37,723 nucleotides of DNA from Pseudogemmobacter humi (GTDB taxonomy: Bacteria > Pseudomonadota > Alphaproteobacteria > Rhodobacterales > Rhodobacteraceae), in contig NZ_UXAW01000068.1 of assembly GCF_900609055.1 (NCBI RefSeq), positions 1-37,723 of the forward strand. Direction: 5' to 3'. Both the position numbers and the translations under genes were made by a program. The first letter of the stretch is position 1. Each line of letters begins with the position of its first letter. Positions 1 through 37,723 of this stretch are shown here, piece after piece. Below the pieces are notes generated by a model that saw only the letters and a list, made by a program, of their open reading frames with translations, was not told where the DNA came from and ran no database searches.

Positions 1-99
1 TTCCTGGTCTTGCAGACGGGCGGCGGGGGGTTACTCATGCAGCACAGCTACCACGCTGGATTCATAAGATGAATCCAGCACGATTCGTGCAATAAAGCC
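1..99 (-). mobile_element. End of an IS5/IS903-like insertion sequence (partial)
   Basis: Read on the minus strand from position 99, the sequence begins GGCTTTATTGCACGAATCG, which resembles the terminal inverted repeat of IS903-group IS5-family elements (GGCTTTGTTG...). The similarity of the IS3 orfB product to its family stops exactly here, after the residues GFIY, so position 99/100 looks like an insertion junction. Just inside the end lie two palindromes: 78-90 (6-bp arms) and 55-79 (11-bp perfect arms, 3-base loop). The rest of the element would be outside the window to the left. The family assignment is from remembered terminus similarity only; no transposase of this element is visible. 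Confidence 0.5.
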
Positions 100-496
100 G
101 ATAGATGAAGCCGCGCGCCATTGGAATGCAGGTGATGTCCATCGCCCAGACCTGATTGAGCCGGGTGACAGGCAGCTTTCTCAGCAGATAGGGACAGATC
201 TTGTGCCCCGGTGCCGGTTTCGACGTATGCGGTCGGCGACAGAGGGCCTCGATGCCCATGCGCTTCATCAGCGTGGCAAGATGCAACCGCCCCAGCTTGA
301 CACCTTCCTGAACCAACAGCCCTTGCAGCATCCGGCTGCCGGCGAAGGGGAACTCCATATGCAGCTTGTCGATCCGGTGCAGCAGATTCAGATCGGCATG
401 CGACACCGGGCGTGGCTTGTAATAGACGCTGCCCCGGCTGATCCCTGACACGATGGCCTGACGGCTGACGCTGAGCTTCGCAGTGGGCTCGATCAT
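62..496 (-). pseudogene. Truncated IS3-family transposase OrfB
   Basis: The 144-residue reading frame starts with ATG at 496, overlapping the orfA stop in an ATGA arrangement. The first ~120 residues match the N-terminal half of IS3 OrfB: a helix-turn-helix-like region (SVSRQAIVSGISRGSVYYKP), the segment around PFAGSRMLQGLL, and the start of the integrase core with the first catalytic aspartate in WAMDITCIPMARGF. Intact proteins continue after GFIY with a strand and the second D and the E of the DDE triad. Here the frame runs into foreign sequence at about position 99 and stops at 62. The second and third catalytic residues are missing, so it cannot be a functional transposase. Confidence 0.85.
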
Positions 497-906
497 CTTC
501 TCGCGCTCGGCAACAGACCCGCCTTTCCGAGCTCACCGGACAAAAAATCGTTCTCCAGCGCCTCAGCCATTGGCTCGAACCAATGGCGCCAAAGGCTTCG
601 GTCTCCGATCTTCGCATGCAGGGGCTTCACGTCGGGGATCGGCTCAGGCTCCGCTTTCGGGGCTTCGCCGAACACCCCGGTCGCACCCTCAAGCAGTTGG
701 TCGCGCCACCAGTTGATCTGGTTCGGATGCACGTCAAAATCCTGCGCCAACTCGATAAGGGTCTTCGTGCCCTTGATCGCGGCTACCGCCACCTTTGCCT
801 TGAATGCCGGCCTGCGGTTCCGGCGCGGTCGTCTTCAAATGGTCTTCTCCTCGCTCGCAGCATCATGCCGCCGTCCCTCGGAAAATCCACTTACAAAGGC
901 TGTTCA
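100..906 (-). mobile_element. IS3-family insertion sequence remnant
   Basis: This stretch holds the orfA and the first part of the orfB of an IS3-family element on the minus strand. The likely outer end is near 906, where the minus strand reads TGAACAGCCTTTGTAAG; a TG start is typical of IS3 termini. The other end has been lost at position 99 through a second element. orfA carries a probable frameshift near its start and an extra 36-bp segment, and orfB lacks most of its catalytic core, so the copy should be inactive. The exact outer boundary is an estimate. Confidence 0.6.
493..834 (-). pseudogene. IS3-family transposase OrfA, damaged
   Basis: The protein shows the OrfA helix-turn-helix signature (AIKGTKTLIELAQDFDVHPNQI, then WWRDQLLEGATGVFG) that binds element ends. 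Family resemblance extends upstream of the GTG at 792 as RRNRRPAFKAKV, but that frame is closed by a TGA at 835-837. A possible TTG start lies in another frame, so a 1-bp insertion near 820-830 is likely. Within the protein, KIG and LENDFLSG are normally about three residues apart; here fifteen residues (DRSLWRHWFEPMAEA) separate them, about 36 extra bases containing a palindrome at 566-587. It would normally be joined to OrfB by programmed frameshifting. Confidence 0.75.
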
Positions 907-1424
907 GATTTCCGCAGCCACTTCTGCGGGTCGGGTTCGGCAAATGCGGGCGGGGGAGGCGCGCATGCCGTGGCGCTTCGGCTAGCCCATTGTGGCCATG
1001 ATGTCAGCACGATCCATCCGCCGGCCCTCCGCGAGCCGGGCCTCGCGGGCGCAGTCGGCACCGGCTCCCCCGGTTCATGGGGCAGGCCTGGGGCCGGTGA
1101 GGTGGCGGTTCCGCTTCGCGACTGCGCAACAGGTATTGGGGGTCGAAGCTATTGCGGCGCCATCGGTTCAGGCCCGATGGCTATCGTCAGCGCGCTCTGG
1201 CCCGCCCGTCATGCGCCGCCTGGGGCGCGGGTTTCGCCGCGCCCACCCGCCGCGCCGGACCGCTCGCGGATGGAAAAAATCGCGCTGATCGCTGGTTTCA
1301 TCGGCCCGGCGCTGCATCCCGCCCATGCACAGGTGCAGCCTGGCGCGGGCAGAACAGGGGGAAACCGCCACGCCCGTGCAAAAACCGCTTTTCTTCGCCC
1401 CCGCGCTTCGTGTAACCCAAAGTC
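907..1424. other. Intergenic region without a recognisable gene
   Basis: About 520 bases lie between the IS3 remnant and the leuA leader. Open frames here on both strands translate to arginine/alanine/proline-rich low-complexity products typical of chance frames in GC-rich DNA. I see no homology, no good ribosome-binding site and no tRNA. The leuA promoter should lie towards the right end, but I cannot point to a convincing -35/-10 pair; TGTAAC at 1411-1416 is the best -10 candidate. Confidence 0.5.
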
Positions 1425-1514
1425 ATGACCAGCGAACCGCAGATCATCGCCGCCAGCCGTGGGGGCCGCCATGCCGCCCCCCGCCGCGGCCTTCTCCTTC
1501 TCAGCCTCCGCTGA
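1425..1514 (+). CDS. Leucine-rich leader peptide upstream of leuA (29 codons)
   Basis: A short frame from ATG at 1425 to TGA at 1512-1514 encodes 29 residues beginning MTSEPQII and ending GLLLLSLR. The run of codons CTT CTC CTT CTC AGC CTC just before the stop is the hallmark of a leucine attenuation leader: ribosomes stall there when leucyl-tRNA is scarce. The stop codon sits inside the first arm of a hairpin, and leuA starts 89 bases downstream. No Shine-Dalgarno sequence precedes the ATG, so translation may be leaderless or start elsewhere. The reading is direct from sequence; the function is inferred from the known logic of leu leaders. Confidence 0.65.
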   Translation: MTSEPQIIAASRGGRHAAPRRGLLLLSLR

Positions 1515-1576
1515 GCGGGCCTGCGGGCGCGACCGCTCAGATGTGACCAGCGCCCGGACCCGCAAGACCGGCTGAG
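1500..1576 (+). promoter_or_regulatory. Probable leucine attenuator hairpins
   Basis: Several helices compete here. Helix A: 1511-1518 (CTGAGCGG) with 1533-1540 (CCGCTCAG), overlapping the leader stop codon. Helix B: 1515-1519 with 1559-1563 (GCGGG/CCCGC), continued by 1525-1530 with 1550-1555 (GGGCGC/GCGCCC). Helix A and helix B share bases 1515-1518 and cannot coexist. CTCAGCC at 1500-1506 can also pair with GGCTGAG at 1570-1576. No U-run follows, so if this is an attenuator its output may be something other than simple intrinsic termination, such as access to the leuA ribosome-binding site or Rho action. Confidence 0.55.
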
Positions 1577-1603
1577 ACATCGAGAGACGAAGGACCCCGC
1601 CCC

Positions 1604-3181
1604 ATGGCACAGAATGACCAGCAACCCCGCGTTCTGATTTTCGACACCACGCTCCGCGACGGCGAGCAATCGCCCGGCGCCACCATGACGCATGAAGAGA
1701 AGCTGGAGATCGCCGGCCTCCTGGACGAGATGGGCGTCGACATCATCGAGGCGGGCTTTCCGATCGCCAGCGAGGGCGATTTCGCCGCGGTGTCAGAAAT
1801 CGCCAAACGCGCGCGGAATTCCACGATCTGCGGCCTCGCCCGCGCGAATTACAAGGATATCGACCGGGCGTGGGAGGCGGTGAAACACGCGAAATCGCCG
1901 CGGATCCACACTTTCATCGGCACTTCGCCGCTGCATCGGGCGATCCCCAATCTGGATATGGACCAGATGGCGGAACGCATCCACGACACCGTGACCCATG
2001 CCCGCAATCTGTGCGACAACATCCAGTGGTCGCCGATGGATGCGACGCGGACGGAAGCAGATTACCTCTGCCGCGTGGTGGAAATCGCCATCAAAGCGGG
2101 CGCCACCACGATCAATATCCCCGATACCGTCGGCTACACCTATCCGATGGAATCGGCGAAGATCATCCGCATGCTGCTGGAGCGGGTGCCGGGCGCCGAC
2201 ACCATCACCTTCGCCACCCATTGCCACAACGATCTGGGCATGGCGACGGCGAACAGCCTCGCCGCGGTCGAGGCGGGCGCGCGGCAGATCGAATGCACGA
2301 TCAACGGCCTCGGCGAACGTGCCGGCAATACCGCGCTGGAAGAGGTGGTGATGGCCTTGCGCGTGCGCAACGACATCCTGCCATTCCGCACCGGCATCGA
2401 CACGACGAAGATCATGCATCTGAGCCGCCGGGTCTCGACCGTCTCGGGCTTCGTGGTGCAGCCCAACAAGGCCATCGTCGGCAAGAACGCCTTCGTGCAT
2501 GAGTCGGGCATCCACCAGGACGGCGTGCTGAAGAACGTGGAAACCTTCGAGATCATGAAGCCCGAACATATCGGACTGACGGTCAAGAACATCGCCATGG
2601 GCAAGCACTCGGGCCGCGCCGCCTTGCGCGCCAAGCTGAGGGAACTGGGCTTCGACCTGGCCGACAACCAGCTCAACGACGTTTTCGTGCGGTTCAAGGC
2701 GCTGGCCGACCGCAAGAAAGAGGTCTACGACGACGACCTGATCGCGCTGGTCGCCGACGAGCAGACCAACGACGCGCATGAGCATCTGCAACTGAAGAAA
2801 CTGCGGGTGATCTGCGGCACCGAAGGCCCGCAAGAGGCCGATATGATCCTGACCATCGGCGGCGAGGATCACCATATCGACGCCACCGGCGACGGTCCGG
2901 TCGATGCGGCCTTCATGTGCGTCAAGATGCTGTTCCCGCATAAAGCGCGGCTCCAGGTCTATCAGGTCCATGCGGTGACCGAGGGCACCGACGCCCAGGC
3001 GACGGTCTCGGTGCGGCTGGAGGAGGACGGGCGCATCGTCACCGGCACCGCGGCCGACACCGACACCATCGTCGCCTCGACGCGCGCCTATATCAACGCG
3101 CTGAACCGGCTGATCGTGCGGCGCACCAAATCGGCGCCGGATGCCGACGTGAAATCGGTCAATTACACCGACGCGCCCTGA
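1604..3181 (+). CDS. leuA: 2-isopropylmalate synthase
   Basis: LeuA condenses acetyl-CoA with 2-oxoisovalerate to give 2-isopropylmalate, the committed step of leucine synthesis in the cytoplasm. The 525-residue length is normal. The N-terminal TIM barrel opens with DTTLRDGEQSPGA (residues ~13-25), which holds the metal and substrate contacts, and THCHNDLG supplies the metal-binding His-x-His pair. GLGERAGN and NAFVHESGIHQDG are further family signatures. The last ~130 residues form the regulatory domain that binds leucine for feedback inhibition. The start has GAAGGA at 1589-1594, nine bases upstream. The leucine-rich leader and hairpins just before it suggest leucine-responsive attenuation. 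Identification is firm. Confidence 0.96.
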   Translation: MAQNDQQPRVLIFDTTLRDGEQSPGATMTHEEKLEIAGLLDEMGVDIIEAGFPIASEGDFAAVSEIAKRARNSTICGLARANYKDIDRAWEAVKHAKSPRIHTFIGTSPLHRAIPNLDMDQMAERIHDTVTHARNLCDNIQWSPMDATRTEADYLCRVVEIAIKAGATTINIPDTVGYTYPMESAKIIRMLLERVPGADTITFATHCHNDLGMATANSLAAVEAGARQIECTINGLGERAGNTALEEVVMALRVRNDILPFRTGIDTTKIMHLSRRVSTVSGFVVQPNKAIVGKNAFVHESGIHQDGVLKNVETFEIMKPEHIGLTVKNIAMGKHSGRAALRAKLRELGFDLADNQLNDVFVRFKALADRKKEVYDDDLIALVADEQTNDAHEHLQLKKLRVICGTEGPQEADMILTIGGEDHHIDATGDGPVDAAFMCVKMLFPHKARLQVYQVHAVTEGTDAQATVSVRLEEDGRIVTGTAADTDTIVASTRAYINALNRLIVRRTKSAPDADVKSVNYTDAP

Positions 3182-3189
3182 GCGCAGCC

Positions 3190-3249
3190 GGCGGCGGGTT
3201 CGCCCCGTCGCCGCCCTTCTTCCCAAACTGCGGCGGGTTCGCCCGCCGC
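3190..3249. terminator. Tandem hairpins between convergent leuA and 3255-4007 gene
   Basis: Two GC-rich stem-loops stand in series: 3190-3198 with 3204-3212 (nine pairs, one G-U), and 3230-3237 with 3242-3249 (GCGGCGGG/CCCGCCGC, perfect, TTCG loop). They lie in the gap between two convergent genes and are followed by short T-containing runs (CCCTTCTT, CGCTTT). They probably end leuA transcription and may serve the opposite gene too. Confidence 0.6.
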
Positions 3250-3254
3250 CGCTT

Positions 3255-5359
<2,105 letters not shown>

Positions 5360-5397
5360 TCCTTCCGGCTGCCGGATCGCATTACCCCGAGGCGCAC

Positions 5398-6396
5398 GTG
5401 TCCAGGACCAAGACCGGACCAGAGGAATATTCCCGCCCGATCCGGCGTCTGCTGGTCGGGCTTCTGGTCGTGGCGCTGCTCGGCCTCTTCGTGCTGTGGC
5501 GCATCGACAGCCCGCGGGTCGAACGGTTCCGCGCCGCCCTGGTCGATGCGGTGGTGCCCAATCTGGAATGGGCGCTGATGCCGGTGACGCGGGTCATGGG
5601 CATGGTCGAGAACTTCCAGTCCTACACCCGGATCTATGAGCAGAACCAGGAGCTGAAACGCGAGTTGCAGCAGATGAAGGCCTGGAAAGAGGTCGCGCTG
5701 CAACTGGAGCAGAAGAACGCGCGTCTGTTAGATCTGAACCACGTCCGGCTGGACCCGAAGCTGACCCATGTGACCGGGGTGGTGCTGGCGGACAGCGGCA
5801 GCCCGTTCCGCCAGTCGGTTCTTTTGAACGTGGGCGCGCGCGACGGCATCCGCGACGGCTGGGCGACGATGGACGGAATCGGCCTTGTCGGGCGCATCTC
5901 GGGGGTGGGGAACCGCACCGCGCGGGTGATCCTGGTGACAGACACCTCGTCGCGCATCCCGGTGACGATCCAGCCCTCGGGGCAGAAGGCGCTTCTCTCG
6001 GGCGACAATTCCTCGCTGCCGCTGCTGGATTTCATCGAATCGACCGAAGAGGTGCGCCCCGGCGACCGGGTGGTGACTTCGGGCGACGGGGGCGTGTTCC
6101 CGGCCGGGCTGCTGGTCGGCCAGGTCGCGATGGGCAGCGACCGGCGGCTGCGGGTGGTGCTGGCCGCCGATTACCAGCGGCTGGAGTTCCTGCGCGTGCT
6201 GCGCAGCCACGAGCTGGAGCCGATCCGCGATCCCGGCAGCCTGGTGGCGCCGCCCCTGCCCTCGGTCCCGGTGGCCGAAGTCGACGGCGAGGGCCAGGCC
6301 GCCTCGCAGCCCGCCACCGGAGCCGGGGATGTGACCGAGACCGGCTCGGGCGCGGCCGAAAGCGGCGACAGCCCCAACGGCGTGGCCGCGCCATGA
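5398..6396 (+). CDS. mreC: Rod shape-determining protein MreC
   Basis: MreC is a bitopic inner-membrane protein whose periplasmic part links MreB to the PBP2/RodA wall-synthesis enzymes. The 332-residue product has a short cytoplasmic tail, one membrane helix (~residues 18-36, LLVGLLVVALLGLFVLW), a dimerising coiled-coil stretch (~75-115, rich in Glu, Gln, Leu and Lys), then the beta-barrel MreC domain with the typical GLVGRISGVG and VTSGDGGVFPAGLLVGQV segments. The last ~50 residues are a low-complexity Ala/Gly/Glu tail. Translation appears to start at GTG 5398. It follows mreB by 38 bases and overlaps mreD by four. Confidence 0.93.
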   Translation: MSRTKTGPEEYSRPIRRLLVGLLVVALLGLFVLWRIDSPRVERFRAALVDAVVPNLEWALMPVTRVMGMVENFQSYTRIYEQNQELKRELQQMKAWKEVALQLEQKNARLLDLNHVRLDPKLTHVTGVVLADSGSPFRQSVLLNVGARDGIRDGWATMDGIGLVGRISGVGNRTARVILVTDTSSRIPVTIQPSGQKALLSGDNSSLPLLDFIESTEEVRPGDRVVTSGDGGVFPAGLLVGQVAMGSDRRLRVVLAADYQRLEFLRVLRSHELEPIRDPGSLVAPPLPSVPVAEVDGEGQAASQPATGAGDVTETGSGAAESGDSPNGVAAP

Positions 6397-6932
6397 GCGA
6401 GTGGATGCGCGCCGATCCCTGGGGCTACCGGCTGTTGTTCCTCGGCCTCGCGCTTTTGCTGCTGTTTCTGAAACTGCTGCCTTTGGGAAGCACCGCGGGG
6501 GCGTTTCCGGGGCCGGATCTGCTGATCTGCCTGATGTTCGCCTGGATCATGCGCCGCCCCGATTTCCTGCCGGTCTGGCTGATCGCGGGGGTCGTGCTGG
6601 TCGAGGATCTGATCCTCTTGCGCCCGCCGGGGTTGTGGACGGCGCTGGTGATCCTTGCGACCGAGTTCCTGCGCTCGCGCATCGCGCTGACGCGCGAGCT
6701 GAATTTCGCCGTGGAATGGCTGCTGGCCTCGGGGCTGATGATCGCGATGTTGCTGAGCTGGCGGCTTGCCTTTAGCCTGACGCTGATCCCGCTGCCGCCC
6801 TTCGGCTTCGCCGTGGTCCAGGTCCTGTGGTCGATCCTTGCCTATCCGGTGGTGGTGGGGCTGTCGCGCCTCGCCTTCGATCTCAGGAAGCCCGCCACCG
6901 GCGAGGTGGACGATTTCGGCCGCCGGCTCTGA
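6393..6932 (+). CDS. mreD: Rod shape-determining protein MreD
   Basis: This 179-residue, strongly hydrophobic protein has about five to six predicted membrane helices, as expected of MreD, the integral-membrane member of the elongasome that stabilises MreC. MreD sequences diverge greatly, so position carries much of the identification: it starts inside the end of mreC (ATGA overlap) and is followed 15 bases later by the PBP2 gene. The charged tail after the last helix (RKPATGEVDDFGRRL) is cytoplasmic. Translational coupling to mreC is likely. Confidence 0.9.
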   Translation: MSEWMRADPWGYRLLFLGLALLLLFLKLLPLGSTAGAFPGPDLLICLMFAWIMRRPDFLPVWLIAGVVLVEDLILLRPPGLWTALVILATEFLRSRIALTRELNFAVEWLLASGLMIAMLLSWRLAFSLTLIPLPPFGFAVVQVLWSILAYPVVVGLSRLAFDLRKPATGEVDDFGRRL

Positions 6933-6947
6933 CGTGGAACCCATGAC

Positions 6948-8894
6948 ATGAGACGCACGCAGAAAGACACCGAGGACAGCGCCCGCACCATCACCCGCCG
7001 CGGGCTGATGATGGGCGGCGCCATGACGGCGATGGTCGCCGCGCTTGGGGTGCGCATGCGCTATCTCCAGGTCGATCAGGCCGAGGAATTCAAGCTGCTG
7101 GCCGAGGAGAACCGCGTCAATATCCGGCTGATTCCGCCGATGCGCGGGCTGATCCAGGACCGCAATGGCAAGCTGATCGCGGGGAACGAACAGAACTACC
7201 GCGTGGTCATCACCCGCGAGGATGCGGGCGATGTCGATCTGGTGCTGCACCGTCTGGCCGGGCTGATCCCGATGACGGCCGAGGAGCTGGATTCGACGCT
7301 GGAAGAGGTGAAGCGCAATTCCGCCTTCGTTCCGGTGATCGTCAAGGACCGGCTCAGCTGGCAGGACTTTTCCAAGGTGGCGATCAATGCCCCGGCGCTG
7401 CCGGGCGTGGTGCCCGAGGTCGGCCTGTCCCGGATCTATCCGCGCGGCTACGATTTCGCCCATGTGGTGGGCTATGTCGGCGCGGTGTCGCAAAAGGATC
7501 TCGACGAGCTGGAGAACCCCGATCCGGTGCTGCGGCTGCCCAAGTTCCAGATCGGCAAGATCGGCACCGAGCGCTGGATGGAGGGCGTGCTGCGCGGCAC
7601 CGCCGGCACCAAGAAGATCGAGGTCAACGCCGTCGGCCGCGTCATGCGCGAGCTGGAGCGCCAGGAGGGCACGCCGGGCGGCGACATCCGCCTGACCATC
7701 GACGCCGATCTGCAAAATTTCGCCCAGGCCCGGCTGGGCGAGGAAAGCGCCGCCGTGGTGGTCATGGATGTGACGAACGGCGATCTTCTGTGCTGCGCCT
7801 CGGCGCCGTCGTTCAATCCCAACCTCTTCGTGCGCGGCATCAGCCACAGCGATTACGCGTCGCTGACCGGCAACGATCACCGGCCGCTGGCGAACAAGAC
7901 CGTCTCGGGCGCCTATCCGCCGGGCTCGACCTTCAAGATGGTCACCGCCCTCGCGGCGCTGGAGGCGGGCGCCATCGACGTGGGCTACCGCGTGCGCTGC
8001 CCCGGCTATCTGGAATTCGGCGGCCGCCGCTTCCACTGCCATTCCCGCGGCGGCCATGGCCAGGTCGGCCTGACCCAGAGCCTGGAGAAAAGCTGCGACG
8101 TGTTCTATTACGACGTGGCGCAGAAGGTGGGCATCGACAAGATGGCCGAGATGGGCCGCAAGCTGGGCCTCGGCGTGCGCCACGAATTGCCGATGTCGGC
8201 GATCACCGACGGCATCATGCCCGACCGCGCCTGGAAGCAGGAACGCTACAAGCAGGACTGGCGGATCGGCGATACGATCAACGCCTCGATCGGCCAGGGC
8301 TATGTGCTGGCCTCGCCCTTGCAACTTGCGGTGATGACGGCGCGCATCGCCTCGGGGCGCTCGGTCTCGCCGCGCCTCGTGCGGATGATCGACGGCAAGG
8401 AGCAGCCGGTGGCCGAGGCGGCGCCGCTCGGGATCGAGGAGCGCTTTCTCCAGGCCATGCGCCAGGGCATGTATGACGTGATCAATTCCGAACGCGGCAC
8501 CGCGCGCGGCTCGCGCGTGGTCGAGCCGACCATGGTTTTCGCCGGCAAGACCGGCACCAGCCAGGTCAGGAACATCACCGCCGCCGAGCGCGCGCGCGGC
8601 GTGATCTCGAACGATCAGCTGCCCTGGAACCGGCGCGACCATGCGCTTTTCGTCGGCTATGCGCCCTACGACAACCCGCGCTATGCGGTTTCGGTGGTGG
8701 TGGAACACGGCGGCGGCGGCTCGACCGCGGCAGCGCCGATCGCGCGCGACGTGATCCTTGCGGCGCTGGCGGGCGGGCGTCCGCCGCTGTCGGCCTATCC
8801 TTCGGCGCAGAGGGGCCGGATCGAGACCATGCTGGAAGAGCTGCCGCTGCGCGACCCCGAGACCGGCGCGCTCGAAGACAGCGATCAGGCCTGA
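6948..8894 (+). CDS. mrdA: Penicillin-binding protein 2 (elongation transpeptidase)
   Basis: PBP2 is the monofunctional class B transpeptidase that cross-links peptidoglycan during rod elongation, working with the RodA glycosyltransferase. The 648-residue protein has an N-terminal membrane anchor (~19-36), a pedestal/dimerisation domain beginning with RGLIQDRNGKLIA, and a C-terminal penicillin-binding domain. Active-site motifs are visible: S327-T-F-K330 in PPGSTFKM with the acyl-accepting serine, SCD in the position of the second motif, and K534-T-G-T in GKTGTSQ. The start ATG at 6948 is spaced 15 bases from mreD. It is followed by rodA, with a 13-base gap. Confidence 0.95.
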   Translation: MRRTQKDTEDSARTITRRGLMMGGAMTAMVAALGVRMRYLQVDQAEEFKLLAEENRVNIRLIPPMRGLIQDRNGKLIAGNEQNYRVVITREDAGDVDLVLHRLAGLIPMTAEELDSTLEEVKRNSAFVPVIVKDRLSWQDFSKVAINAPALPGVVPEVGLSRIYPRGYDFAHVVGYVGAVSQKDLDELENPDPVLRLPKFQIGKIGTERWMEGVLRGTAGTKKIEVNAVGRVMRELERQEGTPGGDIRLTIDADLQNFAQARLGEESAAVVVMDVTNGDLLCCASAPSFNPNLFVRGISHSDYASLTGNDHRPLANKTVSGAYPPGSTFKMVTALAALEAGAIDVGYRVRCPGYLEFGGRRFHCHSRGGHGQVGLTQSLEKSCDVFYYDVAQKVGIDKMAEMGRKLGLGVRHELPMSAITDGIMPDRAWKQERYKQDWRIGDTINASIGQGYVLASPLQLAVMTARIASGRSVSPRLVRMIDGKEQPVAEAAPLGIEERFLQAMRQGMYDVINSERGTARGSRVVEPTMVFAGKTGTSQVRNITAAERARGVISNDQLPWNRRDHALFVGYAPYDNPRYAVSVVVEHGGGGSTAAAPIARDVILAALAGGRPPLSAYPSAQRGRIETMLEELPLRDPETGALEDSDQA

Positions 8895-8907
8895 GGGGGC
8901 GCAAGCG

Positions 8908-10047
8908 ATGGCCTTTTTCGAGAACCGGCTGAAACAGGTCCCCACCGGCATCCGCAAGGTGTTGTATATCAACTGGCCCATCGTGGTGCTGATCACCGCG
9001 GTCAGCGCGGTGGGCATATTGATGCTCTATTCGATCTCGGGCGGCGATTTCGACCTTTGGGCGAAGCGCCAGGCCCAGGTCTTCGGCGCCGGCCTTGTCC
9101 TGATGTTCATCGTTGCCATGGTGCCGGTCTGGTTCTGGCGCTCGATGGCGGGGATCTCTTATCTGATCTCGTTCCTGCTGCTGATCGTGGTCGAGTTCTA
9201 CGGCGTGGTCGGCATGGGTGCGCAGCGCTGGATCGACATCGGTCCGCTGCGACTGCAACCCTCCGAGATGATGAAATTCAGCCTTGTGATGATGCTGGCG
9301 GCCTATTACGACTGGCTCGACATCAAAAAGGTCTCGCGGCCCCTGTGGGTGCTGATCCCGGTGGTGCTGACGGTGGTGCCGACGGTGCTGGTGCTGATGC
9401 AGCCGAACCTCGGCACCTCGCTGATGCTGTTGATGGCCGGGGCGGCGGTGATGTTCGCGGCCGGGGTGAGCCTTTGGTATTTCGGCGCGGTGGCCGGGCT
9501 GACGGTGGGCGCGGTGGTGACGGTGTTCCAGAGCCGCGGCACGACCTGGCAGCTGTTGCACGACTACCAGTTCCGCCGGATCGACACTTTCCTCGATCCC
9601 GACGCCGATCCGCTTGGTGCGGGCTACAACATTATCCAGGCCAAGATCGCGCTCGGCTCGGGCGGCTGGTCCGGCAAGGGGTTCATGCAGGGCACGCAAA
9701 GCCGGCTGAACTACCTGCCCGAGAAACAGACCGACTTCATCTTCTCGACGCTGGCAGAAGAATTCGGCTTCGTCGGCGCGTTCTCGCTTTTGATCCTTTA
9801 CGCGCTGATCATCGGTTTCTGCATGGTCTCGGCGCTGCAAAACAAGGATCGCTTCTCGTCTTTGCTGATCATCGGGGTGGCGGCGAATTTCTTCTTCTAC
9901 CTCGCGGTCAACCTGTCGATGGTGATGGGGATGGCGCCGGTGGTGGGCGTGCCGCTGCCGCTGCTCAGCTATGGCGGCTCGGCGATGCTGGTGATCCTTG
10001 TGGGCTTCGGGCTGATGCAGAGCGCCCATGTCCACCGGCCGCGCTGA
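8908..10047 (+). CDS. rodA: Peptidoglycan glycosyltransferase RodA
   Basis: RodA is the SEDS-family polymerase that strings lipid II into glycan strands for cell elongation, in complex with PBP2. The 379-residue protein has about ten membrane helices. SEDS signatures are present: GMGAQRWIDIGPLRLQPSE, the GSGGWSGKGFMQGTQS loop, the FLPEKQTDFIFS-type stretch (here YLPEKQTDFIFSTLAEE), and the C-terminal GVPLPLLSYGGSAM. The aspartate in TDFIF belongs to the segment needed for polymerase activity in the family. Start ATG 8908 follows the mrdA stop by 13 bases. This closes the elongasome operon. Confidence 0.95.
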   Translation: MAFFENRLKQVPTGIRKVLYINWPIVVLITAVSAVGILMLYSISGGDFDLWAKRQAQVFGAGLVLMFIVAMVPVWFWRSMAGISYLISFLLLIVVEFYGVVGMGAQRWIDIGPLRLQPSEMMKFSLVMMLAAYYDWLDIKKVSRPLWVLIPVVLTVVPTVLVLMQPNLGTSLMLLMAGAAVMFAAGVSLWYFGAVAGLTVGAVVTVFQSRGTTWQLLHDYQFRRIDTFLDPDADPLGAGYNIIQAKIALGSGGWSGKGFMQGTQSRLNYLPEKQTDFIFSTLAEEFGFVGAFSLLILYALIIGFCMVSALQNKDRFSSLLIIGVAANFFFYLAVNLSMVMGMAPVVGVPLPLLSYGGSAMLVILVGFGLMQSAHVHRPR

Positions 10048-10101
10048 GACTTTGGGCTGACGCTCTGGACAGCGCGGCGCGGCTGGCGCAGTCTCGCGGC
10101 C

Positions 10102-11028
10102 ATGATCCGCATTTACTTCGCCGCCCCGACCTGGTCCGAATATGAACCCTGGCTTCCCGCCGCGCTGACCGCGGCCGGGATCCGGGCGGAAATCCTGCTG
10201 GAAGCCCCCGATCCGGCGCTGATCGACTATATCGTCTATGCGCCCAGCGGGCCGCTTGCCGATTTCCGCCCCTTCACCCGGGCGAAGGCGGTGCTGTCGC
10301 TCTGGGCCGGGGTCGAGAAGATCGTGAGCAACCAGAGCCTGACCCAGCCTTTGTGCCGGATGGTCGATCCGGGCCTGTCGGAGAGCATGGTGGAATATGT
10401 CACCGGCCATGTGCTGCGCCACCACCTGGGGATGGACCGCCATATCGTCAATCCGGGCCGGATCTGGGATCCCACCCCGCCGCCGCTGGCCCGCCAGCGC
10501 CCGGTGGCGATGCTGGGGCTGGGGGAACTGGGCCTTGCCTGCGCCCGCGCGCTCCAGGCGCTGAACTTCCCGGTGCAGGGATGGAGCCGCAGCGCGAAAG
10601 CCATCGACGGGCTTGAGACCTTCCATGGCCGGGACGGGCTGCGCGAGGTGCTGAGCGCGGCGCAGATCGTGGTGACTTTGCTGCCGCGCACGCCGGAGAC
10701 AGAGAACATCCTGAACGCGGAAAGCCTGGCCTGGCTGCCCGCGGGCGCGGTGGTCATCAACCCCGGCCGCGGGCCGCTGATCGACGACGGGGCTTTGCTG
10801 GCGGCGCTGGATGCGGGCCGTGTCGGCCATGCCACGCTCGACGTGTTCCGCACCGAGCCGCTGCCGCAGGATCACCCGTTCCAGGCGCATCCCGGGGTGA
10901 CGATCACCCCCCATGTCGCCGCCGACACCCGCGCGCCCACCGCCTCGACCGTGATCGCGGAAAACATCCGCCGCAGCGAGGCCGGAGAGCCGCTTTTGTA
11001 TCTGGTGGACCGGGCGCGCGGCTACTGA
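10102..11028 (+). CDS. ghrA: Glyoxylate/hydroxypyruvate reductase A family protein
   Basis: This 308-residue NAD(P)-dependent D-2-hydroxyacid dehydrogenase resembles GhrA, which reduces glyoxylate to glycolate and hydroxypyruvate to glycerate. The dinucleotide-binding loop reads GLGELG. The catalytic trio is in place: Arg in NPGRGPLIDD, Glu in FRTEPLPQDHP, His in TPHVAADTR. The first ~100 residues are the short GhrA-type catalytic half rather than the longer SerA-like form. It follows rodA on the same strand after 54 bases, so it could be read through from that operon, though no functional link is evident. No ribosome-binding site stands out before ATG 10102. Confidence 0.85.
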   Translation: MIRIYFAAPTWSEYEPWLPAALTAAGIRAEILLEAPDPALIDYIVYAPSGPLADFRPFTRAKAVLSLWAGVEKIVSNQSLTQPLCRMVDPGLSESMVEYVTGHVLRHHLGMDRHIVNPGRIWDPTPPPLARQRPVAMLGLGELGLACARALQALNFPVQGWSRSAKAIDGLETFHGRDGLREVLSAAQIVVTLLPRTPETENILNAESLAWLPAGAVVINPGRGPLIDDGALLAALDAGRVGHATLDVFRTEPLPQDHPFQAHPGVTITPHVAADTRAPTASTVIAENIRRSEAGEPLLYLVDRARGY

Positions 11029-11046
11029 CCGCCTGCGGGAGCCTCC

Positions 11047-11161
11047 GGCGGGGGTATTTCGGTCAGGATGAAAGGGGCTTTGGCGGGGCAGGATTCCGGC
11101 CCGGGCGCCTGTGAGCCGGCGGGCGAGGCCTTCGGCGGAAGTATCCGGGTCAGGATGAAAC
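11047..11161. repeat. Intergenic repeat, two tandem cores
   Basis: Two related cores stand in the same orientation in the gap after the ghrA-like gene: GGGTATTTCGGTCAGGATGA at about 11052-11071 and the diverged AGTATCCGGGTCAGGATGAA at about 11140-11159. Both carry the element TATTT/TATCC, a short spacer, then TCAGGATGAAA that recurs at 29435-29512, 31593-31681 and 35008-35180. The copies lie just downstream of a gene end, as the others do. Confidence 0.55.
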
Positions 11162-11167
11162 GGCGGA

Positions 11168-12034
11168 TCAGCGCGGGGCGCCGACTTTCGGCGCGCGGAA
11201 GACGCGGGTGCGGCCGAAGTAATCCTCAAGCCGGTTCAGCCTTTCCTGGACCTGATCGGGCAGATGGCTCTGGACGCGGGCGAGCAGCGCCTCGACCACC
11301 ATCAGCAGCGTCGCGGTGGAATCCCAGGCGGCGGGCATTTCGATATGGCAGGGCAAAGTATGGCGCGCATGGGCGGCGGCGGGCGAGAGCCAGCGGTCGG
11401 TGATCAGCACCACCTCGGCGCCCTGGGCGCTGGCGAATTCGGCGAACTGGACCGCGTTCGATTCGTAGCGGCGGATGTCGAAGATCACCACCACATCGCC
11501 CGCGGCCAGATCCAGCAGCGCCTGCTGCCAGTCGGTCAGGTGATCGGCGATCCAGGTCACATCGGGCCGGATCACCCGCAGAAGCGTCGCCATGTAATCC
11601 GCGAGCGCATGGGTCAGCCGCCCGCCCATCACCGCGATCCTGCGCGCGGGATCGGCCAGCGCCAGCGCCGCGCCGTTGAAATCCTGCGCCGGGATCAGGT
11701 TCAGCGTCGCCCCGATATTGGCCACCACCTGGGCCGCGTAATCCTGAAGCGGATGCGCGAGAGGCTCGCGCGCGCCCTCGGCCAGCGAGAGCGGCGCCAC
11801 CAGCAGCCGCCCGACCTCGGCCTTGAGCGCGGCCTGGTAATCCGACCAGCCGCGGAAGCCCAGTTTCTGCACCAGCCGCATGATCGTGGGTGAGGACACA
11901 TCCGCCGCCCGCGCCAGCGCCGTGATCGGGCCAAGTGCCGACATCGGAAAATGCGACAGGATATGCGCGGCCGCCTGACGCTCGGCCCGGGTCAGCCCGG
12001 GCATGGCATCGCGCATCTTTTCCTCGATGGCCAT
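11168..12034 (-). CDS. MurR/RpiR family transcriptional regulator
   Basis: The protein, 288 residues from the ATG at 12034, has an N-terminal RpiR-type helix-turn-helix (TRAERQAAAHILSHFPMSA, then SSPTIMRLVQKLGFRGWSDYQ) and a C-terminal SIS domain (~125-260) that in this family binds a phosphosugar or similar effector. The start is chosen where the family usually begins (MAIEEKMRD); a longer start at 12067 is possible. It is transcribed divergently from the TRAP transporter operon across an A+T-rich gap, the usual arrangement for a local regulator. Its effector is probably the transported substrate or a catabolic intermediate; members control diverse catabolic operons, not only sugars. Confidence 0.88.
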   Translation of the reverse strand: MAIEEKMRDAMPGLTRAERQAAAHILSHFPMSALGPITALARAADVSSPTIMRLVQKLGFRGWSDYQAALKAEVGRLLVAPLSLAEGAREPLAHPLQDYAAQVVANIGATLNLIPAQDFNGAALALADPARRIAVMGGRLTHALADYMATLLRVIRPDVTWIADHLTDWQQALLDLAAGDVVVIFDIRRYESNAVQFAEFASAQGAEVVLITDRWLSPAAAHARHTLPCHIEMPAAWDSTATLLMVVEALLARVQSHLPDQVQERLNRLEDYFGRTRVFRAPKVGAPR

Positions 12035-12067
12035 GGCCCGCGTCCCCCGCCGATTCCCTTCGCCCAT

Positions 12068-12120
12068 GCAGAAACAAATGTAACAATAAATCAAGTGCCG
12101 GAATATTCTTGACAGAGGTC
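12068..12120. promoter_or_regulatory. A+T-rich divergent promoter/operator region
   Basis: Between the RpiR-type gene and the TRAP operon the base composition drops sharply for about 50 bases. The stretch contains TGTAACAATAAATCAAG near 12079-12095, the palindrome GAATATTC, and TTGACA just after it (near 12110), a perfect -35 hexamer for the rightward operon, although the matching -10 is poor. This is where the regulator would be expected to bind. Exact sites cannot be assigned by eye. Confidence 0.45.
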
Positions 12121-12164
12121 ATGGCGCCGGATGAGGCTGGCCAAAACAGGGAGACGACTCAATC

Positions 12165-12236
12165 ATGAGCACCATGGGTTTCGCATTCTGCGCGAGGCTG
12201 CGCCGCGGTTTGCGTTCTGGCCGGCGGCAGGGCTGA
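12165..12236 (+). CDS. Candidate 23-residue leader ORF before the TRAP operon
   Basis: A frame from ATG 12165 to TGA 12234-12236 encodes 23 residues (MSTMGFAFCARLRRGLRSGR then RQG). It ends three bases before the ATG of the TRAP small permease and is preceded by GGGAG about eleven bases upstream. The Arg-rich content could be chance in GC-rich DNA, but position and spacing suggest translational coupling. I know of no homologue. Low confidence that it is a true peptide. Confidence 0.3.
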   Translation: MSTMGFAFCARLRRGLRSGRRQG

Positions 12237-12239
12237 GAC

Positions 12240-12746
12240 ATGCCGCGTTTCCTTGTGATGTTCGTCCGCATCACCGAGGCGGTGAATTACCGCGTCGGCC
12301 GGATTGCGATGTATCTGATCTTCGTGCTGGCTGCGGTGCTGATGTGGTCGGTGATCTCGAAGGCCTTCTTCCGCCCGGCGCTCTGGACCCAGGAGATGGC
12401 CCAGTTCACCATGGTGGGCTATTTCGTGCTGGGGGGCGCCTATTCGCTGATCCTGGGCGCCAATGTGCGGATGGATCTGCTTTACGGCCGCTGGTCGCCG
12501 AAGACCCAGGCCGCGGTCGATATCGTCACCATCTTCGCGCTGATCTTCTTTCTGGCCACCATCCTCTGGGGCGGAATCGAGAGCACGGCCTACGCATTCG
12601 AGGTGGGTGAGCGCTCGCGCACGGTCTGGCGGCCCTATATGGCGCCGATCAAGATCGTGATCTGCACCGGCGTGTTCCTGATGCTCTTGCAATCCGTCTG
12701 CTTCCTGATCCGCGACATTGCCACGCTGCGCGGGGAGCGCATCTGA
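12240..12746 (+). CDS. TRAP transporter small permease (DctQ type)
   Basis: This 168-residue protein has four predicted membrane helices with the DctQ pattern, including WTQEMAQFTMVGYFVLGGAYSL in the second and third helices. In tripartite ATP-independent periplasmic transporters it pairs with the large DctM subunit in the inner membrane to form the sodium-driven permease that accepts solute from the periplasmic binding protein. Its stop overlaps the ATG of the large subunit by one base, a typical coupled arrangement. The substrate cannot be read from this subunit. Confidence 0.9.
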   Translation: MPRFLVMFVRITEAVNYRVGRIAMYLIFVLAAVLMWSVISKAFFRPALWTQEMAQFTMVGYFVLGGAYSLILGANVRMDLLYGRWSPKTQAAVDIVTIFALIFFLATILWGGIESTAYAFEVGERSRTVWRPYMAPIKIVICTGVFLMLLQSVCFLIRDIATLRGERI

Positions 12747-14092
12747 TGCCCTACGAATATATCGCCATCGTCATGTTCATGGGCATGATGGCCATGCTGT
12801 TGTCCGGGCAGCGGGTCTTTGCCGGGATCGGCTTCGTCGCCGTTGTGGCGGCCATCGCGCTCTGGGGCGACCGGGGCGGCTACGACATCGCCTTCACCAG
12901 CGCGATCAAGCTGATGAACTGGTATCCGATGCTGACCCTGCCGATGTTCGTCTGGATGGGTTACGTCATGTCCGAGACCCGGCTTGCCGACGATCTTTAC
13001 CGCATGTTCCACGTCTGGTTCGGCCCGATCCCGGGCGGGCTGGCCATCGGGACGATCCTTCTGATGGTGCTGGTCTCGGCGATGAACGGGCTGTCGGTGG
13101 CGGGCCTTGCCATCGGCGCCACCATCGCCCTGCCCGAGCTTCTGAAACGCGGCTACGACAAAAGGATGGTGACCGGGATCATCCAGGGCGGCTCATCGCT
13201 GGGCATCCTGGTGCCGCCCTCGATCGTTCTGGTGCTTTACGCGATGATCGCGCGCCAGCCGGTCGGGCAGCTCTGGCTCGCGGGTGTGTTCCCGGGCCTT
13301 CTGATGGCGGGGTTCTTCCTGCTTTATGTGGTGATCCGCTGCGGGCTGAACCCGAAGATGGGCCCGCCGCTTTCGCGCGAGGAACTGGCCACCATCACCT
13401 GGTCCGAGCGCATCCGCCTGCTCCGCGCGGGCGTCCTGCCGGTGGTGATCTTCGCCTCGATGATGGGGCCTTTCGTGCTGGGCTATGTCAGCCTTGTCGA
13501 AAGCTCGGTGATCGGCGCCACCATCGCGACCTTCGTCGCCATCGCCAAGCGCCGGCTGACGAAACAGGTCTGGGAGACCTGCGTCGTCAACACCCTTGGC
13601 GTGTCCTGCATGTTCATGTGGATCCTGCTGGCGGCGCTGGCCTTCGGCGCGGTGTTCGACGGGCTGGGCGCGGTCAGGGCCATCGAGAGCTTCTTCCTGG
13701 AAGACCTGGGCCTCGGCCCCTGGACGATCCTGATCCTGATGCAGGTCTCGTTCCTGGTGATGGGGATGTTCCTCGACGACACCGCCATGCTGGTGATCGT
13801 GGCGCCGCTGTATATTCCGCTGGTCGCCAAGCTGGATCTGGGGATGCCGCCGGGCGATGTTCTGATCTGGTATGGCGTGCTTTACACCATCACCTGCCAG
13901 GTCGCCTATATCACGCCGCCCTTCGGCTATAACCTGTTCCTGATGCGCGCCATGGCGCCGGATCAGGTCAGCCTGGGTGACATCTACCGCTCGATCGTGC
14001 CGATCACCGGGATCATGCTGCTGACCCTCGCGGTCATCATCCTCTTCCCCGAAATCGCGCTCTGGCTGCCACATCAGGTTTACGGACAATAG
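12746..14092 (+). CDS. TRAP transporter large permease (DctM type)
   Basis: This 448-residue inner-membrane protein has about twelve helices and DctM-family signatures: MNGLSVAGLAIGATIALPELLKRGYDKRMVTGII and the GGSSLGILVPPSIVLVLYA re-entrant segment, which is repeated in the second half as TPPFGYNLFLMRA. It carries the solute and sodium pathway of the TRAP system. It starts on the last base of the small permease gene and is followed by the binding-protein gene after 39 bases containing a small hairpin (14094-14098 with 14104-14108) and a GGAGG ribosome-binding site. Confidence 0.93.
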   Translation: MPYEYIAIVMFMGMMAMLLSGQRVFAGIGFVAVVAAIALWGDRGGYDIAFTSAIKLMNWYPMLTLPMFVWMGYVMSETRLADDLYRMFHVWFGPIPGGLAIGTILLMVLVSAMNGLSVAGLAIGATIALPELLKRGYDKRMVTGIIQGGSSLGILVPPSIVLVLYAMIARQPVGQLWLAGVFPGLLMAGFFLLYVVIRCGLNPKMGPPLSREELATITWSERIRLLRAGVLPVVIFASMMGPFVLGYVSLVESSVIGATIATFVAIAKRRLTKQVWETCVVNTLGVSCMFMWILLAALAFGAVFDGLGAVRAIESFFLEDLGLGPWTILILMQVSFLVMGMFLDDTAMLVIVAPLYIPLVAKLDLGMPPGDVLIWYGVLYTITCQVAYITPPFGYNLFLMRAMAPDQVSLGDIYRSIVPITGIMLLTLAVIILFPEIALWLPHQVYGQ

Positions 14093-14093
14093 C

Positions 14094-14108
14094 CGGGGAT
14101 CAGCCCCG
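14094..14108 (+). other. Intercistronic hairpin between TRAP permease and binding protein
   Basis: CGGGG (14094-14098) pairs with CCCCG (14104-14108) around a five-base loop, directly after the large permease stop. Such small stem-loops before binding-protein genes often protect the downstream message and help the binding protein to be made in excess. Role inferred. Confidence 0.35.
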
Positions 14109-14131
14109 AAACCCAACCAACGGAGGTAACA

Positions 14132-15175
14132 ATGACGACGTCCAGACGGAAATTCCTCAGCACCGGCGCTCTGGCCGCCGGGGCCGCCGCTCTTGCTGCC
14201 CCCGCCGTGCGTGCGCAGGCCGCGCCGATCAGATGGCGGATGCAGACCTATGCCGGGGCCGCCCTCGGCGAGCATGTCTGCAAGCCCGCCATCGAGCTGT
14301 TCAACAAGATCGCCGCCGGGCAGATGGAGATCGAACTCTATTACGCCGACCAGCTGGTTCCGACCTCGGAGCTGTTCCGCGCCATGCAGTCGGGCACCAT
14401 CGATGCGGTGCAGTCGGATGACGATTCCATGCAGTCGCCGACCGAAGTCACCGTCTTCGGCGGCTATTTCCCCTTCGCCAGCCGCTACAGCCTGGACGTG
14501 CCGGTGCTGTTCAACCAGTATGGGCTGAAGCAGATCTGGGAAGAGGAATACGCCAAGGCCGGCGTCCGGCACATCTCGGCCGGGGCCTGGGATCCCTGCC
14601 ATTTCGCCACCAAGGATCCGATCAACAGCCTCAAGGATCTGGAAGGCAAGCGCGTCTTCACCTTCCCGACCGCGGGCCGCTTCCTCGCCCAGTTCGGCGT
14701 GGTGCCGGTGCAGCTGCCGTGGGAAGACATCCAGGTCGCGCTGCAAACCGGCGAGCTCGACGGCATCGCCTGGTCCGGCATCACCGAGGATTACACGGTG
14801 GGCTGGGCCGATGTGACGAAATACTTCCTGACGAACAACATCTCGGGCGCCTGGATCGGCCATTTCTTCGCCAACCAGGACCGCTGGAACGAGGTGCCCG
14901 AACATCTTCAGGCGCTGATGGAGGTCTGTTTCGAGCAGTCGCATTACTACCGCCAGTGGTGGTACTGGGGCGGCGAGGCCGATCTGCGCGTCAACGGGCC
15001 GAAGCTGGAGCTGACCTCGATCCCCGACGAGGAATGGGCCACCGTCGAGGCCGCCGCCCGCACCTTCTGGGACGAGATCGCGGCGGAATCCGAGACCAAG
15101 GCCAAGGTCGTCGAGATCTTCAAGAAATACAACGATGTGATGGCAAAATCGGGCCGTCCCTATCGTTACGGCTGA
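14132..15175 (+). CDS. TRAP transporter periplasmic substrate-binding protein (DctP type)
   Basis: The 347-residue protein begins with a Tat-type signal (MTTSRRKFLSTGALAAGAAA, cleavage after AVRAQA, near residue 30), so it is probably exported folded. The mature part is a DctP-family binding protein that captures the solute and hands it to the membrane subunits. It carries family segments such as the ELF(R)AMQSGTIDAVQ stretch, GKRVFTFPTAGRFLAQFG (with the conserved arginine that usually binds a carboxylate) and QWWYWGGEADLRV. The last resembles 2-oxoacid-type (TakP-like) members. A carboxylate-bearing solute is therefore plausible but unproven. A GGAGG site lies seven bases before ATG 14132. 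Confidence 0.93.
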   Translation: MTTSRRKFLSTGALAAGAAALAAPAVRAQAAPIRWRMQTYAGAALGEHVCKPAIELFNKIAAGQMEIELYYADQLVPTSELFRAMQSGTIDAVQSDDDSMQSPTEVTVFGGYFPFASRYSLDVPVLFNQYGLKQIWEEEYAKAGVRHISAGAWDPCHFATKDPINSLKDLEGKRVFTFPTAGRFLAQFGVVPVQLPWEDIQVALQTGELDGIAWSGITEDYTVGWADVTKYFLTNNISGAWIGHFFANQDRWNEVPEHLQALMEVCFEQSHYYRQWWYWGGEADLRVNGPKLELTSIPDEEWATVEAAARTFWDEIAAESETKAKVVEIFKKYNDVMAKSGRPYRYG

Positions 15176-15183
15176 CCCCATCG

Positions 15184-15212
15184 GCGGGGGCGGGGACATA
15201 TCCCGCCCCCGC
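15184..15212 (+). terminator. Strong hairpin after the TRAP genes
   Basis: Eleven perfect pairs (GCGGGGGCGGG at 15184-15194 with CCCGCCCCCGC at 15202-15212) close a seven-base loop nine bases past the binding-protein stop. There is no following T-run. It may be a partial terminator or a 3' stabiliser that lets the TRAP genes be expressed above the catabolic genes downstream. Confidence 0.5.
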
Positions 15213-15233
15213 GACCACGGGAGGATGAAGGAA

Positions 15234-15308
15234 TGATCCACGCGGCTGACTGCTGGCCCAGAAAACCCGAGTTCGGCGGCGCCGAACCCGCGTCCCGCCG
15301 CATCTGAC
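15234..15308 (+). CDS. Candidate 24-residue ORF before the glutamine synthetase-like gene
   Basis: ATG 15234 opens a 24-residue frame (MIHAADCWPRKPEFGG, then AEPASRRI) ending at TGA 15306-15308. A strong purine-rich site, GGGAGGATGAAGGA, lies immediately upstream, better than that of the following large gene. The frame contains its own 7-bp hairpin (15271-15277 with 15281-15287, loop GGC). It could be a real microprotein, a leader peptide or a gene remnant. I recognise no family. Confidence 0.3.
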
Positions 15309-15348
15309 ACCCGGTTTCATTCCCTTTCACGACAGACAGAGGCCGCAA

Positions 15349-16716
15349 ATGCCTGCGAATCTTACACTCGACACCCTCAGGGCCGCTTTTGACTCCGGCG
15401 AGATCGACACCGTTCTGGTGGTCGCCCCGGACATGCAGGGCCGCCTGATGGGCAAGCGTTTCCACGCCGGATTCTTCCTGAACGGCGGCTATGAGGAGAC
15501 GCATTGCTGCAATTACCTGCTCGCCCTCGACATGGAGATGGTGACCGTCCCGGGCTACCGCTCGGCCGGCTGGTCGCAGGGCTATGGCGATTACGTCATG
15601 AAGCCCGACCTCTCGACGCTGCGCCGCCTGCCCTGGCTGCCGGCGACCGCCATGGTGATGTGCGACCTGCTCGACCATCACACCCATGAGGAAATCGCGA
15701 TCAGCCCCCGCGCGATCCTGAAGAAACAGGTCCTGCGCGCCCGAGCCATGGGGTTCGAGCCGATGATGGCGACCGAACTCGAATTCTACCTGTTCGAGAA
15801 CAGCTACGAGAGCCTGCGCGACGACGGTTTCGGCAAGCTCAGGCCCGCCTCGGCCTATAACGAGGATTATCACATCTTCCAGACCACCAAAGAGGAAGAT
15901 GTGATGCGCGATGTGCGCAACCACCTCTGGGGCGCGGGGATCCCGGTCGAGAACACCAAGGGCGAGGCCGATGCCGGCCAGGGCGAGGTGAACTACCGCT
16001 ATTCCGACGCGCTGGATACCGCCGACAACCACTCGATCATCAAACAGGCGGTGAAGGAAATCGCCTGGGCCAAGGGCAAGTCCGTCACCTTCATGGCCAA
16101 ATATGACCACCGCAAGGCCGGATCGGCCGCGCATGTGCATCAGTCGCTCTGGACGCTGGACGGCAAGCCCGCCTTCGTGGATGAAGCCGACCCCAAAGGC
16201 ATGTCGCAGCTGATGAAGCATTTCGTCGCCGGGCAGCTTGCGGCGGCCGAAGAGATGACCGTTTTCCTCGCGCCCTACGTCAACAGCTACAAGCGCTTCA
16301 CCGTGGGGATGTTCGCGCCGACGAAAGTGGTCTGGTCCTCGGACAACCGCACCGCGGGCTTCCGCATCTGCGGCGAGCACACCAAAGGCGTGCGGGTGGA
16401 ATGCCGCATCCCCGGCTCGGACGTGAACCCCTACCTGACCTGCGCGGCGCTGCTGGCGGCGGGGCTGGACGGGATCGAGCAGAAGCTGGAACTGCCGCCC
16501 GAGACCACCGGCGACATGTATTCCGCGGGCGGCCTGCCCGAGATCCCGAACAATCTGCGCGATGCGGCGGCGGCGCTGAAAGCCTCGGCCCGTTACCGCA
16601 AGGCCTTCGGCGACGAGGTGGTCGATCACTACCATCACGCCGCCGAATGGGAGATCGCAGAGACCGACCGGGTGGTGACGGATTTCGAATTGCAGCGCCT
16701 GCTTGAGCGCGCGTGA
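15349..16716 (+). CDS. Glutamine synthetase family protein (gamma-glutamyl ligase type)
   Basis: This 455-residue protein has the glutamine synthetase fold: the N-terminal beta-grasp, then the catalytic domain with metal-binding ATELEFYLF, EADAGQGEVNYRY, TFMAKYDHRKAGSAAHVHQS and the NRTAGFRIC...RVECRIPGSDVNPYL segment. It lacks the adenylylation-loop signature of housekeeping GlnA, and it sits among catabolic genes, so it is more likely a PuuA/IpuC-like enzyme that joins glutamate to an amine. ATP would drive formation of a gamma-glutamylamide, protecting the amine while neighbouring dehydrogenases oxidise the rest. Real glutamine synthesis is less likely. It is followed by the aldehyde dehydrogenase after 36 bases. 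Confidence 0.88.
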   Translation: MPANLTLDTLRAAFDSGEIDTVLVVAPDMQGRLMGKRFHAGFFLNGGYEETHCCNYLLALDMEMVTVPGYRSAGWSQGYGDYVMKPDLSTLRRLPWLPATAMVMCDLLDHHTHEEIAISPRAILKKQVLRARAMGFEPMMATELEFYLFENSYESLRDDGFGKLRPASAYNEDYHIFQTTKEEDVMRDVRNHLWGAGIPVENTKGEADAGQGEVNYRYSDALDTADNHSIIKQAVKEIAWAKGKSVTFMAKYDHRKAGSAAHVHQSLWTLDGKPAFVDEADPKGMSQLMKHFVAGQLAAAEEMTVFLAPYVNSYKRFTVGMFAPTKVVWSSDNRTAGFRICGEHTKGVRVECRIPGSDVNPYLTCAALLAAGLDGIEQKLELPPETTGDMYSAGGLPEIPNNLRDAAAALKASARYRKAFGDEVVDHYHHAAEWEIAETDRVVTDFELQRLLERA

Positions 16717-16752
16717 TCACGGCGGGCGCGGCCCGCAGCAAAAGGTGAAAAG

Positions 16753-18135
16753 ATGAAACCTGTTCAACTTGTCTCGCCGGTGGACGGCTCGGTCTATGCC
16801 GAGCGCCAGCCACTGGCCCCCGAGGCGGCCGAGGCCGCCGTCGCCCGCGCCCGCGCCGCGCAACCCGCCTGGGCCGCAAGGCCGCTGGCAGAGCGTATCG
16901 CGCTGGTGAAGGCGGGCGTCGCGAAACTGACGGAAATGAAGGACGAGATCGCCCCGGAGCTTGCCGCCCAGATGGGCCGCCCGATCCGCTTCGGCGGCGG
17001 CGAATTCGGCGGGGTGAATGCCCGCGCCGATTACATGGCCTCGATCGCCGAAGAGACGCTGGCGCCGAAGGTGGTCGAAGACAGCGGCGCCTTCCGCCGC
17101 TACCTCGCGCGTGAGGCGCTTGGCGTGATCTTCGTCATCGCGCCGTGGAACTACCCGTTCCTGACCGCGATCAACACCATCATCCCCGGGCTGATCGCCG
17201 GCAATACCATCGTGCTGAAACACGCAAGCCAGACGCTCCTCGCGGGCGAGCGGCTGGCGCAGGCCTTCCACGCCGCGGGCATTCCCGAAGACGTGTTCCA
17301 GAACGTGGTGCTGGATCATGCCACCACCGAGGGGCTGATCAGAGGCCGCGCCTTCGATTTCGTGAACTTCACCGGCTCGGTCAACGGCGGCCGCGCCATC
17401 GAGCGCGCCGCGGCGGGGACGTTCACGCCGCTCGGGCTGGAGCTTGGCGGCAAGGATCCGGGCTATGTCCGGGCCGACGCCAATCTCGACGCCGCGGTCG
17501 ATACGCTGATGGACGGCGCGATGTTCAACTCGGGCCAGTGCTGCTGCGGGATCGAGCGGATCTATGTCCACGCCTCGCTCTACGATGCTTTCGTGGAAAA
17601 GGCGGTCGCCTGGGTGAACGGGCTGAAGCTCGGCAATCCGAACGACGAGACCACCACGCTCGGCCCGATGGCGAATGTGCGCTTCGCCAAAGTGGTGCGC
17701 GACCAGATCGCCGAGGCCGTCGCCAAAGGCGCGAAGCCGCTGATCGACCCGGCCGCTTTCCCCGCCGACGATGGCGGCGCCTATCTCGCGCCGCAGATCC
17801 TGGTGGATGTCGATCATTCGATGTCGGTGATGACCGAGGAAAGCTTCGGCCCGGTGGTCGGCATCATGAAGGTCGCCTCGGACGAAGAGGCGATCCGGCT
17901 GATGAACGACAGCCCTTACGGCCTGACCGCCTCGATCTGGACCGAAGATTACGACACCGCCGCCGGGATCGGCGCGCAGATCGAGACCGGCACGATCTTT
18001 ATGAACCGCGCCGACTACCTCGATCCCGCGCTCTGCTGGACCGGCTGCAAGGACACCGGCCGCGGCGGCGCGCTGTCTTACCTGGGTTATCTGTCGGTGA
18101 CCCGCCCGAAATCCTATCATCTCAAGAAGGTGTGA
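16753..18135 (+). CDS. NAD(P)-dependent aldehyde dehydrogenase
   Basis: The 460-residue protein belongs to the aldehyde dehydrogenase superfamily and would oxidise an aldehyde to its acid. Visible motifs are PWNYPF (substrate/cofactor region), FTGS (Rossmann loop), the general base E230 in ELGGKDP, the catalytic cysteine in the run C263-C265 of NSGQCCCG (by family alignment C264), and ESFGPVVGI. Its length fits the shorter succinate-semialdehyde-like group. It ends one base before the alcohol dehydrogenase gene, so the two are co-translated and probably act in sequence on the same compound: alcohol to aldehyde to acid. The substrate is not known. Confidence 0.92.
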   Translation: MKPVQLVSPVDGSVYAERQPLAPEAAEAAVARARAAQPAWAARPLAERIALVKAGVAKLTEMKDEIAPELAAQMGRPIRFGGGEFGGVNARADYMASIAEETLAPKVVEDSGAFRRYLAREALGVIFVIAPWNYPFLTAINTIIPGLIAGNTIVLKHASQTLLAGERLAQAFHAAGIPEDVFQNVVLDHATTEGLIRGRAFDFVNFTGSVNGGRAIERAAAGTFTPLGLELGGKDPGYVRADANLDAAVDTLMDGAMFNSGQCCCGIERIYVHASLYDAFVEKAVAWVNGLKLGNPNDETTTLGPMANVRFAKVVRDQIAEAVAKGAKPLIDPAAFPADDGGAYLAPQILVDVDHSMSVMTEESFGPVVGIMKVASDEEAIRLMNDSPYGLTASIWTEDYDTAAGIGAQIETGTIFMNRADYLDPALCWTGCKDTGRGGALSYLGYLSVTRPKSYHLKKV

Positions 18136-18136
18136 C

Positions 18137-19297
18137 ATGACGCATGGCGTCCCCAACCGGAACTGGTCCTACCCGACCGCGATCAAATTCGGCGTCGGCC
18201 GGATCGGCGAACTCGCAGAACACGCGAAAGAGGCGGGGCTGAAGAAGCCGCTTCTGGTGACCGACAAGGCGCTGGCGGCGCTGCCGATCACCGCCCAGGC
18301 GCTCGACGTGCTGGAGGCCGCGGGGCTCGGTCGCGCGGTGTTCTCCGAGGTCGATCCGAACCCGAACGAGAAGAACATGGCCGACGGCATCGCCGTCTAC
18401 AAGGCGGGCGGCCATGACGGGGTGATCTGCTTCGGCGGCGGCTCGGCGCTGGATCTGGGCAAGATGATCGCCCTGATGGCGCATCAGCGCGCGGATCTGT
18501 CGGTCTGGGATCTGGAGGATGTGGACGACTGGTATACCCGCGCCGATGGGACGAAGATCGCCCCCATCGTCGCGGTGCCCACCACCGCCGGAACCGGATC
18601 GGAGGTCGGGCGCGCGGGCGTGCTGACCAATTCCGCGACCCATAAGAAGAAGATCATCTTCCATCCGAAACTGATGCCGGCCGTGACCATCTGCGACCCC
18701 GCGCTGACGGTGGGAATGCCGAAGTTCATCACCGCCGGCACCGGCATGGATGCTTTGGCACATTGTCTGGAGGCCTATTCCAGCCCGATCTACCATCCGA
18801 TGAGCCAAGGCATCGCACTGGAAGGGCTGCGGCTGATCTTCGAGAACCTGCCGGTCGTTTACCGTGAGCCCGACAACCTGATGGCCCGCGGCCATATGAT
18901 GTCGGCCGCCGCCATGGGCGCGGTCGCGTTCCAGAAGGGCCTCGGCGCGATCCATTCGCTGTCGCATCCGGTGGGGGCGATCTACAACACCCATCACGGC
19001 ACCACCAATGCGGTGGTGATGCCGATGGTGCTGGACTTCAACCGCCCGGCGATCGAATCCCGCATCGACGCGGCGGCGGCTTATCTCGGCATCAAGGGCA
19101 GCTTCGACGGTTTCCGCGCCCGGATCATGGAACTGCGCGCGGAACTGGCGATCCCGGCGAACCTGACCGCCATGGGGGTTGATCCGGCCCGGCTGGACGA
19201 GATGACCGAAATGGCGCTGGAAGATCCGTCCTGCGGCGGCAACCCGATCGGGATGACGCGCGAGAATACCCGTGCGCTCTATCAGGCCTGCATGTAA
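18137..19297 (+). CDS. Iron-containing alcohol dehydrogenase
   Basis: This 386-residue group III alcohol dehydrogenase has the cofactor motif GGGSALDLGK and the metal ligands of the family: D205 and H209 in DALAHCLEAY, H273 in the HSLSHPVGA segment, and H287 in THHGTTN, spaced as in FucO. It would interconvert an alcohol and an aldehyde with NAD. TTAGTGSEV is another family signature. The gene starts one base after the aldehyde dehydrogenase stop and is closed by a strong terminator. With the ligase and aldehyde dehydrogenase it suggests that the transported or glutamylated compound carries a hydroxyl group, although the enzyme could also run as a semialdehyde reductase. Confidence 0.93.
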   Translation: MTHGVPNRNWSYPTAIKFGVGRIGELAEHAKEAGLKKPLLVTDKALAALPITAQALDVLEAAGLGRAVFSEVDPNPNEKNMADGIAVYKAGGHDGVICFGGGSALDLGKMIALMAHQRADLSVWDLEDVDDWYTRADGTKIAPIVAVPTTAGTGSEVGRAGVLTNSATHKKKIIFHPKLMPAVTICDPALTVGMPKFITAGTGMDALAHCLEAYSSPIYHPMSQGIALEGLRLIFENLPVVYREPDNLMARGHMMSAAAMGAVAFQKGLGAIHSLSHPVGAIYNTHHGTTNAVVMPMVLDFNRPAIESRIDAAAAYLGIKGSFDGFRARIMELRAELAIPANLTAMGVDPARLDEMTEMALEDPSCGGNPIGMTRENTRALYQACM

Positions 19298-19316
19298 GAT
19301 CAGGTAAAACCCGACG

Positions 19317-19354
19317 CCCCGGACCCGCCCAGGCGGGCCGGGGTTTGTCTGTTC
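19317..19354 (+). terminator. Rho-independent terminator after the alcohol dehydrogenase
   Basis: CCCCGG-A-CCCGCC (19317-19329) pairs with GGCGGG-CCGGGG (19332-19343), a twelve-pair stem with one bulged A and a two-base loop, followed by TTTGTCTGTTCTG. This is the clearest intrinsic terminator in the window and ends the TRAP/catabolic operon. Confidence 0.85.
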
Positions 19355-19369
19355 TGTGCAAGCGAGCCC

Positions 19370-20620
19370 ATGAAACGCCTCTCGACCGAAATCGCCGTCA
19401 TCGGGGCCGGAGTGATCGGCCTGACCATCGCCGAACGCCTTCTGGCCGAGGGCCGCGAGGTCACTCTGATCGACCCCGAGCCGCCCGGAATGGGCGCATC
19501 CTACGGCAATGCGGGCACCATCGCCGATTACGCGGTGGCTCCGGTCGGCACGCCGGATGTGCTGAAGAACCTGCCCTCGCTGCTGTTCAACCGCAATTCG
19601 CCGCTGGCGATCCGCCGCGCCGCGCTGCCCGCGCTGATGCCCTGGCTTTTGCGTTTCGCGCGGCAGAGCCTGCCGGGGGCGGCGGCCCGCAACGCCGCCC
19701 ATATCGCCGCGCTTCTGGCCGATGCCGGGCCGATGTGGCTGGATCTGGCGCAGCGCGCCGGGGCCGACGGAATCGTCCAGCCACGCGGCTGTCTCTACAT
19801 CTACCGCCACCCCGCCCAGGTCGCGGCAGCGCAGCGCGAAATGGAGGGGCGCCGGGCGCTCGGCGTCAGCGTCGAGGTGATCGACGGCGCGCAGCTTGCC
19901 GCGCTGGAGCCGGGCCTGCCGCCCCATGCCGGCGCCGCCTTCTTTCCCGAGGCGATCTTTCTCAACGATCCGGGCCTGATGATGCAGGCCATCGCCGCGC
20001 AGGTCACCCCCCGGGCGCAACTGCTGCCGGGCCGGATCGGGCGGCTTGCGCGCCAGGTCAGCGGCGTCACCCTCGACGGGCGGATGAGCGACGGCACCGC
20101 GCTGCATCTGCATGCCCGCCGGGTGGTGATCGCGGCGGGCGCCCATTCCCGCGCCCTCGCGCAGCAGGCGGGCGACCGCATCCCGCTCGACACCGAGCGC
20201 GGCTATCATGCCGAATGGGACATGGAGACCCCGCCGCTGACCCGGCCATCCTGCGTCACCGAACGCGGCTTCTACCTCTGCCCGATGGCGGGGCGGCTGC
20301 GGGTGGCGGGGACGGTGGAGCTTGGCGGGCTCACTCTGCCGCCCTCGGCCCACCGGATCGCGAAACTGGTCGAAGGCGCGCGGACGGTGTACCCCGACCT
20401 GCCCGAGCCCGACCGGACATGGATGGGCTTTCGCCCCTCGATCCCCGACAGCCTGCCGGTGATCGGCCCCTCGCGCGGGGGGCCCGAGGTGCTGCACGCC
20501 TACGGCCACGGCCATATCGGCGTGACGCTGGCCCCGGTCACCGCCCGGCTGATCGCCGATCTGATCGCGGGCCGCGATCCGGGGCCGCAGATCGCCGCCA
20601 CCCTGCCCTCGCGGTTCTGA
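19370..20620 (+). CDS. FAD-dependent amino acid oxidoreductase (DadA-like)
   Basis: The 416-residue flavoprotein belongs to the DAO/DadA family. The FAD-binding dinucleotide fold is at the N-terminus (IAVIGAGVIGLTIAERL, residues ~9-25), SYGNAGTIADYAV follows as in D-amino acid dehydrogenases, and the C-terminal FAD contact is GFRPSIPDSLPVIGPS with GHGHIGVTLAP. Such enzymes oxidise amino or N-substituted amino acids to oxo acids, passing electrons to the respiratory chain or oxygen. It lies 72 bases after the alcohol dehydrogenase but beyond a strong terminator, so it may have its own promoter or be expressed by read-through. It may finish degradation of the product made by the preceding operon; that is inference. 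Confidence 0.88.
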   Translation: MKRLSTEIAVIGAGVIGLTIAERLLAEGREVTLIDPEPPGMGASYGNAGTIADYAVAPVGTPDVLKNLPSLLFNRNSPLAIRRAALPALMPWLLRFARQSLPGAAARNAAHIAALLADAGPMWLDLAQRAGADGIVQPRGCLYIYRHPAQVAAAQREMEGRRALGVSVEVIDGAQLAALEPGLPPHAGAAFFPEAIFLNDPGLMMQAIAAQVTPRAQLLPGRIGRLARQVSGVTLDGRMSDGTALHLHARRVVIAAGAHSRALAQQAGDRIPLDTERGYHAEWDMETPPLTRPSCVTERGFYLCPMAGRLRVAGTVELGGLTLPPSAHRIAKLVEGARTVYPDLPEPDRTWMGFRPSIPDSLPVIGPSRGGPEVLHAYGHGHIGVTLAPVTARLIADLIAGRDPGPQIAATLPSRF

Positions 20621-20713
20621 CGGCCACATTGTCCCTCGGGCCACGGGCGCAATCCCACGGCCGAGCCCCCGCCGCTCGCCGCAGCCTTCCCCCCGGCGCC
20701 CAGCCCCGCTAGC

Positions 20714-22078
20714 ATGGGGCCGATGTATCTTCTGTTCGAGCATTTCCTTGTCGTCATGGGCGTGCTGGCCGTCGCCAGCGCCATCGTGCTGGCGCTGCAG
20801 CCGCGCCGCACGCCGCAAAGCTCGGCGGCCTGGATCCTGTTCATCATCCTCGTCCCTTACATCGCGGTGCCGGTTTTCCTGGTACTGGGCTTTCGCAAAT
20901 CGCGCCGCAGTTTCCCGACGCTGATGTTCCCCGCCCATCCGGGCAGCGAACCCCCGGATCCGCCCGCGCTTGCGCGCGATTTCGCCGCGCTCGGCGCCCC
21001 GGGCGCGCGGCAGGGCAACCGGATCGTGCTGCACGAGACTCCCGAGGCCGCCCGCGCCGCGCTGGAGGCGCTGGTGAAAGGCGCAAGGCACAGGATCGAC
21101 ATCATCCTCTACGTGCTCGCCCCCGACGCCAGCGGCCGCTGGTTCCTGGACCTGCTGACCGGGAAGCTGCGCGAGGGGGTCGAGGTGCGGCTGACCATCG
21201 ACTGGCTCGGCAGCCTGCGCCGCCCCCGCCGTGCGCTGAACGCCTTTACCGCGGCCGGAGGCGAGTTGCGCTGGTTCTCGCCGCTCGGCCATCTCACCGA
21301 CACCGCGAACCTGAACCTGCGCAACCACCGCAAGATGGTGATCGCCGATTGCGCGCGTGTCTGGTCGGGCGGGCGCAATGTCGGCGACGAATATCTCGCC
21401 TCGCCGCCCGGCGAATGGCTCGACCTCAGCTTCACCGCCGAGGGGCCGGTGGTCGACGGGTTCAACGCCGTCTTCGCCTCGGACTGGGAGGTGGCGGGCG
21501 ATCCGCTGCCCGAGCCCGTGGCGCCGCCCTGCCCGCCCCGGGGCGAGGCGCTTTTGCAGCTGGTGCCCGCCGGCCCAGACGAGGCCCAGGACGTGCTGCA
21601 CGACGGGCTGGTGGCCGCGATCTACCGCGCGCGGCGCCGGGTCTGGATCGCCACCCCCTATTTCGTGCCGACCGAATTGCTGGCGCAGGCGCTGGCCACC
21701 GCAGCGCGCTCGGGGCTGGACGTGCGGCTGTTCGTGCCGGCGAAATCCAACCAATGGACCACCGATCTGACCCGCGGCCCCTATTTGCGCGCCATGGCGC
21801 GAACCGGGGTGCGGGTTCTGCGTTATATGCCGGGGATGATGCACGCCAAGGCCGGGATCGTCGATGATGCCGCCTGGATCGGATCGGCCAATCTCGACGT
21901 GCGTTCGATGCTTCTGAATTTCGAGACGGTGATGATGATCTACGACCCCGAAACGCTCGCCGCCGTGGAAAGCTGGTTCCGCGCCCTGGAACCCGATTGC
22001 GTGGCCGGGACTGCGCCCGCGCGCCTGCCGCGCCGCCTGATCGAGGGCATCTTCCGGCTGGGGGCACCGATCCTGTGA
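20714..22078 (+). CDS. cls: Cardiolipin synthase-like phospholipase D family protein
   Basis: The 454-residue membrane protein has two N-terminal helices (~5-28 and ~37-58) followed by two phospholipase D domains. Both HKD-type motifs are visible: NHRKMVIAD and MHAKAGIVDDAAWIGSANLD. Bacterial cardiolipin synthases of this layout join two phosphatidylglycerols to give cardiolipin at the inner membrane. The first motif has the usual H-x-K spacing and the aspartate of IAD. An ATG at 20723 is an alternative start. The stop codon overlaps the GTG of the next gene (GTGA), so the pair is translationally coupled. Other PLD transferase activities cannot be excluded. Confidence 0.87.
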   Translation: MGPMYLLFEHFLVVMGVLAVASAIVLALQPRRTPQSSAAWILFIILVPYIAVPVFLVLGFRKSRRSFPTLMFPAHPGSEPPDPPALARDFAALGAPGARQGNRIVLHETPEAARAALEALVKGARHRIDIILYVLAPDASGRWFLDLLTGKLREGVEVRLTIDWLGSLRRPRRALNAFTAAGGELRWFSPLGHLTDTANLNLRNHRKMVIADCARVWSGGRNVGDEYLASPPGEWLDLSFTAEGPVVDGFNAVFASDWEVAGDPLPEPVAPPCPPRGEALLQLVPAGPDEAQDVLHDGLVAAIYRARRRVWIATPYFVPTELLAQALATAARSGLDVRLFVPAKSNQWTTDLTRGPYLRAMARTGVRVLRYMPGMMHAKAGIVDDAAWIGSANLDVRSMLLNFETVMMIYDPETLAAVESWFRALEPDCVAGTAPARLPRRLIEGIFRLGAPIL

Positions 22079-22809
22079 CCAGTCCCCTCCTCCGCGTCGC
22101 CAGCTACAACATCCGCAAGGCCATGGGCACCGACCGCAGGCGCGACCCCGACCGCGTGCTGCGGGTGATCGCGGACCTCGGCGCCGATGTGGTCGCGTTG
22201 CAGGAGGCCGACCTGCGCCTGCCGCCGCGCCGCCCGGTCTTCCTGCGCCAGGAGATCTACGAGCGCACCGGCCTCGTCCCGGTCAGTTTCGAGCACGGGC
22301 GCGAGTCGCTCGGCTGGCACGGCAATGCGCTGCTGGTCTCGCCCGGGTTCCAGGTGATCGAGCGCCACCACCAGGACCTGCCGGGGCTGGAGCCGCGTGG
22401 CCTCGTCTCGGCGCTGCTCGCGCAGGGCGAGCGGCGGCTTCGGGTGGTCGGCGTCCATCTGGGCCTGTTGCGCCAGTCGCGCCGCCAGCAGCTTTCGGCG
22501 CTCTTGGAGATGATCCCGCCCGGCGAGCAGGTGCCGACCCTGATCGCCGGCGATTTCAACGAACGCTCGCTGGAGGTCGGGCTGGGGCGGCTGGCGAAAC
22601 GCTTCCGCATCCTGTCGGGCGGGCCGACCTACCACTCGCGCCACCCGCTGTTCGCGCTGGACCGGATCGCGATCTCGGATCAGTTCGCCGGGGGCGAGGC
22701 CAGCGTCTTCACCAGTTTCGACGCAAGCCGCGCCTCGGACCACCTGCCGCTGGTGGCGGATGTGAGCCTGGAGGGTATCCCGGGATTGCCCGCGGCCCGG
22801 GAGGAGTAG
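22075..22809 (+). CDS. Endonuclease/exonuclease/phosphatase family protein
   Basis: The product, 244 residues from GTG 22075, has the EEP fold: SYNIRKAMG with the first metal-site asparagine, VVALQEADLR with the catalytic glutamate, GDFNERS with the Asp-x-Asn pair and SDHLPLVADV with the catalytic Asp-His near the C-terminus. Family members are DNA-repair-type nucleases, phosphodiesterases or sphingomyelinase-like lipid hydrolases. The overlap with a cardiolipin synthase-like gene points to phospholipid metabolism and hints at a lipid headgroup phosphodiesterase, but this is inference. No signal peptide is seen, which suggests a cytoplasmic location. Confidence 0.88.
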   Translation: MTSPLLRVASYNIRKAMGTDRRRDPDRVLRVIADLGADVVALQEADLRLPPRRPVFLRQEIYERTGLVPVSFEHGRESLGWHGNALLVSPGFQVIERHHQDLPGLEPRGLVSALLAQGERRLRVVGVHLGLLRQSRRQQLSALLEMIPPGEQVPTLIAGDFNERSLEVGLGRLAKRFRILSGGPTYHSRHPLFALDRIAISDQFAGGEASVFTSFDASRASDHLPLVADVSLEGIPGLPAAREE

Positions 22810-23130
22810 CGAGGGCGCCGCCCCCTGCCGCTCACGCCGCACCTCGTGGCGGTCTGTTTGCTGTCGTCGTGAAAAAGCGATTTTGCCCGACGTCCGACCG
22901 GATGAGCGAAGTCCCTGGCCGGGTTAACAGTCGCGCAGCGACCCGGACCAGCGCCCGACCGCACCGGAGGGCGGGCGCTCCCGCGCCGACAGTTCGCGGC
23001 TCCACCCGAACAAGGGAGCGAAGCATAAAGCGTCGGCACCGCGCCCGACCGCAGGACACCGCTCGGGCGCAGGCCTCTGTTGTGCGCTATGAACCCAAAG
23101 CTGCCTTTCGTGCCGGATGAAGGATGCCGA
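22810..23130. repeat. Gene-free gap with two related hairpins 90 bases apart
   Basis: No credible gene is visible in this 321-base gap; an Arg-rich open frame on the plus strand looks like chance. The 13-mer GCGCCCGACCGCA occurs at 22951-22963 and again at 23041-23053. Each copy begins an inverted repeat: GCGCCCG (22951-22957) with CGGGCGC (22972-22978), and GCGCCCGA (23041-23048) with TCGGGCGC (23063-23070). They may be extragenic palindromes or decayed tandem copies. Confidence 0.45.
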
Positions 23131-23550
23131 CTAGAAAGCAGTTAGCGCTTCAACTCCGAAGTTTTCGCAGTCCTCCGGCAAGACAAGGAGATCGGAGACC
23201 TCTGACTTAGCACCAACTGGCCTAAGAACGAGCAGCATCCGATTGTTCGCCCCCTTAATGAAATCAAAAACGGCGAATGTATGCTGCCCGTATGCTGCAA
23301 CTATCGCATATTTTTTTGCCTCGAACTCGAAACCGAGGCGATGAAACATATGCGGCGACAAACGAGTCGTGGTGTCGCACAAAGGCAGAAGCACGAATGA
23401 TGAGTAAAAAGCCTGAACGATATCCTCCCACTCATCATACGCGGATTCGTAATCTGTCACGATGCCGGCCTCCTCAGCGTAAGGCAGAACTGCCTCAAGC
23501 GCTCGCAGCACCAATACCAACTGTCTTTGCAGATCGATCTGATCACTCAT
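23131..23550 (-). CDS. Hypothetical protein in an A+T-rich segment
   Basis: I do not recognise this 139-residue protein. From ATG 23550 (MSDQIDLQRQ) it reads as a soluble, acidic alpha/beta protein: an N-terminal helical stretch (~1-45, with LVLVLRALEAVLPYAEEAG), then hydrophobic strands (KKYAIVAAYGQHTFAVFDFI, RMLLVLRPVGA). There is no signal peptide or membrane helix. Its G+C content is about half, well below the surrounding two-thirds, and its codon use includes many A/T-ending codons, which points to recent transfer. Size and acidity would suit an immunity or antitoxin protein, but no toxin gene is adjacent. A start at 23610 is possible but less likely. Confidence 0.65.
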   Translation of the reverse strand: MSDQIDLQRQLVLVLRALEAVLPYAEEAGIVTDYESAYDEWEDIVQAFYSSFVLLPLCDTTTRLSPHMFHRLGFEFEAKKYAIVAAYGQHTFAVFDFIKGANNRMLLVLRPVGAKSEVSDLLVLPEDCENFGVEALTAF

Positions 23551-23722
23551 GTTAGCCCGTCTTTGTTCGTCGAAGGCGATGCGGCACAAATACCCTGCGG
23601 GCGGCAACATCCTCCCCGAGATTCCGCTTGACGACGTTATTTAACAGAACTTGCGACCTCGAATGAGGATCGCAATAACGGCCCGGGAGAATGTCCGCTC
23701 CTCCCGCCAACCGGACGCCTCC

Positions 23723-24709
23723 TCACAGCATCCCCGGCACCACCTGATCCGGGGGACGGTGGCCGTCGGCGAAGGTCTTGATGTTGATCAGCACCTTCTC
23801 GCCCATCTCGATCCGCCCCTCGATCGTGGCCGAGCCCATATGCGGCAAAAGCACCACGTTCGGCACCTCGCGCAGGCGCGGGTTGATCTGGTTGCCGCGC
23901 TCGTAGACATCCAGCCCCGCCCCGGCGATCTCGCCCGCCCGCAACGCCCGCGTCAGCGCGTTCTCGTCGATCACCTCGCCGCGCGAGGCGTTCACCACCA
24001 CCGCCGAGGGCTTCATCAGCTTCAGCCGCCGTGCGTTCAGCAGGTGGAAGGTCGAGGGCGTATGCGGGCAGTTGATCGACACGATGTCCATCCGCGCCAG
24101 CATCTGGTCAAGGCTCTCCCACCAGGTCGCCTCCAGCTCTTCCTCGATCTCGGGGCGCACCCGGCGGCGGTTGTGGTAATGCACCTGGCAGCCGAACACC
24201 TTCGCGCGCCGCGCCACCGCCTGGCCGATCCGCCCCATGCCGAGGATGCCGAGCCGCTTTCCGGCAAGGCGCGAGCCGAGGAAGGCCATCGGCGACCAGC
24301 CATCCCAATTCCCCCCGGCCATCGAAGCGATGCCTTCGGGGATGCGCCGCGTCACCGCCATGATCAGCGCCATCACCATATCGGCGGTGTCCTCTGTCAC
24401 CACGCCCGGCGTGTTCGACACGAGGATCCCGCGCGAGCGCGCCGTCGCCACGTCGATATGATCGACGCCCGAGCCGTAATTGGCGATCAGCCGGAGCCGG
24501 TCGCCCGCCTGGCCGATCAGCGCCGCGTCGATCTGGTCGGTGATCGTCGGCACCAGCACATCGGCGCTCTGCATCGCTTCGGCCAGTTCCTCGCGGCTCA
24601 TTCTGGTGTCGGGGTCACGCAGCCGGACATCGAACAGCTCTTTCATCCGGGTCTCGACCGGCTCGGGCAGGCGTCGCGTCACGACAACACTCAGGCGTGG
24701 CGATGGCAT
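23723..24709 (-). CDS. D-2-hydroxyacid dehydrogenase (glyoxylate reductase type)
   Basis: The 328-residue NAD(P)-linked dehydrogenase starts at ATG 24709 with a GGGGGA site seven bases upstream; the much longer upstream open frame is not coding. The substrate loop NYGSGVDHIDV, the cofactor loop GILGMGRIGQAVA, and the catalytic Arg (NASRGEVIDE), Glu (YERGNQINP region) and His (LLPHMGSAT) match GyaR/GrhB-like glyoxylate reductases. It would reduce glyoxylate or hydroxypyruvate, or oxidise a D-2-hydroxyacid. It is transcribed away from the SH3-domain gene across a 133-base gap. It is distinct from the GhrA-type enzyme at 10102-11028, so the region encodes two such reductases. Confidence 0.9.
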   Translation of the reverse strand: MPSPRLSVVVTRRLPEPVETRMKELFDVRLRDPDTRMSREELAEAMQSADVLVPTITDQIDAALIGQAGDRLRLIANYGSGVDHIDVATARSRGILVSNTPGVVTEDTADMVMALIMAVTRRIPEGIASMAGGNWDGWSPMAFLGSRLAGKRLGILGMGRIGQAVARRAKVFGCQVHYHNRRRVRPEIEEELEATWWESLDQMLARMDIVSINCPHTPSTFHLLNARRLKLMKPSAVVVNASRGEVIDENALTRALRAGEIAGAGLDVYERGNQINPRLREVPNVVLLPHMGSATIEGRIEMGEKVLINIKTFADGHRPPDQVVPGML

Positions 24710-24842
24710 TGCTTTCCCCCCGTATCTTTCAAAAGGCGCGTATCCAGGGCAGAGTGCGGGGAAGCGGGGCGGATCACAAGCCCCGAGAGAGAGGCAACCG
24801 GAAGCGGCGGGAAAATTCCGCCGCAAAGAGCGGGCGGGCGAT

Positions 24843-25445
24843 ATGCGGAACACCATGGCGGCGCGTTGGGGCCTGATTGCGGCGATGCTGATCGGCGCGG
24901 GACCGGGCCATGCGCAGGACAGCGCCCAGGACACCGAAGCCGCGATCGAGACCGCCGTCGCGGGCGCCTCGGCCGATGCCCCCGCCGCTGCGCGCAAGCA
25001 GAAGGAATGCAGCCCCGACATCGGCTGCGTCACCAATCTGCCGCTGCCGCGCTATGTCTCGCTGAAGGGCGAAGAGGGCAACGCCCGGCGCGGCCCGGGG
25101 CTGACGCACCGGATCGACTGGGTGTTCACCCGCCCCGGCATGCCGCTGAAAGTCACCGCCGAATACGAGAACTGGCGCCGGGTCGAGGATCAGGACGGCG
25201 CCGGGGGCTGGGTGCATTACGCGCTTCTGTCCGGGGTGCGTTCGGTGCTGATCACCACCGATATGGCGGAATTCCGCGACGCGCCGCGGATGGATGCCCG
25301 GGTGATCGCCCAGGCCGAGCTTGGCGTGGTGGCGCGGGTGCTGGAATGCCGGCCCGACTGGTGCCGGATCTCGGTCTCGGGCGAACGGGGCTGGGTGGCG
25401 AAAACCGCGCTCTGGGGCGTGGGCGAGGCCGAAGTGATCGACTGA
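24843..25445 (+). CDS. Secreted protein with bacterial SH3-like domains
   Basis: The 200-residue protein has a signal peptide (MRNTMAARWGLIAAMLIGAG, cut after GHAQ) and a short Ala-rich linker. Two SH3-like repeats follow: the first (~70-135) contains NARRGPGLTHRIDWVF and WRRVEDQDGAGGWVH, the second (~140-197) FRDAPRMDARVIAQAELGVVARVLECRPDWCRI and GERGWVAKTALWG. Such SH3 proteins bind cell-wall peptides or other periplasmic proteins. Cysteines at KECSPDIGC and LECRPDWC could form disulfides in the periplasm. It has no enzymatic domain. The stop codon lies inside a 16-base palindrome that may belong to the next gene. Confidence 0.87.
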   Translation: MRNTMAARWGLIAAMLIGAGPGHAQDSAQDTEAAIETAVAGASADAPAAARKQKECSPDIGCVTNLPLPRYVSLKGEEGNARRGPGLTHRIDWVFTRPGMPLKVTAEYENWRRVEDQDGAGGWVHYALLSGVRSVLITTDMAEFRDAPRMDARVIAQAELGVVARVLECRPDWCRISVSGERGWVAKTALWGVGEAEVID

Positions 25446-25499
25446 CCGGACGGTCAGACTTTCCCTTGCGGCGGCGCGGGAATTATGCAACCGTATAAT
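25442..25499 (+). promoter_or_regulatory. Palindrome and -10 box upstream of the TetR gene
   Basis: CTGACCGGACGGTCAG at 25442-25457 is a palindrome with 7-base arms and a 2-base centre, the size and shape of a TetR-family operator. A perfect TATAAT stands at 25494-25499, 38 bases before the TetR start; no good -35 is spaced from it. The palindrome could alternatively form a weak hairpin ending the SH3 gene (followed by ACTTTCCCTT). Autoregulation by the TetR protein is the favoured reading. Confidence 0.45.
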
Positions 25500-25537
25500 C
25501 CAACTTCCGTAGCGAGGGCTTCCCTCGGAAAAGCGCC

Positions 25538-26227
25538 ATGCCCGCCGCAGACCAGCCCCAGGCGCCGCCCGAACGCCGGCCCTATATCCGCGATACCGAG
25601 GAAAACCGCCGCGAGGCGTTGATCGAGGCGATGCAGGATCTGGTGGCCGAGGGCGGACCGCAGGCGGCCACCGTGCGCGCCATCGCCGCCCGCGCGGGCG
25701 TGACGCCGGGGCTGATCCGGCACTATTTCGGCTCGAAAGACGAACTGGTCCGCGCCTCTTATACCGCGCTGATGGACGGGATGACCGACCACGGCGCCGC
25801 CGCGCTGGCGCAGGCGGGCGAAGATCCGGCCGAGCGTCTGGCGGTTTTTGTCGCCTCCTCGCTGCGCCCGCCGGTGCTGGATCCGCGCGCGGCCGGGCTC
25901 TGGGCGGGCTATCTGCACCGGGTGCAGGGCGATCCCGCGCTCTTGTCGCAGCATGAAACCTCTTACCTGCGCTATCGCGACCGGCTGCAAGACCTGATCG
26001 AGGCCCTGAGCCGCGACCGCACCCCCGGCCAGTCGCGCCGCGAGGCCATCGCCTGCAATGCGGTGATCGACGGGCTGTGGCTGGAGGGCTCGGTTCTGGG
26101 CGAGCGGTTCGCGCCAGGCGAGCTGGTGCGGATCGGCCTGCGCTCGGTCGGCGCGATCATCGGGGTCGATCTGATGCAATATGGGACGGCCGTTCCCGAA
26201 CTCGGCCCCGAAGGGAAAGCGCCATGA
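25538..26227 (+). CDS. TetR family transcriptional regulator
   Basis: The 229-residue protein has a TetR N-terminal DNA-binding domain (~20-70) with the helix-turn-helix TVRAIAARAGVTPGLIRHYFGSKDELVRA. The ligand domain contains LWAGYLHRVQGDPAL and DGLWLEGSVLGERFAPGEL, resembling BetI-like regulators. It probably represses its own transcript and the coupled aminotransferase gene, whose ATG overlaps its stop (ATGA). The palindrome at 25442-25457 is a candidate operator. The ligand is not evident from sequence. Confidence 0.9.
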   Translation: MPAADQPQAPPERRPYIRDTEENRREALIEAMQDLVAEGGPQAATVRAIAARAGVTPGLIRHYFGSKDELVRASYTALMDGMTDHGAAALAQAGEDPAERLAVFVASSLRPPVLDPRAAGLWAGYLHRVQGDPALLSQHETSYLRYRDRLQDLIEALSRDRTPGQSRREAIACNAVIDGLWLEGSVLGERFAPGELVRIGLRSVGAIIGVDLMQYGTAVPELGPEGKAP

Positions 26228-27411
26228 GATATTCCTCGGTCCACGAACGCCTCGCCGGGCTCGGCTCAGCCAAATGGGAGGTTCACCGCCTTGCCCGCGA
26301 GAAGAAGGCCGCCGGGCAGCAGATCATCGAACTGACCATCGGCGAGCCGGACGAGGCCACCCCGCCCGGGATGATCGAGGCGGCCAGGGCGGCGATGCGG
26401 CCAGGGCGGCTCGGCTATTCCGACGGCAAGGGCGAGCCGGGTCTGCGCGCGGCGCTGGCGCGGCGCTACAGCGAAAGGCGCGGGCGCCCGATCGGGCCGG
26501 ATCAGATCACCTGCCTGCCCGGCACCCAGACCTGCCTTTACGCGATCTTGCGCACCCTGGTCGAGGCGGGCGACGAGGTGATCCTCGGCGATCCGATGTA
26601 TGCCACCTATGAGGGGCTGATCGCCCAGACCGGCGCGACCGCGGTGCCGGTCGCGCTGCGCCCCGAAGCGGGGTTCCGCATCCGCCCCGGGGACGTGGCC
26701 GCCGCGATCACGCCGAAAAGCCGGGTTCTGTTCCTCAACACGCCGCACAACCCCACCGGCGCCGTGCTGCGCCGCGAGGACATCGCAGCCCTTGGCGAGC
26801 TGGCGCGGGCGCATGATCTCTGGATCGTCTCGGACGAGGTTTACGAGGATCTGGTGTTTCCGGGCGTGACCTTCACCTCGCCGCTCGACCTGCCGGAACT
26901 GGCCGAACGCAGCATCGCCGCCTGTTCGATCTCGAAGTCCCATGCCGCGCCGGGGTTCCGCTCGGGCTGGGTAGTCGGGCCCGCGGAATTTTCCGCGCGC
27001 CTGTTGCCGCTTTCCGAAATCATGCTTTTCGGCAGCCAGCCCTTCATCGCCGACATGACCGAACATGCCATTTCCGAACCTTCGCCGGTGGCGGCCGGCA
27101 TGGTCGCCCGTTTCGCGCGCCGCGCCGCGATCATCGCCGATGCGCTGGACGGCGAGGCGGGCCTGCGCGTCCACCGCCCCGAGGCGGGGATGTTCGCGCT
27201 GATCGACGTGCGCGCCACGGGGCTGTCGGGCCATGACTTCGCCGTCGGGTTGCTGGAGGAGCAATCCGTCGCCGTCATGCCGGGCGAAAGTTTCGGCCAG
27301 GGGCTGAACGGCTGGCTGCGGCTGTCGCTGACCCAGCCGGACGAGGCCATCACCGAAGCCTGCCGCCGCATCAAAGCCCATGCCCTGAGCCGCCGCGGCC
27401 GCGCGGCCTGA
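26224..27411 (+). CDS. PLP-dependent aminotransferase, class I/II
   Basis: This 395-residue fold-type I aminotransferase moves an amino group between an amino acid and an oxo acid using pyridoxal phosphate. The Schiff-base lysine is K238 in SISKSHAAPGFRSGW. NTPHNPTGAV, SDEVYEDLVF and the C-terminal WLRLSLTQPD are standard signatures, the last bearing the carboxylate-binding arginine. It resembles aspartate/arginine:pyruvate-type enzymes, but the donor cannot be fixed. Its start overlaps the TetR stop, so the regulator likely controls it directly. Its stop lies two bases from the convergent MFS gene, leaving no room for a separate terminator. Confidence 0.9.
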   Translation: MRYSSVHERLAGLGSAKWEVHRLAREKKAAGQQIIELTIGEPDEATPPGMIEAARAAMRPGRLGYSDGKGEPGLRAALARRYSERRGRPIGPDQITCLPGTQTCLYAILRTLVEAGDEVILGDPMYATYEGLIAQTGATAVPVALRPEAGFRIRPGDVAAAITPKSRVLFLNTPHNPTGAVLRREDIAALGELARAHDLWIVSDEVYEDLVFPGVTFTSPLDLPELAERSIAACSISKSHAAPGFRSGWVVGPAEFSARLLPLSEIMLFGSQPFIADMTEHAISEPSPVAAGMVARFARRAAIIADALDGEAGLRVHRPEAGMFALIDVRATGLSGHDFAVGLLEEQSVAVMPGESFGQGLNGWLRLSLTQPDEAITEACRRIKAHALSRRGRAA

Positions 27412-27413
27412 CC

Positions 27414-28553
27414 CTATCGGGCGCGACGCATCAGCGGCACGAGGGCGAAGATCGCCAGCAACATGACCGCGGCAAAGACAAAGGCCGCGCGCAGCCCGAA
27501 GACCCCGGCAATGATCCCGAGGCTGGGCGGTCCGACGAAATAGCCGCAATAGCCCAGAAGCGTGGCCCGGGCGATGGCGCGGGCGCGGGCCTCGTCGCTC
27601 GAATGCCGCCCGACCAGCGAGAAGGCGGTCGGCGCGATGACCGAGGCGCCGATCCCCATGATGATGAACCCGGCATAGGCCATGGCCGGGCTGCCGGCCT
27701 GGGCCGCGATCAGCGAGCCCAGAGCCGCCACCAGCGCGCCGCCTTTCAGGAGTGCGAAAGGATCGGTCCGCGCGACGATCCCCTGCCCCGCCAGCCGCGC
27801 GATCCCCATGGTCAGCGCCAGCGCCGCCGGGCCGAGCGCGCCCTCCCCCGGGCTGCCGCCGAGGGTCTTTTCGATATGCAGCGCCGACCAGCCCTCGGCC
27901 GCGTTCTCGGTCAGGAAGGCGATCAGCACCATGCCGCCGCCGATCAGCGGCACCGGCCCCAGCCCCGGCCCGCCGCCCTCGGGGCGTTTCAGCCCGTGAA
28001 CGGTGCCGTCGCGCTCCCATGTCAGCGCGGCAAGCAGCAGCGCGATCAGTGCGAGCATCCCCATGACCTGGCCCGGCGGCCAGGCCATGCCGCGCAGGAC
28101 GCCGGTGAGGATCGCGCCGCCGGCATAGCCGAAGGAATAGGCCGCATGGGCGAGGTTCATCAGATGCAGGCCGCGCCTCGTCTCCAGCTCCGCCGTGCGG
28201 GCGTTCATCAGCACGTCGGTCAGCCCGGTGCCCGCGCCGCAGCACATCATGGCAAGCGGAAACAGCCAGGCCACGGTGACATGGCCGGGCAGCATGAAGG
28301 CCAGCGCCATCAGCGCGGTGGCGACCGGCAGCGCCACCCGGCCCAGCCGGTGGCCGATGCCGGGCGCCAGCAGCATGGCGGTGACCGCGGCAACCGGCGT
28401 GAACAGCAGCAGAAAGCCGAGCCGGGCCTCATCCACCCCGAGCGCGGCTTTCAGATCGGGCAGCACGGCGGCAAAGGTGCCCCAAAGAAGCCCCATCGCA
28501 GCGAAAGCCGCGACCACCGCCCTTGCGGCGGCGACAGTTGCGATGAATGACAT
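27414..28553 (-). CDS. MFS transporter
   Basis: From ATG 28553, preceded by GGGAGAGAG, the protein is 379 residues with about twelve membrane helices in two six-helix halves. The MFS architecture is recognisable in the first loop (LAPGIGHRLGRVALPV) and the central cytoplasmic loop (~200-225, ERDGTVHGLKRPEGGG). Segments such as GLTDVLMNARTAELE and TENAAEGWSALHIEKTLG resemble the subgroup related to fucose-permease-like or YbjJ-like MFS proteins. The substrate is unknown. It is convergent with the aminotransferase gene and divergent from rplY. Confidence 0.88.
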   Translation of the reverse strand: MSFIATVAAARAVVAAFAAMGLLWGTFAAVLPDLKAALGVDEARLGFLLLFTPVAAVTAMLLAPGIGHRLGRVALPVATALMALAFMLPGHVTVAWLFPLAMMCCGAGTGLTDVLMNARTAELETRRGLHLMNLAHAAYSFGYAGGAILTGVLRGMAWPPGQVMGMLALIALLLAALTWERDGTVHGLKRPEGGGPGLGPVPLIGGGMVLIAFLTENAAEGWSALHIEKTLGGSPGEGALGPAALALTMGIARLAGQGIVARTDPFALLKGGALVAALGSLIAAQAGSPAMAYAGFIIMGIGASVIAPTAFSLVGRHSSDEARARAIARATLLGYCGYFVGPPSLGIIAGVFGLRAAFVFAAVMLLAIFALVPLMRRAR

Positions 28554-28741
28554 CACTCTCTCCCGTTCGCCCCTGTCTGCCCGCTGGCGGGGGGCGGCGT
28601 CCATCCCGGCAGCGACATTTTCTGTCGCTGGCCAGGGGCGCAGATTTCCGGCTTTCCTTCGCTGCGATTCCCCGCTATAGGCCCCCGGTCCGTCATGCAC
28701 CCTTGGAGGATGGCGGCTAACCCATATTACGGAGAATACCA

Positions 28742-29347
28742 ATGGCTCGTGAGATCCCGGATCTTCAGGCCGTGGTGCGGACGGGGACAGGCAAGGGGGC
28801 CGCCCGTCAAGCCCGCAGAGAGGGCAACGTACCCGGCATCATCTATGGCGACGGCAAGGAACCAACCCCGATCGCCATCGGCTACAACTATCTGCTCAAG
28901 CGCCTGAAGCAGGGCCGCTTCCTGCAAACGCTGTTCAACCTCAAAGTCGAGGGCCAGCCGGATCAGCATGTGATCTGCCGCGGCGTGCAGCGCGACGTGG
29001 TGAAGGACCTGCCGACCCATGTCGATTTCATGCGCATCCACGACAATTCGCGGATCAACCTGTATATCCACGTTGATTTCGTGAATGCCGACAAGGCTCC
29101 GGGCATCAAGCGCGGCGGCACGCTGACCGTGGTGCGCGCCGAGGTCGAGCTGGAAGTGCTGGCCTCGGACATCCCGGACCACATCACCGTGGACCTGGAA
29201 GGCAAGCAGATCGGCGATGTGATCCACATCGAAGACGTGACCCTGCCCGCCGGCGTGAAGCCGACCATCGACCGCAATTTCGTGATCGCGAATATCGCGG
29301 CGCCTTCGGGTCTGGCCGCGGCGGAAGCGGAAGAAGACGCCGCCTGA
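28742..29347 (+). CDS. rplY: 50S ribosomal protein L25/general stress protein Ctc
   Basis: L25 binds 5S rRNA in the large ribosomal subunit. The 201-residue product is the longer, two-domain (CTC/TL5) form: an N-terminal 5S-binding barrel (~1-95, [22 protein letters not shown], then PTHVDFMRI) and a C-terminal beta domain with [19 protein letters not shown]. The tail is Ala/Glu-rich. GGAGA lies seven bases before ATG 28742, and a TATAGG hexamer at 28676-28681 may be the -10 box. A strong terminator follows. In many proteobacteria rplY is directly followed by pth; here two minus-strand genes intervene. Confidence 0.95.
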
Positions 29348-29372
29348 TCCGGGCGCAGTCTGTGAGATACCG

Positions 29373-29403
29373 CGGGGGGCCATTGGCCCCCCGTCTGCTT
29401 TTC
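29373..29403 (+). terminator. Rho-independent terminator of rplY
   Basis: CGGGGGGCC (29373-29381) pairs perfectly with GGCCCCCCG (29385-29393) around ATT, followed by TCTGCTTTTCC. It starts 26 bases after the rplY stop. Confidence 0.85.
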
Positions 29404-29434
29404 CGGCCCCGGGCGAGGGATGGCTGATGTCGCC

Positions 29435-29512
29435 GGGGGGCTGTCTGCCCCCCACGGTGCCGCAAGCGGCACCTCCCCCCGAGGATATTTTCAGACAGAA
29501 AATGAGGGGAGG
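29435..29512 (+). repeat. Intergenic repeat with two hairpins and ATATTT core
   Basis: In order: GGGGGG-CTGTCTG-CCCCCC hairpin (29435-29453), GGTGCCGC-AA-GCGGCACC hairpin (29456-29473), a C-run, then GAGGATATTTTCAGACAGAA and AATGAGGGGA. The layout is nearly the same as at 31593-31681. It occupies the gap between rplY and the monooxygenase gene. The rest of that gap (29513-29715) shows nothing I can assign. Confidence 0.6.
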
Positions 29513-29715
29513 CTCTTTCGGGTCCGGCGCGGTTTCGGGGATTCCCCCTCCCGATTTGGCCTAGGAAACACGGTAGCGGGGCGCTTCTGCCTCCGGCGGC
29601 GGCGCAAGGGTGCTCTCCCATCGGCTTTCCTCACCGATGGCCGCCCCTGGGGATATGCCGGAGGGAGCGAGGCGGTGTTCGGGAAGCCGGGGGTGCGGAT
29701 CTTGCTGTGGCCGGT

Positions 29716-30030
29716 TCAGGCGCCGATATGCTGGACGGATTCGAAGGTCTCCAGCTGAGGATGCGCGAGGATCACCCCCTTGTGCCCGCCCGCCCCGCCA
29801 TGGGCGGCGCGGAAGGCCTCGGAGCGGGTCCAGTCGCGAAAGGCCTCTTCGCTTTCCCAAAGCGTATGCGAGGCGTAGAGGCGGACGCCCTCTGCCTCGG
29901 CGCCTTTCATCAGATGGAAGCTGACGAAGCCCGGCACCTGCGGCAGATGGCTGTCGCGGTTCTTCCAGATCGCCTCGAAGGTGGCTTCCTCGCCGGCTTT
30001 CACTTTGAAACGGTTCATCGTCAGATACAT
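29716..30030 (-). CDS. IsdG/ABM-like heme-degrading monooxygenase candidate
   Basis: From ATG 30030, preceded by AGGAGG, the protein is 104 residues: a single ferredoxin-like ABM domain. N6, W67 and H77 fall at the positions of the Asn-Trp-His triad of IsdG/IsdI heme oxygenases, where His binds heme iron and Asn and Trp shape the ruffled ring. The length also matches that family. Related alphaproteobacterial proteins (HmuQ/HmuD type) degrade heme for iron. Generic annotation would be antibiotic biosynthesis monooxygenase domain protein. No heme uptake genes or iron regulator site are seen nearby, so the assignment rests on the triad alone. Confidence 0.8.
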   Translation of the reverse strand: MYLTMNRFKVKAGEEATFEAIWKNRDSHLPQVPGFVSFHLMKGAEAEGVRLYASHTLWESEEAFRDWTRSEAFRAAHGGAGGHKGVILAHPQLETFESVQHIGA

Positions 30031-30080
30031 CTTCGCCTCCTGCTTGATGGCGGGGATTTCAGGGCCTGCCGGGGCCGGGG

Positions 30081-30809
30081 TCAAGCAGGTTCCGTGCCGC
30101 AGCGGCGGAACACGACCGTCGCCCCGCGCGAGCCTTCGGGCTCATAGGCGAAGCCCTGGGCGGAAAGGCGGTCGAACAGCGCCCTCGTGCCCTCGGGGCC
30201 ATAGGCGGCGGGGTGGATCTCGGCCACGATCAGCCGCAGCGCGGGGGGCATCGGGGCGGCGAGCACCCGGAGTTCCGCGCCTTCGATGTCGCAGCAGATC
30301 ACCGTCGGTGCGATCTCTTCCATGAGGCCGGTGATGCGGCGCGCGGGCACCGGGCGGCGGGTCGCGTTTTCGGGCCAGTCGCCCGCGCCTTGCAGCGCCG
30401 AGGCCCAGAAGGCCGGGCGCTGGCCGAATTCGACCTCCTCCCCGGGGAAATCGTCTCCGACCGCCGCGGCGTGGATCACCCGCGCCTCGCGAAAGCCGTT
30501 CAGCGAAAGATTGGCGCGGGCGAACCCCACGGTGTCCCAGCCCGCCTCGACCCCGGTGACGGCGGCCGCGCCGGTGATCCGGGCGGCGAGGCAGCACAGA
30601 AACCCCATCCCAGCGCCCAGATCGAGGAAGCGGTCGCCGGGCAGAAGATGGATTTCCAGCGCATCGGCCTCGGTCTTCTCGTAGCGCCCCGAGGCCAAGG
30701 CGCCGCCGATCCCGCCGCGCAATGCGCTGTCGGGCAGTTCAAAATTCAGATCGCGCAGGGTGAAAAGCCGCATCTCGCCCGCTGTGTTGAAGGCGGCGTG
30801 TTGAGACAC
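30081..30809 (-). CDS. FkbM family methyltransferase
   Basis: The 242-residue protein has a Rossmann-type methyltransferase core: the SAM-binding motif [16 protein letters not shown] (~58-73), the acidic loop [20 protein letters not shown], and the later [14 protein letters not shown] segment with the FkbM D(I/V)EG signature. FkbM enzymes O-methylate sugars, lipids or secondary metabolites, so the substrate is open. Translation may start at GTG 30809 or ATG 30773; the minus-strand TATAGA at 30822-30827 would make the GTG leader very short and favours 30773. It lies 50 bases upstream of the monooxygenase on the same strand and could be co-transcribed with it. Confidence 0.85.
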
Positions 30810-30879
30810 TTCCGGCTCCGGTCTATACCCGAAAGGCTACGCCGCGCCGCGCGCGAGGTCCAGCGAGCGGGGGAAGGAT

Positions 30880-31557
30880 ATGAAACTCTTTGTCGGCCTC
30901 GGCAATCCGGGCACGAAATATGCCGGCAACCGGCACAATATCGGCTTCATGGCGGTGGAGCGGATCGCGGCGGATCACGGCTTCACCCCCTGGCGCCGCG
31001 CGTTTCAGGGCGAGGTGTCCGAGGGTCGGCTGGGGCGCGAGAAGGTGGTGGCTCTGAAGCCGCAGACCTTCATGAACCTTTCCGGTCAGTCGGTCAGGGC
31101 GGCCGCGGATTTCTACAAGCTGGCCCCGGAGGAGATCACGGTCTTTCACGACGAGCTGGATCTCGCGCCGGGGAAATGCCGGGTGAAACAGGGCGGCGGC
31201 CATGCCGGGCACAACGGGCTGCGCTCGATCCACGCGCATCTGGGCGAGGCTTACGGACGGGTACGGCTCGGGATCGGTCATCCGGGGCACAAGGATGCGG
31301 TGGCGCATTACGTGCTGCACGATTTCGCCAAGACGGACCGCGACTGGCTGGATGACCTGCTGCGCGGGATCTCGGACGGGGCTGCGGCTCTGGCTGAGGG
31401 CGACGCGGCGAAATTCATGAATGCGGTCAGCCTGCGGGTGGCGCCGCCGCGGTCCTCGGGGGGCGAAGCAAAGGCGAAGCCCGCGGCGGAGTCTGCGCCC
31501 GCTCCGGCGGCGGATACGCGCAGCCCGTTGCAAAAGCTGGTGGACAGGTTCCGCTGA
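30880..31557 (+). CDS. pth: Peptidyl-tRNA hydrolase
   Basis: Pth releases peptides from prematurely dropped peptidyl-tRNAs so that the tRNA can be reused. The 225 residues include the conserved start [20 protein letters not shown] with N9 and catalytic H19, FMNLSGQSV, the FHDELDL aspartate, and [13 protein letters not shown]. The last ~40 residues form an Ala/Pro/Lys-rich extension ending in [11 protein letters not shown], common in alphaproteobacteria. Start ATG 30880 is followed by a perfect family N-terminus. A copy of the intergenic repeat follows the gene. Confidence 0.96.
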
Positions 31558-31592
31558 GCGCCTGGCCGCAGCTCTGGCGGCAATGTCGGAAC

Positions 31593-31681
31593 GGGGGGCT
31601 GTCTGCCCCCCGCGGCCTTCGGCCTCCCCCCGAGGGTATTTGCCTCAAGGTGAAAGGGGCTTTCATCCTGATATAAATACC
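31593..31681. repeat. Intergenic repeat with inverted second core
   Basis: The unit starts with GGGGGG-CTGTCTG-CCCCCC (31593-31611), then GGCC-TTC-GGCC and a C-run, then the core 31635-31656 (GGTATTTGCCTCAAGGTGAA, AG). An inverted core follows at 31660-31681 whose complement reads GGTATTTATATCAGGATGAA. The two cores face each other around three bases and can form an imperfect long hairpin between pth and the convergent YcjF-like gene. Confidence 0.6.
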
Positions 31682-31696
31682 CATACCCGGGTGGTG

Positions 31697-32692
31697 TCAG
31701 CCCTCGCCGCGGGGGATCAGACCGGCAAGCGCGCGCGAGACGATGGCCGAGACGCCGGGCCGCTCGCGGGCCAGGAAGGGCAGCGGGCGGCAAAGCTCCA
31801 TGGCAGCGACGCCGACGCGGGCGGTCAGCGCGCCGTTCACCACCCCCTCGCCGAAGCGGCGCGAGAGTTTCGACAGCACCCCGCCCCCGGCGAGCGAGCC
31901 GACCATATCATCCGCGAGCGCCACCGCCCCGGTGGCGATCAGGCTGGAGAACACCCGGCGCAGAAGGCTCCAGCTTCCCAGCGTTCCCGCCCGGCCGCCG
32001 TAGATCGTGGCGATGCGGCGGATCATCGTGACATTGGCGTAAAGCGCCACCGCCACATCCGCCAGCGCCAGCGGCACCACCGCGGTGACCAGCGCCACGC
32101 GGCGCGCGGCCCCCTCGACCTCGGCACGGGCGAGCGTGTCGAGAGGCGCGAGGATCTCGGTCTCGGCCAGAACGAGCAGCGCATCGGCATCCATCACCTC
32201 GGGGCGGATCTCGGCGAAGCGGCGCAGGCCCCAGGCGGCCTCGGGGCGTCTGGCGCAAAGCGCGGCGATGCTGTCGGCCACATCGCGGGCGGCTTTCAGA
32301 TCGGCCTTCGCCTTCGCCGCAAGCGCCTGTTCGCGCAGGTGGTCGATCCGGGCGAGGCGGGCAAAACCCACGGCCTCGCGCAGCGTCAGCAGCAGCGCAA
32401 ACAGCACCGCCAGCGCGACCAGCACGAAGGCGATCCAGCCGAGCAGCGCGTTCGAGGCGAAGAGAGAGGTCACGAAATCCCAGGCCGCGACCGACAGCAC
32501 GAAGGTGAACAGCGTGCCGAAGACCCAGACAGCGGCCCGGGTCAGCCGCGAGGGCCGCGCGCGGGCGACCGCGGCCACCGTCTGCATCGCGCGCCCGTCC
32601 GGGGAGAGTTCGGGCACCTCGGGGGCGAGGCCGGGGTCGGGCTGATCGCCCTCGTCCAGATTCAGCACGAAGGGTTTGGGCGGCAGGCTCAC
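31697..32692 (-). CDS. YcjF family (DUF697) membrane protein
   Basis: The 331-residue protein matches the TIGR01620/YcjF family. The N-terminal ~50 residues are polar, two closely spaced helices follow (~70-125, AVWVFGTLFTFVLSVAAWDFV and LLGWIAFVLVALAVLFALLL), then a helical cytoplasmic domain with VALYANVTMIRRIATIYGGRAGTLGSWSLLRRV and the Gly/Ala-rich LIATGAVALADDMVGSLAGGGVLSKLSRRFGEGVVNGALTARVG segment. YcjF is found next to the YcjX GTPase in proteobacteria and is induced by stress in enterics; its biochemical role is unsettled. It overlaps the YcjX gene by four bases. Confidence 0.9.
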   Translation of the reverse strand: MSLPPKPFVLNLDEGDQPDPGLAPEVPELSPDGRAMQTVAAVARARPSRLTRAAVWVFGTLFTFVLSVAAWDFVTSLFASNALLGWIAFVLVALAVLFALLLTLREAVGFARLARIDHLREQALAAKAKADLKAARDVADSIAALCARRPEAAWGLRRFAEIRPEVMDADALLVLAETEILAPLDTLARAEVEGAARRVALVTAVVPLALADVAVALYANVTMIRRIATIYGGRAGTLGSWSLLRRVFSSLIATGAVALADDMVGSLAGGGVLSKLSRRFGEGVVNGALTARVGVAAMELCRPLPFLARERPGVSAIVSRALAGLIPRGEG

Positions 32693-34116
32693 AGCCGGTC
32701 TCCGATCAGGAATTCCACCGCCCGGTCAAGGCGGATATGCGGCGGCCCCTCGCCCGGGCGCAGGTTCAGCCGCGCCGGGGCGAAGGCCATCATGCCGAAT
32801 TCGGCGTCGAGCCATTTCTGCGCGCCTTCGCGCGCGGGCGACAGGATCCGTGCCGGATCGAGCGGCAGCGCGCCCGCATACATCACCGCCGGGCGGCCGG
32901 TCTCCAGCAGGCGCCCGCGCACCGCGGGCAGCACACTGCCGTCGCGTTCGGCCATCTCCTCGACCGTGGCGCGCAGGCTGGCGAGCGACAGCGCCGCCAC
33001 CCCGGCCCCGGCGAATTCCGCGCGGCCCTTCGCGTCGGCCACCAAAGCCTCGGTGATCGCGGTCAGCGCCGGGTGCTGCTCATGGTGCAGATGGTCGGCG
33101 CGGGTGGCGGCGAACAGGATCCTGCCGACCCGCCGCGCGCCGATCAGCGACGAGAGCCAGCCCGCGCGGCCGACGCGGAAGGCGGTCAGGATCTCGGCCA
33201 TGACCTTGCGCAGATCCTCGACCGCCTGAGGCCCCTGGTGGATCGCGCCCAGCACATCCATCAGCACGATCTGCCGGTCGATGCGCGAGAAATGATCGCG
33301 GAAGAACGGGGTGACGACCTTCGCCCGGTAGCCGTCGTAGCGCCGCGCCATCTCGCGCCAGAGGCTGCCGCGCGGGCTCGTCGCGGGCGCGGGCAGCGGC
33401 GCGAAGGTCAGGACCGGGCTGCCGGCCAGATCGCCTGGCAGAAGGAACCGGCCCGGGGTGCAGTCGGACCAGCCCGCGGCACGGGCGGCGGTCAGGTAGC
33501 GGGTGAAGGCCTGGGCCAGCGCCAGAACCTGCGGCTCGTCAAGCGGCAGCGCCCCGTCCGCCGCGCGGGCGATGGCGAGGAAATCGCGCGCCTCGGCCAG
33601 CCGCCCGGCCCGTTTCGCGACCAGCGCCAGCGTGTCCTCGGACCAGGACTCATAGCTCTTTTCCATCAGCGCGAGGTCGAGCAGCCATTCGCCCGGATAA
33701 TCCACGATGTCGAGATGCAGCACCTGCGGCCCGCGCCAGCCCGCGAACCAGCCCGAGGGGCGGATGCGCAACGACAGCCGCAGCTCGGAGATCGAGCGGG
33801 TGGATTCGGGCCAGCGCGGATCGTCGCCGGTCAGCGCGGCAAGATGGGCCTCGTAATCGAAGCGCGGCAGGGTCAGATCGGGCTGCGGTTGCAGATGGAC
33901 CGCCTCGATCCGCCCCTCGCGCGCCGCCGTCAGCTGCGCCATGCGGCCGCGATTGAGCAGGTTCGCGATCAGCGCGGTGATGAACACGGTCTTGCCCGCG
34001 CGCGACAGGCCGGTCACGCCGAGCCGCAGCACGGGCTCGAACAACATGGCCGAGACGCCGGCCTGAACATTGTCCACCCCGCGCGCGAGGCCGTCGGTAA
34101 TGCCGGAAAGTGCCAA
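32689..34116 (-). CDS. YcjX family P-loop GTPase (DUF463)
   Basis: The protein of about 475 residues has a Walker A motif GLSRAGKT just after FEPVLRLGVT, the DIVDYPGEWLLDL segment of the family, and RQIVLMDVLGAIHQG further on. YcjX proteins bind GTP and are linked to stress; the partner YcjF follows with a four-base overlap. I prefer the TTG start at 34116, which has AAGGGGAC upstream and gives the usual family N-terminus; the frame stays open to a GTG at 34158, adding 14 residues. It is divergent from truA. Confidence 0.88.
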   Translation of the reverse strand: MALSGITDGLARGVDNVQAGVSAMLFEPVLRLGVTGLSRAGKTVFITALIANLLNRGRMAQLTAAREGRIEAVHLQPQPDLTLPRFDYEAHLAALTGDDPRWPESTRSISELRLSLRIRPSGWFAGWRGPQVLHLDIVDYPGEWLLDLALMEKSYESWSEDTLALVAKRAGRLAEARDFLAIARAADGALPLDEPQVLALAQAFTRYLTAARAAGWSDCTPGRFLLPGDLAGSPVLTFAPLPAPATSPRGSLWREMARRYDGYRAKVVTPFFRDHFSRIDRQIVLMDVLGAIHQGPQAVEDLRKVMAEILTAFRVGRAGWLSSLIGARRVGRILFAATRADHLHHEQHPALTAITEALVADAKGRAEFAGAGVAALSLASLRATVEEMAERDGSVLPAVRGRLLETGRPAVMYAGALPLDPARILSPAREGAQKWLDAEFGMMAFAPARLNLRPGEGPPHIRLDRAVEFLIGDRL

Positions 34117-34207
34117 GGCCGTCCCCTTCTGCCGCAGCGCGAAGATAGGGGACGGCACGGCGGTTGGGAAGGTGGACGGCGCGATGGTGTTGGGCTAAGC
34201 GGCGGGA

Positions 34208-34981
34208 ATGGCGCGGTTTGCTTTCAGGATCGAATACGACGGGGGGCCGTTCAGCGGCTGGCAGCGCCAGGCGGGCGGCCAGGCGTCGGTGCAGCAGACC
34301 TTCGAGGAGGCGCTGGCACGGCTGGAGCCGGGCGATCACCGGATCGCCGCCGCCGGGCGCACGGATGCCGGAGTCCATGCGACGGGCCAGGTCGCCCATG
34401 CCGATCTGGCGAAGGACTGGGATCCGTTCCGGCTGGCGCAGGCGCTGAACTGGCATCTGAAACCGGCGCCGGTGGCGGTAAGCGCCTGCGCGCGGGTGGC
34501 GGACGATTTCCACGCACGGTTCTCGGCCATGGAACGGCGCTATCTGTTCCGGCTGGTGGCGCGGCGCGCGCCGGCGGTGCTGGAGCGCGGCCTCGTCTGG
34601 CAGGTGCCGAACCGGCTGGACCTGGGCGCTATGCGGGCTGGCGCGGCGCATCTGGTCGGGCGGCACGATTTCACCACCTTCCGCGCCGCAATGTGCCAGG
34701 CCGACAGCCCGGTGAAGACGCTCGACGAGATCAGCATCGAGGAACTGCCCTTCCCCGGCGGGGCCGAGTTCCGCTTCCACCTGCGGGCGCGCAGCTTCCT
34801 GCACAACCAGGTGCGCTCGATCGTCGGCACGCTGGAGCGGGTCGGCGCCGGGGCCTGGCCGCCCGAACGGGTGGGCGAGGCTCTGGCCGCCAGAGACCGT
34901 GCCGCCTGCGGGCCGGTCTGCCCGCCGCATGGGCTGTATCTGACCAGGGTGTCCTATCCGGCCGATCCTTTCGCGGGCTGA
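34208..34981 (+). CDS. truA: tRNA pseudouridine synthase A
   Basis: TruA converts uridines 38-40 in the anticodon stem-loop of tRNAs to pseudouridine. The 257-residue length is normal. The catalytic aspartate is D53 in [32 protein letters not shown] at the N-terminus, [12 protein letters not shown] and [17 protein letters not shown] near the C-terminus are further signatures. The gene stands divergent from ycjX with a short gap. A 7-bp hairpin (34990-34996 with 35000-35006) follows the stop and may end transcription, though without a clear T-run. Confidence 0.96.
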
Positions 34982-35007
34982 GGCAGATCGCGGGCCGTTG
35001 GCCCGCC

Positions 35008-35180
35008 AAGGGGCCGTCTGCCCCCTGCGGCGCCTGACGGCGCCACCCCCGAGAGTATTTCTTCAGGGTGAAAAGCATGGCCCCGCTTTGGGCGGCCACG
35101 GCGCGCCCCGGCGTGTCGAAGCCTGGCGCGGGACCGGATCTTTCGCGGGATATGGCTTTCACCCTGACGGAAATACCCTC
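35008..35180. repeat. Intergenic repeat pair in inverted orientation
   Basis: After truA a unit resembling the others begins with GGGGCCGTCTGCCCC, a GGCGCC-TGAC-GGCGCC hairpin and a C-run, then the core GAGAGTATTTCTTCAGGGTG plus AAAAGC (35051-35076). An inverted core lies at 35154-35180; its complement reads GAGGGTATTTCCGTCAGGGT plus GAAAGCC. About 77 bases of unassigned sequence separate the arms. The remaining gap to 35339 holds nothing I can support. Confidence 0.6.
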
Positions 35181-35339
35181 TGGGTCGTCCATCGGTTTCG
35201 CCATCGGTTCGAGGAGCCGATGGACAGGGGCGCCGCGACGCGCGGGGAGCAGACGGCCCCCGTTCCGCCGCGAGGAAAGGATGGACCGGGCCGCCGGTTT
35301 CGCTTAACCCGAAACCGCCAATGGGAGAGGACCGGCCGC

Positions 35340-35621
35340 ATGACCTTCAGCCAGATCATCGTTTCGCAATTCACCGATCCGTTCCGCATCGCTCTGCTCG
35401 CCGCGCTGATCTGGACCATGCTGCGCACCCGCGGCGCCACCGGCACGCTGATCCCGCTGGCGGCAGGCGTCGCCTTCGTCGCCGTCATCATCCCCTCGAC
35501 CATGGGCGCGGGCGCGGCGGTGCCGTTCCTCGACCAGGTGCTGGCGGGGCTGGTGTCGAACACGGTCATCACCGGGGTGCTTCTGGGCCTCTGGGAAGCG
35601 GTGCGGCGCCTGCGCGGCTGA
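35340..35621 (+). CDS. Small hydrophobic membrane protein, function unknown
   Basis: A 93-residue frame from ATG 35340, with GGAGAGG about nine bases upstream. Three hydrophobic stretches are visible (~17-29 RIALLAALIWTML, ~38-57 LIPLAAGVAFVAVIIPSTMG, ~65-88 DQVLAGLVSNTVITGVLLGLWE), so it is probably an inner-membrane protein. The short positive C-terminus (AVRRLRG) would be cytoplasmic. I recognise no family. It is followed by a hairpin terminator and the convergent MFS gene. Confidence 0.72.
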   Translation: MTFSQIIVSQFTDPFRIALLAALIWTMLRTRGATGTLIPLAAGVAFVAVIIPSTMGAGAAVPFLDQVLAGLVSNTVITGVLLGLWEAVRRLRG

Positions 35622-35654
35622 TCAGGCCGCCGCACACAGGGGCGCAAAGGAAAA

Positions 35655-35686
35655 CGGGCCGGGGATCGCTCCCCGGCCCGCCTCGT
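35655..35686. terminator. Bidirectional terminator
   Basis: CGGGCCGGGGA (35655-35665) pairs perfectly with TCCCCGGCCCG (35670-35680) around TCGC. On the plus strand CCTCGTTTTC follows; on the minus strand TTTTCCTTTG follows. It serves both the small membrane protein and the convergent MFS gene. Confidence 0.85.
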
Positions 35687-35702
35687 TTTCGCCGCCGTCA
35701 GA

Positions 35703-37487
35703 TCACTGGTTCTGATCGGCGAAGATGTCTTTCTTGTGGGTGCCGCCCGGCACGAACAGCGCACCGATCACCACCGTCATCAGCGCCACCACGATCGCAT
35801 ACCACAGGCCCGCGTAGATGTTGCCGGACTGGGCCGAGATCGCGAAGGCGGTCGCGGGAAGCAGGCCGCCGAACCAGCCGTTGCCGATGTGATAGGGCAG
35901 CGACAGGCCGGAATAGCGGATGCGGGTCGGGTAGAGTTCCACCAGCATGGCCGCGATCGGGCCGTAGACCATCGTCACCAGGATGATCAGATAGGTCAGC
36001 ACCAGGACGATGGTGATCTTCTGGCCGGAGAAGATGTCGAAGAAGTGGTTGGCCTTGGCCACCGTCGTGTTCTCCTGGCCCGCGACCGGATAGCCCGCGG
36101 CGGAGAGAGCGTCGTTCAGCTCTTTGTCGAAACGCGCCTTTTCCTCGGCGGCGTTGTCGGCGATGCCCGAATAGCCCTGGATCACCGTCTCGCCCACCTG
36201 GACCGAAGCGATGGTTCCGGCCGGTGCGGCCACGGTTTCCGAATTGGCCGAACGCGAGGTCAGACCGGCTTTCAGGATGTCGCAGGAGTTGGTGAACTTC
36301 GCGGTGCCGACCGGGTTGAACTGGAACGAGCAGTCGGCCGGATCGGCGGTCACCACGATCGCGGTCTGATGCGCATGGTAGAGCATCGGGTTCGCGGTCT
36401 TGGTCAGGAAGCCGAACACCGGGAAGTAGGTGATCGCAGCGATCAGGCAGCCGCCGAGGATGATCGGCTTGCGGCCGATGCGGTCCGACAGTTTGCCGAA
36501 GAAGATGAAGCCGTAGGTGCCAAGGATCAGCGACCAGGCCACGAAGACGTTGGCCGAGAAGCTGTCGACCTTGATCACGTTCTGCACGAAGAACAGCGCG
36601 TAGAACTGGCCCGAATACCAGACCACGGCCTGGCCGGCGGTAAGGCCGAGCAGCGCGATCAGGGCGATCTTGCCGTTGCGCCAGTTGCCGAAAGCCTCAC
36701 GCAGCGGGGCTTTGGACTGGGCGCCCTCTTCCTTCATCTTCTTGAAGGCGGGCGATTCGTTCATCTGGAGACGGATATAAAGCGACACCAGCAACAGGAA
36801 GATCGAGCCGAGGAACGGGATCCGCCAGCCCCAGGCGTTGAACGCCTTCATCATCTGCGGCGTGCCATCGGCCAGCAGCACCGGCAGACCGGCCGCATCC
36901 AGCACCGGCTGGTCGGGGTAGTTGCCGTTGACATAGCCCTGCACCATCAGGATCACGATCAGCGAGAGCAGAAGGCCCAGCGTCGCCGTGGTCTGGATGA
37001 ACGAGGTGAAATAGCCGCGCTGGTTCTGCGGTGCGTGTTCGGCCACATAGACCGCAGCGCCGCCGTATTCGCCGCCGAGCGCCAGGCCCTGCAACATCCG
37101 CAATGCGATCAGGATGATCGGCGCCGCGACGCCCCAAGTGTAGTAGCTGGGCAGCATGCCGACGATGAAGGTCGAGAAGCCCATGATGAGGATGGTCATC
37201 AGGAAGGTGTATTTGCGGCCGATCAGGTCGCCCAGCATCCCGAAGACCAGCGCGCCGAACGGGCGCACGATGAAGCCTGCCGCAAAGGCCAGCAGCGCGA
37301 ACACGTTGCGGGTGGCCTCGGGGAAGGGCGTGAAGAACTGCGCGCCGATGATCGCGGCGAGCGAACCATAGAGGTAGAAATCATACCATTCGAAGATCGT
37401 GCCCGCGGAAGAGGCGAGAATGACCTTCTTCTCTTCCCTGGTCATGGGACGTGCGCGGTCGCGCACGTCGGGGGTTGTTGCTACCAT
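35703..37487 (-). CDS. MFS transporter, MHS (metabolite:H+ symporter) family
   Basis: From ATG 37487, preceded by AGGAGG, the protein is 594 residues. The MHS signature start is clear: ILASSAGTIFEWYDFYLYGSL, GFIVRPFGALVFGMLGDLIGRK and LRMLQGLALGGEYGGAAVYVAEHAP. Twelve helices are expected for proton-coupled uptake of an organic acid, amino acid or osmolyte. It is longer than ordinary MHS proteins (about 430-500) because roughly 120 residues (~367-487) are inserted between helices of the C-terminal half. That loop holds C386 and C402, which could form a disulfide if it is periplasmic. A family of such long MHS proteins exists in proteobacteria; the substrate is not established. Confidence 0.92.
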   Translation of the reverse strand: MVATTPDVRDRARPMTREEKKVILASSAGTIFEWYDFYLYGSLAAIIGAQFFTPFPEATRNVFALLAFAAGFIVRPFGALVFGMLGDLIGRKYTFLMTILIMGFSTFIVGMLPSYYTWGVAAPIILIALRMLQGLALGGEYGGAAVYVAEHAPQNQRGYFTSFIQTTATLGLLLSLIVILMVQGYVNGNYPDQPVLDAAGLPVLLADGTPQMMKAFNAWGWRIPFLGSIFLLLVSLYIRLQMNESPAFKKMKEEGAQSKAPLREAFGNWRNGKIALIALLGLTAGQAVVWYSGQFYALFFVQNVIKVDSFSANVFVAWSLILGTYGFIFFGKLSDRIGRKPIILGGCLIAAITYFPVFGFLTKTANPMLYHAHQTAIVVTADPADCSFQFNPVGTAKFTNSCDILKAGLTSRSANSETVAAPAGTIASVQVGETVIQGYSGIADNAAEEKARFDKELNDALSAAGYPVAGQENTTVAKANHFFDIFSGQKITIVLVLTYLIILVTMVYGPIAAMLVELYPTRIRYSGLSLPYHIGNGWFGGLLPATAFAISAQSGNIYAGLWYAIVVALMTVVIGALFVPGGTHKKDIFADQNQ

Positions 37488-37723
37488 CGGCTTCCTCCTT
37501 GTTTGGCCCGCCCGCGGCGGAGCCATATCCCGTTTTTCTGTCAGGTCTCTGGCCGCGCGCGGCGCAATGGACCTGTTGGTGCGGCCTTCTCAGGGGCGCG
37601 GCATCGGCGTTGCCGGAGGATTCTCCGGCGGCTCCGGTCTGTGCGCGCACCTTTTGCGCCTCATGTCAGTCTCTTCCGCCCGGGGCTTTTGCTGCCGCCC
37701 CGGAAGGTTTCGTTTCAGGCGGT
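37488..37723. other. Right-edge intergenic sequence with a hairpin
   Basis: No gene is recognisable here. CCGGGGC (37680-37686) pairs with GCCCCGG (37697-37703), followed by AAGGTTTCGTTT, possibly a terminator for a gene outside the window. The promoter of the MFS gene should lie in this stretch but is not evident. Confidence 0.4.

Follow-up and report, generated by a model that had tools for sequence, protein, structure and literature searches.

A conserved leucine-codon leader ahead of leuA in Rhodobacteraceae and other Alphaproteobacteria, a putative translational attenuator

In Pseudogemmobacter humi, the gene leuA is preceded by a short reading frame with a run of leucine codons and by a set of competing RNA helices, which together make up a real, widely conserved regulatory element. 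The anatomy of this element is well supported, and the mechanism is what we infer from it: on comparative evidence and folding models we consider it, with moderate confidence, a leucine-responsive translational attenuator, in which the start site of leuA is predicted to be sequestered by pairing with the coding sequence of the leader itself.

The window, by which we mean the whole analyzed stretch of 37,723 nucleotides, derives from contig C45 of the 4.47 Mb genome. On its + strand, to which all features described below belong unless stated otherwise, leuA occupies positions 1604 to 3181 and encodes a 2-isopropylmalate synthase of 525 amino acids with the Pfam domains HMGL-like and LeuA_dimer; the Shine-Dalgarno sequence GAAGGA, read from the sequence, lies at 1589 to 1594. 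The first-pass annotation had claimed a 29-codon ORF with a Leu run further upstream, and this is indeed present: the probably leaderless frame (1425 to 1514) encodes MTSEPQIIAASRGGRHAAPRRGLLLLSLR, ends with the stop codon TGA at 1512 to 1514, and its peptide finishes with GLLLLSLR. The codons CTT CTC CTT CTC AGC CTC CGC precede the stop, and the first four of them, the Leu codons −7 to −4 (1491 to 1502), are those conserved across the family leaders. When the 303 nt around the site were shuffled base by base, at least four Leu codons at −7 to −3 before any stop occurred in 1 of 20,000 shuffles. The segment 1415 to 1620 folds with −85.7 kcal/mol, compared to −73.3 ± 4.25 kcal/mol in 200 shuffles, none of which was as good (z = −2.92). 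The initial observation is confirmed as correct in its coordinates and beyond chance. On the minus strand, the ORFs at 48 to 800, which resemble a broken-up IS3-type transposase pair, stop about 600 bases before the leuA promoter and leave the leader intact; Pfam recognized HTH_21 in 65 to 496 and no domain in 496 to 792.

Two helices near the stop codon had also been described, and both exist as claimed. Helix A pairs 1511 to 1518, the arm that holds the stop codon, with 1533 to 1540 in eight perfect pairs (CTGAGCGG/CCGCTCAG, −13.7 kcal/mol), and the second helix pairs 1515 to 1530 with 1550 to 1563 (−24.6 kcal/mol); as they share bases, the two exclude each other as simple hairpins. Within the second helix, we designate as helix B the pairing of GGGCGC (1525 to 1530) and GCGCCC (1550 to 1555); the additional pairs 1515 to 1519/1559 to 1563 are an extension of B in the fold of the window. 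A third helix was missed in the first-pass annotation. In the lowest-energy fold of the window, the Leu-codon run (1490 to 1506) is paired with 1570 to 1593, a segment that takes in the GGCTGAGA box and the greater part of the Shine-Dalgarno sequence of leuA. We refer to this pairing, the arms of which are defined by the fold and by the own-partner test explained below, as helix C.

For the comparison within the family (Rhodobacteraceae in the GTDB sense), the stretches upstream of leuA were collected from 122 genomes, of which 13 belong to the genus and 109 to the rest of the family. The latter comprise 29 loci and 80 further regions, drawn from the best of a longer series of LeuA matches in a search that found LeuA in 290 of 295 genomes, and the sample therefore leans to closer LeuA relatives. 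A leader was accepted if it had at least four Leu in its last 14 residues, including LL, a rule that favours high Leu counts and that was satisfied in 115 of the 122 regions. The seven others are six regions in which a cupin gene comes first (L053, L054, L055, L060, L079, L089) and L068, where the element is visible and the leader start is unclear. The leader of L073 was assigned by hand, and L097, with TTG as its only start, was left out of the start-site counts, which use the in-frame ATG with the best −10 box and thus refer to 114 leaders. Alignments A1 and A2 contain 97 and 67 of the 115 family leaders, respectively, and alignment A3 contains 50 sequences, made up of 26 of these leaders and 24 loci from the class search, of which L150 belongs to the family, resulting in 27 family members and 23 others. 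The RNA model R1 for the element core was built from 67 family sequences, and R2 from 50 sequences, 24 of them class-search loci. Members outside the family were picked by models that contain the Leu-run columns; 73 class-search loci were kept (25 and 48), and 70 remained for the helix C test after dropping L150 (cupin first), L165 (near duplicate) and L231 (leuA motif not found).

The element is present in all 122 family regions, in six of them ahead of the cupin gene and in one without a clear start codon. R1, which was itself built from family members, matched 149 of 149 genomes in the order search, all of the same family, with best E values of at most 0.0031; this count includes the weak matches in genus g24 (E 4e-6 to 0.003), taken irrespective of their position. 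Secondary weak matches exist as well, for example G340:C42 with an E value of 0.0096. Among named genomes, the core consensus was found irrespective of position in at least 120 stretches, and the 80 listed ones carry mostly Rhodobacteraceae or Rhodobacterales names. In the P. humi genome, the leuA leader is the sole strong match to R1 (E 7.2e-14, the next being 1.97). A site at window positions 4245 to 4275, upstream of a gene that is presumably mreB-like, carries GAGCCGCCTCTGAG and resembles AGCCGCCTCTGAG of the leader; it is absent from the R1 matches in this genome, and the likeness is probably due to chance.

Within the family leaders, Leu is found at codons −7, −6, −5 and −4 in 105, 111, 111 and 115 of 115 cases, while the third base of these codons varies, with CTT, CTG, CTC, CTA and TTG all being used; at codon −7, for example, CTG occurs 42 times, CTT 35, CTC 15, CTA 10 and TTG twice. 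The upstream part of the leader peptide is variable. Leader length peaks at 28 codons (37 of 114), and 86 of 114 leaders have 26 to 30 codons. An SD-like duplex of −4 kcal/mol or better stands ahead of leuA in 82.6% of the 115 relatives. The first-pass annotation had staked its case on conservation, naming the lack of the Leu run or the helices in close relatives as an outcome that would speak against it. Such a lack was looked for and is not what we found, as the Leu run, the stop-codon helix and the alternative helix are all kept across the family. An arrest peptide that is read at the level of its amino acids was considered and dropped, because residues −3 and −2 change together with compensation in the RNA.

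Upstream of the leader, a −10-like box TGTAAC (1411 to 1416) ends 8 nt before the ATG, and a −35-like CTTTTC (1388 to 1393) is located 17 nt before this box. Many relatives have TATAGT at the −10 position, and by eye a block like CTTTTC, CTTTCC or CTTCCC is seen at about the same place as the −35-like element in many aligned relatives. A hexamer agreeing with TATAGT/TATAAT in five or more of six positions was found 6 to 9 nt ahead of the ATG of the leader in 98 of 114 family members when the best in-frame ATG was used, and in 63 of the 74 leaders with a single possible ATG, against a background of 0.5% at other ATGs of these loci; the box of the window itself has only 4/6 matches. An SD-like duplex precedes the leader ATG in 2.6% of the family leaders, so that the first-pass annotation was right about the missing Shine-Dalgarno site in both the window and the family. 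The placement of the −10 box suggests leaderless translation in the family: transcription would start at or next to the leader ATG, and the leader would consequently be translated without a Shine-Dalgarno sequence. This part of the original claim does not extend beyond the family, where the −10 box was found in 1 of 59 leaders and an SD-like sequence in 22 of 59, and the leaderless geometry is thus not class-wide.

Helix A comprises ten pairs in the alignments; in 109 of 115 family leaders, every one of the eight pairs of the initial count is formed. Together with its inner stem, it is paired in 98.2% of the cells of A2, where three pairs changed on both sides and the covariation score is 0.096 compared to 0.078 ± 0.003 in shuffled alignments. 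These double changes (3 pairs and 8 cells) hardly exceed those of some slid controls (2 to 3 pairs and 2 to 7 cells), and within the family helix A, judged from the alignment, is conserved rather than variable. On A3, with its 27 family and 23 other sequences, 97% of the cells are paired, and changes of both bases are seen in 8 of 10 pairs, amounting to 34 cells; none of 500 shuffles scored as high, and the covariation score was 0.325 compared to at most 0.217 for slid partners. The five pairs of the helix B core are intact in 113 of 115 family leaders, and a pair outside this core is G-C in 47, C-G in 34, U-A in 6 and unpaired in 26. For B, the own-partner test gave z = −7.6 in the family and no support outside of it (z = −0.5, n = 70). 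Of the conservation foreseen in the first-pass annotation, the stop-codon helix thus holds across the class, the Leu codons hold in part, and the alternative helix is not supported. Pairing and loop lengths (about 8, 3 and 6 to 7 nt) would allow A and B to form an H-type pseudoknot if the inner stem of A opens, and a hairpin with the inner stem fits equally well; the sequences are thus compatible with two alternative hairpins as well as with such a pseudoknot.

The own-partner test uses the consideration that, if a pairing is true, each leader should match its own partner more closely than it matches those of other leaders. For helix C in the family (n = 115), the own partner gave a mean duplex energy of −15.35, compared to −12.57 (sd 0.24) when partners were permuted (z = −11.7, 0 of 5000 permutations), and outside the family (n = 70) the values were −15.17 and −11.94 (sd 0.33; z = −9.8, 0 of 5000). 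Four controls were used, namely two stretches located before the Leu run, the opening codons of leuA, and the Leu run in reverse. In this order, their z values were −0.5, −2.0, −1.1 and 0.0 for family members, and −3.2, −2.9, −1.5 and −2.9 for leaders outside the family; since the control values reach −3.2 there, part of the signal outside the family may stem from shared ancestry or composition. In the free ensemble, at least four helix C pairs are expected in 91 of 115 family leaders and in 59 of 70 others. Compensated variants are exemplified by L085 (CUGCUAAGC/GCUUAGCAG), L073 (CUGAUCCUAAU/AUUAGGAUCAG) and L018 (UCUUGGC/GCCAAGA).

Operons in which leuA is not the first gene are informative about the partner of the Leu run. 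In all six family regions with a cupin gene before leuA, the element is situated ahead of the cupin gene. Ten family genomes (L150, L147 and L380 to L387) carry a gene for a cupin-like protein of 117 to 118 amino acids between the element and leuA, which ends 10 to 12 nt before leuA and in the one tested case, L380, matches Pfam Cupin_2; in such an arrangement the switch would control the cupin gene first. When equal windows of 26 nt before each gene were compared, the Leu run paired better before the cupin gene than before leuA in 10 of 10 cupin-leuA operons (−13.45 vs −9.91, p = 0.002). The partner in helix C is therefore associated with whichever gene comes first in the operon, and as a fixed place within the element would give the same result, the position near the first gene is by itself no proof of translational control.

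Beyond the family, the element also precedes leuA in many further families of Alphaproteobacteria. In the class search, R1 matched 54 of 289 genomes at E ≤ 0.1, including four from the family. Among the 27 loci L150 to L176, 25 are upstream of leuA, the exceptions being L167 and L174, and L150 is the family member with the intervening cupin gene. R2 matched 91 of the 289 genomes, again with four of the family. Among 48 further, mostly weaker matches, 47 have a leuA motif close downstream (L231 is unconfirmed). In a phylum sample of 299 genomes, whose class make-up is unstated, R2 matched 57, namely 15 family members, 41 further genomes from the class and one from outside it (E 0.06). None of the nine listed f160 members in this sample (eight genomes of at least 6 Mb and one of 1.5 Mb) matched R2; the element may have been lost ahead of leuA in these genomes, or a different one may serve there.

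The leaders outside the family have their own features. The usual form of helix A there is CCCCUGAGCG/CGCUCAGGGG, and variants like CCCCUAGGCG/CGCCUGGGGG also occur. Leu is found at −6 in 68 of 70 and at −4 in 70 of 70 leaders, and codon −4 is CTT in 69 of 70. At codon −5, 38 of 70 leaders possess Arg (37 CGA and one CGG; for example L158, L205, L235 and L249), which results in CTTCGACTTA in many of them (LRL type). CGA is possibly a slow Arg codon, and flanked by Leu codons on both sides it may contribute to the stalling signal. In 20 of 70 leaders there are at most two Leu in the last eight codons. The stop codon is missing from helix A in 5 of 70, being replaced by TGG in L159, L202, L252 and L256 and by GGG in L242, so that the ORF runs on into the hairpin; these leaders keep 8 to 10 of the 10 pairs. 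The sequence TTTT between stop codon and leuA, counted irrespective of a preceding hairpin, was found in 21 of 70 leaders.

In the family, a U-tract was not found after helix B (on average 1.1 T in 10 nt, TTTT in 3 of 115 leaders), and an intrinsic terminator was discarded there on this ground. The first-pass annotation had noted that a U-run is missing after the hairpins and had doubted a classical terminator; the former is right for the window and the family, the latter for the family. It had proposed leaderless translation combined with either Rho-dependent or translational control, and of these two we favour translational control, acting through the helix between Leu run and start site that it had missed. 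The lack of a U-tract in the family, together with the folding and helix C evidence, is the reason why we think that translational attenuation is the best reading. With ample charged Leu-tRNA, the ribosome would read through the leader and leave, the Leu run would pair again with the region around the leuA start, and little LeuA would be translated. With scarce Leu-tRNA, it would stall on the Leu run and cover the 5' arm of helix C while helix A would stay folded ahead of it; the leuA start region would then be freer, and more LeuA would be made. A ribosome at the stop codon would melt A and let B form, and reduced translation may add a Rho-dependent loss of the mRNA.

This scheme was followed in folding simulations of the 115 family leaders, in which the ribosome footprint was masked and the openness of positions −32 to −1 relative to the first gene start was calculated. 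The free RNA has medians of about 9 bp of A and about 10 bp of C. With the ribosomal A-site at Leu −7, helix A is kept and C is lost, and openness increases from 0.47 to 0.58 (92 leaders up, 11 down), compared to 0.48 with a control footprint placed 45 nt upstream. When the ribosome is instead placed at Leu −4 or on the stop codon, helix A disappears, B forms and openness reaches 0.57. As this is about the same value, the simulation alone cannot separate starvation from normal passage, and the time spent at each position would have to distinguish the two. The region −32 to −1 was chosen after a narrower one, −18 to +3, had changed little: there, stalling raised the value from 0.568 to 0.598 in the family (p = 0.03 against the upstream-footprint control) and from 0.398 to 0.451 outside (p = 0.14). 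The free ensemble of the window itself contains B and C and not A, and the openness of −32 to −1 rises only weakly, from 0.46 to 0.50–0.52.

As an alternative to translational control, reading through the leader could expose the RNA to Rho, or helix B could pause the polymerase, with stalling at the Leu codons preventing termination. The mutual exclusion of A and B follows the order that is expected of antiterminator and terminator, and B formed in the folding test when the ribosome was at the stop codon. Termination would need Rho in the family, as the U-tract is missing there. Transcriptional attenuation is also at home in this order, since a cysS uORF attenuator of Rhodobacterales is described as ending in a terminator (PMC8632094). 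However, such a mechanism requires neither the covariation of helix C with the start region nor its best fit to the first gene of the operon, and helix B is unsupported outside the family although A is kept. We regard transcriptional attenuation by Rho as unlikely.

It has also to be considered that a regulatory protein or another ligand binds the folded leader, in which stem C would enclose either A or a pseudoknot of A and B, and that the ORF matters little. The architecture is indeed that of the LEU element of Actinobacteria, whose authors doubted attenuation because mutations of the Leu codons were reported to be without effect on regulation, and proposed a protein instead (Seliverstov et al. 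2005, PMC1262725); the same observation counts against translational attenuation in our case. With the loops given above, an H-type pseudoknot could accommodate A and B together, and the near-invariant CTT at codon −4 outside the family represents a constraint at the nucleotide level. Yet Leu is kept at −7 to −4 in the family while the codons vary, and the ORF has start signals of its own, which makes recognition by a ligand rather improbable. An even less probable role is that of a constitutive leader without leucine sensing, in which the uORF delivers ribosomes to leuA for reinitiation or the structure stabilizes the mRNA; the few Leu codons of some leaders outside the family would agree with this, whereas the conserved Leu codons in the family and the conserved pairing of Leu run and start region would not. 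Chance or an annotation artefact has a negligible probability and is already refuted by conservation, as the family-built R1 matches every genome of the order search and has one strong match in its own genome.

Returning to translational attenuation as the preferred reading, the leuA leader is a variant of leader-peptide control. A search with Rfam release 15 gave no match in the window (best E 8.4 in 1300 to 1700) and none in nine relatives, and with no match above the gathering score a known Rfam RNA was discarded. In a literature search that covered mainly open-access papers, no account of a leuA leader in Alphaproteobacteria was found. The classical example is the leu attenuator of E. coli, a 28-residue peptide with four Leu ahead of leuABCD (PMC6123439), which shares with the family element the Leu-codon leader peptide of the same typical length, its place ahead of leuA and the alternative hairpins. 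Of the features of classical attenuators, the ORF with cognate codons and the exclusive hairpins are found in the family and are weaker or unsupported outside; the U-tract terminator before the gene was not found in the family. Unlike in E. coli, the codon run itself pairs with the region of the gene start.

A different type of comparison is offered by translational attenuation of the erm type, in which ribosome stalling on a leader peptide controls the translation of the next gene and the signal is an antibiotic. Stalling on the leader peptide with an effect on translation of the next gene would be common to both, whereas here the signal would be a scarce amino acid and the stalling codons would be the sequestering strand. 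The ermC leader is mentioned in PMC2965389. For leaderless leaders, trpL (rnTrpL) of the alphaproteobacterium Sinorhizobium meliloti provides a precedent, as it is a leaderless ORF of an amino acid attenuator whose translation was seen by ribosome profiling; it differs by its use of Trp instead of Leu and by being described as giving rise to an attenuator sRNA (PMC10117765). Leaderless mRNAs are also frequent in Caulobacter (PMC4117421). The ilvB leader peptide of Alphaproteobacteria (Vitreschak et al. 2004, as cited in PMC1273637) likewise controls branched-chain amino acid synthesis in the same class, with a different gene; the words "leu" and "leucine" do not occur in the main text of PMC1273637.

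Within the same order, uORFC-8-2, the cysS uORF attenuator found in a survey of structured RNAs, agrees with the leuA element in that it combines an uORF with cognate codons and a conserved structure and was recognized by comparison, and differs by its Cys codons, its gene and its U-run terminator (PMC8632094). In the main text of the survey, leuA and isopropylmalate do not occur, and the number 8-2 suggests that there was another uORF candidate (8-1) for the same genome, which might be the leuA element.

The closest architecture in the descriptions that we found is the LEU element of Actinobacteria, which is likewise located upstream of leuA and contains an inner pseudoknot or an alternative hairpin (PMC1262725). 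Both elements have an uORF with a run of Leu codons and a base stem formed by the Leu run and the leuA Shine-Dalgarno sequence, and in both an inner pseudoknot or alternative hairpin is possible, with the reservation that B is unsupported outside the family. A terminator is not described for the LEU element in the accessible text. Compared by description only, the element presented here differs by its occurrence in Alphaproteobacteria, by the stop codon within a long covarying hairpin and, in the family, by the leaderless-type start. With chances slightly short of even, it could thus be a class-wide, uncatalogued alphaproteobacterial RNA in which the leucine-sensing codons are the strand that locks the ribosome binding site of the first leu gene, with a leaderless uORF in the family, and which, given an A/B pseudoknot, would be the counterpart of the LEU element, one leuA design in two phyla by descent or convergence. 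If this is true, a large bacterial class gains a leucine switch that has no entry in the RNA catalogue, and amino acid attenuation can act on translation without needing a terminator. The relatives would serve as a ready natural series of compensated variants, and the mechanism of the actinobacterial LEU element would become testable in tractable purple non-sulphur and marine bacteria.
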